From: Hominenteromicrobium mulieris
Lineage (GTDB): Bacteria > Bacillota > Clostridia > Oscillospirales > Acutalibacteraceae
Reading direction: 5' to 3'
Length of the DNA stretch: 64,000 nt
NCBI GenBank assembly: GCA_021029595.1
Contig: JAJJOY010000009.1
Coordinates: 55,246 to 119,245, forward strand
The translations under genes were made by a program, and so were the position numbers. The notes beneath the pieces are model-generated. The model saw only the letters and a list, made by a program, of their open reading frames with translations. It did no database searches and had not been told where the DNA came from. Shown piece by piece: positions 1 to 64,000 of this stretch (position 1 is the first letter of the stretch; every line of letters begins with the position of its first letter).

Positions 1-124
1 TTCGCGTGGTACTGCTTCTTTACTCCACTGTTCCACACCCTAACTTCCAGTAAAGCGTTTTTTTCATTTTCTTATTTCAATTTATTTAAGCGATCTCAAA
101 AGGAGATCCAAAGGAGCGTTTATC

Positions 125-1237
125 ATGGAAAACTACAATGTCAATTACAGCGTACATCTGCCGAGCTATTCCATCGGCCCGGATTGCTACAACGAAGTGC
201 CGTATGTCACACGCTTCTTCGGCAAAACGGCTGTTGTCCTCGGCGGCGAGACCGCTATGGAAAAAGCAAAGCCGGCGCTGCTTAAAGGCGTAGAAGGCTC
301 CGACGTCGAGCTTTTGGGCTTCCTCCCCTACGGCGGCGATTCCACCTACGAAAACGGCGATGCGCTTATCGCAAACCCGCTCGTGCAAAAAGCCGACATG
401 ATTTTTGCCATGGGCGGCGGCCGCGCCTGCGATACCGGCAAGTATGTCGCCGATAAGCTCGATAAGCCGCTTTTCACCTTCCCGACCGTTGCGTCGAACT
501 GCGCTTCCGTCACCGCCATCTCCGTGATCTATAATACAGACGGCTCCTTCCGCGAGTATTATTACCCGAAGCTCACAAACCACTGCTTCATCAATTCCGC
601 CGTCATTGCAGATTCCCCGGAGCAGCTCCTTTGGGCCGGCATCGGCGACGCGCTGAGCAAGGAGTGTGAAGCCATCTTCTCATCGAAAGACGACACGCTC
701 GCCCACACCCCGCTCATGGGCCGACAGGTCAGCCGCGTCTGCACCGATCCGCTCGTGCAGTACGGCAAAGAGGCGCTCACTTCCATCCGCAACAAAACGG
801 CATCCTTCGCGCTCGACCAGGTCACGCTCGATATCATCGTTTCCACCGGCATCGTCTCCAACATGATGACCACCGTAAATGATTATTATTACAACTCCAC
901 GCTCGCCCACTGCGTCTACTACGGCTCCACCGTCACAGAGCACGGCCACCATCACCTGCACGGCGAGGTCGTTTCGCTCGGCGTGCTGTGCCTCTTAGAG
1001 CATGCCGGCCAGTTCGAGGAAGAAGACCGCCTGATGCAGTTCAACGATTCCATCGGCCTGCCGGTCTGCTTCGACGACGTGGAAATCCAGGAATCCGAGT
1101 TCGACAAAATGGCGGATAAATTCATGCAGACGACCGAGTGGGCGCACATGCCGCAGGGCGTTACGCGTGAGAACTTCCTCGAGTCCATGCGCCGCGAAAA
1201 CGCCAAGGGTCGTGCTTTCAAAGCCGCAAAGAAATGA
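125..1237 (+). CDS. Iron-containing alcohol dehydrogenase family protein (glycerol dehydrogenase-like)
   Basis: A 370-aa member of the group III metal-dependent alcohol dehydrogenases, which oxidise or reduce small alcohols and aldehydes with NAD(P) in the cytosol. The dinucleotide-binding motif GGGRACDTGK lies near residues 98-107. The three metal ligands seen in GldA have clear counterparts: Asp175 in GIGDALSKE, His262 in STLAHCVYYG, and His279 in HLHGEVVSLG. A His-rich stretch (TEHGHHHLHG) precedes the last ligand. AGGAGATCCAAAGGAG upstream supplies the ribosome site. The gene lies 92 bp before a BASS transporter but is separated from it by a terminator-like hairpin. The substrate cannot be read from the sequence; glycerol is only one option. 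Confidence 0.88.
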   Translation: MENYNVNYSVHLPSYSIGPDCYNEVPYVTRFFGKTAVVLGGETAMEKAKPALLKGVEGSDVELLGFLPYGGDSTYENGDALIANPLVQKADMIFAMGGGRACDTGKYVADKLDKPLFTFPTVASNCASVTAISVIYNTDGSFREYYYPKLTNHCFINSAVIADSPEQLLWAGIGDALSKECEAIFSSKDDTLAHTPLMGRQVSRVCTDPLVQYGKEALTSIRNKTASFALDQVTLDIIVSTGIVSNMMTTVNDYYYNSTLAHCVYYGSTVTEHGHHHLHGEVVSLGVLCLLEHAGQFEEEDRLMQFNDSIGLPVCFDDVEIQESEFDKMADKFMQTTEWAHMPQGVTRENFLESMRRENAKGRAFKAAKK

Positions 1238-1267
1238 TTTAAGGATCCTATAAAAGGTAAGAAAACG

Positions 1268-1305
1268 AAACAGGGCGGCACGAGTTCGTCTCTGCCGCCT
1301 GTTTT
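1268..1305 (+). terminator. Terminator after the alcohol dehydrogenase
   Basis: AAACAGGGCGGCA pairs with TGCCGCCTGTTT around an 11-nt loop, with one bulged G, and is followed by a short T run. It suggests that the dehydrogenase is at least partly uncoupled from the transporter genes downstream. Confidence 0.6.
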
Positions 1306-1329
1306 ACGCTCAAAAAGAGGTAATTTCCT

Positions 1330-2415
1330 ATGTCCGCATTACAGAAATTCAAAACATTCTTCTCCAAAAATGTGCTCTTGTGTTTGACGGTCCCCATGGT
1401 CGTCTTCTCCCTGCTTGTTCCGCAGCCGTTTGTGTGGATGGGCCAGAACATCTCGATTGACCTTTCCGGCATCCCGTTCCTGAAAGAAAACTTCCCGAGC
1501 TTCGGCTTCGTCAACATGCTCCTGTGCGTCATCATGTTCGGTATGGGCATGACGCTTAAAGCCGACGACTTCAAGTACATCCTCAAAAAGCCGACCGATG
1601 TGCTTATCGGCATTTGCAGCCAGTACGTCTTCATGGCAGGCTTCGGCTGGCTTGTCGCATCGCTGCTGTCCCTCACGGGTGTGGGTGACCCCACCGTCCG
1701 CGCACAGATTGCCGTCGGCCTCGTTCTGCTCGGCTGCGTACCCGGCGGCACCGCGTCAAACGTCATGACGTTCCTTGCAAAGGGTGACGTGGCGCTCTCC
1801 ATCACCATCACCATGTGCACCACATTGCTTGCGCCGGTGCTCACCCCGTCCCTCACGCTCATGCTCGCCGGTCAGTGGATTGACGTCAACTTCTGGAACA
1901 TGTTCATCAGCATCGTGCTCGTCGTCCTGCTGCCGATCCTCCTCGGTATCGCCGTACACACCGCGCTCGGCGACCGCGTAAACGGCCTTAAAGATTTCCT
2001 TGTCAAGGCTTCCACCGCCTGCATCATCCTCGTGGAAGGTCTGTGCGTCGGCCCAAACCGAGACCAGTTCACAACCCACGGCGTCACCGTCGTGCTCGTT
2101 ACCGTGCTCGCCGTTGCGCTGCACCATGTGCTCGGTCTGCTCGCGGGCTACGTCACCGCCAAGGTGTTCCGCTTCAACGAAAAGAAGGTCCGCACGCTGT
2201 CGCTTGAGGTTGGTCTGCAGAACTCCGGCCTTTCCTGCACGCTCGCAAAGACCGCGTTCCCGGATACCATGGCCATCCTGCCCTGCGTCATCGCAACGGT
2301 CGTCCACCAGATCATCGGGCCTATCGTTGCCAGCATGTTCGCCGCAAAGCCGCTGCCTGAAGAGGCCGAGCCTGTTTCCGAAAAGAAAAAAGCAAAGGAG
2401 GCCGTCACCGCGTGA
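1330..2415 (+). CDS. Bile acid:sodium symporter (BASS) family transporter
   Basis: A 361-aa integral membrane protein with about nine or ten hydrophobic segments. It has the BASS family signatures: a GMGMTLKADDF loop after the second segment, a GCVPGGTASNVMTFLAKGD stretch in the middle, and EVGLQNSGLSCTLA near residue 295. Bacterial relatives move sodium with organic anions such as ketopantoate (PanS) or 2-keto acids. The C-terminus is a charged tail (residues about 340-361). The TGA overlaps the GTG start of the LrgA-type gene by four bases, so the two are translationally coupled. That coupling points to transport of a small organic acid shared with the LrgAB pair, which is an inference. Confidence 0.87.
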   Translation: MSALQKFKTFFSKNVLLCLTVPMVVFSLLVPQPFVWMGQNISIDLSGIPFLKENFPSFGFVNMLLCVIMFGMGMTLKADDFKYILKKPTDVLIGICSQYVFMAGFGWLVASLLSLTGVGDPTVRAQIAVGLVLLGCVPGGTASNVMTFLAKGDVALSITITMCTTLLAPVLTPSLTLMLAGQWIDVNFWNMFISIVLVVLLPILLGIAVHTALGDRVNGLKDFLVKASTACIILVEGLCVGPNRDQFTTHGVTVVLVTVLAVALHHVLGLLAGYVTAKVFRFNEKKVRTLSLEVGLQNSGLSCTLAKTAFPDTMAILPCVIATVVHQIIGPIVASMFAAKPLPEEAEPVSEKKKAKEAVTA

Positions 2416-2828
2416 AGCACTTTTCCGAAATTTCCCTGATCGCAACGGTCTCGTTTATCGGTGAACTGCTGCACTACCTCATTCCCCTGCCCGTGCCGAG
2501 CAGCATCTACGGGCTTTTGCTCATGCTGCTCCTGCTCGTCACACATATCGTAAGGCTTGACCACGTAAAAGCCACGGCCGATTGGCTCATCGGCCTCATG
2601 CCCGTCATGTTCGTCGGTCCCACTGTCGGTCTCATTACGAGCTATGACAGCTACAAAGACATTCTCATCCCCATCGTTGTCATCTCCATCGCGACTACCG
2701 TCCTCACCATGGCGGTCTCCGGCCTGACCACACAGGGACTCATCCGTTTACAGACCAAAGAAGAAAAGGAAGAGCGCGCAGAAGCGCTTGAAGCATGCGA
2801 AAAGGAGGAACAAACCGATGTTAAATGA
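2412..2828 (+). CDS. lrgA: CidA/LrgA family membrane protein
   Basis: A 138-aa protein with four hydrophobic segments and the family hallmark LLHYLIPLPVPSSIYGLLLM near residues 17-36. LrgA/CidA proteins were described as holin-like; relatives in Bacillus and Streptococcus (PftA/LrgA) form pyruvate uptake systems together with LrgB. The start is GTG at 2412 inside the stop of the BASS gene (GTGA overlap), and the 3' end overlaps the next gene by 11 bp. The charged C-terminus (residues 115-138) carries the ribosome site of lrgB. Function as a pyruvate or other monocarboxylate transporter is inferred from the family and the neighbouring BASS gene. Confidence 0.85.
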   Translation: MKHFSEISLIATVSFIGELLHYLIPLPVPSSIYGLLLMLLLLVTHIVRLDHVKATADWLIGLMPVMFVGPTVGLITSYDSYKDILIPIVVISIATTVLTMAVSGLTTQGLIRLQTKEEKEERAEALEACEKEEQTDVK

Positions 2829-3552
2829 TATTGCGTCGAATACCTCGTTTTTCGGCATCTTCATCACCGGCGTCGCCTATGTGCTCGCCTGCGCCATTCA
2901 AAAGCGCTTTAAGTCGTCCATTTTGAACCCGCTGCTCGTCTCCTGCGTGATTCTCATCATCTTCATGCTCGTCAGCGGCATCGATTACAACGTCTACCTG
3001 TATGGCAAGCCGAAAGCCGACGGCACATACGACGGCACGGGTGCCATTTTCTTTCAGAACATGCTCACCCCCACCACCGTTTGCCTTGCCATCCCGTTGT
3101 ATGAAAAGCTCGTGTACCTCAAAAAGTACCCGGTCGCCATCATCGGCGGCATTTTGGCCGGCATGTTTGCGTGCCTCGGCGGCGTACTTGTTTTGAGCAT
3201 GGCATTCGGGCTTGACCACACCCAGTACGTCACACTGCTGCCGAAGTCCATCACCACCGCCATCGGCATGGGTCTTTCGGAAGAGCTCGGCGGCATGGTG
3301 TCCGTCACCGTCGCGTCCATCATCGTGACGGGTCTCTTCGGCAACGTCGCGGCGGCCGCCATCTTCAAGCTGTTCCGCATCAAGCACCCGGTCGCCATCG
3401 GCGTGTCCTGCGGCACCGGTGCGCACGCCATGGGCACCTCCCGTGCGCGTGAGTTCGGCGAGATTGAAGAAGCCATGAGCGGTCTCTCCATCGCCGTGTG
3501 CGGCCTTTTAACCGTCGTCGGCGCATCCATATTTGCAATGATCCGGTTTTAA
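2818..3552 (+). CDS. lrgB: LrgB family membrane protein
   Basis: A 244-aa membrane protein with six or more hydrophobic helices. It carries the LrgB family signatures LLPKSITTAIGMGLSEELGG (middle) and a GTGAHAMGTSRAREFGEIE stretch near the C-terminus. LrgB works with LrgA, encoded immediately upstream, as a two-component membrane system; homologues transport pyruvate. The start chosen is ATG 2818, eight bases after AAAGGAGG; a longer in-frame version from 2788 has no ribosome site. The gene overlaps lrgA by 11 bp, so lrgAB are co-translated. The transcript ends at the hairpin at 3575-3620. Confidence 0.88.
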   Translation: MLNDIASNTSFFGIFITGVAYVLACAIQKRFKSSILNPLLVSCVILIIFMLVSGIDYNVYLYGKPKADGTYDGTGAIFFQNMLTPTTVCLAIPLYEKLVYLKKYPVAIIGGILAGMFACLGGVLVLSMAFGLDHTQYVTLLPKSITTAIGMGLSEELGGMVSVTVASIIVTGLFGNVAAAAIFKLFRIKHPVAIGVSCGTGAHAMGTSRAREFGEIEEAMSGLSIAVCGLLTVVGASIFAMIRF

Positions 3553-3574
3553 ACCAGTCAATTCAATTACGAGT

Positions 3575-3621
3575 AAATCCGCACCGGCCCCTGTTAAACG
3601 CTCAGACCGTGCGGATTTTTT
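3575..3621 (+). terminator. Terminator of the BASS-lrgAB operon
   Basis: AAATCCGCAC (3575-3584) pairs with GTGCGGATTT (3609-3618), followed by a T run. Confidence 0.75.
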
Positions 3622-3631
3622 ATAAGCAAAG

Positions 3632-3667
3632 CCGCGCTCCCGGAAAACTCCCGAGGGCGCGGTTTTG
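3632..3667. terminator. GC-rich hairpin between convergent genes
   Basis: CCGCGC (3632-3637) pairs with GCGCGG (3657-3662). An inner CCCGG/CTCGGG pairing is possible. It sits just beyond the stop of the leftward esterase-lactamase gene and may end that transcript, although the T run on the minus strand is poor. Confidence 0.4.
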
Positions 3668-3676
3668 TCTATTCTT

Positions 3677-5182
3677 TTATTTTCTTACCGATTCCATAAA
3701 CACCATGTACGCGGTTTTATAGGTGGAGATAAATGCCGGCTCGCCGAAATTCATCGGGAACGGCTTCGCTTCGATTTTCTTTTCCAAAATGAGGTCGCAC
3801 AGCGTCAGCATGTCGTCAATCTTCTCATAGCTGTTCGGCACATATTTGTCCTGCGGATCCTCGCCGCCCTCCTGCCGCCTGTGGCCGCCGAGGAACGCAA
3901 GCTCCGTATAGCCGGGCTTCTGCAATTTTTCTTTCAGACGCAGCACCGCAGCTTTATACTCCGAAATCGGTCGTGCAAGCGGCACCTGCATCCAAAGGCC
4001 GAATGCGTCTCCGGTAAACATGCACTTATGCGCGCGGTCAATGAACACGACGCTGCCCGGCGTGTGCCCCTCCACCTCGGCAACTTCAATTTTCACATCG
4101 CCGCCAAGGTCGATGACATCGCCGTCTTTGATGTCGATAACGTCCTTTTCCGTAAAATTCTTGCCCGTACCGTCGTTCAAACGCGGCAGCAGCGGCACGT
4201 CTTTTTTGCTCATGTAGTATTTTTCGAACACATCGCCGCTCAGGAGATGGTCAATATGCGCGTGCGTCACGGCAAGCTCCACGGGCAGTGATGTCAGGCT
4301 CTCCGCCATTTTCCTCACGTTGCCGCCGCCAAGGCCGGTATCGATAAGCAGCGCCTTTTCTTTGCCCTCCACAAGGTACATGGAGTCGTTGTTGTAGTCC
4401 TCGATATAGAACACGCCCGGGCAGATGAACTCGATTTCATAGCGGTCAAAGCGCGTTTTGCCGAACATCCACTCCAGCGCTTCTTTGTTTTGGTACGCCG
4501 CCGTCCAAGAACCGTGCGGGTGCGTGTGGTACACGTTTTCCATTTCGCCCGCGGGATACTCCGTGTAGTGCGCGTCACGGTTGCCGGAGGAGCGCAGCGA
4601 GGACATCGCCATACGCGAGCCCACACCCACCGCGCCGTGCGGCGAGTGGTAATAGCCCGTCACCGGCACCACGGGGTCGTCTTCGGCATGGAACGCCCAC
4701 ACAGGCACATCTTTTGCCGCGCGCAGCTTAAACGGCTCCGCATAGCCGCAAATCGGCATGGCCGCCGCAATCTTATGCGGGTAGCGCGTGAGCAGCTCCC
4801 ACGTGCCCGCGCCGCCCATGGAAACACCCGTCACGTACAAGCGGCAGATGTCCACCGGGTACTGCGCCGCCATCTCGAGCAGCGATTGCGCCAGTAAATC
4901 AACATACGGCACCCAGCACTGGTTTTCCGGGCACTGCGGCGCGAGGACAAAACACGGGTGCTCCGCCTGCCACGCGTCCGTCATAAATGTGTCCGCGCCC
5001 GGCGTGAAATCGAGCACCAAATTTAAATCGTCCCCGCGCTCGCCCGCACCATGCAAAAACAGCACCAGCGGGTACGTTTTGCCGGGCTCCGTCTTCGGCG
5101 TGTACAGCGCGGCGTTTAAGTACCGCCCGTCTTTTTTCAGTTCTTTTACGGAAATGTTCTTTTTTTCAATACCGTTGATCAT
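3677..5182 (-). CDS. Fusion: alpha/beta-hydrolase esterase + metallo-beta-lactamase-fold hydrolase
   Basis: A 501-aa two-domain enzyme. Residues about 1-245 form an alpha/beta hydrolase of the PHB-depolymerase/Esterase D type, with FLHGAGERGDD (oxyanion region), nucleophile elbow GVSMGG (Ser near 121), a likely acid in HAEDDPVVP (about 168) and a His-rich THPHGSW (about 223). Residues about 248-501 form a metallo-beta-lactamase fold with IDTG, the metal motif THAHIDH (about 306-312), HTPGS and TGDAFG. No signal peptide is visible, so it should act in the cytosol. The start is ATG 5182, nine bases after AGGAGG; the upstream in-frame TTG abuts the ribosome site. It follows the SGNH hydrolase gene by about 25 bp, presumably in one operon. 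The substrate is unknown. Confidence 0.85.
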   Translation of the reverse strand: MINGIEKKNISVKELKKDGRYLNAALYTPKTEPGKTYPLVLFLHGAGERGDDLNLVLDFTPGADTFMTDAWQAEHPCFVLAPQCPENQCWVPYVDLLAQSLLEMAAQYPVDICRLYVTGVSMGGAGTWELLTRYPHKIAAAMPICGYAEPFKLRAAKDVPVWAFHAEDDPVVPVTGYYHSPHGAVGVGSRMAMSSLRSSGNRDAHYTEYPAGEMENVYHTHPHGSWTAAYQNKEALEWMFGKTRFDRYEIEFICPGVFYIEDYNNDSMYLVEGKEKALLIDTGLGGGNVRKMAESLTSLPVELAVTHAHIDHLLSGDVFEKYYMSKKDVPLLPRLNDGTGKNFTEKDVIDIKDGDVIDLGGDVKIEVAEVEGHTPGSVVFIDRAHKCMFTGDAFGLWMQVPLARPISEYKAAVLRLKEKLQKPGYTELAFLGGHRRQEGGEDPQDKYVPNSYEKIDDMLTLCDLILEKKIEAKPFPMNFGEPAFISTYKTAYMVFMESVRK

Positions 5183-5206
5183 ACAAAACAACCTCCTCTA
5201 AAGGGT

Positions 5207-5842
5207 TCATTCCTCCAGCAGATACGGCATCAGCTTTTCGAGCACTACTGCGTAGCCGTTTGCGTACATGTGCATACCCTCAATGGTGTATTCCGCTTTC
5301 AAATTGCCCTTTTCATCCAGCAGACAGTCGAACACATTGATGTATGTGCAGCCGAGCTCCTCTGCCATTTTTTCCACTTCGGCGTTCACTTCTTTCAGCT
5401 CCGCATTCGTGCGCGCGCCGAACTGTGCCTTTACCGCTTCCGGGTCTGCGCCGGGCAGCTCGCGGTTCACGGGGTAATAGCTCATCACGTAAATTTTCGT
5501 CTCGGGCAGACGCGCCTGAATTTGCATCAAAATTTTTCTGTACTGGCTCATCAGGCGCTCGCGCTTATATTCCGGGCGGCTGATGTCATTTGTGCCGATG
5601 TTGATGAACACCTTTTTCGGCTCGAGGTCAAAAATCGATTCATCCATGCGCTCCAAAAGTCCGTCTGTCACGTCGCCGCCGATGCCGCGGTTGTACACGC
5701 GGATGCGCGGCTCCACGTTTTGCAGCATCTCGTTGATCGGGAACAGCTCGCACAGCGAGGAGCCCGTAAATACGATCTCGCCCTTTTTCACGAATTTATT
5801 GAGGCACATAAAATTATGCACTTTCATTTCCCAGTCCGTCAT
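5207..5842 (-). CDS. SGNH/GDSL-type esterase or lipase
   Basis: A 211-aa cytosolic hydrolase of the SGNH superfamily. All four blocks are visible: GSS with the nucleophilic Ser (about 28), NRGIGGD (block II Gly), NIGTNDIS (block III Asn) and EGMHMYANGY near the C-terminus with the catalytic His. Relatives remove acetyl or other acyl groups from carbohydrates or lipids. ATG 5842 is preferred because AGGTG lies six bases upstream; an in-frame GTG nine bases earlier overlaps that site. It is the first gene of a two-gene leftward operon with the esterase-lactamase fusion, which suggests both act on the same acylated or lactone-type substrate. That role is inferred. Confidence 0.85.
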   Translation of the reverse strand: MTDWEMKVHNFMCLNKFVKKGEIVFTGSSLCELFPINEMLQNVEPRIRVYNRGIGGDVTDGLLERMDESIFDLEPKKVFINIGTNDISRPEYKRERLMSQYRKILMQIQARLPETKIYVMSYYPVNRELPGADPEAVKAQFGARTNAELKEVNAEVEKMAEELGCTYINVFDCLLDEKGNLKAEYTIEGMHMYANGYAVVLEKLMPYLLEE

Positions 5843-5879
5843 ATAAAGCACCTGACTTCATTCGTTTTATTTCACAGTC

Positions 5880-5908
5880 ATTTTAGCACAAAATCCGCAC
5901 AGATACAA
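5880..5908 (-). promoter_or_regulatory. Sigma-A promoter of the SGNH hydrolase operon
   Basis: On the minus strand, TTGTAT, 17 bp, TAAAAT. It lies about 40 bp upstream of the ATG. Confidence 0.6.
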
Positions 5909-5933
5909 CCTGTATTCTAAACATTTTCCCCTC

Positions 5934-5962
5934 TTGACGTGAAAAACCGCAGCATATATAAT
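5934..5962 (+). promoter_or_regulatory. Sigma-A promoter of the D-2-hydroxyacid dehydrogenase gene
   Basis: TTGACG, 17 bp, TATAAT. The start codon is about 115 bp downstream, leaving a leader that includes tandem ACACAC-type repeats near 5972-5988. Confidence 0.75.
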
Positions 5963-6084
5963 AATCACATAGTAACACACTAACACACGAAAATTTGCAC
6001 TAAAGCGCTGTGGTGTAAGCACTTCAACGCGCAAAAGCAGACGTTGTAAACCGCTTGCGCATTACCGAAAAGAGGAATATAAAA

Positions 6085-7068
6085 ATGAAAATTGCCGCTT
6101 ATGAAGTCCGCCGGGACGAACAGAAAGACTTTGCCTTCATCGCCGAAAAGCGCGGCGTGGAGCTCACCGAAACAGAGGATAACCTGACGCTCGAAAACAT
6201 CGATACGGTAAACGGGGCCGAGGGCGTCACAATACTCGGTCGCACACGTTTTGACCGCGCCCTGCTCACCGCCGTCCAGGAGCGCGGCGTAAAATACATC
6301 TCCACGCGCACCATCGGCGCCGACCACATCGACCTCACCGCCGCAAAGGAGCTCGGCCTCAAGGTGTGCAACTCCAACTACGCGCCGAACGGCGTGGCAG
6401 ATTACACCGTCATGCTCATGCTTCTTAGCCTGCGCAAGTATAAGCCCGCCCTGTGGCGCGCACAGGTCAACGACTACTCCCTTGCGGGTCTTCAGGGCCG
6501 CGAGCTGCGCAACCTCACCGTCGGCATTCTCGGCACCGGCAAAATCGGCGCGGCGGTCATCAAAAATTTGAGCGGCTTCGGCTGCCGCATTTTAGCAAGC
6601 GACATCCGCGAAAACCCGTCGCTCAAGGGACTTTGCACCTATGTGGATAACGAAACGCTCTACAAAGCGTGCGACATCATCTCGCTGCACATGCCGCTTT
6701 TAGAGAGCACCCGCCACTTTGTGAACGCCGAGACCATCGCCAAAATGAAGGACGGCGTCACCATCATCAACTGCGCCCGCGGCGAGCTGATGAATATTCC
6801 GGATATGATCCGCGGCATTGAAACGCAGAAGATCGGCGCGCTCGCGCTGGACGTTTTCGATAAAGAAGACGGCATCTACCACGAGAACCGCCGCGACGAC
6901 ATCCTCTCGAACCGCGATATGGCCTACCTGCGCCAGTTCCCGAACGTCATCATGACGCAGCACATGGCGTTTTACACCGACGCCGCCGTGCAGAGTATGG
7001 TGTTCTGCGGCATAGAAGGTCTGTGCGATTTCGCCAAGACCGGTCACACCGAGACCGAGCTTGTATAA
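6085..7068 (+). CDS. D-isomer-specific 2-hydroxyacid dehydrogenase (D-lactate dehydrogenase/VanH-like)
   Basis: A 327-aa NAD-dependent dehydrogenase that interconverts a 2-keto acid and a D-2-hydroxy acid, most probably pyruvate and D-lactate. The Rossmann motif is GILGTGKIG (about residue 145). Catalytic regions are visible as NCARGEL (Arg), the DVFDKEDG segment, and MTQHMAFYTDAAV (catalytic His), the last typical of the D-LDH/VanH branch. The start is ATG 6085 behind AAGAGGAATATAAAA; an in-frame upstream codon at 6055 lacks a ribosome site. It is monocistronic, with its own promoter and terminator, and is transcribed away from the SGNH operon. The exact substrate is not determined by sequence alone. 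Confidence 0.87.
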   Translation: MKIAAYEVRRDEQKDFAFIAEKRGVELTETEDNLTLENIDTVNGAEGVTILGRTRFDRALLTAVQERGVKYISTRTIGADHIDLTAAKELGLKVCNSNYAPNGVADYTVMLMLLSLRKYKPALWRAQVNDYSLAGLQGRELRNLTVGILGTGKIGAAVIKNLSGFGCRILASDIRENPSLKGLCTYVDNETLYKACDIISLHMPLLESTRHFVNAETIAKMKDGVTIINCARGELMNIPDMIRGIETQKIGALALDVFDKEDGIYHENRRDDILSNRDMAYLRQFPNVIMTQHMAFYTDAAVQSMVFCGIEGLCDFAKTGHTETELV

Positions 7069-7133
7069 ATGTCAAATATGACGATGAAATCGAGCTCGTG
7101 CTCAACCTCTAAAATCAAATAATGCGTATAGAA

Positions 7134-7182
7134 AAAGAGAAAACGTGTACCGAGCTTGCCCCGGCGCACGCTTTCTCTTTTC
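7134..7182 (+). terminator. Terminator after the hydroxyacid dehydrogenase
   Basis: An AAAGAGAAAACGTG-type arm pairs imperfectly with CACGCTTTCTCTTT, followed by T-rich DNA. Confidence 0.65.
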
Positions 7183-7185
7183 TTT

Positions 7186-7383
7186 TTACCTTTTCTGGTT
7201 ATACGTGCGGACTAAGCGGTCCACGTCATTTTCGCTGTGAATTTCGTACTCGTGCTGTGTGAGGTATTCCTTCACTTCCTCGGGCAGGTCGTCGAAATCC
7301 TTGTGCCAGTCGAAAAGCGCCGCGCCCAAAACGTAGTTTTCCGGCCCCCAGTAGCCGTTCATGCCAAAACCGTTCGGAAACAT
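7186..7383 (-). CDS. Hypothetical small protein (65 aa)
   Basis: A 65-aa acidic protein that I do not recognise. It begins with a Gly/Asn/aromatic-rich segment (MFPNGFGMNGYWGPENY) and continues into a likely helical part containing DDLPEEVKEYLTQ. There is no signal peptide, metal motif or membrane segment. A strong GGGGGTGA ribosome site precedes the ATG, but that site lies inside the stem of the threonine-operon terminator (7388-7421). Translation of read-through transcripts would therefore compete with hairpin formation. It is downstream of lysC and in the same direction. Confidence 0.6.
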   Translation of the reverse strand: MFPNGFGMNGYWGPENYVLGAALFDWHKDFDDLPEEVKEYLTQHEYEIHSENDVDRLVRTYNQKR

Positions 7384-7387
7384 AAAA

Positions 7388-7421
7388 TCACCCCCGGCGC
7401 TTAGTATGCGCCAAGGGGTGA
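7388..7421 (-). terminator. Terminator of the threonine operon, overlapping the next gene's ribosome site
   Basis: On the minus strand, TCACCCC and GGCGC pair with GCGCC and GGGGTGA, followed by TTTT that runs directly into the ATG of the 65-aa gene. The right arm contains that gene's Shine-Dalgarno sequence. Confidence 0.65.
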
Positions 7422-7475
7422 CTTCAAATTCATTTCCCTACAATTTCAAAAAATGCCGTGCGTGTTTACGTCAGC

Positions 7476-8693
7476 TCACTGACCGATCTGCTCAAAGAAC
7501 TTCGCGTGGATGGCGGCAACCGCCTTGTTCGCGTCTTCCTTCTTGATGAGCACGGAAATTTTAATCTCGCTCGTCGAGATCATCTGAATGTTCACGTTCG
7601 CCTCAAACAGCGCCTCGAACATATCGGAAGCAACGCCCGGGTGAGACTCCATGCCCGCGCCGACAATGGAAACCTTTGCCACGTCGTCGTCAAACACAAC
7701 GCTGCTCGCGCCGATGGTCTCTACGTAAGACTGCATGAGCTCGATGGTTGCATCCATCTTGTCCTTTTCCACGGTGAAGCTGATGTCCTTCGTGCCGTTT
7801 CTGCCGATGGACTGCAAAATAATATCGACGTTTACGTTCTTCTGTGCAAGCTTAGAGAAAATGCGGAACGCAAGGCCCGGCTTATCCGGCACGCCGATGA
7901 CAGAGATTCTGGCGACGTTTTCGTCCTTTGCAACACCGCTGATGAGCATTTTTTCCACGTTGGTAGCCTCCTTAACGATCGTTCCCTTAGCCCGTGTCAG
8001 GCTGGAAAGAACCTCTAATTCAATATGATATTTTTTAGCCATTTCAACCGAGCGGTTATTCAGCACCTGCGCGCCCAGCGTCGCAAGCTCCAGCATCTCG
8101 TCGTAGGAGATGACGTCGAGCTTCCTCGCCGCCGGAATTTTGCGCGGGTCTGCCGTGTAAACGCCGTCCACATCCGTATAGATCTGGCACAGGTCGGCGT
8201 GCATGGAAGCTGCAATGGCCACCGCGCTCGTATCGCTGCCGCCGCGGCCCAGCGTCGTCATGTCGTCATACTTGTTGACGCCCTGAAAGCCCGTTACAAC
8301 AACGATGTTGCGCTTTGAAAGCTCCGCCTTAATACGTTCCGGATTCACACGCTTAATGCGCGCGCTGCCGTAAGCCGTAGAGGTGGAAAAGCCCGCCTGC
8401 CAGCCAAGCAAAGAGACCACCGGGTAGCCCAAATCTTCAATCGTCATAGCAAGCAGCGAAGCAGAGATCTGCTCGCCCGCCGTCAAAAGCTGGTCCATTT
8501 CGCGCTTAGACGGGTTTCGGTTGATCTCTTTTGCTTTATCAATGAGGTCGTCCGTTGTATCGCCCTGCGCAGAAACCACAACGACCACGTCGTTGCCGTT
8601 CTTATATGTGCCGGTCACGATATCGGCGACATTTCTCAAATGCTCGGCGTCCTTAACGGAGGAACCGCCGAACTTCTGAACGATCAATGCCAT
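7476..8693 (-). CDS. lysC: Aspartate kinase
   Basis: A 405-aa enzyme that phosphorylates aspartate, the first step toward lysine, threonine and methionine. The amino-acid kinase domain begins MALIVQKFGGSSVKD and includes TLGRGGSDTSAVAIA and a YTDVDGVYTADPR stretch. Two C-terminal ACT domains (from about residue 265) should give allosteric feedback control; they include ISVIGVPDKPGLAFRIF and VSIVGAGMESHPGVA. It is the last gene of the operon ACT regulator-hom-thrB-lysC, 42 bp after thrB. Its clustering with hom and thrB suggests a threonine-responsive isozyme, which is inferred. Confidence 0.96.
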   Translation of the reverse strand: MALIVQKFGGSSVKDAEHLRNVADIVTGTYKNGNDVVVVVSAQGDTTDDLIDKAKEINRNPSKREMDQLLTAGEQISASLLAMTIEDLGYPVVSLLGWQAGFSTSTAYGSARIKRVNPERIKAELSKRNIVVVTGFQGVNKYDDMTTLGRGGSDTSAVAIAASMHADLCQIYTDVDGVYTADPRKIPAARKLDVISYDEMLELATLGAQVLNNRSVEMAKKYHIELEVLSSLTRAKGTIVKEATNVEKMLISGVAKDENVARISVIGVPDKPGLAFRIFSKLAQKNVNVDIILQSIGRNGTKDISFTVEKDKMDATIELMQSYVETIGASSVVFDDDVAKVSIVGAGMESHPGVASDMFEALFEANVNIQMISTSEIKISVLIKKEDANKAVAAIHAKFFEQIGQ

Positions 8694-8735
8694 AGAAACA
8701 CTTCCCTTTCCATAACCCCTGTGGGATAATTCTCG

Positions 8736-9632
8736 TTATTCAATGATGATGCGCGCGCCCTGCGGGTCGGTATGCAGAAGCTCCACACGCCAGCCGTTGA
8801 TGCCGCGGTCCTGTAAATGTGAATCGCACGCGCTCATAAACTCCTCCGCGCCCTCTGTGGGGATCATGGAGATGATGGTCGGGCCTGCGCCGCTCACATA
8901 CGTGCCGAGCGAGCCAAGCTCGTAGCTCATGCGGAACACCTGGTCGTAATTTTCGATGAGGCCCGAGCGATACGGCTGATGGATCCTGTCCTGCACCGCC
9001 ACGCGCAGGTTCTGCAGATCGCCGGAGAACAGCGATGCCGTCATTAAAGCGGAGCGCGAAAGGTTAAACACCGTGTCTTCGCGGGAATACTCCGTCGGCA
9101 GCACGCCGCGGGCTTTCTCCGTTTTGAGCTCGAACGGCGGGATCATCACCGCAAAGCTGATCTTGCCGGAAACCGGCACGGAAACGCTGTACACGCGCTT
9201 GCCCTCCATGGCAGAAGCGACAAGACCGCCGGAGATTGCCGGGCTCGTGTTATCCGGGTGCCCTTCAATCTGCGCCGCAAGGTTAATGAGGTCGCTCTGC
9301 GACATCGGCGAGCCAAGCATGCGGTTCGCGCCCAAAATACCGGCCACGATGCACGCCGAAGAACTGCCGAGGCCGCGCGCCATCGGAATGTTGTTTTCCT
9401 GAATGATATGCAGACCCGGCAGCGTTTTGCCGCAGATCTGGTACAAATGCCGCGCCGCCCAGTAAATGAGGTTCGTCTCATCGGTCGGCACTTTGATCTT
9501 GTCCGTCGTCGTAATCTTCAGCTCGTCCGCTTCTTCCATCCACACGCGGTTGCACATGGTCAGCGCAATGCCGAGCGAGTCAAAACCGGAGCCAAGGTTG
9601 GCACTGGTTGCCGGAATATCGATTCGGATCAT
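8736..9632 (-). CDS. thrB: Homoserine kinase
   Basis: A 298-aa GHMP-family kinase that converts homoserine to O-phosphohomoserine in threonine synthesis. The N-terminus MIRIDIPATSANLGSGFDSL is the usual ThrB start. The ATP-binding loop GLGSSSACIVAGI is near residue 92, and a third GHMP motif is visible as GTYVSGAGPTIISM near residue 250. It lies 24 bp downstream of hom and 42 bp upstream of lysC in the same operon. No threonine synthase gene is present in this window. Confidence 0.96.
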   Translation of the reverse strand: MIRIDIPATSANLGSGFDSLGIALTMCNRVWMEEADELKITTTDKIKVPTDETNLIYWAARHLYQICGKTLPGLHIIQENNIPMARGLGSSSACIVAGILGANRMLGSPMSQSDLINLAAQIEGHPDNTSPAISGGLVASAMEGKRVYSVSVPVSGKISFAVMIPPFELKTEKARGVLPTEYSREDTVFNLSRSALMTASLFSGDLQNLRVAVQDRIHQPYRSGLIENYDQVFRMSYELGSLGTYVSGAGPTIISMIPTEGAEEFMSACDSHLQDRGINGWRVELLHTDPQGARIIIE

Positions 9633-9656
9633 AAAGCTTTCCCCTTTCCGCTTTTA

Positions 9657-10901
9657 TCAATAATCGGAGATGCGAATGCGACCTTCAACCTTTACGCCGC
9701 GCGCTTCCAGCGCTGCCAGCTTATCGCTGAGTTCCTTCTCCGTAAGGTTTTCCACCGTAAAGCCCGCTTCGCCCTGTACCGGTCTTTTCGCGAGCAGCGG
9801 CGTGATCTTGCCGAAGACGTCCGCCGCCGTGTTCAGCGCCGTATCGCTGTCCTTGGCGGAAACGCGCACGAATGCAGACGTTTCCATGCTGCCGAAATCG
9901 GCCACGTAGTTCGGCTTCGCATCCTCCCAGAAGAGGTACTTGCGTGCCTTAAAGTGCTTCACACAGTCGATGACGTCCGCCACAACGGCACTCGCCGTGG
10001 GCAGCTTGCCCGCGCCTTTGCCGTAGAACACCACGTCGCCCGTCGCGTCGCCGCGCACCATAATGCCGTTGAATACATCGTCCACGCTCGCAAGCTGGCT
10101 GCCGCGGTGCACGAACATCGGGCAAACCATAATATGCACCTGCCCGTTTTCGAGCTTCTTCACAGAGCCGATGAGCTTAATGACACCGCCCCAAACGTCT
10201 GCAAAATCGACGTCCTGCAGCGTGATCTTCGTAATGCCCTCTGTGTAAACGGAATCCGGGTACACGTGCGTGCCGAACGCCAAAGACGCCAAAATGCAGA
10301 TCTTGCGGCAGGCGTCCAGACCCTCCACATCGGCGCTCGGGTTGCGCTCCGCGTAACCAAGCTGCTGTGCAAGCTTCAAAGCGTCTTCAAAGTTCATCTG
10401 CTCGCGGATCATCTTCGTCAAAATGAAGTTCGTCGTGCCGTTCAAAATACCGGCAATCTCCGTCACATCGTTTGCGGCAAGGCACTGGCTGATGGGGCGA
10501 ATGATCGGAATGCCGCCGCCGACGCTCGCCTCAAACAGGAAGTTGAGGTTATTCGCCTGCGCGATTGCAAGGAGCTCCGCGCCCTTTTGTGCCACAAGCT
10601 CTTTATTGGAGGTCACAACGCTCTTGCCGTTTTCCAGACACGCCTTCACAAAGTCATACGCCGGGTGCAGACCGCCCATCACTTCCACGACGATTTGCAC
10701 CTCGGGGTCATTTAAAATGACGTTGAAATCCTTCGTAAAGCGGTCGCTGTACGGCAGGCCCGGGAACTCCTTTAAGTCCAGAATATACTTAACATGGATC
10801 TCTTCCTTCGCGCGCTTCGCGATGCTCGCCGCGTGAGAGGTAAGCACCTCCAAAACGCCGGAGCCGACCACGCCGTGGCCGAGAACTGCTATATTTGCCA
10901 T
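9657..10901 (-). CDS. hom: Homoserine dehydrogenase
   Basis: A 414-aa NAD(P)-dependent enzyme that reduces aspartate semialdehyde to homoserine. The N-terminal Rossmann motif is AVLGHGVVGSGV. The catalytic domain includes SNKELVA, EASVGGGIPII, NGTTNFILTKM and YAERNPSADVEGLDACRK. The C-terminal ACT-like regulatory domain begins about residue 335. ATG 10901 is chosen because GGAAAGG lies nine bases upstream; in-frame starts at 10907 and 10919 are too close to or inside that site. It follows the ACT-regulator gene by about 24 bp. Confidence 0.95.
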   Translation of the reverse strand: MANIAVLGHGVVGSGVLEVLTSHAASIAKRAKEEIHVKYILDLKEFPGLPYSDRFTKDFNVILNDPEVQIVVEVMGGLHPAYDFVKACLENGKSVVTSNKELVAQKGAELLAIAQANNLNFLFEASVGGGIPIIRPISQCLAANDVTEIAGILNGTTNFILTKMIREQMNFEDALKLAQQLGYAERNPSADVEGLDACRKICILASLAFGTHVYPDSVYTEGITKITLQDVDFADVWGGVIKLIGSVKKLENGQVHIMVCPMFVHRGSQLASVDDVFNGIMVRGDATGDVVFYGKGAGKLPTASAVVADVIDCVKHFKARKYLFWEDAKPNYVADFGSMETSAFVRVSAKDSDTALNTAADVFGKITPLLAKRPVQGEAGFTVENLTEKELSDKLAALEARGVKVEGRIRISDY

Positions 10902-10925
10902 TTCCATTTTCCTTTCCACGCGGAT

Positions 10926-11363
10926 TTAACCGACGATGCTGTCAATCTTAATAACGCCCTGCACCTCAAAAAGGCGCTTCAAAAGCTCATCAATCTCAAT
11001 GCTCATATTTTCGCTTCGCGCCGAGACCGAAACGAACGCTTTGCCCTTTACCGGAATATTCTGGTTAATGGTCAGAATGTTTGCGTTCGCCTTATAGAAT
11101 ACCGTCAAAAGGTTCACAAGCACACCGGGCTTGTCGTTTAACACGACCTGTACCGTCATAATGGAGCCCGTTTCCTTTTTTGTATACGGAAAAACGGCGT
11201 TTTTATACTTATAATATACACTGCGGGAGATGCCCGCCATCTTGACCGCCTCTGAGGTGTTTGAGGCTTCGCCGGTCTCCAGAAGCTGGTTCACGCGGAT
11301 GACCTTCTGGTATACCTCCGGCAGAACGGATTCGTCGATCAAAAGAAACGATGTGTTTTCCAT
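10926..11363 (-). CDS. ACT domain protein, PheB/UPF0735 type, heading the threonine operon
   Basis: A 145-aa protein with an N-terminal helical segment resembling a small HTH (EAVKMAGISRSVYYKYK, about residues 38-54) and a C-terminal ACT domain (about 68-145) containing VVLNDKPGVLVNLLTVF. ACT domains bind amino acids. Family members regularly precede hom in Firmicutes and are thought to be regulatory, but the biochemical role is not settled. The start is ATG 11363 behind AGGTGG; a longer in-frame version has no ribosome site. It is the first gene after the promoter at 11403-11431. The combination suggests an amino-acid-sensing operon regulator, which is inference. Confidence 0.85.
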   Translation of the reverse strand: MENTSFLLIDESVLPEVYQKVIRVNQLLETGEASNTSEAVKMAGISRSVYYKYKNAVFPYTKKETGSIMTVQVVLNDKPGVLVNLLTVFYKANANILTINQNIPVKGKAFVSVSARSENMSIEIDELLKRLFEVQGVIKIDSIVG

Positions 11364-11402
11364 TGTCCACCACCTAAGTACGTTTGTATTGCGTCGATAA
11401 AC

Positions 11403-11431
11403 AGTGTAGCACACTTTTCGGCAAAATTCAA
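11403..11431 (-). promoter_or_regulatory. Sigma-A promoter of the threonine operon
   Basis: On the minus strand, TTGAAT, 17 bp, TACACT, about 40 bp upstream of the first gene. The leader is too short for a T-box, so control is probably by protein or enzyme feedback. Confidence 0.75.
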
Positions 11432-11490
11432 CCCAAATTTCTTTCCTTTCCCCCTTTTTCTTATTTTGGTCTATCTCATACAAAAAGCAA

Positions 11491-11521
11491 CAGGACCCAC
11501 TCTTAAAATGAGTGAGTCCTG
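11491..11521 (-). terminator. Terminator of the PBP gene
   Basis: AGGACTCACTC pairs with GAGTGGGTCCT around TTTTAA. It is read on the minus strand into GTTGCTTTTTG. Confidence 0.75.
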
Positions 11522-11569
11522 CATAATACGCGTTAAATTTTTATCGTGGTCCGCATTCTGCAAACCGCT

Positions 11570-14080
11570 TTACGCCGCCGGTGTTTCCGGCTCTGTCGGC
11601 GGTTCCGGGGTCGGCTCTGTCGGCGGTTCCGGGGTAGGCTCTACCGGCGGTTCTGGGGTAGGCTCCGGCGTCGGTTCCGGGGTAGGCTCCGGCGTCGGGG
11701 CCGGCGTTGCGGTCGGGGCCAAGGTCGGCGTGGCCTCCGCCGTCGGCGATGCCGTAGGCTCCACGCTCGGGGACGGGCTCGGCTCCATGCTCGGCTCTAT
11801 GCTCGGCGACGGCGTTGCCGTGGCGCTCGTCCTTGCAATGTGGTCGGATCCTCCGTCACACGTCCTCGGAATGTTGTTCTGCGAATACCAGCCGTTTGCA
11901 ATGTGCACGCAGTTCGGGCCGGGGCGCAGGCCGCTGTCGCGGCAGTAGGAAAGCTGCACCACGTTGTCGCTCAGCACATAGCTGCCGCTGTGGAGGAAGT
12001 CGTAGTAGTTCGCTTCCATCCAGTCGATGATGCCGTTATACATCTTCTTTGCGCTGTTCGTGTCGTAGATCTCTTCCTTATATTCGTGGCCGTTCCAGAT
12101 GCCGCACACGAAAGCGGTTGTGCCGCCCATGTACCACACGTCGTTGCTGTCTTCGGTCGTACCGGTCTTGCCGATCTGGTCAAGGTCATCGCGGCGCACC
12201 ATATTTGCCGTGGGGTATGCATCCGTGTCCGTACCGTTGATCGGCAGGTGCAGCAGCTTATTCATAATGGTCGCCGTATCAAACGAGATTGCCTGCTCCT
12301 CGCTGTGATTCTGCTGGTAATCGTAGATCACGTTGCCGTCGTTATCCTCAATGCGGTACACGGTGTACGGGGTGTAATACTTGCCGCCGTTGCCGAAGAT
12401 CTGGTACGCGCCGGTCATCTCGCGCACGGAAATACCGTTCGTCAAACCGCCGATGGCCACGCCGCCGACGTTGTAGGAGTCTTCCTCCGAAAGCGATGTG
12501 ATGTGCAGGTTCTGCGTGAGGAACTGGTAGCTCACAAGCGGCGACATCTGGTTGATGAGCTGCGCCACCGGGGCGTTCAGCGATTCCGTAATGGCCTGAT
12601 CCACATTCACCGTACCGGCGAACGTACCGTCAAAGTTGTTCGGGCCCTCGCTGCCGTCATCAAAGTAGTTCGGCAGCGGCTCATCCTTCAGCACGGTGCC
12701 GTACGTGATGAGATTGTTCTCCAACGCCGGCGCATACACGCTGATGGGCTTAATGGAAGAACCCGGCTGGTTCGTGGAGTACGAAACGTTGTTCTGCACG
12801 CGGTTGCCGGTCTTTTTCAAAAGCTCGTTGTCATCGTTTGCCTGGTTCGTGTTCACGCAGAGGATTCTGCCGTCATACTCCATCAGGCACACGCCGCTCC
12901 AAATGCCGTTGTCGCTCGTAAACTCCTGCCAGTTGTTTTTCAGGTAGTTTTCAAACGCCTCCTGCATCGGCACATATTCGGCGGAGTAGATCTTGAGACC
13001 GCCGTTATAAATGAGGTCGATTGCCATGTCGCGGTCGAGGTTTGCATACTGCATAAGCAGGTCAACGGTGTCGTTGAACACCTCTTCCTCGTACCAGTTC
13101 CACACCTCGGTGGAAACACTCTGGGTATCGGTCTCCTCTTCTTCGTCGTCCATTTCAAAGTCCACGCCGCGCAGCTTCAGGTTTGCGGATTGCTCCATCG
13201 CCTCGTCGTACTCCGCGCGCGTGATACGCCCTTGGTCGTACATTTCGGAGATGACAAGCTCGCGGCGCTTACGGTTCGCCTCTGGGTGGTAGAACACGCA
13301 CAGCGCGGCCGGGTTTTGCGTCGTCGCGGCAATGGTCGCACACTCCGCAATGTTGCAGTCCCAAATGTCCTTGCCGAAGTAGCCCTTTGCCGCGGCCTCC
13401 ACGCCGTAATAGCCGTTGCCGTAGTTGACAAGGTTCAGGTATGCTTCGAGAATTTCATCCTTAGTATACTTCTTTTCAAGGTTCAGCGCCATGAAGATTT
13501 CCTTCACCTTACGCATGACGCTCACCTGATTTTCGCCCGTCAGGTTCTTGATAAGCTGCTGCGTGATGGTGGAGCCGCCGGCGGTATCGTTGCCGGTCGC
13601 CATACCGTATACAGCGCCTAACGTGCGCTTCCAGTCTACGCCGTGGTGCTCGTAAAAGCGCTTATCCTCGATTGAGATCATCGCTTCCTTCATAATGTCC
13701 GGAATCTGCGTGAAATCAACGCGCGTGCGGATCTCTTCGGCGTTATAGCGCAGGCGCTGCGTCCATTCCGCATTGTCCACGCTGTCTATGTGCAGGGAAT
13801 CCGTCACATACATAAAGCTCGATTCCTTCAGTTTAAAGGAAGCAAGGCTTGCGTTCATCTCCACATCGTGGTAGCTCCAAATGACGGCCGCCACGCTCAA
13901 GCCCACAAGGCAGCCGGTGATGATGCAGATGCAAAGCACCGTCTTGAGGAGCTTGCCGAACATGGTAAGCACCGCATGTGCCGTGCCGCCGGCCGCGCGG
14001 GCCGTTTCGCCGTCTGTACGGCTCATGGGTCTTCCGCTCGGCTGCGCCGTGTTGTACTTATTGATGTCTTTTTTCAGCAC
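11570..14080 (-). CDS. Class A penicillin-binding protein (glycosyltransferase/transpeptidase) with long Pro-rich tail
   Basis: An 836-aa bifunctional peptidoglycan synthase. There is a short cytoplasmic segment, one membrane helix (about 42-68), then a GT51 glycosyltransferase domain with ISIEDKRFYEHHGVD (about 136-150) and GGSTITQQLIKN. The transpeptidase domain carries SSIK (441-444), SLN (500-502) and KTGTTE (638-643). Residues about 751-836 are a low-complexity tail of Pro-Thr-Glu-Ser repeats (EPTPEP units), probably a wall-spanning or surface linker. The start is GTG 14080, seven bases after AGGAGGT. It is monocistronic. The DNA encoding the tail (about 11575-11800) is a tandem repeat. 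Confidence 0.94.
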   Translation of the reverse strand: MLKKDINKYNTAQPSGRPMSRTDGETARAAGGTAHAVLTMFGKLLKTVLCICIITGCLVGLSVAAVIWSYHDVEMNASLASFKLKESSFMYVTDSLHIDSVDNAEWTQRLRYNAEEIRTRVDFTQIPDIMKEAMISIEDKRFYEHHGVDWKRTLGAVYGMATGNDTAGGSTITQQLIKNLTGENQVSVMRKVKEIFMALNLEKKYTKDEILEAYLNLVNYGNGYYGVEAAAKGYFGKDIWDCNIAECATIAATTQNPAALCVFYHPEANRKRRELVISEMYDQGRITRAEYDEAMEQSANLKLRGVDFEMDDEEEETDTQSVSTEVWNWYEEEVFNDTVDLLMQYANLDRDMAIDLIYNGGLKIYSAEYVPMQEAFENYLKNNWQEFTSDNGIWSGVCLMEYDGRILCVNTNQANDDNELLKKTGNRVQNNVSYSTNQPGSSIKPISVYAPALENNLITYGTVLKDEPLPNYFDDGSEGPNNFDGTFAGTVNVDQAITESLNAPVAQLINQMSPLVSYQFLTQNLHITSLSEEDSYNVGGVAIGGLTNGISVREMTGAYQIFGNGGKYYTPYTVYRIEDNDGNVIYDYQQNHSEEQAISFDTATIMNKLLHLPINGTDTDAYPTANMVRRDDLDQIGKTGTTEDSNDVWYMGGTTAFVCGIWNGHEYKEEIYDTNSAKKMYNGIIDWMEANYYDFLHSGSYVLSDNVVQLSYCRDSGLRPGPNCVHIANGWYSQNNIPRTCDGGSDHIARTSATATPSPSIEPSMEPSPSPSVEPTASPTAEATPTLAPTATPAPTPEPTPEPTPEPTPEPPVEPTPEPPTEPTPEPPTEPETPAA

Positions 14081-14198
14081 GTTTGACCTCCTGAAAAATC
14101 AAATTGCGCGGCAAAAGCGCACTTTGTCTGCATAAATTGGCAAACCTTGGCGATACTAAAGCCGCAGGGCAAATCCTACTTAGAAAGGATGTATAGTC

Positions 14199-14633
14199 AT
14201 GAAAATGCGTCTTGAGTCCCTTGTGCACGCCGCTCGGCAGCGGTACGGCGCATGGGCGGCGATCTTTATCCTTTTCGCCGCGCTGTGCACGCTTTCCGTG
14301 CTTTCCGCACGCGATGCCCGGGAAGCTGCGGCAGACCCCGCAAAAGCAGAAAGCGACTCTTCCGTTTATTATAGCCCAAACGATGCGGCAAGTCAAGAAA
14401 CCGACCGGGAGAGCGCCGCAAATTCAGCAAATTTTAAGGAATACGAAACATTCTTCACCGTGCGCGCCTATAACGGCAGCGTGGCTGTTTTCAAAGACGG
14501 AAACGATGTGCCCCTTTACTGCATTGAAACACCGCTCAGCAGCCTTACGGAGGAAGACCGCCGCCTGCTCGCCCGCGGCATTCGTGCCGAAACGCTCTCG
14601 GAAGCCTGCAAGCTGATTGAAGACTATGAATAA
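14199..14633 (+). CDS. Membrane-anchored hypothetical protein (BofC C-terminal-like)
   Basis: A 144-aa protein with an N-terminal membrane helix (about residues 19-36) and a Ser/Asp/Ala-rich linker. A small extracytoplasmic domain (about 85-144) follows, with RAYNGSVAVFKDGNDVPLY and a closing LIEDYE. That pattern, a short strand pair followed by 'LSSLTEEDRRLLARGI', resembles the C-terminal domain found in BofC and many clostridial membrane proteins; the resemblance is from memory, not a search. AGAAAGGATGTATAGTC provides the ribosome site. It is divergent from the PBP gene, with only about 120 bp between them. Confidence 0.65.
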   Translation: MKMRLESLVHAARQRYGAWAAIFILFAALCTLSVLSARDAREAAADPAKAESDSSVYYSPNDAASQETDRESAANSANFKEYETFFTVRAYNGSVAVFKDGNDVPLYCIETPLSSLTEEDRRLLARGIRAETLSEACKLIEDYE

Positions 14634-14688
14634 AACCGCAAAAAGAGGACGCCCGCTGCCGGACGCCCCCGATTTGCCTAAATGTCTT

Positions 14689-14883
14689 TTACTTCATGCT
14701 TTCTTCGTAGGACTTGATCATCTTTTTGACCATCTGGCCGCCGACGGAGCCTGCCTGGCGGGAGGTGAGGTCGCCGTTATAGCCCTGCTTGAGGTTGACG
14801 CCGACTTCGTTTGCGGCTTCCATCTTAAAGCGGTTCATCGCGTCCTGTGCTTCCGGTACCATCGTCTTATTGCTGCTGTTCAT
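14689..14883 (-). CDS. Small acid-soluble spore protein, alpha/beta type
   Basis: A 64-aa DNA-coating protein of the forespore. The family motifs are visible: DAMNRFKMEAANEVGV with the germination-protease cleavage context near residues 21-28, GYNGDLTSRQAGSVGG near the middle, and VKKMIKSYEE at the end. These proteins saturate spore DNA and protect it. AAGGAG lies upstream of the ATG, and a GC-rich hairpin (about 14902-14923) lies in the leader. Expression should depend on a forespore sigma factor; a weak sigma-G-like pair may lie near 14960-14985 but I cannot confirm it. This gene marks the host as a spore former. Confidence 0.93.
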   Translation of the reverse strand: MNSSNKTMVPEAQDAMNRFKMEAANEVGVNLKQGYNGDLTSRQAGSVGGQMVKKMIKSYEESMK

Positions 14884-15021
14884 GTTTCATTCTCCTTTTT
14901 TCGGCGGCGCTTAACGCTGCGCCGCACTGCTTTTTTCGCGTTTGTTGTTCTTATTGTGCATGATGAAAGGAGCATTATGCGTGTCAATTTTTGCAAGAAT
15001 GCGCAGTTTTTTGCGCCGCGC

Positions 15022-15041
15022 GGGAGAGAATATTCTCTCCC
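15022..15041. repeat. Perfect 20-bp palindrome in a 395-bp gene-free stretch
   Basis: GGGAGAGAATATTCTCTCCC is fully self-complementary. It lies in the gene-free interval 14884-15278, which otherwise holds the SASP leader hairpin, a CCGCAT/ATGCGG hairpin near 15094-15110 and the MetE-like terminator. A role as an operator is possible but unproven. Confidence 0.5.
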
Positions 15042-15198
15042 CTGTCCTTCTCCCGCTTCTCATTTTCGCTCTGAAAAATGAAAACTGAGATGCCGCATGC
15101 AGCTTATGCGGTACCTCTCTATTTCTTATTATAAGGATTCCGCCGCAAATGTCAAGTCAATTCAGAACATTTGTTTGTGGTTTTGGCGGACATCTTTT

Positions 15199-15238
15199 CA
15201 AAAAAAGACCGCGCAGGGCGTTTTCGGCGCTGCGCGGT
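15199..15238 (-). terminator. Terminator of the MetE-like gene
   Basis: ACCGCGCAG (15208-15216) pairs with CTGCGCGGT (15230-15238). It is read on the minus strand into TTTTTTT. Confidence 0.85.
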
Positions 15239-15278
15239 TCTTGAAATCCTGTTTGATCGATGTGTATTGAAATAGAAA

Positions 15279-16400
15279 TCACTTGCCCCAGACTTCCTCG
15301 GCGATCTCCTTTACAAGCGCGAGCTTTGCCCACTGCTGCTCTTCCGTGAGCTTGTTACCGACCTCGCAGGAAGCAAAGCCGCACTGCGGGCTGAGGCAGA
15401 GGTTCTCGAGCGGCACATACTTTGCAGCCTCGTGAATGCGTGCGATGACGGCGTCTTTATCCTCAAGTTCCGGGCGCTTGGACGTAATCAGTCCCAAAAC
15501 GACTTTTTTGCCCGGTGTGACGAAGCGCAGCGGCTCAAAACCGCCGGAACGCGCGTCATCGAACTCCAGATAATAGGCATCGACATTTTCATGCGCAAAC
15601 AGGCGCTCTGCGACCGGCTCATAGCCGCCCCGGCTGGCCCAGGAGGAATTGTAGTTGCCGCGGCAAATGTGGGTTGCAACGGTGAGATCATCCGGTTTGC
15701 CCTCAAGCGCGAGGTTGTTGACCTTCAAAAGCTGATCCATGATGTCGCCCATCTTTTCCGGCTCCACGCCGAACACAAACGGCGCGGCGGGGTCTACGCA
15801 AACGCCCCAAGAGCAGTCATCAAGCTGCAGGTTGCGGCAGCCTGCGTCGTAGAGCTGCTTGATGAACGCCCGATAGATCTTTGCAACGTCCTCGAGCAGC
15901 TCTTCGCGGTTCGGGTAGATTTTATTCGTCGTCTCCGCGTTCATCGGGAAGATCATCTGCTCGTAGAACTGTGCCGGAGACGGAATGGTCTGCTTTGCGA
16001 CGGTGTTTTCGTCCTCAAGCGCCTGCACAAACCGGAAGTGCTCCACAAAAGGGTGCGTACCCGTCAGCTTTAATTTGCCCGTAAGGTACGTGTCATCGAC
16101 GACCGCAAGGACATCGTGGAACGGGATGCCGCCCCTCGGCGCGGCGTGGCTGACGCCCTCAAAACCCCACATAAAGTCGAGATACCATGTCTTGCGGCGG
16201 AATTCGCCGTCGGTAAGGAGCTTATAGCCCGCCGCCTTCTGTTTTGCGACAAGGTCGCGAACGGCGGTGTCTTCGGCTTCCTTCAGTGCTTCGTAAGTGG
16301 TTTTGCCGGCTTCATAATCGGCGCGAATCTTCTTCAAATCATCCGGGCGCAGAAAGCTGCCGACATAATCGTAACGGTACGGAAGTTTGATATTTTTCAT
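15279..16400 (-). CDS. MetE-like (cobalamin-independent methionine synthase C-terminal) family protein, YxjG/YxjH type
   Basis: A 373-aa TIM-barrel protein resembling the catalytic C-terminal half of MetE, without the N-terminal half. Zinc-site residues are visible in ATHICRGNY (His and Cys) and LSPQCGFAS (Cys). Other family motifs include LLTDGEFRRKTWYLDF, IPSPAQFYEQM and QLDDCSWG. Such short proteins transfer methyl groups to homocysteine or release them from S-methyl donors. The start is ATG 16400 behind AGGTGATCAAC. It lies downstream of a LysR regulator gene in the same direction but has its own promoter. The methyl donor is unknown. Confidence 0.85.
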   Translation of the reverse strand: MKNIKLPYRYDYVGSFLRPDDLKKIRADYEAGKTTYEALKEAEDTAVRDLVAKQKAAGYKLLTDGEFRRKTWYLDFMWGFEGVSHAAPRGGIPFHDVLAVVDDTYLTGKLKLTGTHPFVEHFRFVQALEDENTVAKQTIPSPAQFYEQMIFPMNAETTNKIYPNREELLEDVAKIYRAFIKQLYDAGCRNLQLDDCSWGVCVDPAAPFVFGVEPEKMGDIMDQLLKVNNLALEGKPDDLTVATHICRGNYNSSWASRGGYEPVAERLFAHENVDAYYLEFDDARSGGFEPLRFVTPGKKVVLGLITSKRPELEDKDAVIARIHEAAKYVPLENLCLSPQCGFASCEVGNKLTEEQQWAKLALVKEIAEEVWGK

Positions 16401-16432
16401 GTTGATCACCTGCTGTTTGAGTTTGTGCTTAC

Positions 16433-16461
16433 AGTATACAGGCAAATTTTCGCCTTGTAAA
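16433..16461 (-). promoter_or_regulatory. Sigma-A promoter of the MetE-like gene with a dyad in its spacer
   Basis: On the minus strand, TTTACA, 17 bp, TATACT. The spacer holds the imperfect dyad AGGCGAAAATTTGCCT, a candidate site for the neighbouring LysR protein. Confidence 0.7.
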
Positions 16462-16467
16462 ATACAA

Positions 16468-16506
16468 GAAAAAAGCGGTTTGCCATAGGTTTTTACTATG
16501 GCAAGC
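16468..16506 (-). terminator. Terminator of the LysR operon
   Basis: TTGCCATAG (16480-16488) pairs perfectly with CTATGGCAA (16496-16504). On the minus strand it is followed by a T run. Confidence 0.75.
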
Positions 16507-16521
16507 CACTTTCGGTTTGCA

Positions 16522-17424
16522 TTATTGCATTGTGAACTTCTTTAAAGCGTCGATATAATATTGCGCAAACAAGCTCGGCTCCACGTTTTCGCGCGTGAGA
16601 TAGCCGATTTCCATGTAATCGTCAAGATTGAGCGGCACGGCGACGATATTTTTGCCGTTTAGACTCTCGTTGATGACGCCGCTGCAAATGGTGTAGCCGT
16701 TCAGCCCGATGAGCAGATTGAACAGCGTTGCGCGGTCACAGACGTGGATGTCTTTGGCGCACTCAAGCGTGCTCTGAATTTCCTCGGAAAAATAAAACGC
16801 ATTGTGGTCGCCCTGCTCATAGGAAAGGCGCGGGTACGGCGCTAAGTCCTCCAGTGTGATGCTTTTTCGCTTTGCAAGGGGATTTTCTGCACCCAAAAAC
16901 ACGTGCGGCTGCGCTTTGAACAGCAGATGAAATCCCAGCCCGTGCGCCTTAATCGTCTTTTTTAAGACCGTCTCGTTGAACGGGCTTAAATACAAAACGC
17001 CGACTTCGCTTTTTAATAACGCCACGTCCTCGATGATCTCATACGTCTGCGTTTCGCGCAGGTGAAAATCGTACGTTTCGCCGCCGTGCTCCTTTAAAAG
17101 CGCCACGAAGGCCTCCACTGCGAACGAATAGTGCTGCGTGGAAACGCAAAACCGTCTGCGCACGGGCGCGCCGCCGAAATACCGCTCACGCATAAGGTCT
17201 AATTGGCTGTTCACCTGCCGCGCATAGCCGAGAAATTCTTCGCCCTCCGGCGTTAAGGTCACGCCCTTGTTCGTGCGGCGGAAAAGCGTGACCTGCAATT
17301 CGTTTTCGAGTTCCTTAATCGACGCGGTGAGGCTGGGCTGCGCGATGAAAAGCCGCTTTGCCGCCGCGCTGATGGTGCCCGTTTCCGCCACGGCAAGCAC
17401 ATATTGAATTTGCGTAAGCGTCAT
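16522..17424 (-). CDS. LysR family transcriptional regulator
   Basis: A 300-aa regulator. The N-terminal winged HTH (about 1-60) reads AETGTISAAAKRLFIAQPSL followed by ELENELQVTLFRRTNKGVTLT, the standard LysR pattern. The periplasmic-binding-like effector domain (about 90-300) contains LYLSPFNETV and a CSGVINES segment. Its ATG overlaps the stop of the Cys-rich small protein by four bases. It probably controls the MetE-like gene downstream, whose promoter carries a dyad, or its own operon. The effector is unknown; sulfur or methionine metabolites would suit the context. Confidence 0.92.
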   Translation of the reverse strand: MTLTQIQYVLAVAETGTISAAAKRLFIAQPSLTASIKELENELQVTLFRRTNKGVTLTPEGEEFLGYARQVNSQLDLMRERYFGGAPVRRRFCVSTQHYSFAVEAFVALLKEHGGETYDFHLRETQTYEIIEDVALLKSEVGVLYLSPFNETVLKKTIKAHGLGFHLLFKAQPHVFLGAENPLAKRKSITLEDLAPYPRLSYEQGDHNAFYFSEEIQSTLECAKDIHVCDRATLFNLLIGLNGYTICSGVINESLNGKNIVAVPLNLDDYMEIGYLTRENVEPSLFAQYYIDALKKFTMQ

Positions 17425-17717
17425 GCGTTCTCCCCGCTTTCGGTTCTGTTTTCCGCTTCCAGCCGTTTTAATACGCCCAGAATATCCTTGTAGCGCGCGA
17501 TCACCTTTTGGTAGTTTTCGCGTCGGTGCGGAAAAAGGCAGTTCGTGCAGTCCTTGATGCCGTTTTCTTTATATTGAAACGCGCCGCCGCAGTTGCGGCC
17601 CAAAGCGTAAAGCGGGCAGTAGCAGAAAAGACAATTGAAATTTTCCGGGTCCGCGCCCTTGTGGCAGGGAAAATACTCGCATTCTTTATGCGCAAAATAG
17701 CTGTAATTTTGAGACAT
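17421..17717 (-). CDS. Cysteine-rich small domain protein
   Basis: A 98-aa cytosolic protein with eight or nine cysteines in the first 63 residues: KECEYFPC, NCLFCYCPLY, GRNCGGAF and KDCTNCLFPH. The spacing is that of the cysteine-rich small domain family (probably a metal or Fe-S binder), which is often found near cobalamin genes; here it precedes a LysR gene and a MetE-like gene. The C-terminal part (about 65-98) is helical and charged. It overlaps the LysR gene by four bases (ATGA). The biochemical role is unknown. Confidence 0.75.
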   Translation of the reverse strand: MSQNYSYFAHKECEYFPCHKGADPENFNCLFCYCPLYALGRNCGGAFQYKENGIKDCTNCLFPHRRENYQKVIARYKDILGVLKRLEAENRTESGENA

Positions 17718-17794
17718 ATTGGCTCCTTTTAAGCGTGCAGGGTACGTGTCTACGTGAACGTGAAGCTCGGGTTATGGATTACGTTTATCGCCTC

Positions 17795-18217
17795 TTATGC
17801 TTTGTCTTCCATGGTTTTCACCATGTTTTTGATGCGCTTTGGGTCAAGACGCGGGCTGCCGTAGGGGCGCAGGGCCAAAGCCATCAGCTTCATGGGGTTA
17901 TCGTCCGCCGCAATGCGGTTAGAGCCCATTTTGCCGCACACCGTGCAGCGGTGAATGACAGCCCACTCCCCGTTTTTGCGCACCCACACGCTGATGGGCT
18001 CCATGACGCCGTGGCACGCGGATGCGCGGTCGCCGGGCTCGTTATCCACATGGACGCTCGAAAGGCAGTACGGGCAATGGTTGCGGTGGTCGCTGCCTGC
18101 GCCCTCGGGCAGAATTTCGCGCCCGCAGACCTTGCACGTAAACGGGTCTAAGCACGCATGCTTTTTGTAGTAGCCTTTTTCGTATTTTCTGCGCTTATTT
18201 TCACGGTTCACGGTCAT
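17795..18217 (-). CDS. RNHCP domain zinc protein
   Basis: A 140-aa protein with a basic N-terminal tail (about 1-20), then an RNHCP domain. The name-giving HRNHCPYCLSSVHVD is at about residues 44-58, with CKVCG before it and HRCTVCGKMGSNRI after it, giving two likely zinc knuckles. The fold is related to tRNA-binding and zinc-ribbon proteins, and its function is not established. Its 5' end overlaps the 3' end of a second, related gene by 17 bp, so the two are translated together. Confidence 0.85.
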   Translation of the reverse strand: MTVNRENKRRKYEKGYYKKHACLDPFTCKVCGREILPEGAGSDHRNHCPYCLSSVHVDNEPGDRASACHGVMEPISVWVRKNGEWAVIHRCTVCGKMGSNRIAADDNPMKLMALALRPYGSPRLDPKRIKNMVKTMEDKA

Positions 18218-18584
18218 ATCCTCCTTTGTCGCCCGCGCCGCCCATCATGCGGGTAAGCTCCTCTATTTTTTCCAGTGGGAACGGCGGCATGGAAAGCGGC
18301 CGCCCGGCAATGGAAAGCAGCAAAACGGGGTCGTCCTCGTCCGAAACGGGCGTAGAGGCAATCTCGCCGCAAAGGCTGCACCGGCCTAAAATCTCCCAGC
18401 TGTCATCGGGCTTCACCCAAATGGAAACGGGCTGTAGCTTGCCGCCGCATTCGTAGCCCTCGCTGTCCGCTTCATGGATGGCGGTAAGGCAGCGCGGGCA
18501 GTGGGCATATTCTTTTTCGGACACGTTTTCCGCCGGCTCAAAGCCGCAGGCAGGGCAGTGAAAACGCTTGGGGGTATATTCCAT
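18201..18584 (-). CDS. RNHCP-like zinc protein, divergent paralogue of the next gene
   Basis: A 127-aa protein with the same layout as its neighbour: FHCPACGFEP, YAHCPRCLTAIHE, then a GGKLQPVSIWV stretch and LGRCSLCGEIASTPV. It matches the neighbour's CKVCG, NHCPYCL, MEPISVWV and CTVCG blocks in order, so the pair looks like an old tandem duplication. The name-giving Arg-Asn has become Tyr-Ala. The start is ATG 18584 after AAGGAGGAAACGACCCT. It is the first gene of a two-gene operon with a near-consensus promoter. Function unknown. Confidence 0.78.
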   Translation of the reverse strand: MEYTPKRFHCPACGFEPAENVSEKEYAHCPRCLTAIHEADSEGYECGGKLQPVSIWVKPDDSWEILGRCSLCGEIASTPVSDEDDPVLLLSIAGRPLSMPPFPLEKIEELTRMMGGAGDKGGYDREP

Positions 18585-18629
18585 AGGGTCGTTTCCTCCT
18601 TGTTTTTCGGGAAAATATCTATAAAAACA

Positions 18630-18658
18630 AGTATAATATGAATCGCCGCATTCGTCAA
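18630..18658 (-). promoter_or_regulatory. Sigma-A promoter of the RNHCP gene pair
   Basis: On the minus strand, TTGACG, 17 bp, TATACT. Confidence 0.75.
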
Positions 18659-18690
18659 TTCCGTAAAAGGAAAAACGCCTTGCATTCCCG

Positions 18691-18743
18691 ATAAAAAGGG
18701 ACAATACCGCACATAAAACTTTCGACAGTGCGCGGTATTGCCC
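18691..18743 (-). terminator. Hairpin with minus-strand T run, no obvious gene upstream
   Basis: AATACCGC-AC pairs with GTGCGCGGTATT, extended by GGGAC/GCCCT. On the minus strand it is followed by CCCTTTTTAT. No minus-strand gene lies between it and the LytTR gene, so it may stop antisense transcription. Confidence 0.5.
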
Positions 18744-18923
18744 TTGACAGATTTATCAAATTGGAATAGATGAGATCAGAATAACCGCTTACGTTCCCAT
18801 AGAAATTTCTTCTGGCCTCATAGTTTTTTAAAAATTGTATTGATTTTAGCAGGGCGTTGCAATATACTTTAATAAATACAACTTGTTTTTCGACAAATAA
18901 GACGTTTTTTTGCGAGGTGCACT

Positions 18924-19718
18924 ATGACTACACAAGCTTTGCTGCAGCTTTCCGCCGACATTATAACGCGGTATTACAATAATGAGATCGAGCCGTTTCT
19001 GGCGGCCTGCCACCCGGACGTGCTGTGGATCGGCCCGGCAAATACACAGATTATCCGCACGCGCGAAACGCTCATCGAGACGTTTGCCGAAGAGCACCAC
19101 AACCTGCGCTTTGAGATGCACGACCTTGTGACCGTGCCGCTCATGACGCCCAGCAGCAAGGTACTGGAGGTGCTGCTGTTTTATGACGTAGACACCATTT
19201 GGCCGGACAACAGCATGCAGCGTGTAAAGCAGCGCGTTCAGCTTTCGTGGGTGGTGGAAGGCGGGCAGCCGTTCATCCGCGTGTGTCACGTTTCCAATGC
19301 ACTCGATTACGATGACCGCGATGTGATTTACCCCGTGCACTATGGAGAAGATCGTGTGCGCGTGGCAGTGCTTTCCGGCGAGGACCGCGCGCCGCGCATC
19401 GTTTTAAAGGGCGCGAACAAGGCCATGCTGTACCTGCGCCCCGCGTATATCGATTACTTAGAAACAAGCGGCATGCACACCTATATTCACACACAAAACG
19501 ACATACGGGAATCGACCGAGCGACTGACGGCGATCGATAAGCGTTATCCGGGACTGTTTCTGCGCTGCCACGAAAGCTACCTTGTGAACCCCGACCGCGT
19601 GACGGAAATCACCCGCTTTCATTTGACGCTTATAAACGGCACCACTTTGCCCATCCCCGAAAAGAAGTACACGACCGTGAAAAAGCGACTCTCGGAGATG
19701 CTGGCGAAAGAGAAATAA
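18924..19718 (+). CDS. One-component regulator: NTF2/SnoaL-like domain + LytTR DNA-binding domain
   Basis: A 264-aa protein. Residues about 1-135 look like an NTF2/SnoaL-type cone fold, with IITRYYNNEIEPFLAACHPD and LWIGPANTQIIRTRE typical of small-ligand pockets. Residues about 160-260 form a LytTR DNA-binding domain (YIDYLETSGMHTYIHTQ, FLRCHESYLVNPDRV, LPIPEKKYTTVKKRL). The usual response-regulator receiver is absent, so a ligand bound by the N-terminal domain may replace phosphorylation. GCGAGGTGCACT gives the ribosome site. A possible promoter (TTGACA at 18744, weak -10) lies upstream. It stands alone, and the target genes are not evident. Confidence 0.82.
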   Translation: MTTQALLQLSADIITRYYNNEIEPFLAACHPDVLWIGPANTQIIRTRETLIETFAEEHHNLRFEMHDLVTVPLMTPSSKVLEVLLFYDVDTIWPDNSMQRVKQRVQLSWVVEGGQPFIRVCHVSNALDYDDRDVIYPVHYGEDRVRVAVLSGEDRAPRIVLKGANKAMLYLRPAYIDYLETSGMHTYIHTQNDIRESTERLTAIDKRYPGLFLRCHESYLVNPDRVTEITRFHLTLINGTTLPIPEKKYTTVKKRLSEMLAKEK

Positions 19719-19760
19719 ATTTCCTGACCGTTCATGTGGTTTCCCTCACCCCTATGGGCT

Positions 19761-19783
19761 CCCGGTAACACCGGGTTATTTTT
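19761..19783 (+). terminator. Terminator of the LytTR gene
   Basis: CCCGGT and ACCGGG form a tight stem with a 3-nt loop, followed by TTATTTTT. Confidence 0.75.
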
Positions 19784-19898
19784 AACCTCTCGCACATAGG
19801 CAAAGCCTTATAAATCGTCCATGTGTTCGACCTCCTTTACCGCGCTTTCATGCAAAATACAGCAATTTACGAATTTTTAAATTTTTTTAAAAAAACAC

Positions 19899-19927
19899 TT
19901 GCTTTTTTCGTTTAGCTGTTGTATAAT
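19899..19927 (+). promoter_or_regulatory. Promoter of the initiator tRNA gene
   Basis: TTGCTT, 17 bp, TATAAT, with the tRNA beginning 28 bp after the -10. Confidence 0.85.
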
Positions 19928-19954
19928 AATTGAGCACTTGAGAAGTGAATATAT

Positions 19955-20031
<77 letters not shown>

Positions 20032-20072
20032 AAGAAACTCAGTTGTTCTTTTGAACAACTGAGTTTCTTCTT
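20032..20072 (+). terminator. Terminator of the initiator tRNA
   Basis: AAGAAACTCAGTTGTTC (20032-20048) pairs perfectly with GAACAACTGAGTTTCTT (20053-20069) around TTTT. Confidence 0.9.
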
Positions 20073-20113
20073 GTTTGGGCAAGTTTATGCCTGCGACTTT
20101 TCATTTATGCACC

Positions 20114-20165
20114 CGCGGCTCATAACCCGAAGGGGGCTGGTCGCCGGTGGCGACCGTCCAGCCCC
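20114..20165. repeat. tRNA-fMet anticodon-arm fragment followed by a GC-rich hairpin
   Basis: GGCTCATAACCCGAAGG (20118-20134) repeats 17 nt of the tRNA (19985-20001) exactly. It is followed by GGTCGCC/GGCGACC nested inside GGGGCTGG/CCAGCCCC (20133-20165). This looks like a remnant of recombination or duplication at the tRNA. Confidence 0.65.
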
Positions 20166-20200
20166 GACCGAGCCGGCAGGTGAGAACGTAGGAGATTATA

Positions 20201-20244
20201 GTGAAATTTGCCTTACGGCAAGTGAACTGTTCGCTCCGTGAACG
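20201..20244. repeat. Short member of the GTGAAAT mini-hairpin family
   Basis: GTGAAAT, then TTGCC-TTAC-GGCAA, then GTGAAC, then GTTC/GAAC. It has the same architecture as the larger element at 52501-52672. Confidence 0.55.
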
Positions 20245-20246
20245 TT

Positions 20247-20284
20247 AAAACCCCGATTCCGCACATAGACGGATCGGGGTTTTG
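20247..20284 (-). terminator. Terminator of the D,D-carboxypeptidase gene
   Basis: ACCCCGATTCCG pairs with CGGATCGGGGT with one bulge; T runs lie on both sides, so it could act in both directions. Confidence 0.75.
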
Positions 20285-20292
20285 TTCTGTAC

Positions 20293-21783
20293 TTATAAAT
20301 CTCTGTATTTCTTTACGCGGCGGACTTTTTTGTTTTTACGGTTCATCAGGATGGCAAGGATAGCATACGCGGCAGCCAAGACCAGCAAAATGGTGGCCGT
20401 AACGATAAACCACGTGGAGGTGAGCACCTCCTGCCCCTGCTGCAAAACCTGCACAATCTCGCTGCGCTCCACGCTTTCCGCGGCGACGAGCGCAACGGTG
20501 GAAAGCTCCGCGCCGTTATAATAGAACGTGGCGGTACCGACGTAATCGCCCTTTTTGATGGGCGCTTTCACGCTTTCGGGCAGATCGAGCTTTGTGGTGA
20601 TGGCGCCGCTTTCCAGACTGCTCGGCAGTGTTGCGGTGAGATTGCCCTGCGCCAGCACCTGCAGGCGGTCTTTGCCCCACGCGTATTTGAGGCCCACCTC
20701 GCCGAGAAGCTCGCCGTCTGTGACGAGCGTTTTGTTTTCGATATTCAAAAATGCCCAGCGGAACAGCGTCGCGGCATCGTACATTTCGCCGTGATAATCG
20801 ATATGGTTGCCCTCGCTGTCGATATACGGGCTGCCCATGCACACGACAAGGTAACTGTACCCGTCATACGTAGCCGTGGCGGAAATGCAGTAGCCGGATT
20901 CATTCAAGGAGCCGGTCTTTACGCCGGTGGCATAGGTGTAATACTCATCGTCATAGCTCAAAAGCATACGGTTCGTCGTGGTGACGGTGCGTTCCTCGCT
21001 TGTCATGTTCGTCGGCGGCTGCGTGTAATACGTCTGCGAGGTGACGTCCGTAAAATACGGCATTGTCAGCGCATACTCCGTAATGGTCGCCATCTCGCGC
21101 GCGGTGGTGTAGTGGTTTTCATCATGCAGGCCGTGCGGGTTCACAAAATGCGTGTTCGTGCAGCCGAGCTCCGCGGCCTTCTTGTTCATCAGCTCCACAC
21201 AGCTCATTTTGCCGTCACCGTCTTCGTCGTACTGCGGGTCGTCGGCCGTGATATTCAAAGAATCCACATATTTTGCAAGCGTCAGCGCGGCATCATTGCC
21301 GGATGGCACCATCATCAGGTTCAAAAGCTCATAGATGGTAAAGCTTTCGCCCGTTTGAATTTCCGCCAAAGACGAGCCCGTGCCCTCAAGCTCCTCGGCA
21401 ACGCTTTCCGGCACCGTAGTGCGCGTGTTTTGCAGGTCGCTGACCGTTTCCGCCGTGACGATATACGTCATGATCTTCGTCATGGAAGCCATGGGGCGGC
21501 GCTCGTCCGGATTATATGTATAGACAACGGTATCGGTATCGAGGCTCACCATATAGATAGAAGCACTGTTCGGGTCTGTGAGCTTATCGCACGGAAAGCC
21601 CATTTCGCTGCTTTGGGCCACGACCGTGTTTGTCGTTGTGTCGGTTTCCGAAGTCGAGGTATCGGAAGCTGTGGAATTTTCGCTCGCAGTGCTTTCGGCT
21701 GTATCGGCCAAAACGCCGGTCGTCAAAACGGAAAGCGACAGCAAAACGCTTGCGCATATCGATAAAAATTTATGTTTTCTCAC
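20293..21783 (-). CDS. dacA: D-alanyl-D-alanine carboxypeptidase (PBP5/DacA type)
   Basis: A 496-aa secreted enzyme that trims the terminal D-Ala of peptidoglycan pentapeptides. It has a signal peptide (residues 1-26), a Ser/Thr-rich linker (about 27-55), and an S11 peptidase domain with SMTK (100-103), SGN (161-163) and KTG (289-291). A PBP5 C-terminal beta domain follows (about 370-450). It ends in a membrane helix (about 458-482) and a basic tail, so it should be anchored at the outer membrane face. The start is GTG 21783 behind GGAGGATAAACA. It is monocistronic and divergent from sbcD. Confidence 0.93.
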   Translation of the reverse strand: MRKHKFLSICASVLLSLSVLTTGVLADTAESTASENSTASDTSTSETDTTTNTVVAQSSEMGFPCDKLTDPNSASIYMVSLDTDTVVYTYNPDERRPMASMTKIMTYIVTAETVSDLQNTRTTVPESVAEELEGTGSSLAEIQTGESFTIYELLNLMMVPSGNDAALTLAKYVDSLNITADDPQYDEDGDGKMSCVELMNKKAAELGCTNTHFVNPHGLHDENHYTTAREMATITEYALTMPYFTDVTSQTYYTQPPTNMTSEERTVTTTNRMLLSYDDEYYTYATGVKTGSLNESGYCISATATYDGYSYLVVCMGSPYIDSEGNHIDYHGEMYDAATLFRWAFLNIENKTLVTDGELLGEVGLKYAWGKDRLQVLAQGNLTATLPSSLESGAITTKLDLPESVKAPIKKGDYVGTATFYYNGAELSTVALVAAESVERSEIVQVLQQGQEVLTSTWFIVTATILLVLAAAYAILAILMNRKNKKVRRVKKYRDL

Positions 21784-21915
21784 TGTTTATCCTCCAACGG
21801 ACATGATATAATACTGTTAACTATTTTATTATTATAGCACGGTTTGGCACCCCTGAAAAGGTGCTCGCCGGCAAATTCAGAAAAAAGTCAGATTGAAAAT
21901 TTAAAAGGAGACGCT

Positions 21916-23034
21916 ATGCAGCTTTTACATATTGCAGACCTGCACTTCGGCAGGCTTTTGTACGGTCGCAGTTTAATGGATGACCAGCGGCATTTTGTGC
22001 GGCAGTCGCTTTTGCCTGCGCTGGATGAATATAAGCCCGATGCGCTGCTCATTGCGGGCGATCTGTACGACCGGCAGATTGCCTCGGTCGACGCGATTCA
22101 TTTATTCGACGAGCTCATCGATGCGCTGTGCGAACGGAGCATCCCCGCCGTCATCATTTCCGGCAACCACGACAGCCCGGACCGCATTGCGGTGGGCAAA
22201 AGCCTGCTTGCGCGGCACGGCATCCATATCATCACGGAGCTTAAAGACACGTTTACGCCGGTCGAGATCGGCAACATACAGATTTTCCCGCTGCCGTACT
22301 TTGAAAACGCCCAGATGCGCGAAATGCTGGGCGATGAAACGCTGCGCGGTGCGGGGGCCTGCATGCGCGCGGCGGTAGAAAAAATGGAAAAAGCGTTTGA
22401 CCCCGCGAAAAAGCACGTTTTGGTCGCGCACTGCTTTGCGGCGGGGGCCTCCACCTCCGATTCCGAAAGCCGCCTTTTTGTCGGCGGCGCGGGCGATGTG
22501 CCGACGGATGTCTTCTCCCCGTTTGACTATGCGGCGCTCGGGCACCTGCACGCGGCGCAAAGGGCAGGCGACACGGCGCGCTACGCGGGCTCACCGCTCA
22601 AATATTCCGTAGACGAAGCGCACCAGAAAAAGAGCATGACGCTCGTCACGCTCGGCGACACGGTGGAAACAACGTGCATCCCCGTAACCCCTCTGCACGA
22701 CGTAAAGCGCATAGAGGGTACGTTTGCGGCGCTGCTCGAAAACGGGCAGGCGGCGCCCAATGAAGACTATGTGGAAATTCTGCTCACCGACGACGAGCCG
22801 GTTTTCCGCCCGGCCGACCGACTGCGCCCCTATTACCCGAATGTACTCGGCGTGCGCAGCACGTGGTTTTTAAAGCAGCACGCAGGCACGCAGGCGGAAG
22901 CCGATCTGCACAGCCGCAGCCGCGCGGAGCTTTTCCGCGGCTTTTTAAAGGAGGTCTGCGGTGAGGAAGCGCAGCCGGAGGACGAAGCGCTGCTGGCGGA
23001 AATTCTAAAGGAACTGGAGGGCGATGCAACGTGA
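21916..23034 (+). CDS. sbcD: Exonuclease SbcCD subunit D (Mre11-type nuclease)
   Basis: A 372-aa calcineurin-like phosphoesterase, the nuclease half of SbcCD, which cleaves hairpins and DNA ends. Metal-site motifs are in order: ADLHFGRLL (phosphoesterase motif I), LLIAGDLYDRQ (II), ISGNHDSPDR (III), LVAHCFAAG (IV) and ALGHLHAAQ (V). ATG 21916 after AAAAGGAGACGCT is chosen over an in-frame codon 72 bp upstream that lacks a ribosome site. The stop overlaps the GTG of sbcC by four bases, so the subunits are coupled. The host carries several hairpin-rich intergenic repeats that would be natural substrates, which is only a remark. Confidence 0.94.
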   Translation: MQLLHIADLHFGRLLYGRSLMDDQRHFVRQSLLPALDEYKPDALLIAGDLYDRQIASVDAIHLFDELIDALCERSIPAVIISGNHDSPDRIAVGKSLLARHGIHIITELKDTFTPVEIGNIQIFPLPYFENAQMREMLGDETLRGAGACMRAAVEKMEKAFDPAKKHVLVAHCFAAGASTSDSESRLFVGGAGDVPTDVFSPFDYAALGHLHAAQRAGDTARYAGSPLKYSVDEAHQKKSMTLVTLGDTVETTCIPVTPLHDVKRIEGTFAALLENGQAAPNEDYVEILLTDDEPVFRPADRLRPYYPNVLGVRSTWFLKQHAGTQAEADLHSRSRAELFRGFLKEVCGEEAQPEDEALLAEILKELEGDAT

Positions 23035-25754
23035 GACCGATCCGTTTGGAGCTTTCGGCGTTTGGGCCGTATCTGGAGCACACCGTCATCGATTTTGAAA
23101 AGCTGAACGAAGCGGGGCTGTTCCTCATCACCGGACAGACGGGCGGCGGCAAAACGACGCTGCTCGACGCCATGAGCATCGCGCTCTTTTATAAATCGAC
23201 GGGCGGGCGGCGCACGTTTCAAGATATGCGCTGCCTTGCCGCCGTGGACAGCGACCGCACCGAGGTCGTCTATCATTTTGCGCTCGGCGAAGACGAATAT
23301 TGCTTCCGCCGCGCGCTGTACCGCCGCAAAAAGCGCGGCAGCGACGATTTTATCACCGAGGAAGAAAACGAGTGCAAGCGCCGCACGGCAGACGGCTGGG
23401 CGCTTGCCGCTTCGGGTGCGGCGCGCAATGTGACAGGCTACGCGGAAAACCTGCTTTCCCTCACCGCCGAGCAATTTTCGCAGGTCATCGTGCTGCCGCA
23501 GGGCAAATTCATGCAGCTTCTGCGCGCGAATTCTACCGAAAAAGCAGCCATTTTGAAAACGCTTTTCTCCTGCGAGCTATGGGAACGCATCGCGATGAAA
23601 TTTACGGAGCGGCAAAAAAAGCTGTACGCAAAGCGCGAAACGTGCGAGACAAAACTGAAATCGCTGCTCGAAAAGCATGGCGCGGAGACCGCCGAGGCGC
23701 TCGCCGTGCAAACGGAAGCGCTTCGATCAGAATGCGCACGGACCGAAAAAGCGCTCGCCGCCGCGAAAGAAGCACTGACGCTCGCACAAAAGCAATACAC
23801 CCGTGCACTGCAATTTGAGCAGTGCCAAAAAGCTGAGACCGATGCCGAAGCGCAGCTGAAAACCGCCGAAACGCGGGCAGCTTCCGCCAAAGCGCAGTAT
23901 ACGCGCGCCGAGCAGAACCGCGCGGGACTTACAAAGCTGACCGCCGAAAAGGACACACTTTTAAAACGAAGCGAACAGCTGCGTGCGGAGCAGGAACGCA
24001 GCCTGCAAAAGGAGCAGCTTTTAAAAGAACTGCGCGCCGAGGAGGAGCGCGAGCGCGCCGTGCAGAAGCAGGCAGAGGACGACCGCCAAAAGCTGCCGGA
24101 GGTGCTGCGGCGCATCGCGGTAGGCGAAGCATTCACCGAAAAGGCCGATGCCGCAAAAGACCGGCTCGCGTCGCTCTTACAGACGCAGACCATCTTAAGC
24201 GAACAGCTTGTCGCGCTGAAAACGCGCAGTGACGCCGCCAAAGTCGAAGCGCAGTGCAAAAAATTGTGGGGAGCTGCCGAAGACGCGGCGCGCACCGCGC
24301 GTCTGACCGTCGTGGGGCAGGATAAGCTGCTCTCGGCGGCAGAAGCCAAATGGAACCAAAACAGCGCCGCCGCGCTCGCCACTGGGCTCACGGACGGCAC
24401 GCCCTGTCCCGTTTGCGGCGCGGTGCACCACCCCGTGCTCGCCGTGCCGTGCGCAGGCGAGACGACAAAAGAAGAACTTGATGCGCTGCGCAACAAGCTT
24501 GAAGACCTGCGGCAGGAGCAAAGCCGCGCCGAGCAGACGGCCGCCGCCGCAAAAGCGCGGCACGAGGTCGCTTTCGCACAATTAAACGCCGCAAACGATG
24601 CCGCAAAAAGCATCACAGAAAGCGAAGAAGTGCTCACAGCGGCCTATACTGCGGCGCAAACGGCGCTCAACGAAGCACAAAAGCTTGCAGCGCAGGCGCC
24701 GGCCGCACACAAGAAACTTGAGACACTCAAAGCGGAACGCGAAGCGCTTATGCAGGTCGAAAGCCGCCATAACGCTGCGCTTGCCGCCTGCCGCGCCGCT
24801 TTAGAAGAAAAACGCCGCCAATTAAGCGCCATGGACGCCGTACGCGATGCGGCGCAAATCACATTGGAGATGACCGAAATACAAAAGCGCATTCGCGTGC
24901 TCGAGCAGGAGACCGCAGCGCTTGAGGAAGCGTTCCACGCCGCGGAAAACGCGCTTTCTGCCGCAAACGAGGCCGTAAAAGCTGCCGCACAGCAGATGTT
25001 CGCCGCAAAGGAAGCGAAAAATGCCCTCGGCGCAGCGCCGGAAAAGGACCTTCCGCAAAGCAAAGCGGAGCTGGACGCAAAAAGCACCGAAACGCAGACG
25101 CTTTCCGTGCAGCTTGGACGCTTTGGCTCCGACCTGCGCACCATTGCGGAAAGCGCCGCCGCCGTGCAGCAATACACGGAGGAAGCCGCCGCGCTCGACG
25201 TACAGTACAGCCGCGCAGCAAAGCTTGCGGGGTACGTGACCGGCCGCAGCAACGCCTTGCGCGTGCCGCTTTTGCAGTACGTACTCGGCATGATGCTCGA
25301 CGAGACCATCCAGAGCGCAAACCGCTTTTTCTCCGTTTTAAGCCGCGGGCGCTACGCCTTGCAGCACAAGCAGGGCAAAAGCGGCGCGGGCTACGGCGGG
25401 CTTGACATTGAGGTTTTGGACGGCATGAGCGGCACGTGCCGCTCCGTAGAGACACTTTCGGGCGGCGAGCAGTTTTTGGCATCCCTTTCCCTCGCGTTCG
25501 GGCTTTCGGACGTCGTGCAGAGCTACTCGGGCGCGGTGCGGCTTGATTCCATTTTCATCGACGAGGGCTTCGGCTCGCTCGATACCGACACGCTCGATAC
25601 CGCCATGCGTGCGCTCGAGAGTATCCGCCAAAGCGGGCGCGTCGTCGGTATCATCTCTCACGTTTCGGAACTGCAAAGCCGCATCCCGACGATGATCCGC
25701 ATTTGGAAGACCGCTTCGGGCTCCGCCGCAGCAAAAGTCATCGCGGAAGACTGA
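23031..25754 (+). CDS. sbcC: Exonuclease SbcCD subunit C (Rad50-type ATPase)
   Basis: A 907-aa SMC-like ATPase partner of SbcD. The N-terminal lobe has MRPIRLELSAFGPY and Walker A GQTGGGKTTLLD (about 36-47). Two long Ala/Glu-rich coiled coils (about 180-750) flank the zinc hook CPVCG (about 459-463), through which dimers join. The C-terminal lobe has signature LSGGEQFLASLSLAFGLS, Walker B SIFIDEGFGSLD and a D-loop. It starts at GTG 23031 inside the sbcD stop. The length is slightly below the usual 1000-1050 aa, reflecting shorter coils. The very high Ala content of the coils also opens long reading frames on the opposite strand, which I do not regard as genes. Confidence 0.95.
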   Translation: MRPIRLELSAFGPYLEHTVIDFEKLNEAGLFLITGQTGGGKTTLLDAMSIALFYKSTGGRRTFQDMRCLAAVDSDRTEVVYHFALGEDEYCFRRALYRRKKRGSDDFITEEENECKRRTADGWALAASGAARNVTGYAENLLSLTAEQFSQVIVLPQGKFMQLLRANSTEKAAILKTLFSCELWERIAMKFTERQKKLYAKRETCETKLKSLLEKHGAETAEALAVQTEALRSECARTEKALAAAKEALTLAQKQYTRALQFEQCQKAETDAEAQLKTAETRAASAKAQYTRAEQNRAGLTKLTAEKDTLLKRSEQLRAEQERSLQKEQLLKELRAEEERERAVQKQAEDDRQKLPEVLRRIAVGEAFTEKADAAKDRLASLLQTQTILSEQLVALKTRSDAAKVEAQCKKLWGAAEDAARTARLTVVGQDKLLSAAEAKWNQNSAAALATGLTDGTPCPVCGAVHHPVLAVPCAGETTKEELDALRNKLEDLRQEQSRAEQTAAAAKARHEVAFAQLNAANDAAKSITESEEVLTAAYTAAQTALNEAQKLAAQAPAAHKKLETLKAEREALMQVESRHNAALAACRAALEEKRRQLSAMDAVRDAAQITLEMTEIQKRIRVLEQETAALEEAFHAAENALSAANEAVKAAAQQMFAAKEAKNALGAAPEKDLPQSKAELDAKSTETQTLSVQLGRFGSDLRTIAESAAAVQQYTEEAAALDVQYSRAAKLAGYVTGRSNALRVPLLQYVLGMMLDETIQSANRFFSVLSRGRYALQHKQGKSGAGYGGLDIEVLDGMSGTCRSVETLSGGEQFLASLSLAFGLSDVVQSYSGAVRLDSIFIDEGFGSLDTDTLDTAMRALESIRQSGRVVGIISHVSELQSRIPTMIRIWKTASGSAAAKVIAED

Positions 25755-25791
25755 ACCGTTTTTGAACAAAATGAAAAAGCAGAAATGCAAA

Positions 25792-25820
25792 TTGCAAATC
25801 CGCCTTTATTATGCTATACT
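25792..25820 (+). promoter_or_regulatory. Sigma-A promoter of the hydratase gene
   Basis: TTGCAA, 17 bp, TATACT, about 93 bp before the start codon. Confidence 0.75.
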
Positions 25821-25877
25821 GAAAGCAACTAAGCGCAGGATTTTCTGCGCGGCCATGCAATGCTAAAAGAAAGGATC

Positions 25878-25899
25878 GCTTCCGGGCTCCTTCGGAAGC
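25878..25899 (+). promoter_or_regulatory. Leader hairpin before the hydratase
   Basis: GCTTCCG (25878-25884) pairs with CGGAAGC (25893-25899). It lies a few bases before the weak ribosome site GGTGA and could affect translation. Confidence 0.4.
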
Positions 25900-25913
25900 T
25901 TCGGTGAATGAAT

Positions 25914-28169
25914 ATGGTAAAGCTTTATGACGGCGGCGTTTACCTTGTGAACGGCACAGAGATCGTGCCGGAAGCCGCTGCACCCGAGACCTATCAAAAA
26001 GACACGGCAAAACAGGGTACCATTGCCTATTCCATTTTAAAAGCGCACAACACCGCAGAGGATATGCAGAACCTGCGCTTAAAATTTGATGCGCTCGCCT
26101 CGCACGACATCACGTTCGTCGGCATCATTCAGACGGCGCGCGCCTCCGGCATGGAGAAGTTCCCCATCCCCTACGTGCTCACAAACTGCCACAACAGCTT
26201 GTGCGCCGTGGGCGGCACCATCAACGAGGACGACCACGTGTTCGGCCTTTCCGCCGCACGCAAATACGGCGGCATTTATGTGCCGCCCCACATGGCGGTC
26301 ATTCACCAGTACATGCGCGAGGCCATGGCGGGCTGCGGCAAAATGATTCTCGGCTCCGATTCCCACACGCGCTACGGTGCGCTCGGCACCATGGCCATCG
26401 GCGAAGGCGGCGGCGAGCTCGTCAAGCAGCTGCTCGAAAACACGTACGATGTCGCGTACCCCGGCGTTGTGGCGGTGTACCTCACCGGCAAGCCGCGCCC
26501 GGGCGTGGGCCCGCAGGACATCGCGCTTGCCATCATCGGCGCGGTGTTTAAAAACGGCTACGTAAAAAACAAGGTCATGGAGTTCGTCGGCCCCGGCATC
26601 AAGAGCATGACGACCGATTACCGCAACGGCGTGGACGTCATGACGACCGAGACCACATGTCTCACCTCCGTCTGGTGCACAGACGACGACACGAAGGCGT
26701 ACCTTGCAAAGCACGGCCGCGCAGACGATTACCGCGAGTTAAAGCCGGCCGACGTGACATACTACGACGGCTTGGTTTATGTAGACCTTTCCACCGTAAA
26801 GCCGATGATCGCGCTGCCATTCCACCCGAGCAACGCGTTTGAGATTGACGAGCTGAACGCGAATCTCGGCGACATCCTGCGCGAAGTAGAAAAGGAAGCC
26901 GCGCGCTTAACGGAAGGCAAGGATATCGAATTCAGTCTGACGGATAAGATCACCTCAAAGGGTTTACAGGTGCAGCAGGGCATCATTGCGGGCTGCGCGG
27001 GCGGCACATATACGAACGTCATGGCGGCAGCGCACATCTTAAAGGGCGCGCAGTGCGGTCAGGGCGAATTCACACTGGACGTCTACCCGTCCTCACAGCC
27101 GGTGTTTATGGACCTGCTCGCAAAGGGCGCCATTTCCGACCTCATGGCGACGGGCGCCATTGTGAAGACCGCATTCTGCGGCCCGTGCTTCGGCGCAGGC
27201 GATACACCGGCGAATAACGCGCTGAGCATCCGCCACGCCACACGCAACTTCCCGAACCGCGAAGGCTCCAAGCCGGGCGCAGGCCAACTGAGCGCCGTCG
27301 CACTCATGGACGCACGTTCTATCGCGGCAACGGCGGCAAACGGCGGCATTTTGACCTCCGCCGAAAAGTACGCGGACGACTATGAGGTGCCGGAATACAA
27401 CTACGATGATTCCTCCTACCGCGCCCGCATTTACAACGGCTTCGGCAAGGCAGAGCCGGAGGATAAGCTCATCTACGGCCCGAACATCAAGGATTGGCCG
27501 GAGCAGGAGGCACTTGCGCAGAACATTCTGCTGCGCGTCTGCTCGAAGATCATGGATAAGGTCACAACGACCGACGAATTGATCCCGTCCGGCGAAACGT
27601 CTTCGTACCGCTCCAACCCACTGGGGCTTGCAGAGTTCACACTCTCCCGCCGCGACCCCGGTTACGTGCAGCGTGCAAAGGATGTCCGTGCACTCGAAAA
27701 AGCGAGACTTGCGGGTGAAGCACAAAGCGATGAAGCTCTGAAAAACGCACTCGGGAAAGTGAAAAACATCCTGCCCGACGTCGATGAAAAGACAATCGAA
27801 ATCGGCAGTGTCATTTACTGCGTGAAGCCCGGTGACGGCTCTGCGCGCGAGCAGGCGGCAAGCTGCCAGCGCGTCTTGGGCGGTCTTGCGAATATCTGCT
27901 CCGAGTACGCCACCAAGCGCTACCGCTCCAACGTGATGAACTGGGGCATGCTGCCGTTCCAGATGAAGAATGAACCCGCCTTCGAGATCGGTGATTATAT
28001 CCTCGTCCCGAACGTTTTGGACGCCATGGACGGCGATATGCAAAGCATTAAAGCGTATGTGCTCGGCGATGAAGTAAAGGAGATCGAGCTTTACATTGCC
28101 CCGATGACGGAAGACGAAAAGAAGATCGTCAAAGCCGGCTGCCTCATCAATTTTAACCGCAAGAATTAA
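25914..28169 (+). CDS. Aconitase-superfamily hydratase (YbhJ-like)
   Basis: A 751-aa protein of the aconitase/isopropylmalate dehydratase superfamily, close in length to E. coli YbhJ. The three 4Fe-4S cysteine regions are present: [10 protein letters not shown] (about 90; role as ligand uncertain), [11 protein letters not shown] (about 361) and [12 protein letters not shown] (about 422-433). [11 protein letters not shown] and [16 protein letters not shown] match substrate-handling regions. The C-terminal swivelling domain (about 590-751) includes [14 protein letters not shown]. The substrate is unknown; it is not clearly the TCA-cycle enzyme. An alternative ATG lies six bases upstream at 25908; I prefer 25914 for its spacing to GGTGA. 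It is monocistronic, with its own promoter and terminator. Confidence 0.85.
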
Positions 28170-28182
28170 AGTAAAGCATAAG

Positions 28183-28219
28183 AAAACGGCGAGTCCTGTT
28201 CAGGATTTCGCCGTTTTTG
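28183..28219 (+). terminator. Terminator of the hydratase gene
   Basis: AAAACGGCGA and TCCTG pair with CAGGA and TTCGCCGTTTTT. Confidence 0.85.
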
Positions 28220-28250
28220 TATGCATTTTTCGTCTTCATAGAGAAGCGAC

Positions 28251-28444
28251 GCAAAAAGTTTTTGATCGACCTTTTTTCAAAAAGGTCGCGGGTTCTTAGG
28301 GCAGCGCCCTAAGTCGTCGTCCGCAGACGACGAAATCTATTTGCCTTCCAAAAAATCAGGACGGGAGAGGGAACAGTCCAGTGGACTATTCCCTCGTGGG
28401 AGACCCAATTAGGGGGTCTCCCAAAGGACGGCAATACGCCGCCC
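28251..28444. repeat. Intergenic hairpin mosaic, copy 1
   Basis: A run of at least six hairpins fills the convergent gap between the hydratase and the esterase: CGACCTTTTT/AAAAAGGTCG (28267-28288), CTTAGGGC/GCCCTAAG (28295-28313), GTCGTC/GACGAC (28316-28331), GAGGGAA-AGTCC/GGACT-TTCCCTC (28367-28395), TGGGAGACCC/GGGTCTCCCA (28397-28423) and GGACGGC/GCCGCCC (28426-28444, one mismatch). The first two match the element at 42503-42620, with compensated stems. Confidence 0.75.
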
Positions 28445-28475
28445 TTCTTATTATAACCGCTCGGCTTTTCTCGCC

Positions 28476-29501
28476 TTATTGCTTGCTCTTAAAAAACGCA
28501 ATAAACCGGTTCCAGTCCTCGCGGCTGAAATAGTGCAGACCGGGGCGGCGGTGATAGCCGATGCGGCCCGCGTGCAGGTTAAAATCGTAGTCTTCCGACG
28601 TTTCTTCATAGGGAAACGCCTCCTTGTCCCCCGCTGCCGCCGCATAGCAGCTCAAAAGCTCGGACGCGGGGTCTGCCCAGTCGTCGCCCGTCGCAGACGC
28701 CACGTATACATAGCGCGGCGCAATGCTCGCGAGCAGGTAGTGCTGGTCAAACGGCAGCGCGTCCGTTTTGCCGACATACTGCCCGAACGATTCGCAGAAC
28801 CAGAACGGAAACTGCCTATAAATATCGTCAAGCTGCTCGCCTTTTTTGCCGCGGAACAGCGCCGCACCGGCACAGCCGGAATCGTTCGAGTAGCCAAACG
28901 CGAAGCGGGTATCCAGCGCGGCAGTGAGCAGTGCCGTTTTGCCAAGGCGCGAATGCCCGCACACAACGGACTTTGCGCAGTCCAACCGCTCGTCGTGCTC
29001 GGCGTAATCCATGCAGCGCATCGCCGCCCACGCCCACAGTGCGATTTTACCCGCGTCATGCGGCGCGCGTTTGCCGTTCTCATACAGAACACCCGCAAGG
29101 CCGGAGGTGAAGTCGCCGTCGTCGCGCGTCACATCCTCATAGCCGAACGAAAGCACCGCAAAGCCGTTGTCGATGAGCTCCTCCGTCGGCATGTAGCGGT
29201 CCGGCACATCGCTTCTGAAGTTGATGTGGACAAAAAACGGGTGCGGCCCCTCTGCGGTCGGCACAGCCAAATGCACCGGAAACGCAAAATCTTTGCCGTT
29301 TACCACAACGCGAAACGTCAGCTTTTCCAGCGTCGCCTTGCCCGCGCAGAAATTATCCGCAACGCCGGGCTCCGCTTCCCAAACGAACGATTCCGGCGCT
29401 TTCGGCAAGCAGCCGTATTCCTCCCGCTGCAAAAGCTCCAGCATCTCCGCGCGCGATTTTAAACTCGGCACACCCCTCTTTTTCAGTTCATCCAAAAACA
29501 T
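28476..29501 (-). CDS. Alpha/beta-hydrolase esterase, CE15 glucuronoyl-esterase-like
   Basis: A 341-aa hydrolase without a signal peptide, so probably intracellular. The nucleophile region VVCGHSRLGKTALLTAALD (about 181-199) matches the G-x-S-R-x-G-K pattern of carbohydrate esterase family 15, whose members cleave methyl-glucuronate esters linking xylan to lignin. FAFGYSNDSGCAGAAL and SFGQYVGK follow, and a C-terminal His pair (GYHRRPGLHYF, about 318-328) offers the catalytic base. The start is ATG 29501 behind AAGGGGGCG. The gene stands alone and convergent with the hydratase. Acetyl-xylan or other plant-polysaccharide esters are alternative substrates. Confidence 0.78.
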   Translation of the reverse strand: MFLDELKKRGVPSLKSRAEMLELLQREEYGCLPKAPESFVWEAEPGVADNFCAGKATLEKLTFRVVVNGKDFAFPVHLAVPTAEGPHPFFVHINFRSDVPDRYMPTEELIDNGFAVLSFGYEDVTRDDGDFTSGLAGVLYENGKRAPHDAGKIALWAWAAMRCMDYAEHDERLDCAKSVVCGHSRLGKTALLTAALDTRFAFGYSNDSGCAGAALFRGKKGEQLDDIYRQFPFWFCESFGQYVGKTDALPFDQHYLLASIAPRYVYVASATGDDWADPASELLSCYAAAAGDKEAFPYEETSEDYDFNLHAGRIGYHRRPGLHYFSREDWNRFIAFFKSKQ

Positions 29502-29568
29502 ACAAACGCCCCCTTTATGCGGTTATTGTAGCCGTCCTTTTAGGCGTTTGTCAATCTTCAAAACCACC

Positions 29569-29607
29569 AAAAAAGCTGCCCTCTCTTTGTCAGAGAAGAC
29601 AGCTTCG
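29569..29607 (-). terminator. Terminator of the marR-ABC exporter operon
   Basis: On the minus strand, AAGCTGTCTTCTC pairs with GAGAGGGCAGCTT and runs into TTTTTT. Confidence 0.75.
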
Positions 29608-29625
29608 TTTTGTTTTACAGGCGTT

Positions 29626-31482
29626 TTATGCGCTTTCCTCTGCGTGCTCAAACTGACTGTTGTAGAGGTTGGCGTAGAAGCCGTTTTTTGCGAGCAATTC
29701 TTCATGCGTGCCCTGCTCCACAATGTCGCCGTCCTTCATGCAGAGGATGAGGTCAGCGTTGCGGATTGTCGAGAGGCGGTGCGCGATGATGAAGCTGGTG
29801 CGGCCGCGCATCAGGTTATCCATTGCAGTCTGGATGGAAAGCTCGGTGCGCGTATCGACGGAGCTTGTCGCTTCGTCAAGGATCATGATGCGGCTGTCAG
29901 ACAAAATCGCACGGGCGATGGTGAGCAGCTGCTTTTGTCCCTGCGAGACATTCGTCGCTTCTTCATTGAGGATCGTGTTGTAGCCGTCCGGCAGTGTGCG
30001 CACAAAGTGGTCAACCTGCGCCGCTTTTGCCGCCTGAATGACCTCCTCGTCCGTCGCGTCCAAGCGGCCGTAACGGATGTTCTCCATGATGGTGCCGCTG
30101 TAAAGCCACGTGTCCTGCAGAACCATGCCGAATTCTTTTCTGAGGTCGCCGCGGGCAAACTCCGTGATGTCCTTGCCGTCAAGGTAAATTCTGCCGGATT
30201 TTAAATCATGGAAGCGCATGAGAAGCTTTACCATAGTCGTTTTGCCTGCACCCGTCGGGCCGACAATAGCGATCTTCTGGCCCGCTTTCACATCGGCGGA
30301 GAAATCGTGGATGACAGTCTCATCGGTGTCTTCGTAACCGAAGCAAACATGGTCAAAGCGGATGTCGCCGCGGATATTGCTGTTTTCCACGGTGTATTTC
30401 GGTGTTTTTTCGACGATCTCAGGCTCATCAAGGAAATTGAAAATGCGCTCTGCCGCCGCCATGGTGCGCTGTACCTGACTTGAGATGCTTGCCATCTGGG
30501 TGATGGGCTGCGTGAAACTGCGCAGATACTGGATGAACGCCTGAATGCCGCCGATGGTCATGCTGCCGCCTGCCGCCATAGATGCGCCCAAAATGCACAC
30601 CACAACGTAGCCGAGATTGCCCACAAAGCCCATGATCGGCTGCATCAGGCCGGAGAGGAACTCCGACTTCCAGCCCGCGTTATAGAGCTTTTCGTTTTCG
30701 CACTCGAATTTCTCCATGGAGCGCGCTTCGCCGTTAAACGCCTTCACGACGACGTGCCCGCCGTACATTTCCTCCACGTGGCCGTTCACCGCGCCGAGGT
30801 ATTCCTGCTGGCCGACGAAATATTTCTGCGAGGATTTCACAATGCGTCCGACAAGCAGTAACGAAATCGGCACGATGCACAGTGCGACAAGCGTCAACTG
30901 CCAGCTGATGGAAAGCATCATAATAAGCACGCCGATGATGGAGCACACAGACGTGATAAGCTGCGTGATACTCTGGTTAAGACTCTGGCTGAGCGTATCA
31001 ACATCGTTCGTGATGCGGGAAAGCACGTCACCCTGACTCGTTTTGTGAAAATACGAGACGGGCAGGCGGTCGATCTTCTCCATAATGGCACGGCGCATGT
31101 TGTACGAGACCTTCGCCGAAACGCCGGACATCGTAAATCCCTGAATGTAGGAGAACAGCGCGCTCAACGCATACAGCCCCACAAGGAACAGTAAAACTTT
31201 CGCGATATAGCCAAAGTCAATGCCCTCCGCAGCGCCGGTGATGATGCGCATCAAGCCGGCCGTCAGCTCATCGGTCGCTTTTGCGAGGATCTTCGGGCCG
31301 ACGATCGTGAACACGGTGGAAAGCGCCGCGAAAATGACGACGATGAGTATTTTAAACTTAAACGGAGAAAGATACGAAATAAGCTTTTTAAAGCTGCCTT
31401 TGAAGTCCTTGGCTTTTTCGGTGGGCATCATGCCTCTGCCGGGCCCGTGCGGACGCGGTGCGTTTCTTTTCGGTTCGCTCAT
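29626..31482 (-). CDS. ABC exporter half-transporter (membrane + ATPase), second of a pair
   Basis: A 618-aa type IV ABC exporter subunit. A basic, Pro-rich N-terminus (about 1-25) precedes six membrane helices (about 40-335), then the ATPase with Walker A GPTGAGKTTMVKLLM (about 402), Q-loop VLQDTWLY, signature NVSQGQKQLLTIARA, Walker B IMILDEATSSVD and a switch His in FIIAHRLST. The start is ATG 31482 after AAAGGAGGAATTGGC, overlapping the stop of the first half-transporter by four bases. The consensus sites here are intact, as usual for the catalytically full half of heterodimeric exporters. Likely role: efflux of drugs or lipophilic compounds under MarR control. Confidence 0.92.
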   Translation of the reverse strand: MSEPKRNAPRPHGPGRGMMPTEKAKDFKGSFKKLISYLSPFKFKILIVVIFAALSTVFTIVGPKILAKATDELTAGLMRIITGAAEGIDFGYIAKVLLFLVGLYALSALFSYIQGFTMSGVSAKVSYNMRRAIMEKIDRLPVSYFHKTSQGDVLSRITNDVDTLSQSLNQSITQLITSVCSIIGVLIMMLSISWQLTLVALCIVPISLLLVGRIVKSSQKYFVGQQEYLGAVNGHVEEMYGGHVVVKAFNGEARSMEKFECENEKLYNAGWKSEFLSGLMQPIMGFVGNLGYVVVCILGASMAAGGSMTIGGIQAFIQYLRSFTQPITQMASISSQVQRTMAAAERIFNFLDEPEIVEKTPKYTVENSNIRGDIRFDHVCFGYEDTDETVIHDFSADVKAGQKIAIVGPTGAGKTTMVKLLMRFHDLKSGRIYLDGKDITEFARGDLRKEFGMVLQDTWLYSGTIMENIRYGRLDATDEEVIQAAKAAQVDHFVRTLPDGYNTILNEEATNVSQGQKQLLTIARAILSDSRIMILDEATSSVDTRTELSIQTAMDNLMRGRTSFIIAHRLSTIRNADLILCMKDGDIVEQGTHEELLAKNGFYANLYNSQFEHAEESA

Positions 31483-33695
31483 GCCAATTCCTCCTTTGAA
31501 AGCTGACTTTCCGCAATCTCGCGGTATTCCGGGCACGTTTTCAAAAGCTCTTTGTGCGTGCCCTTGCCGACGATTTTGCCTTCATCCAGCACTATAATCT
31601 GCTCGGCGTTCATGATGGTGGAAACGCGCTGCGCGACGATGAGCACGACAGCGTTTTCCGTGTATTTCGTCAGTGCACGGCGCAGCTTTGCATCCGTTTT
31701 GAAATCGAGCGCGGAGAAGCTATCATCGAAAATATACACCGGCGCTTTTTTCACGAGCGCACGGGCAATGGCAAGGCGCTGCTTCTGGCCGCCGGAAACG
31801 TTGCTGCCGCCCTGCGCGATGGAGCTTTCCACGCCGTTCGGCAATTCGCTGACAAATTCCGTAGCCTGTGCGCAATCGAGCGCTGCCAGCACCTCGTTCA
31901 CATCGGCGTCTTCCTTGCCGTACTTGATGTTGGAATCGATTGTGCCGGAGAACAGCATGGCCTTCTGCGGCACGTAGCCGATGTTATCGCGCAGTTCCTT
32001 TTGCGAAAGCGTGCGGATATCCTTGCCGTTCAGGTAAACTGCGCCGTCGGTGACATCGTAAAAACGCGGGATGAGGTTGATGAGCGTCGATTTTCCCGCA
32101 CCCGTCGCGCCGATAAACGCCGTCGTTTGGCCGGGCTTGGCGGTAAACGAAATGTGGCTCAAGGTATCTTCCTCGGCGTTGCCGTAGCGGAAGGAAACGT
32201 CGTCAAAACGCAGCTCACCGCTTTCATTACCGAGTGTAACCGGGTTTTCCGGCTCCTTAATGGAAAGCTCCGTCGTCAGCACCTCCTGCACACGGTCTGC
32301 GGAAACCATGGCGCGCGGCACCATAATGAAGATCATCGAAATCATCAGGAACGACATGATGATCTGCATCGTGTACTGGATATACGCCATCATGTCGCCT
32401 ACCTGCATGGTGGATTCCGCAATGGCGTGCCCACCCACCCACATGATGAGCAGCGTGACAAGATTCATGATGAGCATCATGATCGGCATTGTAATGCTCA
32501 TCACGCGCTGGGTAAAGCGGTTTGTGCGGGTGAGGTCTTCATTCGCCTTATCAAAGCGCGCCTCCTCGAATTTCTCATTCGTAAACGCGCGTACCACGAG
32601 CATGCCGCTCAAATTCTCGCGGCTGACGAGGTTTAATCTGTCCGTCAAACGCTGCAAGCTCTTGAATTTCGGCATTGCAACGTTTAAAAGTACGATGACA
32701 AGCCCCAGCAAAACGATGACCGCGAGCGCGATGATCCAGCTTAGCGAAACGCTTTTTTGCAGCGCGAAAATAATGCCGCCCACGCCCATGATCGGCGCGT
32801 AGCACATCAAACGCAGACCCATGGAAATAAGCATCTGCACCTGCGTCACGTCGTTCGTCGTGCGCGTGATGAGCGATGCGGTGGAAAATTTATCGAACTC
32901 CGTGTTGGAAAAGCTTTCCACCTTGCGGAACACATCGCTGCGCATCTGCTTTGCCACGCCGGACGAAATACGCGACGCGAAGAAGCCGACAAGCACCGCC
33001 GCCAGCACACCGAGCAGCGCAATGCCGAGCATCTCAAGGCCCTTTATCACAATGTAGCGCACCTGTTTTGCGTCCAAATCGACGCCGAGTTCCTTATAGA
33101 ACAGCTTTGTAAACGTCGCGCCCACCTGCGAGCCGATCATCGACTGCGCGTTTTCGGCAGAATCGATCGCTTCGCTGAACGTCTCTTTCGGCATCTGCTG
33201 TAACATGGGGATAACAGCATAAAGCTGACGCATATCCATGTCCTGCACGCCGCTTTCGGTGTCCACCGCCTGGCCGGTCTGCGCGCCGTAATCCTTCAGA
33301 AATGTCATGAACGCATACGCCGCTTTACCGTAGGCATCGCCCACCGCCTGCACGTCTGCATCTTCGCTTAAAGCGACCGCATCCATGTCCTTGATATTCT
33401 CGTAGGTTTTCGCAAGCTTCGTCTCTTCATCGCTGCCGTGCTCCACGGGCGTGTAGGCGTTTTTGAACGTCCCCGCCTCCGCGTCGTTCATAAACAGCGC
33501 CAATAAGTCAACGGCCTGTTGGTTCAAAACCGCAGGTGCAGCCTCATCCACGCCGCCAAGCTGAATGCCGGTGTTCACAATGTCGCTCATCAGGTTCGGT
33601 AATGTCAAGTCACACATCGCCTGCCCGAAAAGCAGCAGAATGCACGCCAGCACCAGCGCCGCAAACGGCTTTAGGTACGTTTTCAGCAATTTCAT
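31479..33695 (-). CDS. ABC exporter half-transporter with enlarged extracytoplasmic loop, first of a pair
   Basis: A 738-aa partner subunit. The first membrane helix (about 12-34) is followed by an unusually long soluble insert (about 45-210, containing VDLLALFMNDAEAGTF and MDAVALSEDADVQAVGD). Five more helices and an ATPase domain come after it, with Walker A GATGAGKSTLINLI, signature NVSGGQKQRLAIARA and an ending of IYIFDDSFSALD type. The Walker B run has Asp-Asp where a catalytic Glu is expected, so this ATP site is probably degenerate and the pair would be an asymmetric heterodimer. It overlaps marR by four bases. The large insert occurs in several clostridial exporters of this type. Confidence 0.9.
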   Translation of the reverse strand: MKLLKTYLKPFAALVLACILLLFGQAMCDLTLPNLMSDIVNTGIQLGGVDEAAPAVLNQQAVDLLALFMNDAEAGTFKNAYTPVEHGSDEETKLAKTYENIKDMDAVALSEDADVQAVGDAYGKAAYAFMTFLKDYGAQTGQAVDTESGVQDMDMRQLYAVIPMLQQMPKETFSEAIDSAENAQSMIGSQVGATFTKLFYKELGVDLDAKQVRYIVIKGLEMLGIALLGVLAAVLVGFFASRISSGVAKQMRSDVFRKVESFSNTEFDKFSTASLITRTTNDVTQVQMLISMGLRLMCYAPIMGVGGIIFALQKSVSLSWIIALAVIVLLGLVIVLLNVAMPKFKSLQRLTDRLNLVSRENLSGMLVVRAFTNEKFEEARFDKANEDLTRTNRFTQRVMSITMPIMMLIMNLVTLLIMWVGGHAIAESTMQVGDMMAYIQYTMQIIMSFLMISMIFIMVPRAMVSADRVQEVLTTELSIKEPENPVTLGNESGELRFDDVSFRYGNAEEDTLSHISFTAKPGQTTAFIGATGAGKSTLINLIPRFYDVTDGAVYLNGKDIRTLSQKELRDNIGYVPQKAMLFSGTIDSNIKYGKEDADVNEVLAALDCAQATEFVSELPNGVESSIAQGGSNVSGGQKQRLAIARALVKKAPVYIFDDSFSALDFKTDAKLRRALTKYTENAVVLIVAQRVSTIMNAEQIIVLDEGKIVGKGTHKELLKTCPEYREIAESQLSKEELA

Positions 33696-34192
33696 TCGGT
33701 TTTCTCCTTTCTCATCTCCGGGTATCTGCCTGTCTCGGTAAAGTTTTCAAGGTTTCGCCGTATTTGCTCCATGACGCGGTGGAAGACCTGCATGTCTTCC
33801 GGGCTGACACCGGCGCACATTTTTTCATAATATTCATGCTTCAGCTCTCTGCACCGCTTAACAGCCGGCTCGGCCTTCGGCAACAAAACCAAATGTACCA
33901 TGCGACGGTCGCTTTGGTCCGGTTTTGTTTCAATCCATCCGCCGCGCACAAGGTGGTCTACCGCCTTACTCATCAACGAGCGCGAAACACCCATGCGCCG
34001 CGCAATGCGCCCGGCCGTATCGACCTTTGTTGTGGAAAGGCACATGATCACACCGGATTCCACCGCGGAAAGGTCTTCATCCGCCAGCACCTTGCGCAGC
34101 TCCGTATGGATGATGCGCGCGATCTGCGTTAAGTGCTCCGCAAGCCCGTCGTGAAACGGCACGGCCGTACACGCTTGCTCGTCTCGCTTCAT
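33692..34192 (-). CDS. MarR family transcriptional regulator
   Basis: A 166-aa winged-helix repressor. The recognition region reads TAGRIARRMGVSRSLMSKAV and the wing EXKPDQSDRRMVHL-type stretch (IETKPDQSDRRMVHLVLLP). It heads the operon with two ABC exporter genes, the usual arrangement for substrate-inducible efflux. ATG 34192 is chosen because AGGAGGTGCGAGGA lies directly upstream; a longer in-frame version lacks a ribosome site. Two palindromes at 34262-34292, just downstream of the promoter, are likely autoregulatory operators. Confidence 0.9.
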   Translation of the reverse strand: MKRDEQACTAVPFHDGLAEHLTQIARIIHTELRKVLADEDLSAVESGVIMCLSTTKVDTAGRIARRMGVSRSLMSKAVDHLVRGGWIETKPDQSDRRMVHLVLLPKAEPAVKRCRELKHEYYEKMCAGVSPEDMQVFHRVMEQIRRNLENFTETGRYPEMRKEKTE

Positions 34193-34261
34193 TCCTCGCA
34201 CCTCCTGTTGCTTACTGCTGAACATCGCCAAAAGTTCTTAACGATGTCCATTTCCAAAAAA

Positions 34262-34292
34262 CAGTTTAAAACTGAATTGTTCATTTTTGAAC
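34262..34292. promoter_or_regulatory. Candidate MarR operators
   Basis: CAGTTT-A-AAACTG (34262-34274) and GTTCA-TTTT-TGAAC (34279-34292) are perfect inverted repeats lying between the promoter -10 and the marR start. Confidence 0.55.
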
Positions 34293-34309
34293 TGTTAAGG
34301 AATGAACAT

Positions 34310-34338
34310 ATTATAGACCGACAAAAACAAAAAAGCAA
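34310..34338 (-). promoter_or_regulatory. Promoter of the marR-ABC operon
   Basis: On the minus strand, TTGCTT, 17 bp, TATAAT. Confidence 0.75.
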
Positions 34339-34398
34339 TGACTATTTTGTGAATAAAGCTGCCAAATTATATTTCAGAAAACCATATAGCCGAAAAGA

Positions 34399-34439
34399 AA
34401 AAAGACCCGCAAACACAGCGAACTGCATTTGCGGATCTT
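34399..34439 (-). terminator. Terminator of the ribosomal operon after rplL
   Basis: On the minus strand, AGATCCGCAAA-CAG pairs with CTG-TTTGCGGGTCT, followed by TTTTTT. Confidence 0.8.
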
Positions 34440-34468
34440 GAATCAGACAATTATAAGGTGAAGCTAAA

Positions 34469-34837
34469 TTACTTCAGCTCGACCTCAGCGCCAGCCTCGG
34501 TGAGCTTCGTCTTAAGAGCCTCAGCGTCGTCCTTGGAAACGCCTTCCTTAATGGTCTTCGGAGCCTCGTCAACCATAGCCTTAGCTTCCTTCAGGCCCAG
34601 GCCGGTAGCTTCCTTAACAACCTTGATAACGTTGATCTTGTTTGCGCCAGCAGACTTCAGAACAACGTCGAACTCGGTCTTCTCTTCAGCAGCCGGAGCA
34701 GCAGCGCCAGCGCCAGCGACCATAACCGGAGCAGCAGCGGAAACGCCGAACTCCTCTTCGATAGCCTTGACCAGCTCGTTGAGCTCGAGAACGGTCATGG
34801 ACTTGATTTCTTCAACAAACTTTGCGATATCAGCCAT
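34469..34837 (-). CDS. rplL: 50S ribosomal protein L7/L12
   Basis: A 122-aa stalk protein that recruits translation GTPases. The N-terminal dimerisation part ([20 protein letters not shown]) is joined by an Ala-rich hinge (about 34-52) to the globular C-domain ([35 protein letters not shown]). AGGAGG lies upstream. It is the last gene of rpmG-secE-nusG-rplKAJL, 45 bp after rplJ. Confidence 0.97.
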
Positions 34838-34882
34838 TGTAATATCCTCCTAAAATTTAAATTTGAAAATTATCCTGCAAAC

Positions 34883-35386
34883 TTATGCAGTTTCCTGAGC
34901 CTTTGCAACTTCACTAAGTGCAATAGCAAGACCACGCGGGCCGGATACGAGAACGCTAAGCAGCATCTGAACAAGACCTTCCTTGCTCGGGAGATCTGCG
35001 ATTGCAGCGATCTCTGCCGGAGACATGACCTTACCGTCCATGTAGCCGGACTTAATCACGAACTTACCGTCGGAATCCTTTGCAAACTTGTTCAGGATTC
35101 TTGCCGGAGCGATCTGATCCTCGTGGGAAACAGCCAGAGCGGTTGTGCCTTCGAGAACCTCGGACATACCCTCGATCTCGGTGCCTTCGATAGCACGCTT
35201 GAGAAGAGTATTCTTAACGACAGTGTACTCAACGCCGGCTTCACGCAGTTCCTTACGGAGCTTTGTGTCGGCCTCTGCAGTGATACCCTTGTAGTCTACG
35301 ACAACACCGGATACGCTGTTAGCGACCTTATCCTTCAGCTGAGCAACAATTGCCTGCTTTGTTTCCAAAACGCTTTTACTGGGCAA
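34883..35386 (-). CDS. rplJ: 50S ribosomal protein L10
   Basis: A 167-aa base of the ribosomal stalk that also represses its own operon by binding the L10 leader. A TTG start at 35386 gives the usual N-terminus MPSKSVLETKQAIVAQLKD and lies six bases after GAGGTG; the in-frame GTG at 35395 is part of that ribosome site and is unlikely to be the start. Family regions VVKNTLLKRAIEG and LLSVLVSGPRGLAIALSEV are present. An attenuator and an L10-binding leader precede it. Confidence 0.95.
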   Translation of the reverse strand: MPSKSVLETKQAIVAQLKDKVANSVSGVVVDYKGITAEADTKLRKELREAGVEYTVVKNTLLKRAIEGTEIEGMSEVLEGTTALAVSHEDQIAPARILNKFAKDSDGKFVIKSGYMDGKVMSPAEIAAIADLPSKEGLVQMLLSVLVSGPRGLAIALSEVAKAQETA

Positions 35387-35454
35387 AATATTCACCTCGC
35401 CTTTCAGTTATGATTTGGAAAAGCGCCAAAATGAACGATTTTCCTCGGTGCGAA

Positions 35455-35491
35455 AACTAAAAATGCCTTCCCACTTACCGCAGGAAGGCAT
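35455..35491 (-). terminator. Attenuator between rplA and rplJ
   Basis: On the minus strand, ATGCCTTCC pairs perfectly with GGAAGGCAT and is followed by TTTTAGTTTT. It should let only part of the transcription continue into rplJL, or respond to the adjacent L10 leader. Confidence 0.75.
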
Positions 35492-35494
35492 AAA

Positions 35495-35585
35495 AAGTAC
35501 AAAGTAACTTTTCCGCTCCCTCGGCAGGCGGTAAAACCTTTCAGCCCGGAAAACCGGTGCACCTGCTGTCTTAGGTAAACAGCTT
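35495..35585 (-). ncRNA. Ribosomal L10 leader
   Basis: The interval between rplA and rplJ has the size and position of the L10 leader. It contains the paired regions ACCTGCTG / GGCAGG and CCGGTTTTCCGGG (minus strand) just before the attenuator. L10(L12)4 binding here would repress rplJL. The assignment rests mainly on context. Confidence 0.65.
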
Positions 35586-35645
35586 TGTAATTATAGCATG
35601 GCAGAAGAACTCTGTCAAGCCTTAAATTTAAGATTCAGACGAATC

Positions 35646-36338
35646 TTAGCCAACCTTGTTCGGGTTGATCTTCACGCCCGGGCCCATCGTTGCAGCAACA
35701 ACGCAGGAACGGATGTACTGGCCCTTTGCAGCAGCCGGCTTTGCCTTGTTGATGGCTTCCAGCAGCGTGTTGAAGTTTTCCGTCAGCTTCTCTGTGCCAA
35801 AGGAAATCTTGCCGATCGGGCAGTGGATGATGTTGGTCTTGTCAAGACGATACTCGATCTTACCGGCCTTCGCTTCGGTGATTGCACGTGCAATGTCCGG
35901 AGCAACGGTGCCGGCCTTCGGGTTCGGCATGAGGCCGCGCGGGCCAAGGATCTTACCGAGACGGCCAACCATACCCATCATATCCGGGGTCGTGATGAGG
36001 ACGTCAAAATCCATCCAGCCTTCGGACTGGATCTTCTGGATCATATCATTGCCGCCGACGAATTCAGCACCGGCTGCACGAGCCTCGTCTTCCTTCTCCG
36101 GCTTGCAGATTGCGAGCACGCGGACGGTCTTGCCCGTGCCGTGCGGCAGGACGATAGCACCGCGGACCTGCTGGTCTGCATGACGGCCGTCAACGCCCAG
36201 CTTTACGTGGACTTCAACGGTTTCGTCGAACTTTGCTGTACCAGTCTTGACACAGAGGTCAAGCGCTTCCTGCGTATCATAAAGGCGGCTGCGCTCGATG
36301 AGCTTTGCGCCATCGACATACTTTTTACCGTGTTTCAT
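35646..36338 (-). CDS. rplA: 50S ribosomal protein L1
   Basis: A 230-aa protein of the L1 stalk. Family segments include [14 protein letters not shown], a [19 protein letters not shown] stretch, [18 protein letters not shown] and the C-terminal [28 protein letters not shown] lies six bases before the ATG. It is about 68 bp downstream of rplK and upstream of the L10 leader. Confidence 0.97.
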
Positions 36339-36406
36339 TCATGTTCCTCCTAAAGTGGTAGATATCGGATTCTCAGAGAGTTTCCTCCCACCCGGGTAAA
36401 ATCAAA

Positions 36407-36832
36407 TCAATCGACTACTTCGATGCCCATGCTGCGTGCAGTACCGGCGATCATGCTCATAGCACTCTCGATGGATGCAGCGTTGAGATCAGGCATTTTC
36501 TGCTCGGCGATCTTCTTTACCTGCTCGCGGGTAATCTTTGCGACCTTTGTCTTGTTCGGTGTGCCCGAAGCTGTTTCGATGCCGCAAGCCTTCTTAATAA
36601 GAACTGCTGCAGGCGGCGTCTTTGTTACAAAGGTAAAGGAACGGTCTGCGTATACTGTGATGACGACCGGGATAATAAGACCAGCGTCGCCCTTGGTGCG
36701 CTCGTTAAATTCCTTTGTAAATGCCATGATGTTAACACCGTGCTGACCGAGAGCCGGACCAACCGGTGGTGCCGGGGTAGCTTTACCGGCAGGTATCTGG
36801 AGCTTAATAAAGCCCGTAACCTTCTGAGCCAT
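36407..36832 (-). CDS. rplK: 50S ribosomal protein L11
   Basis: A 141-aa protein of the GTPase-associated centre. It shows the N-terminal [20 protein letters not shown] and the C-terminal rRNA-binding [20 protein letters not shown], and ends with [16 protein letters not shown], all typical. It is co-transcribed downstream of nusG. Confidence 0.97.
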
Positions 36833-36951
36833 TTGTTTGCACCTCCAAAATTCGTGGTTGATGGCGGAACGTCCGTGAAAATTCAGGCGTTCCTCCCACA
36901 GGGGGACGTATCCCCCTCAATAAAAAGCGGATTACCGCAATTTACCGTGTG

Positions 36952-37476
36952 TTATTCCACCGGCTCCGCCTGGTCAAGTTCCAGGTCAACCGGGGTTTCA
37001 CGTCCGAACATCGAAACCATGACGCGAATGTGGTTCTTGTCCACATCAATCTCTTCCACTGTTCCGATAAAGCCCTCAAGCGGGCCGTCGGTAATCTGGA
37101 CGCTGTCACCGACATTGTAGGAGACTTCGACATTCCTCGTCTCCACACCGAGTCGCTCCACTTCTTCATCCGTGAGCGGAATCGGCTTGGAAGACGGGCC
37201 GACGAAGCCCGTGCAGCCGCGGATATTGCGAACCGCGTACCACGATTCATCCGTGAGGATCATCTTTACAATGACGTAACCCGGAAAAATCTTGCGTTCC
37301 ACTTCCTTGGTCTTGCCGTTTGCGGCAACTTCTGTGACCTTTTCGGTGGGTACGCGAATCTCAAAAATCAAATTCTGTAAAGAGTGGTTTTCCACCGTCT
37401 TCTCCAGATTTGACGCAACCTTGTTCTCATACCCGGAATAGGTATGAACCACATACCATTTTGCTTCGTCCGACAT
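36952..37476 (-). CDS. nusG: Transcription termination/antitermination protein NusG
   Basis: A 174-aa RNA polymerase-associated factor. The NGN domain starts KWYVVHTYSGYENKVA and holds FPGYVIVKMILTDESWYAVR; the C-terminal KOW domain contains GDSVQITDGPLEGFIGTVEE. ATG 37476 is chosen because GGAGGAATCGAA lies upstream. It is flanked by secE and rplK, the usual order. Confidence 0.97.
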   Translation of the reverse strand: MSDEAKWYVVHTYSGYENKVASNLEKTVENHSLQNLIFEIRVPTEKVTEVAANGKTKEVERKIFPGYVIVKMILTDESWYAVRNIRGCTGFVGPSSKPIPLTDEEVERLGVETRNVEVSYNVGDSVQITDGPLEGFIGTVEEIDVDKNHIRVMVSMFGRETPVDLELDQAEPVE

Positions 37477-37522
37477 TTCGATTCCTCCGCTTCTCAAATA
37501 AACGCGTGATCATTCACGCTGC

Positions 37523-37756
37523 TTATTTCGCCACTTGCATGACGAGACCCAGCAAATTCATGAAGACGGTATCCAGCAGGAAAATGAAGAGACCAAGCAG
37601 GATGATCGTCGCAAGAACGACACCCACATTTTTGAAAACGTTCTTCGGCGTAGGCCAAACGATCTTTTTGATCTCGCCCTTGCAGTCGCGGAAAAACTTT
37701 CCCGCTTTCTTCGTAAAGCGAACAAAGCCGTTTTCTTTTTTTGCTTTTTCGGCCAT
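37523..37756 (-). CDS. secE: Preprotein translocase subunit SecE
   Basis: A 77-aa single-helix membrane subunit of the SecYEG channel. The amphipathic part (FFRDCKGEIKKIVWPTPKNV) precedes the membrane helix (about 46-68). The short one-helix form is normal for Firmicutes. It lies between rpmG and nusG. Confidence 0.95.
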   Translation of the reverse strand: MAEKAKKENGFVRFTKKAGKFFRDCKGEIKKIVWPTPKNVFKNVGVVLATIILLGLFIFLLDTVFMNLLGLVMQVAK

Positions 37757-37772
37757 AACTTCGTTCCTCGCT

Positions 37773-37922
37773 TTACTTCGTCTCTCTGTGGAGCGTGTGC
37801 TTCTTGCAGAATCTGCAGTACTTGTTCATCTCAAGTCTGTCGGGATCATTCTTCTTGTTCTTCTTTGTGTTGTAGTTGCGCTGTTTGCATTCAGTGCAAG
37901 CTAAAACGACCTTTACTCTCAT
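37773..37922 (-). CDS. rpmG: 50S ribosomal protein L33
   Basis: A 49-aa ribosomal protein with the paired zinc-binding knuckles [10 protein letters not shown] and [12 protein letters not shown], i.e. the zinc-containing (C+) form. ATG 37922 follows GGGAGGTGCCGTC; an in-frame upstream extension lacks family similarity. It is the first gene of the cluster. Confidence 0.96.
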
Positions 37923-38020
37923 GACGGCACCTCCCGTTTTACGGAAAAAATTTGGGATGTTCTCCCAGCCTCCCTCAAAATTTGGGCGCAAAAAAATAGC
38001 CCCCAACTTGAGGTATACCT

Positions 38021-38050
38021 ATAATAGCATAGGATATACGCCGCTGTCAA
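38021..38050 (-). promoter_or_regulatory. Promoter of the rpmG-secE-nusG-ribosomal cluster
   Basis: On the minus strand, TTGACA, 18 bp, TATTAT, with a leader of about 90 nt. Confidence 0.75.
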
Positions 38051-38078
38051 GAGCTATTTTGAGATTTTATGCGGTTTT

Positions 38079-38873
38079 TCAGTTGCTCAGGCGTGCCTCC
38101 ACCTTTTTGCCCTTCTTCTTTTCCTTTTCGGGCTTGATGTTCTTGCCGATGAGTTTTCTGGAGTGCTTATACACCTTCTGCAGGTCGCAGCCGTCCGTAA
38201 AGTTCGCGATGATATTGTTGATGGCCGCCTCGTTCTTAATATTATTCAGAACGCCGAACTGAATGACTGCACGGGTATCCATATCACCCGCGGCGTACAT
38301 GTCGCAGAAAATGGTGCACATGCGCTTCATGGGCTCGCTGTCCTTATAGTTTTTCGCAAGATTCTCGCACTTCGGCGCAACCTTCTCAGCAGCAAACAGT
38401 GCCGTGCGCACCTGACCGTACACGATGCGTTCCTCGTTCATTTCGTCGCGCAGCTCCGGGAACACCGGCACCAAGCGGTTGAGAAAGAACTGCGGATCCG
38501 CGTTGTTCTCTTCGTCCTTCTTGCGGCGCTTCTTCGCGGTCTGTACGAGCTCGCGGCGCTTAGAGCCCTGCACGAGCTCAAGAAAGTCATTCGCGATGCT
38601 CTCCGCGTCCTGCATGGTGTTTTCACCTTCATCGAACAGCCACATGGAAAGCTGACGCCAGTCGCCCGGCTCCTTCGGGGTCTTCATCGTCGCGCTGCGC
38701 AGCACAAAGCGCCGCTGCTTCGTCTCATAGAAAAGGCCGTAGGCCACTTCGCCCGTCGTAAACATCACGCCGCGGCCGTTGTCGGTCTCCAGCGGCACAG
38801 CTTCGCCAAAGCCCTGCTCATTTAACGCTGCCTGCAATTTTTCCTGTATCAGTTCAAAAGCTTTCTGCTCCAA
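38079..38873 (-). CDS. Conserved hypothetical protein (264 aa)
   Basis: A 264-aa soluble protein that I cannot assign. The N-terminal half (about 1-110) looks like an alpha/beta domain (YGLFYETKQRRFVLRSA, WRQLSMWLFDE). A very basic linker follows (KRRELVQTAKKRRKKDEE, about 105-125), then an all-helical C-terminal half with MCTIFCDMYAAGDMDTRAVI and a Lys/Glu tail (KPEKEKKKGKKVEARLSN). No catalytic motif or membrane helix is seen. The start appears to be TTG 38873, with GGAGTGA seven bases upstream. It lies upstream of and codirectional with the ribosomal cluster promoter. Confidence 0.7.
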   Translation of the reverse strand: MEQKAFELIQEKLQAALNEQGFGEAVPLETDNGRGVMFTTGEVAYGLFYETKQRRFVLRSATMKTPKEPGDWRQLSMWLFDEGENTMQDAESIANDFLELVQGSKRRELVQTAKKRRKKDEENNADPQFFLNRLVPVFPELRDEMNEERIVYGQVRTALFAAEKVAPKCENLAKNYKDSEPMKRMCTIFCDMYAAGDMDTRAVIQFGVLNNIKNEAAINNIIANFTDGCDLQKVYKHSRKLIGKNIKPEKEKKKGKKVEARLSN

Positions 38874-39072
38874 GTTATGATCACTCCGTTACATTAGTAA
38901 TTTAGAGTATAACACAGTTTTCGCGCATTGTCTATGAAAAATCCATGAATTCCCGGAAACTTATTTTTTATCGGAACATAAATCCATTGCCATCGTGCAT
39001 TTTATATGCTAATATAGGCTCGTATTGAAAATATGCAGGCTCGGCCCGCAACAGAAATGAAGGAAATCGATT

Positions 39073-40095
39073 ATGACAGAACACGGCGGCGCTGCCGCTT
39101 TAAAACAGAATAACCTCGCCGCTCTGCGCAGCGCGCTGTACCACACGGATTTCGCCACAAAAAAAGAGCTTGCCGAGCAATGCAGGTTAAGCCTTGCGGC
39201 CTGTACGGCGCTCCTCGGCGAGATGATTGACGACGGGCAGGTGCTGGAGCTCGCCTTTGCCGCATCGAACGGCGGCCGTCCCGCGCGCCGCTTTTCCATC
39301 AACCCAAACTACGCGCACATTTTGTGCCTGTATACCGCTAATAACGACGTGGAAAGGAGCGGCATCGCCCTGCGCGTGTGCGATTTAAAGGGAAACAGCT
39401 TGCAGGAAAAATTCTGCCCGCTCAACGACATTCTGCCGGAGGATCTCACGCTGTTCATCACACAGATGGTGCAGGCAGATCCGCTCATTCGCGCAGTCGG
39501 CATCGGCATTTCCGGCGTCACCGACCGCGAAGGCGCCATTGAATCGCTTGCGTTCCCGGCGTTAAACGGATTCAACCCGAAAAAGGTACTCGAAGAACAG
39601 CTCGGCATCACGGTCATCACGGAAAACGACATGCACTTCACGTCCTACGGCTTTTACGTGCGCAACCCCTGCGACCACCCGTACTCCCTTTCCGTTCTCT
39701 ACTGGCCGAGCCACCGCAGCGCCGGTGCGGGCACCGTGGTGGACGGACACATCATCGTCGGCAGTACAAAATATGCGGGCGAGCTCATCAGTCTGCCGCT
39801 CATCAACTCCACCGCTACAAAAGTCGAGACCGTCTCGCGCATGATTCACGGCGAGAATATCGTGCCGCTGATGCAGACCGCCGCCGTGTGCACCATCGCG
39901 CTTTTGAACCCGGACATCCTCTTCCTCACCGGCTCTGCCACCTTGAACGTGCGCGAAAAAGATATCATCGATTACTGCAAGCAGAGCATCCCGGAAAACC
40001 ACATGCCCGTTTTCCGTATGCAGGCGGACATCCACGAGGAATACATGACCGGTATCTTCTCTCTGACGCGTCAGGCTTTGAAATTCAAACATTGA
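39073..40095 (+). CDS. ROK-family regulator with degenerate sugar-kinase domain
   Basis: A 340-aa protein. A winged-helix N-terminus (about 8-75: ALYHTDFATKKELAEQCRLS, GGRPARRFSINPNY) is followed by a ROK-type domain (GIGISGVTDREGAIES, VITENDMHFTSYGFY, VGSTKYAGELISL). The usual DxGGT phosphate loop and the CxCGxxGC zinc site of ROK proteins are missing, so it should sense a sugar without phosphorylating it. AGGAAATCG supplies the ribosome site. It lies alone; the KDPG aldolase gene downstream runs toward it and could be a target, which is inferred. Confidence 0.82.
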   Translation: MTEHGGAAALKQNNLAALRSALYHTDFATKKELAEQCRLSLAACTALLGEMIDDGQVLELAFAASNGGRPARRFSINPNYAHILCLYTANNDVERSGIALRVCDLKGNSLQEKFCPLNDILPEDLTLFITQMVQADPLIRAVGIGISGVTDREGAIESLAFPALNGFNPKKVLEEQLGITVITENDMHFTSYGFYVRNPCDHPYSLSVLYWPSHRSAGAGTVVDGHIIVGSTKYAGELISLPLINSTATKVETVSRMIHGENIVPLMQTAAVCTIALLNPDILFLTGSATLNVREKDIIDYCKQSIPENHMPVFRMQADIHEEYMTGIFSLTRQALKFKH

Positions 40096-40191
40096 GCCTC
40101 TTTTTGAAATGTACAGACAACGCTCTTTAAAATTTCCTAAATCTCATAAAAACTTTTCTGCTGCTTTTTTGCAAAATGTTTAAAAAGGGGC

Positions 40192-40220
40192 TTTACAAAC
40201 GGAAGCGAATGTGATAAGAT
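40192..40220 (+). promoter_or_regulatory. Promoter of the orphan RNA at 40.2 kb
   Basis: TTTACA, 17 bp, TAAGAT. Confidence 0.7.
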
Positions 40221-40226
40221 ACCTTT

Positions 40227-40378
40227 TGTCAGAAAGTGACGAAAGTGTCCGATCCAAAAGGGATGAAGGACAACGGGGAGTTTATACGGGCGCGACACGC
40301 CGGGGATTTGCCCACACCGCACCCATAAATGAAGAAGACAGGACAAAGCGTTTTCAGATACGCTTTGTCCTGTTTTTC
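40227..40378 (+). ncRNA. Candidate structured small RNA, about 150 nt
   Basis: A transcription unit without a convincing open frame. It starts just after the promoter at 40192-40220 and ends at a strong terminator: ACAGGACAAAGCG (40338-40350) pairs with CGCTTTGTCCTGT (40361-40373), followed by TTTT. Inside are a nested hairpin (GTCC-GATCC/GGGAT-GGAC, about 40247-40270), GGCG/CGCC (about 40290-40302) and GGG/CCC around ATTTG. The 5' end (CTTTTGTC) could also pair with the terminator's left arm. I do not recognise an Rfam class. It fills most of the 294-bp gap before the KDPG aldolase gene, for which the hairpin also serves as a terminator. Confidence 0.55.
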
Positions 40379-40389
40379 GTTTTACAAAA

Positions 40390-41016
40390 TTATTTCTTTA
40401 CAATCTGCGCCGCTTCGCGTGCCAGCGCCTCAATGGCGTCAAAATCTCCGGCGTCCAGGAGCCCCCCCGGCACCATCCAACTGCCGCCGCAGCACAGCAC
40501 GTTCGGCAGCGCAAGGTACTGCGCCGCGTTCTGCGCGCGGATACCGCCGGTGGGCATGAATTTCATGTTGCCGTAAGGACCGCCGAGGGCCTTCAGCATT
40601 TTCACGCCGCCCACAACCTCCGCCGGGAACAGCTTCACAAAATCGAGCCCCATGCGCATGCAGGCTTCCACCTCCGTCGGTGTCGCGCAGCCGGGGATGA
40701 CCGGCACACGGTGCGCAATGCACCAACGCACGACCTCCGGGTTCGTGCCCGGACTGATAATCGCGGAAGCGCCCGCCTTCACGGCGCGCTCTGCGGTCTT
40801 TACGTTCAAAACCGTACCGGCGCACACGCACACGTCCGGCACCTCTATCTTAATACGGCGAATGGCTTCCTCCGCCGCGTCTGTGCGGAATGTCACCTCC
40901 GCCGCGGGCAGCCCGCCTTTTTTCAACGCCAGCGCCAGCGGAACTGCTTTTTCCGCATCGTTGATCTGAATAACAGGGATGATCCCGATCGATTTTAACG
41001 TTTCCCGAAAATTCAT
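40390..41016 (-). CDS. eda: Bifunctional KDPG/4-hydroxy-2-oxoglutarate aldolase
   Basis: A 208-aa class I aldolase that splits 2-keto-3-deoxy-6-phosphogluconate to pyruvate and glyceraldehyde-3-phosphate, or the related hydroxy-oxoglutarate. Catalytic features: the Glu in AAEVTFRTDAAEEAI (about 42), a GTVL-type segment CAGTVLNVKTAERAV, and the Schiff-base Lys in LDFVKLFPAEVVGG (about 132). A FMPTGGIRAQNAAQYL stretch completes the phosphate site. It has its own promoter and is divergent from a TetR gene. It may serve hexuronate breakdown, matching the plant-polysaccharide enzymes elsewhere in the window. Confidence 0.93.
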   Translation of the reverse strand: MNFRETLKSIGIIPVIQINDAEKAVPLALALKKGGLPAAEVTFRTDAAEEAIRRIKIEVPDVCVCAGTVLNVKTAERAVKAGASAIISPGTNPEVVRWCIAHRVPVIPGCATPTEVEACMRMGLDFVKLFPAEVVGGVKMLKALGGPYGNMKFMPTGGIRAQNAAQYLALPNVLCCGGSWMVPGGLLDAGDFDAIEALAREAAQIVKK

Positions 41017-41047
41017 AGAACACCCTCCCGGTGATTTTCTTCAATTT

Positions 41048-41076
41048 ATTGTATCATGCGCCGCAAAACTTTGCAA
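41048..41076 (-). promoter_or_regulatory. Promoter of the KDPG aldolase gene
   Basis: On the minus strand, TTGCAA, 17 bp, TACAAT. Confidence 0.7.
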
Positions 41077-41101
41077 TATATCCCCATTTCAAAAAAATTC
41101 C

Positions 41102-41150
41102 GTTTTATTTCAAATTCGCGCTTGACAAATGAAATAACATTCGATATTTT
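41102..41150 (+). promoter_or_regulatory. Promoter of the tetR-methyltransferase pair with flanking inverted repeat
   Basis: TTGACA (41122-41127), 17 bp, TATTTT (41145-41150). TTTATTTCA before the -35 and TGAAATAA inside the spacer form an inverted repeat, a candidate TetR operator. Confidence 0.65.
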
Positions 41151-41185
41151 ATCCTCATCAGCTGAACCACACCCGGGAGGAAACT

Positions 41186-41737
41186 ATGGCAAGAACACCG
41201 CGCATCACGGCGGAAATGCTGCTTGAGGCAGGCGCCGCCATCACACTGGAAAAAGGCGCAGATGCACTCAATGTCCGCAGTGTCGCCGCTAAACTCAATT
41301 GCTCCGTGCAGCCCGTTTTCCGCAACTTCGGCAGCATGGAAACATTCCGCCGCGCCGTCATCGAATATTTAGACGGCACGTATCAATCCTTCGTCGCGCA
41401 GTACCTCGATAAATCGGACTACCTGTTCACGATCAGCCTTGCGCACATTCTGCTCGCCCGCGACAGGCGCAATCTGTTCGGTGTCCTGTTTTTATCGAAC
41501 GAATACGGCAGCCGCACCGTGCCGCAGATCATCTCGAGCCCGTGGAACCGCGAGGCCATCGACTGCACGGCGGTGCAGTACGGGCTCACCGTAAAGGAAG
41601 CCGAAGCCGTTTATCGCGACGTGCGATTTTATACATTCGGCATCGCCGAAGCGCTGTACGCGGGTTCACTTATTGCGGAGGAAAATGAACTGCGGCAGCT
41701 GCTGCGCGGCGCCATTCGCAAATTCTGCGTTCAATAA
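41186..41737 (+). CDS. TetR family transcriptional regulator
   Basis: A 183-aa regulator with an N-terminal HTH (about 5-50: ITAEMLLEAGAAITLEKGAD, LNVRSVAAKLNCSVQPVFRN). The second helix motif is slightly unusual, with VQPVF where SxxxxY is common. The C-terminal ligand-binding domain contains FTISLAHILLARDRRNLFGV. GGGAGGAAACT gives the ribosome site. It is followed 36 bp later by a SAM methyltransferase gene, probably in the same transcript. Confidence 0.88.
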   Translation: MARTPRITAEMLLEAGAAITLEKGADALNVRSVAAKLNCSVQPVFRNFGSMETFRRAVIEYLDGTYQSFVAQYLDKSDYLFTISLAHILLARDRRNLFGVLFLSNEYGSRTVPQIISSPWNREAIDCTAVQYGLTVKEAEAVYRDVRFYTFGIAEALYAGSLIAEENELRQLLRGAIRKFCVQ

Positions 41738-41773
41738 CGCGGTGTTCTCATTTAAAGAATTTGGAGAAAAAAC

Positions 41774-42478
41774 ATGGACATCAACGCACAAAACAAGGAA
41801 AAATATTTGGAAGACTTAAAAAATTGGCTCCGCGAGCTCGAAAGCGCCCCGCTTGAAGAAATGGGCGCGTTTTTCCGCAAGCGCCTGCCGGAATACGAAG
41901 CGCGCATGACAAAATTCTGGGGCGAAGACTACAAGCAGTTCGCACGCGCCGTGCCGCAAAGCGCCAAGCGCATTTTAGACCTCGGCTGCGGCACGGGATT
42001 GGAGCTCGACGCGCTCTACAATTTGCGCACGGATATTTCCGTCACCGGCATTGACCTTTCGCCCGATATGCTCGACGCCCTCATGAAAAAGCATGGGGAT
42101 AAGAACCTCACGCTGCTGTGCGGCAGCTACTTTGCCGTGCCGTTCCCCGGTGCGTTCGACGCCGTCATCTCGTTTGAATCGCTGCACCACTTTCTGCCGG
42201 AGAAAAAGAGTCGGCTCTTCAAACGCATCTATGACTGTCTCACGCCCGGCGGCATGTTTGTAAACGGCGATTACTTCGCCTGCTGTGACGAAGAAGAAAA
42301 CCTGCTGCGCGAAACGTGGAGCCGCAAGCGCCGCGAAGAAAACATTCCCGACGACACATTCGTCCACTTCGACATTCCGCTCACAAAAGAACACGAAGCT
42401 GCACTGTTAAAAGAAGTCGGCTTCACCGTCACGGTGGAAAACGGTAACGATTGTTCGATTATAAAAGCGGTGAAATAA
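41774..42478 (+). CDS. Class I SAM-dependent methyltransferase
   Basis: A 234-aa methyltransferase. Motif I is RILDLGCGTGLELDAL (about 65-80), followed by ITGIDLSPDMLDALMKKHGD-like sequence (motif II), a FDAVISFESLHHF stretch (motif IV) and a LTPGGMFVNGDYF region. The substrate is unknown; proteins of this size methylate small molecules or lipids. GGAGAAAAAAC precedes the ATG. It is co-transcribed with tetR, so it may modify or detoxify the compound that TetR senses. Confidence 0.87.
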   Translation: MDINAQNKEKYLEDLKNWLRELESAPLEEMGAFFRKRLPEYEARMTKFWGEDYKQFARAVPQSAKRILDLGCGTGLELDALYNLRTDISVTGIDLSPDMLDALMKKHGDKNLTLLCGSYFAVPFPGAFDAVISFESLHHFLPEKKSRLFKRIYDCLTPGGMFVNGDYFACCDEEENLLRETWSRKRREENIPDDTFVHFDIPLTKEHEAALLKEVGFTVTVENGNDCSIIKAVK

Positions 42479-42502
42479 CGCACAGCGAAGCGGCGAATAA
42501 AG

Positions 42503-42620
42503 TTTTTGATCCAACTTTTTTCAAAAAGTTGGCGGGGTCTCGGGGCAAAGCCCTGAGGCGCGCTCCGCAGGAAACCCAGTTGCATGGGTTTCCTGATAGG
42601 CGGTCAAAAGACCGGCCTAT
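42503..42620. repeat. Intergenic hairpin mosaic, copy 2
   Basis: The first part is a relative of 28251-28313: AGTTTTTGATC, then CCAACTTTTT/AAAAAGTTGG (42511-42532) and CTCGGGGC/GCCCTGAG (42539-42557). It then diverges into AGGAAACCCA/TGGGTTTCCT (42569-42594) and ATAGGC-GGTC/GACC-GCCTAT (42596-42620). It lies in a convergent gap between the methyltransferase and pyruvate kinase genes. Confidence 0.75.
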
Positions 42621-42626
42621 TTAAAG

Positions 42627-42668
42627 CGCCGCACCCACGTTTTCCTGCGTGAGTGCGGCGTTGCTATT
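42627..42668. terminator. Bidirectional terminator between methyltransferase and pyk
   Basis: CGCCGCAC-CACG pairs with CGTG-GTGCGGCG around TTTTCCTG. Confidence 0.75.
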
Positions 42669-42672
42669 CGTT

Positions 42673-44430
42673 TTACTTTTCCGCGCTCGGTGCACTGACG
42701 CTGAAAATCGCACCTCTAACGCCGTCCAGCTTCACGGTTGTGCCGGAGCGCAGCAGGTCGGTCGCGTGCGCCGCGCCGACGATGGCCGGTTTATCCAGCG
42801 CCATGGCGGCGATGGCTGCGTGAGAGTTCACACCGTCCATTTCCGTCACAATACCCGAAGCTTGACGGATCAGCGGCATCGTTGCGTTTGTGGTCTTCGG
42901 CAGCACCAGAATATCGCCCCTGCGGAACTTCTGCAGCGCTTCCTCCTCCGTTTTGCACACGCACAGCGGGCCGCAGGTACTCAGCTCGTTCACAACGGTG
43001 CCGGAGACAAGCACGTCGCCCACAAGGTGTACCTTCAACATGTTCGTCGTGCCGGAAATGCCCAGCGGGATACCCGCCGTGATAACGGCAATGTCGCCCG
43101 CCTGCACAAGCCCGTGCTCCTCCGCAACTGCAACAATGTGCTCAAACAGCTCGTCGGTGCTGGTCTTTTCCTCCAGCATCACGGGGATTACGCCCCAGGA
43201 AAGGCCCATCTGGTTCAGTACCTTGCGGTCGGTCGTGCCGCTGATGATTGGGCACGCCGGGCGGAATTTCGAAATCATGCGCGCCGTAAAGCCTGTTTTC
43301 GATACGGTCATGATGGCCACCGCACCGAGGTCGTGCGCCGTCGTGCACGTTGCGTGCGAAATGGCAGAGGTCACGTCCTTTTGCACCGGCACATCCCACT
43401 GCTCCAGCTGACGCACGTAGTCGATGTCGTTTTCGGTGCGCTCCGCAATGCGGACCATCGTGCGCACGGCCTCCACCGGGTACGCGCCTGCGGCCGTCTC
43501 GCCGCTCAGCATAATGGCGCTCGTGCCGTCGTAGATCGCGTTCGCCACGTCGGTCGCCTCCGCACGCGTCGGGCGCGGATTCTTGATCATGGAGTCGAGC
43601 ATCTGCGTCGCCGTAATGACCTGCTTGCCGGCGACATACGCTTTGTGAATGAGCTGCTTTTGCAGCACCGGGATTTCCTCCATCGGGATCTCGACGCCAA
43701 GGTCGCCGCGCGCCACCATAATGCCGTCCGAAACGCGGATGATGTCGTCGATGTTCTCCACGCCGTCCGTGTTCTCAATCTTCGCGATGATGCGAATGTC
43801 GCGGCAGTTGTTTTTTTCAAGCTCGTTGCGGATCATCACAATATCCTCTGCCGAGCGCGTGAACGAGGCGGCGATAAACTCAAAATCTTCCTTCACGCAG
43901 AATTCAAGATCTGCGCGGTCTTTTTCGCTGATATACGGCATGGAAAGCGTCACGCCCGGCACATTGATGCCCTTATAAGACGTGATGGGGCCGTCATTCA
44001 AAAGGCGGCACTCAATGTCCGTGTCTGTCACCTTTTCCACGATCATTTCAATGAGGCCGTCGTCGATGAGGATATGCGAGCCGCGGTGTACGTCCTTCGG
44101 CAGGTCCTTAAACGTGATAGAGCAGCCTTCCGCGTCGCCGGGGCGCTCGTTCGTCGTCAGTGTGTACTTCTGCCCGTGGGTCAGCATCACCTTTTCGGCA
44201 AACTTCCCCGTGCGGATCTCCGGGCCCTTCGTGTCGAGCAGAATGGCGACCGGCACGTCAAGCTCTTTTCGCAGCTTTTTCACCATATCGGCGCGGCGCT
44301 TTTGCTCCTCATGCGTGCCGTGCGACATATTCAGGCGCGCCACGTTCATGCCGCTCAAAATCAGCTCGCGCAGCACAGCCTCGTCATCGGTAGAAGGACC
44401 CAGCGTACATACGATCTTGGTTTTTCTCAT
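42673..44430 (-). CDS. pyk: Pyruvate kinase with C-terminal PEP-utiliser-like domain
   Basis: A 585-aa glycolytic enzyme making pyruvate and ATP from PEP and ADP. The catalytic barrel has RKTKIVCTLGPSTDDE, LDTKGPEIRTG, MVARGDLGVEIPMEE and ITATQMLDSM. After the usual C-domain (about 355-475) an extra segment (about 490-585) carries TNATMPLIRQASGIVTE and GVNSHAAIAAMALDKP. This resembles the phosphohistidine domain of PEP synthases, an extension found in Bacillus and many Firmicutes. It is monocistronic. On the opposite strand a long open frame exists only as a codon-bias shadow. Confidence 0.97.
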   Translation of the reverse strand: MRKTKIVCTLGPSTDDEAVLRELILSGMNVARLNMSHGTHEEQKRRADMVKKLRKELDVPVAILLDTKGPEIRTGKFAEKVMLTHGQKYTLTTNERPGDAEGCSITFKDLPKDVHRGSHILIDDGLIEMIVEKVTDTDIECRLLNDGPITSYKGINVPGVTLSMPYISEKDRADLEFCVKEDFEFIAASFTRSAEDIVMIRNELEKNNCRDIRIIAKIENTDGVENIDDIIRVSDGIMVARGDLGVEIPMEEIPVLQKQLIHKAYVAGKQVITATQMLDSMIKNPRPTRAEATDVANAIYDGTSAIMLSGETAAGAYPVEAVRTMVRIAERTENDIDYVRQLEQWDVPVQKDVTSAISHATCTTAHDLGAVAIMTVSKTGFTARMISKFRPACPIISGTTDRKVLNQMGLSWGVIPVMLEEKTSTDELFEHIVAVAEEHGLVQAGDIAVITAGIPLGISGTTNMLKVHLVGDVLVSGTVVNELSTCGPLCVCKTEEEALQKFRRGDILVLPKTTNATMPLIRQASGIVTEMDGVNSHAAIAAMALDKPAIVGAAHATDLLRSGTTVKLDGVRGAIFSVSAPSAEK

Positions 44431-44496
44431 CTATATCGACCCCTTTCATTTTCGCAGACTCCATGGCCTGCACATCAGTGTGGGCTATTTTTTCTT

Positions 44497-44526
44497 ATTA
44501 TAGCTGAAAAAAGAAAGGGAAGTCAA
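44497..44526 (-). promoter_or_regulatory. Promoter of pyk
   Basis: On the minus strand, TTGACT, 18 bp, TATAAT. Confidence 0.7.
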
Positions 44527-44557
44527 TATGACGGCTAATAATTAAAAAAGTAACAGG

Positions 44558-47230
44558 CTACTTGTTGAAAATGACTCGCTTTTTCACACCGGAAGTCATA
44601 TTTTTCACTTTTGCCGTGCGAGAAAGTATCCTTTTCTGCATTTCGCAGATCGGCAGAGGCAGCAAAGCAAGGATTGCCACGATGCCCCACTGTGTCAAGG
44701 TCAGCGGTACGGAGCCAAACAGCGCCGCCGCTTGCGGAAACACGACCACGCCCGCCATCAATGCCGAGCAAATCAAAAACGATACGTTCAGCCCCCGGTT
44801 TTTAAACATGCCGCGTCCCAAAACCGGCCCCGTACTGCGCATATTATAGCTGTGCACGAGCTGCGAAAGGCTTAGGACCGCAAACGCCATCGTGCGCCCC
44901 ACGGCGGGCTGCATGGGATCGGCGTCAAAAAACACGCGTCCCACCGTGAACGCCAAAAGCGCCAGCGCGCCGATCATCATACCCTCCGCCGCCATTGCAA
45001 AACCGAGCCCGTTTGAAAACGCACTGCTGTCCCGCGCGGTAGGTGGGCGGCGCATCACGTCGCCCTGCGGCGGGTCACTGCCCAGTGCCAGCGCAGGCAA
45101 AGAGTCCGTCACAAGGTTCACCCATAATAATTGCGCCGGCAAAAGCGGCGTCGGCGTGCGCAGCAAAAACGACACAAGCACCACCAAGATCTCGCCGATG
45201 TTGCACGACATCAAAAAATGGATGGTCTTGCGGATGTTGCCGTACACCGTCCGCCCCTCCCGCACGGCGGAAACAATCGTCGCAAAGTTGTCGTCCGTCA
45301 ATACCATGTCGGCGGCGTTTTTCGCGACCTCCGTGCCGTTTTTGCCCATCGCGCAGCCGATGTCCGCCGCTTTCAGGGCAGGCGCGTCGTTCACACCGTC
45401 GCCCGTCATGGCCGTGACGAGCTTCAGCCTGCGAAACGCCTTGATAATGCGCATTTTGTGCGCCGGAGAGACCCGCGCGTACACGGAACACGTCTGCACC
45501 GTCTGCAAAAGCGCGTCGTCCGAAAGGCTTTCCAGCTCCGCACCCGTCATCACAGCTTTATTTTCAATGCCGAGCCGCCCGGCAATGGCTGAGGCCGTAG
45601 CGGGTTGGTCGCCGGTGATCATCACGGGGCGAATGCCCGCACGCTTGCACTCGGAGACCGCCTCCGCCGCCTCCGGGCGCGGGGGATCCTCCAGCCCGAT
45701 AAGTCCCAAAAAGCACAGCCCGTTTTCCGCCGCATCGTCCGTCTCGGGGCAAGCTTCCGTGCGCTTTTCCGCTGCCGCCAGAACACGCAGCGCGTCGTTT
45801 GCCATGTCGCGGTTTTTTGCGCTCAGTGCCGCCCGCATCTCGGGTGTTAACGTAACGTTCTTCCCGTTTAAAAGCACATACGTGCAGCGCGGTAAAATCG
45901 CCTCCGGCGCGCCCTTTGTGATGACCCTGTATCCGCCCTCCGTTCGCAGTACGACTGTCATACGGCGGCGTTCTGCCGTAAACGGCACCTCAGCCGCTTT
46001 CACTCGCTGCTTTTGCAGACGCTCCCAGTCCGATATCGCCGCGACAATCGCCGTTTCGGTCGGGTCACCGAGCAGCTTCTCGCCGCTGCCCTCCACGCTC
46101 GTGCACAGCGCCGCCGCAGATAACAAAGCGTCTTTATCCTGTCCGTTCAGCTCGCCCGCCGCACCTGCGCAGCGCACTACCGTCATTTTGTTCTGCGTCA
46201 GCGTGCCGGTTTTGTCGGAGCAAATGACCTCGCAGCTGCCAAGCGTCTCCACGGCAGGCAAATGCCGAATGATGGCTCGCTTTGCCGCCATGCGCCGCAC
46301 GCCGAGCGCCAAGACGATCGTCACCACGGCAGGCAGGCCCTCGGGTATCGCCGCCACCGCAAGGCTGATGGAGATCATGAACATTTCAAGCGGTTCTGCC
46401 TTTTGGATAAGCCCGATCAAAAAAATCACCGTACATATCCCAAGTACCAAAAGCCCGATGAGCTTGCCCGTGCGCCGCAGCCGCAGCTTTAACGGCGTGT
46501 CGGGTGTTTCTTCGTCTCCAAGCATCGCCGCAATGCGACCCATTTCGGTTTGCATGCCCGTTGCGGTCACAATGCCCGCGCCCTGCCCGGCAGAGATGCC
46601 CGTGCCGGAAAACAGCATGTTTTTGCGCTCCGCCGCGCCGCACGTTTCGTCACATACCGCATTCGCACTCTTGCCGCTCGGCACGGATTCCCCCGTCAGC
46701 GCGCTTTCCTCGGCCTGCAAATGCATGCTCTCCAAAAGCCGCAGGTCGGCGGGCACTACGTCTCCCGCGCGGATATATACGACGTCCCCCGGCACGAGTG
46801 CTTCGGCGGAAATGACCGCGCGTTTGCCGTCCCGCAGCACATCGGCGTGCGGCGCAGAAAGCGTGCGCAACGCTTCCAACGCCCGTTCTGCCTTCGCCTC
46901 CTGCACCGTGCCGACGAACGCGTTTGCAATGACGATGCCCAAAATCAGCAGCGGGTCGGCCAGATTCGCTTCCCCCTGCATGCACGAGACGGCAAACGAC
47001 ACTGCCGACGCGATGAGCAGAATAAGCACCATAAAATCGCCGAACTGCAGCATAAATTTCTTTGCGAAGCTCGTTTTCTTCCCCTTTTGCAGCCGATTCT
47101 CACCGTAAACGCCGAGCCGCTTTTTCGCTTCGGATCCGCTCAGTCCGCGCCCCGCGTCGCTTTGAAGGGTTTTCACAGCCGCCTCCGCCGTCATGGCATA
47201 GAATTTTGCTTCCGCTATGGGTTTTGACAT
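44558..47230 (-). CDS. Cation-transporting P-type ATPase (calcium-type, P2)
   Basis: An 890-aa ion pump. In order: the cation ATPase N-domain (MTAEAAVKTLQSDAGRGLSG), helices 1-2, an actuator domain with LTGESVPSGKSA, and helix 4 with VAAIPEGLPAVVTIVLALG, whose PEGLP motif is typical of calcium pumps. Next come the phosphorylation motif ICSDKTGTLTQNKMT (Asp near 337), nucleotide-binding KGAPEAIL and MTGDGVNDAPALKAADIG. Helices 5-10 follow, with NLVTDSLPALALGSDPP. Calcium export is most likely. GGGGGCAGGAAA precedes the ATG. It is divergent from the PAP2 phosphatase gene, with a 16-bp palindrome between the two. Confidence 0.94.
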   Translation of the reverse strand: MSKPIAEAKFYAMTAEAAVKTLQSDAGRGLSGSEAKKRLGVYGENRLQKGKKTSFAKKFMLQFGDFMVLILLIASAVSFAVSCMQGEANLADPLLILGIVIANAFVGTVQEAKAERALEALRTLSAPHADVLRDGKRAVISAEALVPGDVVYIRAGDVVPADLRLLESMHLQAEESALTGESVPSGKSANAVCDETCGAAERKNMLFSGTGISAGQGAGIVTATGMQTEMGRIAAMLGDEETPDTPLKLRLRRTGKLIGLLVLGICTVIFLIGLIQKAEPLEMFMISISLAVAAIPEGLPAVVTIVLALGVRRMAAKRAIIRHLPAVETLGSCEVICSDKTGTLTQNKMTVVRCAGAAGELNGQDKDALLSAAALCTSVEGSGEKLLGDPTETAIVAAISDWERLQKQRVKAAEVPFTAERRRMTVVLRTEGGYRVITKGAPEAILPRCTYVLLNGKNVTLTPEMRAALSAKNRDMANDALRVLAAAEKRTEACPETDDAAENGLCFLGLIGLEDPPRPEAAEAVSECKRAGIRPVMITGDQPATASAIAGRLGIENKAVMTGAELESLSDDALLQTVQTCSVYARVSPAHKMRIIKAFRRLKLVTAMTGDGVNDAPALKAADIGCAMGKNGTEVAKNAADMVLTDDNFATIVSAVREGRTVYGNIRKTIHFLMSCNIGEILVVLVSFLLRTPTPLLPAQLLWVNLVTDSLPALALGSDPPQGDVMRRPPTARDSSAFSNGLGFAMAAEGMMIGALALLAFTVGRVFFDADPMQPAVGRTMAFAVLSLSQLVHSYNMRSTGPVLGRGMFKNRGLNVSFLICSALMAGVVVFPQAAALFGSVPLTLTQWGIVAILALLPLPICEMQKRILSRTAKVKNMTSGVKKRVIFNK

Positions 47231-47284
47231 TTTCCTGCCCCCTTTTCCGGTAATTCTATGCGCGGGCGCGTCCGTTTAGAATTT

Positions 47285-47300
47285 TGAAAGAATTCTTTCA
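47285..47300. repeat. Perfect 16-bp palindrome between divergent genes
   Basis: TGAAAGAATTCTTTCA lies between the P-type ATPase and PAP2 genes, about 35 bp upstream of a TATACT -10 candidate (47335-47340). It is a possible operator. Confidence 0.45.
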
Positions 47301-47373
47301 TTGAAATCCACTGGCATTTTTAGAAAAATTGCAGTATACTATAACTCAATCAAAGCATTGGAGGTTTACTAAG

Positions 47374-47937
47374 ATGAGTTTTCCCGGCATCCCGTCGCTT
47401 GACGCCGCCGTCATGGCCTTTATACAGACGCACTTTCATAACACCGTGACCGACACGGTCTTCCCCATCATCACATCGCTCGGCGAAGCGGGCATTGGGT
47501 GGATCGTCCTTTCGCTCGTTTTGCTCTGCTTTAAAAAAACGCGCCGCACCGGTGGTTTGGTGCTTATCGCCATGACGGTCACGCTGCTTTTCGGCGAGCT
47601 GACGCTGAAAAACATCATCTGCCGCCTACGCCCGTGCAACGTGTTCACGGATTTTCCGATGCTCATCGCGCGCCCCACGTCCTATTCGTTCCCCTCGGGC
47701 CACACATCGTCAAGCTTTGCCGCAGCGCTTATTTTGACGCTCCGCCACAAAAAAGTCGGCTGGCTCGCGTACATTCCGGCAGTGCTCATCGCGTTCTCCC
47801 GCATTTTTCTTTTTGTCCACTACCCTACCGATGTCCTCGCCGGCATCCTCCTCGGCACCCTCGCCGCCCTCCTCACCTACTTTGCCGCCAAGGCGATTCA
47901 AAAACGACAGGCAGAGAAGCGCACGGCACAAATTTGA
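47374..47937 (+). CDS. PAP2-family membrane phosphatase
   Basis: A 187-aa membrane protein with five or six helices and the complete phosphatidate-phosphatase signature: KNIICRLRP (C1), SFPSGHTSSSFA (C2) and SRIFLFVHYPTDVLAG (C3). Such enzymes dephosphorylate undecaprenyl pyrophosphate or phosphatidylglycerol phosphate outside the membrane. ATG 47374 follows GGAGGTTTACTAAG; the longer frame from 47329 has no ribosome site. It is monocistronic, with a terminator at 47963-47995. Confidence 0.9.
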   Translation: MSFPGIPSLDAAVMAFIQTHFHNTVTDTVFPIITSLGEAGIGWIVLSLVLLCFKKTRRTGGLVLIAMTVTLLFGELTLKNIICRLRPCNVFTDFPMLIARPTSYSFPSGHTSSSFAAALILTLRHKKVGWLAYIPAVLIAFSRIFLFVHYPTDVLAGILLGTLAALLTYFAAKAIQKRQAEKRTAQI

Positions 47938-47962
47938 ACCGTTTATTTCGACCGATAAAAGC

Positions 47963-47995
47963 AGCGCGCAGGTTTCACAGCCTACGCGCTTTTTC
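47963..47995 (+). terminator. Terminator of the PAP2 gene
   Basis: AGCGCG-AGG pairs with CCT-CGCGCT around TTTCACAG, followed by TTTTT. Confidence 0.8.
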
Positions 47996-48004
47996 TATCT
48001 CTGT

Positions 48005-48562
48005 TCAGTTCTTTCTTGTCAATTCTTCCAACACTTTCCGTACATTATGCGCGGCGTCTTCCTGAATCTCAATGACCTTTGCACCGGCGTGCTTTGCTAC
48101 GTCCCGCAGGTCGCACGCGATGGCGGTGTGGTACGAACAGCCGATGACAAGGAACACGTCGCCGGGCTTTAATTCAGCCGTCCTTTCGTATGCTTTCGCA
48201 TAGTTCGGCGCGGGGTCACCGTACAGCACGGGCTTATTATGAAGCGCCCACGCCTTGTCCATTTCGTCGTCCTCCGGCAGGCCGCCGTGCAGTTCCAGTG
48301 CGTCGCTGCCCGCTTTTTTATGCAGCCCGTCAATGTTCATCGTGATGACCGGCACCTTGTATTCCGCCAGTGCAAAATGCGCGTCGTTCGGCTCCGCGCC
48401 GTTCATATTCGCTTTCAATTCGCGAATGACCTCGTTATACGCCTCGTGGTGATGCTCCGCGAACGTGCGGAACAGCTTTTCGCGCACGTCGGGTCGCTCC
48501 ATAAATGTCGGAATGTTGCTCTGCTTGCTGATGCCCGCGCCCGTAAACGCCAGAATTTTCAT
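48005..48562 (-). CDS. SIR2-like NAD-dependent protein without zinc cysteines
   Basis: A 185-aa protein with clear sirtuin NAD motifs: FTGAGISKQSNIPTFMER (about 6-23), TMNIDGLHKKAGSDALELHGG (catalytic His in the LHGG context, about 94-114; quoted here only in part as NIDGLHKKAGS and LELHGG), and VFLVIGCSYHTAIA. It is shorter than typical deacetylases (about 240 aa) and has a single Cys, so the Cys4 zinc ribbon is absent. It may be a deacylase with altered specificity, an NADase, or a nucleotide sensor. ATG 48562 follows AAGGAGACGGTCTTT. It lies downstream of the vor operon terminator. Confidence 0.78.
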   Translation of the reverse strand: MKILAFTGAGISKQSNIPTFMERPDVREKLFRTFAEHHHEAYNEVIRELKANMNGAEPNDAHFALAEYKVPVITMNIDGLHKKAGSDALELHGGLPEDDEMDKAWALHNKPVLYGDPAPNYAKAYERTAELKPGDVFLVIGCSYHTAIACDLRDVAKHAGAKVIEIQEDAAHNVRKVLEELTRKN

Positions 48563-48591
48563 AAAGACCGTCTCCTTGGCTCTCAATTTAA

Positions 48592-48630
48592 AGGAACGGC
48601 GCAGATTTTAAGCCTGCGCCGTTCTTTTTT
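48592..48630. terminator. Bidirectional terminator after the vor operon
   Basis: GAACGGCGCAG (48594-48604) pairs perfectly with CTGCGCCGTTC (48614-48624). Confidence 0.85.
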
Positions 48631-48644
48631 ATATAAATTCAATT

Positions 48645-49174
48645 TTACTGCGCTTTACCGATCTCCAAGGCTTTTCTATTGAAACCGAGCATATCCGCTT
48701 TTCTTGCGGGAATACACTTTTGCAGCGCTTTATCGAGCGTTTCTTCCGTGCAGAACGCAAGCTCCTTGCGCAGCTTACCGACCAAGATGATATTCGCAAG
48801 GCCTTTCAGTCCGTTTTCCTCCGCCAGTTTTGATGCCGGGACATAGAAAACGGTCACGTCGTCGCGCTCTACACGCTCGTCGATGAGGCTGCTGTCGAGT
48901 AAGATCGTGCCGCCGGGCTCGACCTCGTTCACGAACTTATCGAGCGACGGGCGATTCATGGCGATGAGCACGTTCGGATTCGTCACAAGCGGCGAGCCGA
49001 TGGGTTCATCGGAGAGACAAATGCTGCAATTCGCGGTGCCGCCGCGCATCTCCGGGCCGTAGGACGGCAGCCAAGAGAGCTCCCTGCCCTCGATGAGGCC
49101 TGCATACGCCACAACTTTACCGGCGAACAAAATGCCCTGACCGCCGAAACCGGCAAAAACGATGTTCAAGTCTT

Positions 49175-49178
<4 letters not shown>
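48645..49178 (-). CDS. 2-oxoacid:ferredoxin oxidoreductase, gamma subunit
   Basis: A 177-aa subunit of the ferredoxin-dependent 2-oxoacid oxidoreductase. The N-terminal FAGFGGQGILFAGKVVAYA is the gamma signature, followed by LSWLPSYGPEMRGGTANCSI and a VLIAMNRPSLDKF stretch. Its ATG overlaps the beta-subunit stop by four bases. Together with the alpha, beta and delta (ferredoxin) genes upstream it completes a four-subunit enzyme of the VorABCD/KorABCD type. Confidence 0.93.
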
Positions 49179-49930
<752 letters not shown>

Positions 49931-49949
49931 TTGATTCTATCCTTTCGCC

Positions 49950-51005
49950 TTATTTCAAAAGTTTATCGATCTCGCCTAAAATTTCCTTCGGGGTGGGAAT
50001 CACACCGCCGGTGCGGCCGTAGAAGTGCACCGGCACACGGCACTCTGCCGCAAGACGCACATCGTCTACCATCTGGCCCATGCTCATCTCCACAACGAGC
50101 AGCTCTTTGGCGTGATCTGCCGCGCGCTTGATTGCGTCCTTCGGGAACGGCCACAGCGTGATGGGACGAATTAAACCGACCTTCTTGCCGGCTTCACGCG
50201 CCTTATTCACGGCGCTGCGCGCCACACGGCTCGATGCGCCGTAAGCGACGACGATGACATCCGCGTCCTCCGTGCGGTATTCCTCCGCACGCTGCTCCTT
50301 TTCTTCGACGATCTTATAGCGCTCGTAGCGGGCACGCACAAGGTCTTCAAGGGCGTTCGGCGTAAGGTAAAGGGAGTTGATGATGTTGTGCTCTCTTTTA
50401 TTTTCGTGGCCGCAGGCTGCCCACGGCTTTTCGGGAAGCTTTCTGTCTTTGTGCTCCGGCAGCTCCACCGGCTCCATCATCTGGCCCAGCATGCCGTCTG
50501 CAAGGATCATCGCGGGCATGCGGTATTCGTCGGCTTTATCGAATGCGTCGGAAACGAGGTCGACCATTTCCTGCACCGTGGACGGCGCGAAAACGAGAAT
50601 CTGGAAGTCACCGTGGCCGAGGGCTTTCGTCGCCTGCCAGTAATCGGACTGTGAGGGCTGAATGCCGCCGAGGCCCGGGCCGCCGCGCTGCACGTTGATG
50701 ATGAGCGCCGGCAAGTCGGAGCCTGCCATATAGGAAATGCCTTCGCCCTTAAGGCTGATGCCGGGCGAGCTTGAAGACGTCATGGCGCGCACGCCGGCCG
50801 CAGCCGCACCCAGCACCATATTGACCGCCGCAATCTCCGATTCAGCCTGCAAATATGTACCGCCGATCTTCGGCATACGCTTTGCCATATAAGCCGCAAG
50901 CTCTGTCTGCGGTGTGATGGGATAGCCGAAGAAATGATGACATCCCGCCTGAATAGCGGCTTCGGCCAGGGCTTCGTTGCCCTTCATCAAAACTTTTTCT
51001 GCCAT
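49950..51005 (-). CDS. vorB: 2-oxoacid:ferredoxin oxidoreductase, alpha subunit (VorB-like)
   Basis: A 351-aa subunit, most like the 3-methyl-2-oxobutanoate ferredoxin oxidoreductase VorB. MKGNEALAEAAIQAGCHHFF and GYPITPQTELAAYMA form the N-terminal pyrimidine-binding region, followed by QAESEIAAVNMVLGAAAAG and TSSSSPGISLKGEGISY. ATG 51005 after GAGAGGAGTTAAAAACT is chosen; a longer frame would overlap the ferredoxin gene. 2-Oxoglutarate is an alternative substrate (KorA). Confidence 0.92.
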   Translation of the reverse strand: MAEKVLMKGNEALAEAAIQAGCHHFFGYPITPQTELAAYMAKRMPKIGGTYLQAESEIAAVNMVLGAAAAGVRAMTSSSSPGISLKGEGISYMAGSDLPALIINVQRGGPGLGGIQPSQSDYWQATKALGHGDFQILVFAPSTVQEMVDLVSDAFDKADEYRMPAMILADGMLGQMMEPVELPEHKDRKLPEKPWAACGHENKREHNIINSLYLTPNALEDLVRARYERYKIVEEKEQRAEEYRTEDADVIVVAYGASSRVARSAVNKAREAGKKVGLIRPITLWPFPKDAIKRAADHAKELLVVEMSMGQMVDDVRLAAECRVPVHFYGRTGGVIPTPKEILGEIDKLLK

Positions 51006-51022
51006 AGTTTTTAACTCCTCTC

Positions 51023-51229
51023 TCAGCGTTCCACCGTGATCGCCGAATCCGGGCACATGGTCGCGCATGCCGCACAGCCCACGCACGCTGCCTCATCGGT
51101 CAGCTCTGCGGGGTGATAGCCCTTCGCGTTCAAACGATCCTTCGCGAGCGCGATGATCTTTTTCGGACACGCGTGAATGCACATGGAGCAGCCTTTACAT
51201 ACTTTTTCGTCTACAATGATCCTTGCCAT
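51023..51229 (-). CDS. 4Fe-4S ferredoxin-type delta subunit
   Basis: A 68-aa ferredoxin domain with two clusters: VCKGCSMCIHACPKKI and ACVGCAACATMCPDSAI, each a CxxCxxCxxxCP motif. It passes electrons from the TPP site to external ferredoxin. It is encoded directly before the alpha subunit (17 bp) and after the P-loop NTPase. Confidence 0.95.
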   Translation of the reverse strand: MARIIVDEKVCKGCSMCIHACPKKIIALAKDRLNAKGYHPAELTDEAACVGCAACATMCPDSAITVER

Positions 51230-51247
51230 TCGGTTTCCTCCTTTATC

Positions 51248-51916
51248 CTACTCGGTTTCGTCTTCCCAGACGAAACGTACATATCGCTTTACCGCTTTAA
51301 ATCCCTCGGGCAGTGTGTTTTCCACCGCAAAATCCGGCACGGTGGAATAGAGAAGCGGCAGATGACATAATTCTGCGGCTTTTTTCGCAAACGGCACAGC
51401 ATCAAGCACCGTTTGCATATCGGTCTGCACAGCGAGGTTGGAATTGTTCACGATTGCCGTCGCTTTCAGGTGCGATGCCGTTTCGATCTCCCGAAGGAGC
51501 GGAAGCGTTTCTTCCGGCTTTGTGGAAAGCACGCGATACCGGTTTACGACGTACAGCATCTCGTACCCGGCAGTCTCGATTTGCCGATGCAGCTGCCCGA
51601 GCGCCGTAGCGCCCACGTCGTCGCCGCCCGCATCGATAAAAATATCGGCGTTCTCCATATTAAAGATGGAGAAGATCTCCGGCGGCAGCACAGGGGTATC
51701 GAGCGTTGTGTTCGCGAACACCGGCGCGATGAGTTCCACGCCGAGTTTTTTGAGCAGCGCGGAATAATCCGACGAGCGGAAATACGGGTTCACGACGTCC
51801 ATATCGACAACAACGCTGCGTCTGCCGCGCTGCGCCGCCTCTGCTGCCAAATTCAGCACGAGATTGGTCTTTCCGCAGCCGTAATGCCCGCAAATGACCG
51901 TAATGGAGCTTTTCAT
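51248..51916 (-). CDS. P-loop NTPase (MinD/CobW-like) heading the vor operon
   Basis: A 222-aa protein with Walker A VICGHYGCGKTNLVLNLA (about 7-24), a deviant-P-loop-like VVVDMDVVNPYFRSSD stretch, a Walker B-like IFIDAGGDDVGATAL and a guanine/adenine-specificity-like TAIVNNSNLA. The layout resembles SIMIBI NTPases such as MinD/ParA relatives and nickel or cobalt insertion GTPases. It is the first gene of the vor operon. A maturation or assembly role for the Fe-S/TPP complex is attractive but inferred. AAAGGGTGAGCGC precedes the ATG. Confidence 0.8.
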   Translation of the reverse strand: MKSSITVICGHYGCGKTNLVLNLAAEAAQRGRRSVVVDMDVVNPYFRSSDYSALLKKLGVELIAPVFANTTLDTPVLPPEIFSIFNMENADIFIDAGGDDVGATALGQLHRQIETAGYEMLYVVNRYRVLSTKPEETLPLLREIETASHLKATAIVNNSNLAVQTDMQTVLDAVPFAKKAAELCHLPLLYSTVPDFAVENTLPEGFKAVKRYVRFVWEDETE

Positions 51917-51943
51917 GCGCTCACCCTTTCTTCTATAAATAAA

Positions 51944-51989
51944 GCGGTCCGGTACTCATCATCATACCACCGGACCGCCAAAAAATCAA
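51944..51989 (-). promoter_or_regulatory. Promoter of the vor operon with a 10-bp dyad around its -10
   Basis: On the minus strand, TTGATT (51984-51989), 17 bp, TATGAT (51961-51966). GCGGTCCGGT (51969-51978, minus strand) in the spacer pairs perfectly with ACCGGACCGC (51944-51953) just past the transcription start. It could be an operator or a very early attenuator. Confidence 0.65.
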
Positions 51990-52064
51990 CCTTTCCCGCC
52001 GACTTCGCCGCTTTATTCATAAATTTTTATAAGTCTTACAAAATGTGGGATTCGTGAAAATCTT

Positions 52065-52412
52065 TTAGGCTTTCGGTTCTTTGGCGGTGTTGATGGAAGA
52101 AATCAGCATTCTTCGGATAGTGCCGCATAAGGTATACAGCTCCCGCGCCGCCTCTCTGCCCAAAATATCGGATTTCACAAATATCTCTATCCAATACTCC
52201 GTTTCATAACACTCTTTGAGCGCGATTTGCAGCTTTGCAATGAAGTCCGCTTTTCCGTGCGCATAGTTCGCTTCCCGAATATTCGCACCGATGGAAGTTG
52301 CGGAGCGCTCAAGCTGATTAACGATAGACCGATGCCCGTGGATCGTTTCCGTTAACTTTATCGCCTTGACCGCAAAGTCCGTCGATAGATCGCGCAATTT
52401 GGATTCTGACAC
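52065..52412 (-). CDS. Four-helix-bundle protein (23S rRNA intervening-sequence/bAvd type)
   Basis: A 115-aa all-helical protein. FAVKAIKLTETIHGHRSIVN, QLERSATSIGANIREANYAH and KLQIALKECYETEYWIEIF match the family first seen in 23S rRNA intervening sequences and as accessory proteins of diversity-generating retroelements. Here it is a solo chromosomal gene with no rRNA or reverse transcriptase nearby. GTG 52412 is preferred because GGAAGG lies eight bases upstream; an ATG at 52445 has no ribosome site. Helix-bundle pentamers of this family bind nucleic acid. It abuts the hairpin element at 52501-52672. Confidence 0.82.
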   Translation of the reverse strand: MSESKLRDLSTDFAVKAIKLTETIHGHRSIVNQLERSATSIGANIREANYAHGKADFIAKLQIALKECYETEYWIEIFVKSDILGREAARELYTLCGTIRRMLISSINTAKEPKA

Positions 52413-52500
52413 GCTATCACCTTCCTTTTTAGGAAAGTATAGCATAACTTTAGCAATGAGAAATATATTTAAAGGAAATTAGAAATTTTCAGAAGTTTTT

Positions 52501-52672
52501 TAGTGAAATATTTTGCTGATGCAAAATGTGAAATAATGCTAACGCATTGTGAAATTTGATGCCAGCATCAAGTGAAATGAAATAAATCCACGCACGCCCG
52601 CAGGCATTTCACACGCCATAGGCGTATTTCACGTGCGAAGCACATTTCACAAATCCGCAAGGATTTATTTCG
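52501..52672. repeat. Mini-hairpin array with GTGAAAT/ATTTCAC separators and central polarity switch
   Basis: GTGAAAT occurs at 52503, 52528, 52549 and 52572; its complement ATTTCAC occurs at 52606, 52626 and 52644. Between them lie ATTTTGC/GCAAAAT, AATGC/GCATT, TTGATGC/GCATCAA, GCC/GGC, ACGCC/GGCGT, GTGC/GCAC and AAATCC/GGATTT, all with loops of 2-4 nt. GAAATAAATCC (52579) is also complementary to GGATTTATTTC (52661). Confidence 0.85.
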
Positions 52673-52675
52673 TTG

Positions 52676-52712
52676 AAAAAGAGACCTGACACATCGTGTC
52701 AGGTCTCTTTTT
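52676..52712. terminator. Terminator of tRNA-Gly
   Basis: A perfect 17-bp stem: AAAAAGAGACCTGACAC pairs with GTGTCAGGTCTCTTTTT around ATC. Confidence 0.92.
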
Positions 52713-52713
52713 C

Positions 52714-52789
52714 TGGAGCGGACGACGAGGCTCGAACTCGCTACCTCCACCTTGGCAAGGTGGCGCTCTACCAGATGAGCTACGTCCGC
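52714..52789 (-). tRNA. tRNA-Gly (GCC)
   Basis: A 76-nt cloverleaf on the minus strand with encoded CCA. The acceptor stem GCGGACG/CGTCCGC and the anticodon arm CCACC-TTGCCAA-GGTGG give anticodon GCC. It has its own consensus promoter and terminator. Confidence 0.97.
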
Positions 52790-52827
52790 ATTTCGGATTT
52801 CGTGTCACTTGTTTCGCGACGTGACTT

Positions 52828-52856
52828 ATTATAACGGAGATGGCCCGATTTGTCAA
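52828..52856 (-). promoter_or_regulatory. Consensus promoter of tRNA-Gly
   Basis: On the minus strand, TTGACA, 17 bp, TATAAT: a perfect sigma-A promoter. Confidence 0.92.
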
Positions 52857-52895
52857 GCCTATTTTTGAATTTTTTCCGACTTTTTTCGTAAGTGC

Positions 52896-52923
52896 TTGCA
52901 ATCCGTGAAAAAACTGCTATACT
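52896..52923 (+). promoter_or_regulatory. Promoter of the zinc-ribbon membrane protein gene
   Basis: TTGCAA, 16 bp, TATACT. Confidence 0.65.
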
Positions 52924-52995
52924 TTATGCAATGATTTTCGGCAGCACTGTGCGAATACGGAGCTGCTTTCTGTTATTTTAGAAGGAGTTATGTTT

Positions 52996-53466
52996 ATGTA
53001 TTGTAAAACCTGCCGCCAACCGCTGCCTCACGATGCCCGCCGCTGTCCAAACTGCGGCGCACCTGTTGAAAACACCGTACCGCAAAGCGGCGCACGGGAT
53101 TTCACCGCCGACTACGACCCGCGCGACATTCAGGAGAATCGCGGCTGGGGCATTCTTTCCTACTTCGGCTTTTTGGTACTCATCCCCATTTTCGCTGCGC
53201 GCAACTCGTATTTTGCGCGTTTTCACGCAAACCAGGGGCTTGTGCTGTTTCTTTTCTACGCGTGCTATTCGGTGCTGACGCGCATCATCACGAACATCTT
53301 AAACCTCGCGCTCGGCTTTATACCGTTTGTGCCGGGCATGATCTCCGCCGCACTGCAATTTATCGGCATCATCTTCTTTGTGCTGATGATCCTCGGCATC
53401 GCAAACGCCGCTTCCGGCAAAGTAAAGGAGTTGCCGTTCATCGGCCGTATTCGCCTTTTAAAATAA
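52996..53466 (+). CDS. Zinc-ribbon membrane protein (DUF4870-like)
   Basis: A 156-aa protein. The N-terminal zinc ribbon MYCKTCRQPLPHDARRCPNC has paired CxxC motifs. A short linker leads to a membrane domain (about 50-145) of three helices with WGILSYFGFLVLIPIFAAR, FARFHANQGLVLFLFYACY and PGMISAALQFIGIIFFVLM. The FHANQGL motif is typical of the DUF4870/Tic20-like group. The start is ATG 52996, eight bases after GAAGGAG; the ATG at 52990 is too close. The function of the family is unknown. Confidence 0.8.
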   Translation: MYCKTCRQPLPHDARRCPNCGAPVENTVPQSGARDFTADYDPRDIQENRGWGILSYFGFLVLIPIFAARNSYFARFHANQGLVLFLFYACYSVLTRIITNILNLALGFIPFVPGMISAALQFIGIIFFVLMILGIANAASGKVKELPFIGRIRLLK

Positions 53467-53538
53467 CCGTACATAGCAAAATTGCCCTGCGGGATTTTCT
53501 TTCACAGGGTATTTTTATACGTGAATTTCGCAAAACCG

Positions 53539-53567
53539 TTGCGCACAAAGTCGATATATGCTATACT
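53539..53567 (+). promoter_or_regulatory. Promoter of the thiW-thiM-thiE operon
   Basis: TTGCGC, 17 bp, TATACT. The leader that follows is about 235 nt. Confidence 0.7.
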
Positions 53568-53651
53568 GCGTAAGGAAAAATTCAGCGTTCGGCGGATTTT
53601 AATCAAGCGGCAACGCGGGGGAGCGCCCGATTTGCCGTGCCGGACTGCTTT

Positions 53652-53766
53652 CACATAGCGATGGGACTCCGTGTTTCGGATTGAGAGGAAGCAATTGAGC
53701 TTCGACCGCCCGGCCTGAATTTACATTCGGGCGCGCTTCGCTATGTGCATTTGTGCGCCTCTTTTA
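53652..53766 (+). promoter_or_regulatory. Structured thi leader: divergent TPP-riboswitch-like aptamer and terminator
   Basis: A closing stem CACATAGCGA (53652-53661)/TCGCTATGTG (53738-53747) encloses a TTGAGAG, GAAGC/GCTTC, GACC, CCTGA order that partly matches the conserved TPP riboswitch core. The second half (ATTTACATTCGGGCG) departs from it. GGCGCGC (53730-53736) can instead pair with GTGCGCC (53753-53759), followed by TCTTTT, forming a terminator that disrupts the aptamer. A further hairpin, CGGCAA/TTGCCG, lies upstream (about 53618-53637). Given the thiW-thiM-thiE genes downstream, a thiamine-related ligand is likely. Confidence 0.6.
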
Positions 53767-53807
53767 AATATGGGTCGGAAACGCTTATATTTAGAGAGGT
53801 ACAAAAA

Positions 53808-54362
53808 ATGAAAAGAGAACACATTCTGAAAATGGTCATGCTTGCAATGCTCGTCGCCATCGGCGTCGTCATTTCGCCGATTTTGCGCGTGGAGGGCATG
53901 TGCCCCATGGCGCATCTCATCAACATTGTCTGCTCCGTTTTCCTCGGTCCATGGTATTCCCTGCTGTGCGCCACGCTTATCGGCATCATTCGTATGACGC
54001 TGATGGGCATTCCGCCGCTTGCCTTAACCGGCGCGGTGTTCGGCGCGTTTCTTTCCGGCGTATTTTACCGTCTTTCGGGCGGCAAGATCCTTTGCGCAGT
54101 GCTCGGCGAAGTGTTCGGCACCGGCGTCATCGGCGCGCTGGCTTCTTATCCGGTGATGACGTACATCGTCGGGCGCGAGGGGTTGACATGGGCTTTTTAT
54201 ATTCCGTCGTTCATCGGCGGCACGCTGATCGGCGGCTCCATTGCGTTCGTGTTCCTCATGGCGCTGCGCCGCAACGGACTGCTTGCAAAATTCCAGCATG
54301 ATTTGGGGGCGAAGGTCTATGACACCACTGCTGCAAAACGCGCTGCTCAAAGCACGAAATGA
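53808..54362 (+). CDS. thiW: ThiW, ECF-transporter substrate-binding component for a thiazole precursor
   Basis: A 184-aa membrane protein with about five or six helices. The stretches VVISPILRVEGMCPMAHLIN, FLGPWYSLLCATLIGIIRMT and EVFGTGVIGALASYPVMTYI are characteristic of ThiW, the S-component predicted to import hydroxyethylthiazole. It needs the shared ECF energising module, which is not in this window. ATG 53808 follows GAGAGGTAC. Its 3' end overlaps thiM by 44 bp in another frame. Import of thiazole fits the adjacent kinase ThiM. Confidence 0.92.
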   Translation: MKREHILKMVMLAMLVAIGVVISPILRVEGMCPMAHLINIVCSVFLGPWYSLLCATLIGIIRMTLMGIPPLALTGAVFGAFLSGVFYRLSGGKILCAVLGEVFGTGVIGALASYPVMTYIVGREGLTWAFYIPSFIGGTLIGGSIAFVFLMALRRNGLLAKFQHDLGAKVYDTTAAKRAAQSTK

Positions 54363-55128
54363 TCTGCGCGAGACGGCGCCGCTCATCCACTGCATCACGA
54401 ACCCGATTGCGATTAACGACTGTGCGAACGGGATTCTCGCCGTGGGCGGAAAGCCCATCATGGCGGAGCATCCCGACGAGGTGGAGGAAATCACGTGCAT
54501 AGCGGGAGCGCTCGGCGTAAACATCGGCAACATCACAGACGCGCGCCGCACCTCCGTTTTGACGAGTGCCAAGGCGGCGAAAACGGCCGGTGTGCCGATC
54601 TCTTTTGACGCGGTGGGCGTGACGTGCAGCGCCCTGCGCCGCGACCTGACGCACACGCTGCTGCGCGAGGCTTGCCCGGAAATTTTGAAGGGCAACGACG
54701 CGGAGATTCGCGCCATTGCGGGCGCGCATTTTGAAAGTCGCGGCATTGATGTTTTACGGACAAACACGGCGGAAACGATTGAAATTGCAAAAATGCTCGC
54801 CTCTACCCTGCACTGCGTGGTGCTCGTCACCGGCAAAACGGACATTATCACAAACGGCGAAACAACTGAGCTGTGCGAAAACGGCACACCACGCCTGTCG
54901 CTCGTCACCGGCACGGGCTGCATGGTACACGCGTTGTGCGCTTCATACAGCGCCGTGACGGATCCGTTTACGGCTGCGGTTTTAGCCGTTTCCACCATGG
55001 GCATTTGCGGCGAGCTGGCCGAACGGAAATCCGAGGGGCTCGGGTCGTTCCGCATTGCGCTTTTGGACGCACTTTCGCTGCTTTCGGACGATGATTACAC
55101 GCGTTTATTACAGCTGCGCGAAGTTTAA
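54319..55128 (+). CDS. thiM: Hydroxyethylthiazole kinase
   Basis: A 269-aa ribokinase-like enzyme that phosphorylates hydroxyethylthiazole for thiamine salvage. Motifs: PLIHCITNPIAINDCANGIL, GGKPIMAEHPDEVEE, FDAVGVTCSALRRDL, KGNDAEIRAIAG and the catalytic LSLVTGTGCMVHALCAS. The start is ATG 54319 after GGGGGCGAAGGTCT, inside the end of thiW, so translation is coupled. The GVT in FDAVGVTCS stands where GVGAT is common, a minor deviation. Confidence 0.94.
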   Translation: MTPLLQNALLKARNDLRETAPLIHCITNPIAINDCANGILAVGGKPIMAEHPDEVEEITCIAGALGVNIGNITDARRTSVLTSAKAAKTAGVPISFDAVGVTCSALRRDLTHTLLREACPEILKGNDAEIRAIAGAHFESRGIDVLRTNTAETIEIAKMLASTLHCVVLVTGKTDIITNGETTELCENGTPRLSLVTGTGCMVHALCASYSAVTDPFTAAVLAVSTMGICGELAERKSEGLGSFRIALLDALSLLSDDDYTRLLQLREV

Positions 55129-55144
55129 AAGAAGGAGTTTTTCT

Positions 55145-55783
55145 ATGAAATTCGATCCTACCTTATACCTTGTGACCGACAGCACCGGCCGCACGGACGA
55201 TGACTTTCTTTCCATCCTCGAAAAGGCACTCACGGGCGGTGTGACGCTGGTGCAGCTGCGCGAAAAAGAGCGCGGCGGCGGTGAATACCTGCGCCTTGCG
55301 CGCCTCACAAAAGCTGTTTGCGACCGTTACCGCGTGCCGCTTATCATCGACGACCGCGCGGACATCGCCATGGCGGCAGATGCGGCGGGCGTACACGTAG
55401 GTCAAAGTGATCTGCCCGTCTGTGAAGCAAGAAAGCTTTTAGGTGAAGATAAAATCGTCGGCGCAACGGCAAAAACCGTGGAGCAGGCGCAGAAAGCGTA
55501 CCGCGAAGGCGCGGACTACCTCGGCACGGGCGCGATCTTCCCGACGACCACGAAGGTGAAAACCGTGCTGACGCCGGTTTCGCGCCTGAACGATGTCTGC
55601 CGCAGCGTGCCGATCCCGGTCGTGGCCATAGGCGGTTTAAATGCCGGGAACATGGATGTTTTGAATGGCAGTCCCATTGACGGCATAGCGGTCGTTTCGG
55701 CCATCATGAAGAGTGCAGATCCCGAAGCTGCCGCGCGGGAGCTTTTCGCGCGCGTGCGGGTGATTAAAGAAAATAACCGCTGA
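55145..55783 (+). CDS. thiE: Thiamine-phosphate synthase
   Basis: A 212-aa TIM-barrel enzyme that joins the pyrimidine pyrophosphate and thiazole phosphate to thiamine phosphate. Motifs: LYLVTDSTGRTDDDF, GGVTLVQLREKERGGG, IIDDRADIAMAADAAGVHVG, YLGTGAIFPTTTK and VVAIGGLNAGNM. ATG 55145 follows AGAAGGAGTTTTTCT. It is the last gene of thiW-thiM-thiE, 16 bp after thiM. The pyrimidine branch (thiC/thiD) is not present here. Confidence 0.95.
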   Translation: MKFDPTLYLVTDSTGRTDDDFLSILEKALTGGVTLVQLREKERGGGEYLRLARLTKAVCDRYRVPLIIDDRADIAMAADAAGVHVGQSDLPVCEARKLLGEDKIVGATAKTVEQAQKAYREGADYLGTGAIFPTTTKVKTVLTPVSRLNDVCRSVPIPVVAIGGLNAGNMDVLNGSPIDGIAVVSAIMKSADPEAAARELFARVRVIKENNR

Positions 55784-55884
55784 AAGGCATAGAATGCTAC
55801 ACTTTGTGCTGATTTCACAAATTGAAACGACATTTGGCGGTGAAATCTTTTCCGAAATGACACACGGTTTTTACGCGCGGTTTA

Positions 55885-55913
55885 TTGACTCTGCGTTTTA
55901 CCGGTAGTATGAT
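55885..55913 (+). promoter_or_regulatory. Promoter of the orphan RNA at 55.9 kb
   Basis: TTGACT, 17 bp, TATGAT, in the 301-bp gap between thiE and the rhamnosidase gene. Confidence 0.6.
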
Positions 55914-55919
55914 AATGGT

Positions 55920-56020
55920 AGAAGCAAAATTCCCCATAATTTGCGTACAAGCCACTTTTTATAAATCCACACCTTAAACGAAAAAATCACCGAGTTTTTC
56001 CTCGGTGATTTTTTCGTTAT
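55920..56020 (+). ncRNA. Candidate small RNA, about 100 nt
   Basis: Transcription from the promoter at 55885-55913 would stop at an 18-bp perfect hairpin, AACGAAAAAATCACCGAG (55977-55994)/CTCGGTGATTTTTTCGTT (56001-56018). The intervening 60 nt hold no open frame with a ribosome site and have little structure. A second hairpin (about 56024-56061, CGGCAAAAAG/CTTTTTGCCG) separates it from the leftward rhamnosidase gene. The unit could instead be a terminator serving neighbours plus a chance promoter. Confidence 0.45.
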
Positions 56021-56084
56021 AAAGCGTCGGCAAAAAGATTTTTCGTTCTTTTTGCCGGCGCTCTCTGTTTATTCTTAAAAACTT

Positions 56085-58724
56085 TTACAGTGTAAACGTA
56101 TACGTACCCGCGGTGAGCGTCATTTCTTCCGTAGTGCCGTCTTTTTTCGGCAGGTAGACTTCCGCTTCGGCGTCAAACGGGATGACGACGGTATACGTCA
56201 CTTCGCCGTTATCCTCGTACTGCCAGCCGGTTTCATAGTAGCCTGCGGCGGTATTGACCTTGGCTTTTGCCGCGCCGAGCCTTACATCGGGCTGCGGGCG
56301 GATGACGGCCTTTTTATAACCGGGCACGTCCGGCACGGGGTTCAGGCCGCAGACGTTCTTATACACCCATTCGAACACCGCGCCGTAAGCGTAGTGGTTC
56401 ATGGAGTTCATGCCGATGCCGCTGATCTTACCGTCCGGATTGACGGAGTTCCAGCGCTCCCAGATCGTTGTGGCACCCATATTGACCTCATACAGCCAGC
56501 CGGGATTTTCCTCGTTCAAAAGCAGCGTATAGGCTTCTGCATTCGCGCCGTTATCGGAGAGCGCGCGGCACAGCACAGGTGTGCCGAGGAAGCCGGTCTT
56601 CAGCTTGCCTTTATTCATCGCGAGCAGGCCGCGCAGGGTTTCGGTGATCTTCTCGCGCGCGAACTCCGGCGCAAGCCCAAACGAAAGCGAAATGGCGTTG
56701 CCGGTCTGCGTTGCGGCCGCGCATCTGCCGCCCGCAGTGTAAAACTCGCGGCGGATGGCGTCGAGAATTTCGTCTGCACGCTTTTTGTAGACGTCGTACT
56801 CGGTCGTTTTGCCGAGCGCGCGTGCGGCGTTTGCAACGCACATGGTGCTCTTATAGTAGTAGGCGGAGCACAGGAATGTAATGTCCGTGCCGCCGAGAAC
56901 AGACTCGGGATTGAAGCCGGATTCCGGGCCGTCCAGTGCAAGCCAATCGGCAAAGTGGAACTCAATGCCCGGCCACAGACGCGTTGCGCCGTGCGCTTCA
57001 TCGTAGCGGTAGATCCAATCCGCCCACAGCTTCATGCTCTCGAAGCCGTTTTCGAGCACGCTGATATCGCCCGTTGCAATGTAGGTTTCCCAAGGGACGA
57101 TGGCCGCGGCATCTGCCCAGCCACAGTGACCGCCGCCGTTTGCGAGCATTGGGTTTGCTTCGCCCGGCTTGCGGCTGATGAGCAGCGGGGCAACATCCGG
57201 CACCTTGCCGTCAAGGCGCTTCTGTTCCTCCAAAAGGTCTCGGATATACTTCGTATAGAACGCGCCGCAATCCATGTTGTAGTTCGCCGTGGGGCAGAAC
57301 GCCTGCGCGTCGCCCGTCCAGCCCATGCGCTCGTCGCGCTGCGGGCAGTCGGTCGGCACGTCGAGGAAGTTATCGCGCTGACTCCAGACAGAGTTCAAAT
57401 ACAGGCGGTTGACCTTCTCGTTTGCGGTCGTGATCTCGCCGGTTTGCTCGAGGTCGGAATACATGGCCCACGCCTGAATATCCGTGATGCCGGTGAGGTC
57501 TGCCACGCCGGAGAATTTGATGTAGCGGAAGCCGTAGAAGGTCGCAATCGGTCGAATAAAGGCTTTTTTGCCCGTCGAAATATAGCGGTATTCGGAAAGT
57601 GCAGTGCGCAGGTTATCGCGGTAGAAGCAGTCATCCTGCAACAGCTCGCCGGTCTGCACGCGCAGCTCGACACCTGCGGGCAGGTCGGCCATGAACGTGA
57701 ACCAACCCGTAATGTTCTGGCCGAGGTCGAACACAAGCTCGTTTTTCGGCGTGGTGATCTGCTTCGGGGTGATGATATGCTTTGCTTTTACGGGCAGCGA
57801 GAGGCGCGCGGAAATTGCGCCGAGGTTCGTCGTGGTGTTGCGCTTCACCGGCTGCCAATTTGCATAGGTGCAGGACGGCGCGCACCAGTTTTCGATTTCG
57901 AGGTTCGCATCGTAGCGCTCGCCGTCGTAGATGTTGCCGAACGTCAGCGGGTTCGGCGCGCACTGCCAGCTTTCGTCCGTGACGATGACGGTCTCGCCCT
58001 GCGTGGTGGTGACGTGCAGCTCACCGAAGAGCAGGTATTCCTCTGTGTACATGTTGCAGGGTTTTCCCGGGAAATTCGTTTCGTAATCGCCGACGACGCC
58101 GTCAAAACCAAAGCGGCCTTTCGCCCAGCCGTTGCCCAAAATGGCGCCGATGACGTTTTCGCCGGTGTGAATGAGGTCGGTCACGTCGTAGGTCTGGTAC
58201 TGAATCCAGCTGTCGTAGGCAGTGCAACCGGGGACAAGATACTCATCGTTCGCCTTTTCGCCGTTCAAATAGAGCTCGTAGATGCCGAGACCCGTGAAGT
58301 ATGCGCGGGCAGAGAGAACTTCGCCGGTGATCTCAAACGCGCGGCGCATGTACGGGGCGGTGTCCGGCGCAAGGCACGGAGAAATACGCTGTGCCGTGAA
58401 CGGCTCGTCGAGCTTTGCGGTCTCGAACCACGCAGTGTCGCTTGTGACCAATTCACCGTTATCGCCCATAACGGTAACGCGCCAGAAGTAGCGCGTGCGG
58501 GGCTCGAGGGCGATTTCCACCGGTACACCGAGGGACGACGCGGTTTTGCACGCGCCGGTATCAAAGATAACGTCGGCAAAATCCTTCGTTTTGGAAACCT
58601 CCACGCGCGCCCAAAGCTGCTTTTTCGCTTCGGTATCCGTGACTGTCCACGAGACGTGCGGCGTTTTCAGATCAAAACCGAGCGGGTTGACGATACGGTT
58701 TGTTTTCATTCTCTGAATTTTCAT
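56085..58724 (-). CDS. Alpha-L-rhamnosidase (GH78)
   Basis: An 879-aa enzyme that removes terminal L-rhamnose from plant glycosides or pectin side chains. An N-terminal Ig-like domain (about 15-115, VNPLGFDLKTPHVSWTVTDT) is followed by the rhamnosidase N and concanavalin-like regions (ARAYFTGLGIYELYLNGEKA, FDLGQNITGWFTF). The (alpha/alpha)6 catalytic domain carries PTDCPQRDERMGWTGDAQAF with the acidic residues of the active site, and TTIWERWNS near the end. No signal peptide is visible, so it should act inside the cell on imported oligosaccharides. ATG 58724 follows AAAGGAAC. It is monocistronic; the importer at 59.9-63.6 kb may supply its substrate. Confidence 0.93.
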   Translation of the reverse strand: MKIQRMKTNRIVNPLGFDLKTPHVSWTVTDTEAKKQLWARVEVSKTKDFADVIFDTGACKTASSLGVPVEIALEPRTRYFWRVTVMGDNGELVTSDTAWFETAKLDEPFTAQRISPCLAPDTAPYMRRAFEITGEVLSARAYFTGLGIYELYLNGEKANDEYLVPGCTAYDSWIQYQTYDVTDLIHTGENVIGAILGNGWAKGRFGFDGVVGDYETNFPGKPCNMYTEEYLLFGELHVTTTQGETVIVTDESWQCAPNPLTFGNIYDGERYDANLEIENWCAPSCTYANWQPVKRNTTTNLGAISARLSLPVKAKHIITPKQITTPKNELVFDLGQNITGWFTFMADLPAGVELRVQTGELLQDDCFYRDNLRTALSEYRYISTGKKAFIRPIATFYGFRYIKFSGVADLTGITDIQAWAMYSDLEQTGEITTANEKVNRLYLNSVWSQRDNFLDVPTDCPQRDERMGWTGDAQAFCPTANYNMDCGAFYTKYIRDLLEEQKRLDGKVPDVAPLLISRKPGEANPMLANGGGHCGWADAAAIVPWETYIATGDISVLENGFESMKLWADWIYRYDEAHGATRLWPGIEFHFADWLALDGPESGFNPESVLGGTDITFLCSAYYYKSTMCVANAARALGKTTEYDVYKKRADEILDAIRREFYTAGGRCAAATQTGNAISLSFGLAPEFAREKITETLRGLLAMNKGKLKTGFLGTPVLCRALSDNGANAEAYTLLLNEENPGWLYEVNMGATTIWERWNSVNPDGKISGIGMNSMNHYAYGAVFEWVYKNVCGLNPVPDVPGYKKAVIRPQPDVRLGAAKAKVNTAAGYYETGWQYEDNGEVTYTVVIPFDAEAEVYLPKKDGTTEEMTLTAGTYTFTL

Positions 58725-58953
58725 GTTCCGTTCCTTTCTGTGCGTTTGCACGTGCGGCTTTTTCCTTTGCCGCTTCGTATTCCGGCCGCGTAAAGCTGCG
58801 GCATTTTGTTCTATTTCACAGAATATCAGATATGAAGATGAAAAACAAGGACTCAATTTTCGCAAAAATACGTCCTTATTTTCAGTAATTGCATGCGAAG
58901 ATGTTGAACTAAGCCGTTTTTAAAAGTTCTTATAGGTTAGCCGCGACTTTAGC

Positions 58954-58982
58954 TTGACACAAGTCCATATTTGTGGTTTAAT
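58954..58982 (+). promoter_or_regulatory. Promoter of the mntP transcript
   Basis: TTGACA, 17 bp, TTTAAT, directly before the riboswitch. Confidence 0.75.
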
Positions 58983-58995
58983 AAGCAAACATGAG

Positions 58996-59142
58996 TATCG
59001 GTGCCGCAAAGCGGCACTGCGATAAGGGAGTAGTCGGCGCGAAGCGCTGTATGGTCGACACACTTGAGGAAACTCACGGCTATGCATGAAATGACGAGAC
59101 TTATCCGAAAGGCATCTCCGGCTTTTCGGGTGAGTCTTTTTT
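58996..59142 (+). promoter_or_regulatory. yybP-ykoY manganese riboswitch with terminator
   Basis: A hairpin GTGCCGC/GCGGCAC (59001-59017) precedes the aptamer. GATAAG (59021-59026) pairs with CTTATC (59100-59105), and the hallmark AGGGAGTAG and GGCTATGCATGAAATGACG lie between. The 3' strand also belongs to a terminator, AGACT-CCGAAA (59097-59110) with TTTTCGGG-AGTCT (59123-59137) plus T6. Manganese binding should therefore keep the terminator open and turn mntP on. Confidence 0.92.
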
Positions 59143-59195
59143 ATTGCCCGCGCACGTATACTTTTATGCCAAAACAATGGAAAACGGTGATCAAA

Positions 59196-59768
59196 ATGAG
59201 CTTATGGGAACTCTTAATTCTGGCAGTCGGTCTTTCAATGGACGCATTTGCGGTTTCGGTATGTAAGGGGCTTTCAGTGAAAAAGCTGAAAGCGAAACAC
59301 ATGCTGACTGTGGGTGTATATTTTGGCGGATTTCAGGCACTGATGCCTCTTTTGGGGTACATTTTGGGTATACAGTTCCAGTCAATGATTCAGCAGTTCG
59401 ACCACTGGATCGCGTTTGTGCTGCTGGTGCTGATCGGCCTGAGCATGATAAAGGAATCGCGCGAGGAAGCGGAGAACCTCAACGATTCGTTCAGCTTTAT
59501 GACGATGCTGCCGCTCGCGGTGGCGACGAGCATCGACGCGCTGGCGGTGGGCGTAACGTTCGCATTTTTGCAGGTCAAAATCGTACCGGCCATCAGCTTT
59601 ATCGGCGCAACGACGTTCATTCTTTCGGCGATCGGTATTCGCATCGGCAACATTTTCGGCGCGAAGTATAAATCGAAAGCAGAGCTTGTCGGCGGCATCG
59701 TGCTGATTTTGATGGGTGTGAAAATTTTGTTAGAGCACCTCGGCGTACTGGATATGATTTTCGGTTAA
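59196..59768 (+). CDS. mntP: Manganese efflux pump MntP
   Basis: A 190-aa membrane protein with six helices arranged as two repeats. Each repeat carries the family's acidic signature: [17 protein letters not shown] near the start and [16 protein letters not shown] in the second half. It exports manganese. ATG 59196 follows GGTGATCAAA; a longer in-frame version would run through the riboswitch terminator. The yybP-ykoY riboswitch directly upstream supports the assignment. A terminator follows at 59785-59830. Confidence 0.95.
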
Positions 59769-59784
59769 GAACCGGAAACAAGAA

Positions 59785-59830
59785 AGCGCCCCGCTTCCTT
59801 TTATGGAAAGCGGGGCGCTGTTTTGTTTTA
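59785..59830. terminator. Terminator between mntP and the sugar-importer operon
   Basis: AGCGCCCCGCTT-CC pairs with GG-AAAGCGGGGCGCT and has T runs on both sides. It serves convergent genes. Confidence 0.88.
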
Positions 59831-59857
59831 GTTTACGAACTAAAGTAACCCGTTAAA

Positions 59858-61648
59858 TTACTTCTGTGCGTCGTAGTAATCCTGATATGCGGTGTAGCCC
59901 TGGAGCTCGATGTTCGATGCACGCTTATCGGTGTAGATCTTCTCAATGTCATGAACCTGATTGGACTCAGCAAAGTCTTTCAGATCCTGAACGAGCTTAT
60001 CGAACGTTGCGTCGTCGGAAGCCATGATGATCTGCGGGATACGCATCTTGCACTCATCGGTGATAGCCTGTCTTGCCATACCGAGGTCATCGTTCGGATC
60101 GATCTCAAGAGAGAGGTTGGCGTTTTCGTCGGTCAGGAACTTCTGGCCGGGGACTGCCGGATGGATGGAATCTTCCGGAGTGAAGACGTGAGCCTGAATG
60201 GAGATAACCCAGCTTCTGGATTCTTCGGGCTGTGCATCGTTAACTGCATACTTCGTCAAGTCAACGTTATCGGCGTGAGCCGGCTGAGCCCAGAACCAGC
60301 AACCTGCTGCGTTCTTTTCGTCAGAGGTAAGCTCTTCTTCCGGCTTCTTGAGGATCGGGTTGCCGTTTTCGTCCTTGCCTTCCCAGAGGCCGCCCTCAGG
60401 ACCGTACATCATGTTGATGGAGCCGTCCTTCGTGAGCATCCAAGAATAGAGATCGAAGATACGCTGCGGGTTTTCAGCCTTTGTGGTGATGCAGTTGACG
60501 TTGCTACCAGGCGTGCCGTTTTCTTCGCCATATACCCAATCTACGCCTTCAGCCGGCGGGAAGATCGGAGAATCCTTAAGCTCCCAACCGAGGAGATCGT
60601 AGGTGTTGCCGTCTTTCTCCTGAAGGAGGGTACGGAAGTGGTTGGTATCGTCCTGAGAGAAGTCATAGTACAGAACCGCTCCACGGCCGTTGGAGAGCTT
60701 CTCTACGTACTGATCGTTGCTGTCGGTATAAATGGTTTCCGGGAAGAGGCCTTCTCTAAACCACTGGTTAGCAATCTTCAGAGCGGAGACGTAGTTGTCG
60801 TCAAAGACAGCAAGCTTAATGTCGTTATCCGCCTGAGACCAGTATGTATCAACAAGGTTCGGGTTGCCGTAGGAACGATAGATAGCGGAAACGGTGTTGA
60901 AGCCGTTATCGTCCTGTCTCGGGAGCCACGGGAAGATGCTCTGGCCGTCGGAAGTTGTAACGCCCTTGTCCTTAGCATCCAGCATGAACTGGTGCAGGTC
61001 TTCGAGCGTCTTGAGCTCCGGAGAACCGAGCTGCTCATAAACGTCTTGGTTGACCATCCAGCTCGCGTTACCGCCGGTAGCGCCCTTACGAGCCCAGTTC
61101 GGGATACCATAGAGACCGCCGTTAACGGACAGCAGCTTCTGGGAGGATTCGAGGATGTCCTCATCAAAGGAGCAGCCTTCATACTTCAAGGTGTTGATAT
61201 CGACGAGCTTGCCGAGGCTGATGAGCTTCTGCCAGTTCGCGTTACGGTCCATGATGATAACATCCGGCAGGTCGTCGGAGGAGATCATCAGGTTCAGTCT
61301 GGAATCCGCATCAGCTTCCGGGCAGGAATAGTTGACCGTGATGTTGAACTTTTCGTTCATGTACTTCGATGCAGCGTCTTCGCCCCAGGGCTTAACGGAA
61401 CCCTGATAGCTGTAATATGCATCAAATTCGTAGTGCTCGGTGGTGTCGTCCGGGCCGGAGGAACCGGTTACCTCGGAGCTTGCGTCACCGCCGTCTGTGG
61501 ATTCCGCTGCGGAAGATTCCGTTTTGGAAGATGTGCTGCTGCCAGCCGTGGAAGAGTTTCCGCCGCCGCCGCAGCCGGCTACTGTCAGAATCATGGATGC
61601 TGCCATGACTGCTGCCAGAGCCTTCAAGAGAGAGTTTCTGGACTTCAT
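59858..61648 (-). CDS. Extracellular solute-binding lipoprotein of a sugar ABC importer (LipO-like)
   Basis: A 596-aa lipoprotein with a signal peptide ending in the lipobox LTVAGC (Cys about 26), a Gly/Ser/Asp-rich linker (about 27-75), then a large family 1 solute-binding domain. The length and partners match the LipO/LplA group that takes up complex oligosaccharides in Firmicutes. ATG 61648 follows AAGGAGGCAAAGT. It is the last gene of the operon lplB-lplC-lipO. The ATPase (MsmX-type) is expected elsewhere. The ligand is unknown; rhamnose-containing oligosaccharides would fit the nearby GH78 gene. Confidence 0.92.
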   Translation of the reverse strand: MKSRNSLLKALAAVMAASMILTVAGCGGGGNSSTAGSSTSSKTESSAAESTDGGDASSEVTGSSGPDDTTEHYEFDAYYSYQGSVKPWGEDAASKYMNEKFNITVNYSCPEADADSRLNLMISSDDLPDVIIMDRNANWQKLISLGKLVDINTLKYEGCSFDEDILESSQKLLSVNGGLYGIPNWARKGATGGNASWMVNQDVYEQLGSPELKTLEDLHQFMLDAKDKGVTTSDGQSIFPWLPRQDDNGFNTVSAIYRSYGNPNLVDTYWSQADNDIKLAVFDDNYVSALKIANQWFREGLFPETIYTDSNDQYVEKLSNGRGAVLYYDFSQDDTNHFRTLLQEKDGNTYDLLGWELKDSPIFPPAEGVDWVYGEENGTPGSNVNCITTKAENPQRIFDLYSWMLTKDGSINMMYGPEGGLWEGKDENGNPILKKPEEELTSDEKNAAGCWFWAQPAHADNVDLTKYAVNDAQPEESRSWVISIQAHVFTPEDSIHPAVPGQKFLTDENANLSLEIDPNDDLGMARQAITDECKMRIPQIIMASDDATFDKLVQDLKDFAESNQVHDIEKIYTDKRASNIELQGYTAYQDYYDAQK

Positions 61649-61708
61649 ACTTTGCCTCCTTAAAGAATGCTTCGTCAATACACCTTGCATTGACAATTTA
61701 TTTTATGA

Positions 61709-62635
61709 TTAGCCCTTAACGGAGCCGATCATAATGCCTTTTACGAAGTAGCGCTGCAGGAACGGGTAAACGATGATGATCGGAATGATCGTAACAAACA
61801 TCGTAGCCATTGTGATGGAGCGCACGTTGGTCTCCTTGCCCTTCAACATGTTGGCGTCGATGGTGACGCCCATGCCCGCAGAGGCCATCTGTTCTGCGAA
61901 CTTCGCTTCGTTGACGATTCCGAGAAGGACGTTCTGCATCGGCTTCAGGTAATCCTGTGTAATGTACAGGTTTGCCTGGAACCAGTCGTTCCAGTGCTGC
62001 ACACCGAAGTACAGGGCGATCGTCGCGATGATCGGTGTGGAGAGCGGGAAGTAAATTTTAAAGAAGATGGTTATGTAGTTTGCGCCGTCGATGAGGGCGG
62101 ATTCTTCAAGCGCTTCCGGCAGAGACTGGAAGTAGCTGCGCATGAGAATCATGTTCCACAGGTTGACGAGTGCCGGGATGATGTACACGAGGAAGTTGTT
62201 CTTGAGACCGAGATTGAGGATCAAGAAGTAGGTCGGCATGAGGCCGCCGCCGAAGTACATCGGGATAAGACACAGCATTGCGTAAACTTTTTTGCCTACG
62301 AGGTTCGTTCTGGAAATTGCGAACGCCAGCATACCGGTAATGAGCACGCCGCCGACCGTACCGATGACGGTACGTGCGATGGTGATGAAGTACGCCATCC
62401 AGATCTTCTGGTTTGTGAAAACCAGCTCGTAGTTTCTCCACGTAAACTTACGCGGATAGATGGTCAAACCACCAAGGGTGGTATCGTTGGAATCGTTCAA
62501 GGAAATCGCAAGGGCATTCAGGAACGGGTACAGCGTAAGGACAAGAACCAGAACGATGGTGACGATCATGATGATATCGATCACGTAGTCGCTGGCCACG
62601 CGCTTGGCGCGGATTTTGTTTGGATTTTTTGCCAT
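61709..62635 (-). CDS. Carbohydrate ABC transporter permease (LplC-like)
   Basis: A 308-aa inner-membrane permease with six helices. The EAA loop is ALEESALIDGANYITIFFKI (about 187-206), the site that docks the ATPase. The final helix region ends IVYPFLQRYFVKGIMIGSVKG, normal for the MalG/LplC type. It lies 15 bp after the LplB gene. Confidence 0.94.
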   Translation of the reverse strand: MAKNPNKIRAKRVASDYVIDIIMIVTIVLVLVLTLYPFLNALAISLNDSNDTTLGGLTIYPRKFTWRNYELVFTNQKIWMAYFITIARTVIGTVGGVLITGMLAFAISRTNLVGKKVYAMLCLIPMYFGGGLMPTYFLILNLGLKNNFLVYIIPALVNLWNMILMRSYFQSLPEALEESALIDGANYITIFFKIYFPLSTPIIATIALYFGVQHWNDWFQANLYITQDYLKPMQNVLLGIVNEAKFAEQMASAGMGVTIDANMLKGKETNVRSITMATMFVTIIPIIIVYPFLQRYFVKGIMIGSVKG

Positions 62636-62650
62636 CTCTCTGTTCCCCCC

Positions 62651-63619
62651 TTAGAAAAGCTGTGCTTCGCCGAATTTACCTGCTACGTAGTTGGAACCAA
62701 GGAGCAGTGCGAAGTTGACGATAGACTTAAAGAGACCGGCCGCTGCTGCGAAGGAGAAACGACCCTGGCTGACACCCAAACGATAAATGAAGGTATCGAG
62801 CACGTCTGCGTATTCTTTCAACATGGAGTTGCCCATCTGCTTGGTGAGCATCATGATCTGGTCGAAGTTTGCATTCAGGATGCCGCCGACCTGGAAGATA
62901 AACATCAGGATGATGGTCGGTTTGATGGACTTAATTGTGATATGCCACATCTTCTGTGCGCGCGTTGCGCCGTCGATATCAGCCGCTTCATACATATCCT
63001 GGCTGATGCTCGTGATAGCGGAGATGAAGATAATCGCGTTCCAGCCAAGCTCCTTCCAGATATCCGTGCACAATGTAATGCCCCAGAAGTACTTGCCTTC
63101 GGTGAAGAAGCCGATCGGTTCTTTAACGACGCCGATCCACATGAGGAACTCATTGATGGCGCCGCCGTCGGTGGACATGAGGTCAAACATCAACGTTGCA
63201 CATACAACCCAAGAGATGAAGTGCGGCAGGTAGCTGACGGTCTGAACCGTTTTTTTCAGCGGCTGGAAGTTCATTTCGTTCAGCAGCACTGCGAAGAGAA
63301 TCGGCAGCGGGAAGCCAATGAACATCTTAAGGGCGCTGATGACCAGCGTGTTGCGCATAGCCAGTCCGAAGTACTTATCGGCAAACATGGTCTGGAAGTG
63401 TTTGAAGCCTACCCACTGGCTGAAGCCCGGGAAATCACCGAGCTGGAAATCCTGGAAGCCCATAACCACGCCGTACATCGGTACGTAGCTGAACAGGAGG
63501 ACTAAGAGGATGCCGGGAACTAACAATATCTGCAGATCCCACTGGGCAAGCATTCTGGAAAAGACGTTCTTTTTGCGTAAGACCGTATTTCCACTCGCTT
63601 GTGCTTGTTTCAATCTCAT
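62651..63619 (-). CDS. Sugar ABC transporter permease (LplB-like)
   Basis: A 322-aa permease of the MalF/LplB type with six helices. The EAA loop is YEAADIDGATRAQKMWHITI (about 212-231), and a VMGFQDFQLGDFPGFSQWVG stretch sits in the first periplasmic loop. ATG 63619 follows GGAGCGTG; the in-frame codon upstream at 63637 lacks a ribosome site. It is the first gene of the importer operon, with a leader of about 190 nt. Confidence 0.94.
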   Translation of the reverse strand: MRLKQAQASGNTVLRKKNVFSRMLAQWDLQILLVPGILLVLLFSYVPMYGVVMGFQDFQLGDFPGFSQWVGFKHFQTMFADKYFGLAMRNTLVISALKMFIGFPLPILFAVLLNEMNFQPLKKTVQTVSYLPHFISWVVCATLMFDLMSTDGGAINEFLMWIGVVKEPIGFFTEGKYFWGITLCTDIWKELGWNAIIFISAITSISQDMYEAADIDGATRAQKMWHITIKSIKPTIILMFIFQVGGILNANFDQIMMLTKQMGNSMLKEYADVLDTFIYRLGVSQGRFSFAAAAGLFKSIVNFALLLGSNYVAGKFGEAQLF

Positions 63620-63812
63620 CACGCTCCATTTCCACAAAAGATGGAAAATTTTTTACAAAAAGCAGAACTCAAAGCCTGCTTAAAGCCAAATTTTTTGAAA
63701 CCCGACTGCCTTTTGCAGTTTTACGGTTTTCTCGTTGAAAGCCCTGAACGATGTTCGGATGGTTTCCAAATTTGTCTAAATCTCCGCAACAACTTCTTCA
63801 GGAATTGTTCAT

Positions 63813-63841
63813 ATTATACACACGCATTCGTAACAATTCAA
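63813..63841 (-). promoter_or_regulatory. Promoter of the sugar importer operon
   Basis: On the minus strand, TTGAAT, 17 bp, TATAAT. The 190-nt leader between it and the LplB start holds no gene; I see no clear riboswitch in it. Confidence 0.75.
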
Positions 63842-63868
63842 GGACAAATTATGCAAAGTGTAGGTTTG

Positions 63869-64000
63869 TCAAACATATTGGACAGCGAACTCATTAGGCG
63901 AGAGCCAGCGGAGGGGTCTCATGGGCAAGTTGTTGGCGCGGCGGTTATGGACGGCAAGCTGCTTGGCAAAGTCGTCGAGTGAATAGAACGAATGGCAGGA
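63869..64000 (-). pseudogene. 3' end of a DDE transposase (IS3/IS481-type integrase core), cut by the window edge
   Basis: The minus strand encodes 43 codons plus a stop. They include FYSLDDFAKQLAVHNRRANN and LPMRPLRWLSPNEF, the conserved end of integrase-core transposases (the N-x4-R...P-x-R-L...SPxEF pattern). The frame continues beyond position 64000, so I cannot tell whether the element is intact. TGTAGGTTTGTCAAACATA (from 63859) just outside the stop may be the terminal inverted repeat. The insertion lies only about 20 bp upstream of the -35 of the sugar-importer promoter. Confidence 0.7.

Follow-up and report, generated by a model that had tools for sequence, protein, structure and literature searches.

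Here, we describe an array of heptamers and mini-hairpins at the 3' end of a tRNA-Gly gene of Hominenteromicrobium mulieris that, together with a terminator palindrome and a gene of the PF05635 four-helix-bundle family, probably constitutes one small mobile element of the intervening sequence (IVS) kind, in a variant placed at tRNA 3' ends; this judgement covers the mechanism proposed below as well. The window, i.e., the whole stretch of DNA that was analysed, spans 64,000 nucleotides, and the array in it is part of a larger ensemble comprising the palindrome, the tRNA-Gly gene and the protein gene. We read the element as transposase-less and as occurring in gut Clostridia in a variant which targets tRNA 3' ends and often comes with an unrelated coupled downstream gene. 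Its features are the following.

52503..52671, no strand assigned: the whole heptamer and mini-hairpin array (sequence)
Between the heptamer units: mini-hairpins ATTTTGC-TGAT-GCAAAAT, AATGC-TAAC-GCATT, TTGATGC-CA-GCATCAA, ACGCC-TAT-GGCGT and GTGC-GAA-GCAC
After the last ATTTCAC unit: mini-hairpin AAATCC-GCAA-GGATTT
52661..52671, minus strand: word X, GAAATAAATCC (sequence)
52651..52656, minus strand: word X', GGATTT, which closes a local hairpin with X (sequence; Gut-1 consensus pairing)
52579..52589, minus strand: word X'', GGATTTATTTC, at the array centre, a second possible partner of X (sequence)
52601..52675, minus strand: first Gut-1 match (81 bits), the X hairpin and the GTGAAAT-spaced hairpins (Rfam covariance model)
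52501..52583, plus strand: second Gut-1 match (51.8 bits), the mirrored half on the opposite strand (Rfam covariance model)
52065..52445, minus strand: PF05635/TIGR02436 four-helix-bundle protein, 126 aa as listed (Pfam/TIGR match)
52436..52444, minus strand: putative extended -10 box, TGCTATACT (TATACT at 52436-52441), read by eye between the array and the likely GTG start
52675..52713, no strand assigned: perfect 18-bp palindromic terminator, GAAAAAGAGACCTGACAC/GTGTCAGGTCTCTTTTTC, starting directly at the tRNA-Gly CCA
52714..52789, minus strand: tRNA-Gly (GCC), whose CCA end abuts the element (ARAGORN; the same tRNA stands at the empty site in genomes G002 and G006)

A sequence-only reading of this stretch had described four GTGAAAT units on the left and three ATTTCAC units on the right with a flip of polarity between them, and the units lie as it said (starts at 52503, 52528, 52549 and 52572, and at 52606, 52626 and 52644). 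Of the seven perfect hairpins that it counted, six have stems of 4-7 bp, but in the central one (GCC-CGCA-GGC) only 3 bp form the stem. It was also right that a word near the centre matches one at the end: GAAATAAATCC at 52579-52589 is the exact reverse complement of GGATTTATTTC at 52661-52671. CRISPR arrays and plain tandem repeats, which it had set aside, were rejected on the sequence here too, the repeat direction flipping and the spacers being palindromes. The array is not a product of chance, since even three exact separators occurred in 0 of 2000 mononucleotide shuffles of the 400 nt around it, and the folding z-scores were -8.9 on the plus strand and -10.2 on the minus strand, for stretches in which the 18-bp terminator palindrome was included. 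When the minus strand is folded at minimum energy, GTGAAAT pairs with ATTTCAC. Along that strand the order runs tRNA-Gly CCA, terminator palindrome, X/X' hairpin, three GTGAAAT units, X'', four ATTTCAC units and PF05635 gene; the linked gene, the tRNA 3' end and the conserved three-copy word X/X'/X'' had all been overlooked.

The protein gene is the only match in this genome to PF05635, the '23S rRNA intervening sequence protein' family (E = 1.8e-23, 83.2 bits, cut-off 33.8). Its start is probably the GTG at 52412, giving 115 aa, since homologues mostly begin with M(A/S)ESKL; 2rld is a sequence relative of known structure. PADLOC returned no match of the protein to a known defence protein, and the unit in the window encodes neither a recombinase nor a reverse transcriptase. 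The genome has one reverse transcriptase frame (607 aa), located on another contig, its reverse transcriptase matches at E <= 0.001 occur only on contig C18, and none lies beside the PF05635 gene of the window. That gene is also without a coupled downstream gene (locus L011). Separately, four proteins (P0019, P0021, P0023 and P0061) combine an N-terminal part nearly identical to that of the window protein with a clearly divergent C-terminal part, for which recombination between family members and assembly chimeras are candidate readings.

Evidence for mobility comes from copies within the genome and from the comparison of occupied and empty sites. Ten Gut-1 matches fall at eight sites of this genome, with four of the matches above the gathering score, and a genome-wide search for separator chains, of the sort that the earlier reading had suggested, found GTGAAAT-(8-24)-GTGAAAT 13 times and the reversed control pattern 0 times. 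A tRNA or tmRNA gene (Gly, Glu, tmRNA, Tyr, Gln and Leu) immediately precedes six of the eight sites; of the other two, one follows a similar terminator without a tRNA and one has neither. Seven of the eight lack a PF05635 gene. The suggested comparison of insertion sites was likewise productive: two genomes of the same genus, G002 and G006, lack the terminator palindrome, the array and the gene. Both keep the order zinc-ribbon gene, tRNA-Gly, MinD-like gene, ferredoxin and POR, and between the CCA and MinD they carry unrelated short hairpins, with array and gene absent. In G005 the tRNA and the zinc-ribbon gene are retained and the array is absent there, and the remaining three genomes of the genus gave no syntenic match to the site. 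The insertion thus defined measures about 0.7 kb directly after the tRNA-Gly CCA, with its 3' junction somewhere about 52000-52064. The expectation that relatives would contain further chains held in part: the six other genomes of the genus, two of which contain other PF05635 genes, are all without GTGAAAT chains, but relatives with close proteins do carry arrays with conserved separators. Overall, the sequence-only reading is partly supported; the mobile palindromic element among its options is backed by the eight genomic sites, the conserved separators and the occupied/empty comparison. Elsewhere, a search for empty sites in the genus of G022 returned little beyond the tRNA itself and no usable flanks; in G022 itself (L185, 16100-17150) two GTGAAAT arrays follow one another; the first is immediately followed by an ORF, and the interval between the two holds no PF05635 match. 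G036 (loci L188-L190) has 48 GTGAAAT chain matches but a single, partial match to PF05635, and copies without the gene may have spread there in a burst.

We then consider the relatives closest to the window protein, namely the best 80 of at least 569 loci from GTDB species genomes plus one viral contig (81 loci, sampled by protein). An array, defined as at least five separators within 400 nt, lies upstream of the gene in 77 of the 81, while at least three separators within 400 nt downstream were seen in none; the four exceptions are two loci cut by a contig end (L110, L117) and two without an array (L114, L156). In the 260 nt ahead of the first separator, 54 of the 81 loci have a tRNA on the same strand and 0 have one on the opposite strand; the array tRNAs belong to 15 kinds. 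These loci show that the unit is found after a wide variety of tRNA genes and in a single orientation. A blind detector ignorant of GTGAAAT called an array just upstream in 65 of 81 loci and made 16 calls elsewhere in 704 kb, four of which (L126, L130, L136 and L159) are the upstream array overlapping the protein match by 6-7 nt; on shuffled sequence, which keeps base composition only, it made 0 calls in 906 kb. Gut-1 matches on the plus strand were obtained for 12 of the 14 loci submitted, mostly from animal-gut MAGs, whose sources include deer, goat, sheep, yak and buffalo.

The palindromic terminator at 52675-52713 is probably the 5' end of the element. Across the 81 close loci, CCAGAAAA stands directly at the tRNA end for 38 of 56 array tRNAs versus 1 of 44 other tRNAs, and behind that single non-array tRNA a degenerate array comes next. 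Three sites of the present genome (L006, L007 and L009) share one common terminator hairpin, differing by a loop base and one T. The idea that a native tRNA terminator served as target is weakened, because the palindrome travels with the array and the terminators at empty sites are unrelated to it. Target-site duplication is not supported either: of 69 loci whose start could be parsed, only 4 have a direct repeat of at least 17 nt of the pre-insertion sequence on the downstream side. One locus, L087, repeats the 3' half of the terminator and the element start (19 nt exact) just past the four-helix-bundle gene, which would fit either another unit or a duplicated target behind the gene.

Base pairing within the arrays is conserved while the letters change. 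At the outer five positions of distinct mini-hairpins standing in the same place, 76-94% are paired within a locus versus 33-48% across loci; in this comparison the stems are shown to vary yet stay complementary. Word X itself falls into families (AAATC.., TCGCC, TTGCC, ACGCC and TCGTT). Parsing of X, X' and X'' succeeded in 63 of 82 arrays, and the outer five letters of X' and X'' are identical in 56 of those 63, versus 4 of 2398 pairs with other arm families. A control with similar arms pooled had given 955 of 3278; pooling made it uninformative and it was redone by arm family. Our comparison thereby shows that, in the parsed arrays, X stays complementary both to the neighbouring X' and to the central X'', so that it could pair with one or the other, never with both.

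To place the family more broadly, we sampled 70 PF05635 genes of the same order from 28 of 60 genomes (70 of 71 matches, the one below the cut-off being left out). Within 500 nt upstream, a tRNA or tmRNA lies on the same strand in 29 of the 70 and on the opposite strand in 0, with 0 and 0 downstream; at 500-1500 nt upstream the counts are 4 and 1. The 41 genes without a tRNA within 500 nt include 7 whose available upstream sequence is shorter than about 500 nt. A tandem heptamer or hairpin array accompanies 50 of the 70 genes versus 8 of 320 control windows, the shuffles behind this test and the tRNA test keeping base composition only; the 20 genes that fail both blind tests show degenerate arrays by eye in many cases. 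A first count of inverted repeats across the two flanks was weak and noisy (27 of 70 versus 54 of 320 control pairs). The separators differ within the order (GTTATA, TGATAT, CGATAT, RTGATG, GTGAAG, TGAATT, GTTATG and others), and their distribution was followed on a tree of 35 proteins, drawn from 8 of the 81 close loci, labelled GTGAAA by hand, and from 27 of the 30 loci for which a separator word had been obtained blindly, the other 3 words belonging to no class. On this tree, nine separator classes need 9 changes (minimum 8, shuffled mean 22.9, 0 of 200 shuffles as low), although the words were merged into classes by hand before the tree was built and near-copies add to the clustering. The GTGAAA, TGATAT and CGATAT classes take two changes each. 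Separator classes mix host families, GTTATA and GTGAAG being examples, and the tree shows that heptamer and protein clade remain together across host families.

These observations bear on the nature of Gut-1 (RF01706), the gathering score of which is 50. Both array halves exceed it, at 81 bits (minus strand) and 51.8 bits (plus strand), and in the Gut-1 consensus X is paired with X' while the UGAAAU words are mostly unpaired; Gut-1 is one half of the element's array. The structured RNA that had been proposed as a further option for the array therefore gains a named family; the array, however, is bracketed by a terminator and what is likely the promoter of the following gene. It is unlikely that Gut-1 is a free-standing small non-coding RNA gene with the mirrored half and the protein gene as incidental neighbours. 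Such a reading would account for the gathering-score matches on both strands and for the seven gene-less sites of this genome, and it agrees with the table of Weinberg 2010, where Gut-1 is entered with RNA 'Y', cis-regulatory 'n' and human gut only. However, 77 of the 81 close loci (a protein-sampled set in which gene-less arrays are uncounted) have the array ahead of the gene, a terminator comes before the array and a -10 box often behind it, and the separator class tracks the protein. For the -10 box, an exact TATAAT between the last ATTTCAC and the gene occurs in 36 of 66 arrays versus 4.05 in shuffled sequence, and with one mismatch allowed in 56 of 66 versus 37, the shuffle preserving base composition only.

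We regard as quite unlikely the possibility that the array is an operator or attenuator by which the four-helix-bundle protein controls its own operon. The location of the array just upstream of a likely promoter, the tracking of heptamer and protein, and the second genes coupled through ATGA are what one would expect of such a control region, but at the seven other array sites of this genome there is no PF05635 gene, terminator palindrome, array and gene are all missing from the empty sites, and insertion at tRNA ends would be left unexplained.

The second genes are diverse. In 56 of the 81 close loci, an ORF of at least 50 aa begins within 60 nt of the four-helix-bundle stop, 31 of them with a junction of exactly ATGA (8 of 67 in the wider set). 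The 56 ORFs form 48 clusters, and a Pfam scan of 42 of them matched 31 families in all, including GNAT, NUDIX, HAD, MntP, SfsA, a pyrophosphatase, an immunity family and several DUFs. Behind successive ORFs of some loci (L095 at 1581, 4283, 5039 and 6380; L097, L101, L107 and L113) we noticed a conserved tail of about 165 nt (type 1), so that cassette-like units stand in tandem, and in some of these the separators belong to a different family and no four-helix-bundle gene was seen; another type of tail, rich in T, stands behind the cargo in L103, L109, L115 and L157. In the 14 loci submitted to Rfam, nothing in the cargo tails reached the gathering score. Where units stand in tandem and their different ORFs each run into a similar tail, as with the four type-1 tails in L095, they resemble integron-like gene cassettes, in which the arrays or the cargo tails would be recombination sites. 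We consider this very unlikely, as type-1 tails occur in 5 of the 81 close loci and, by reading, no such tail was seen behind the window gene. Finally, REP/BIME-like palindromes spread by a RAYT (Y1) transposase would also leave dispersed palindromic copies with a constant foot sequence, but this extremely improbable reading was rejected because Y1_Tnp (PF01797) has no match in the genome, whereas the same search was positive in 5 of 14 control genomes.

Beyond the order, heptamers were again found beside PF05635 genes. Our plasmid sample comprised 11 of 36 matching records (cyanobacteria, Treponema and Chloroflexota), picked by taxon before the DNA was inspected. Tandem heptamers adjoin the gene in 9 of the 11 versus 5 of 87 control windows, and words recur inverted across it in 8 of 11 versus 21 of 87 control pairs; these heptamers are presumably the STRR of the literature. 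In five of the cyanobacterial or Chloroflexota plasmid loci (L240, L242, L243, L245 and L247), the gene sits amid defence-like genes (helicase/methylase, DISARM and BREX names, CRISPR). A phylum-wide sample of 28 new loci out of 47 matches contained 0 hairpin arrays and 0 upstream tRNAs. A first tandem test was positive in 14 of the 28 versus 24 of 279 controls; a stricter test near the gene found period 7 in 7 of 28 versus 0 of 56 control pairs, and periods 5, 6, 8, 9 and 10 in neither. With shorter flanks, inverted words across the gene appeared in 12 of 28 versus 2 of 56 control pairs. Three loci of two genomes (L264, L268 and L279) carry the PF05635 gene inside 23S rRNA, in sense direction. 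In L270 (1229-2003), a PF05635 gene splits the RNase P class A RNA gene, also in sense direction, stretching the match to 775 nt. All four have heptamer runs on both sides by eye, which remain below both tandem thresholds (T7 0-3; period-7 score 15/18 with a threshold of 16, other periods 7-12), and their inverted words number 11, 1, 1 and 7.

Several known systems resemble the element. According to published articles, ORFs of 23S rRNA IVSs encode S23-family proteins (PMC4990558, PMC10053308), RNase III excision is a feature of these IVSs (PMC4990558), a Xanthomonas relative of the PF05635 protein is a toroidal homopentamer (PMC4990558, PMC10053308), and PF05635 resembles Avd of diversity-generating retroelements (PMC10053308). 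Like the element described here, 23S rRNA IVSs combine a PF05635 ORF with inverted ends able to form a long stem, lie in or at a structured RNA gene and are sporadic. They differ in that the IVS is inside the 23S rRNA gene whereas the element of the window is at a tRNA-Gly 3' end, and in that the inverted repeats of classical IVSs flank the ORF whereas both halves are upstream here (across-gene count 0, L011). Additionally, the window element has hairpin-spaced heptamers, its own terminator and likely its own promoter, and many of its relatives have unrelated coupled downstream genes. Gut-1, listed as free-standing and from the human gut, here makes up one side of a mirrored array that is linked to a protein gene and is also found in animal-gut MAGs. 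STRR heptamers of cyanobacteria share the seven-letter unit, and most cyanobacterial plasmid PF05635 genes read adjoin such repeats, but STRR run head-to-tail whereas the array of the window is hairpin-spaced (T7 = 1 upstream and 0 downstream, L011). STRR also occur in rnpB and in tRNA-Leu introns. With Avd there is a family likeness, but the window gene has no adjoining reverse transcriptase. Group IIC introns sit behind terminator hairpins, a position like that of our element; the unit in the window, however, lacks a reverse transcriptase, and the terminator seems to be part of the element.

How such an element might move can be outlined from its parts. The PF05635 protein may bind the heptamers, and these would be easiest for it to locate in a single-stranded array. 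The left GTGAAAT units would pair with the right ATTTCAC units, with the mini-hairpins protruding as side arms, and X might switch partner between X' and X''. The folded end may then be held beside a structured RNA gene, at its 3' end, and be joined there by an enzyme acting in trans, either coupled to replication or by reverse transcription as in diversity-generating retroelements. Because the putative -10 box lies behind the array and would thereby place the array outside the gene's own transcript, action as folded DNA appears favoured. By bringing along its own terminator, the element would make the insertion harmless to the tRNA, and gene-less copies would move in trans.

A wider proposal, which we hold tentatively and think somewhat more apt to fail than to stand in full, is that PF05635 proteins are the recognition proteins of bacteria-wide transposase-less mobile elements, each clade having its own heptamer and homing to structured RNA genes (tRNA, tmRNA, RNase P RNA and 23S rRNA). 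If so, 23S IVSs, cyanobacterial STRR and the Gut-1 'RNA' would be three faces of one kind of element, and those of gut Clostridia would carry swappable cargo. Among the matches listed from open-licence PMC articles, none links four-helix-bundle or IVP genes to heptamers, tRNA ends or Gut-1. S23/IVP proteins are said to have no known function (PMC4990558), and intergenic heptamer repeats were noted in cyanobacteria and sulfur bacteria, where a protein that binds them was no more than a guess (PMC4679880). A protein clade tied to one heptamer joins S23/IVP proteins, heptamer repeats and the orphan RNA Gut-1 in one testable question, namely whether such a protein binds the heptamer of its clade and assists its movement. 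If it does, these families would represent a system that recognises words in nucleic acids, with many protein-word pairs occurring in nature, by which small genes are spread behind tRNA genes.
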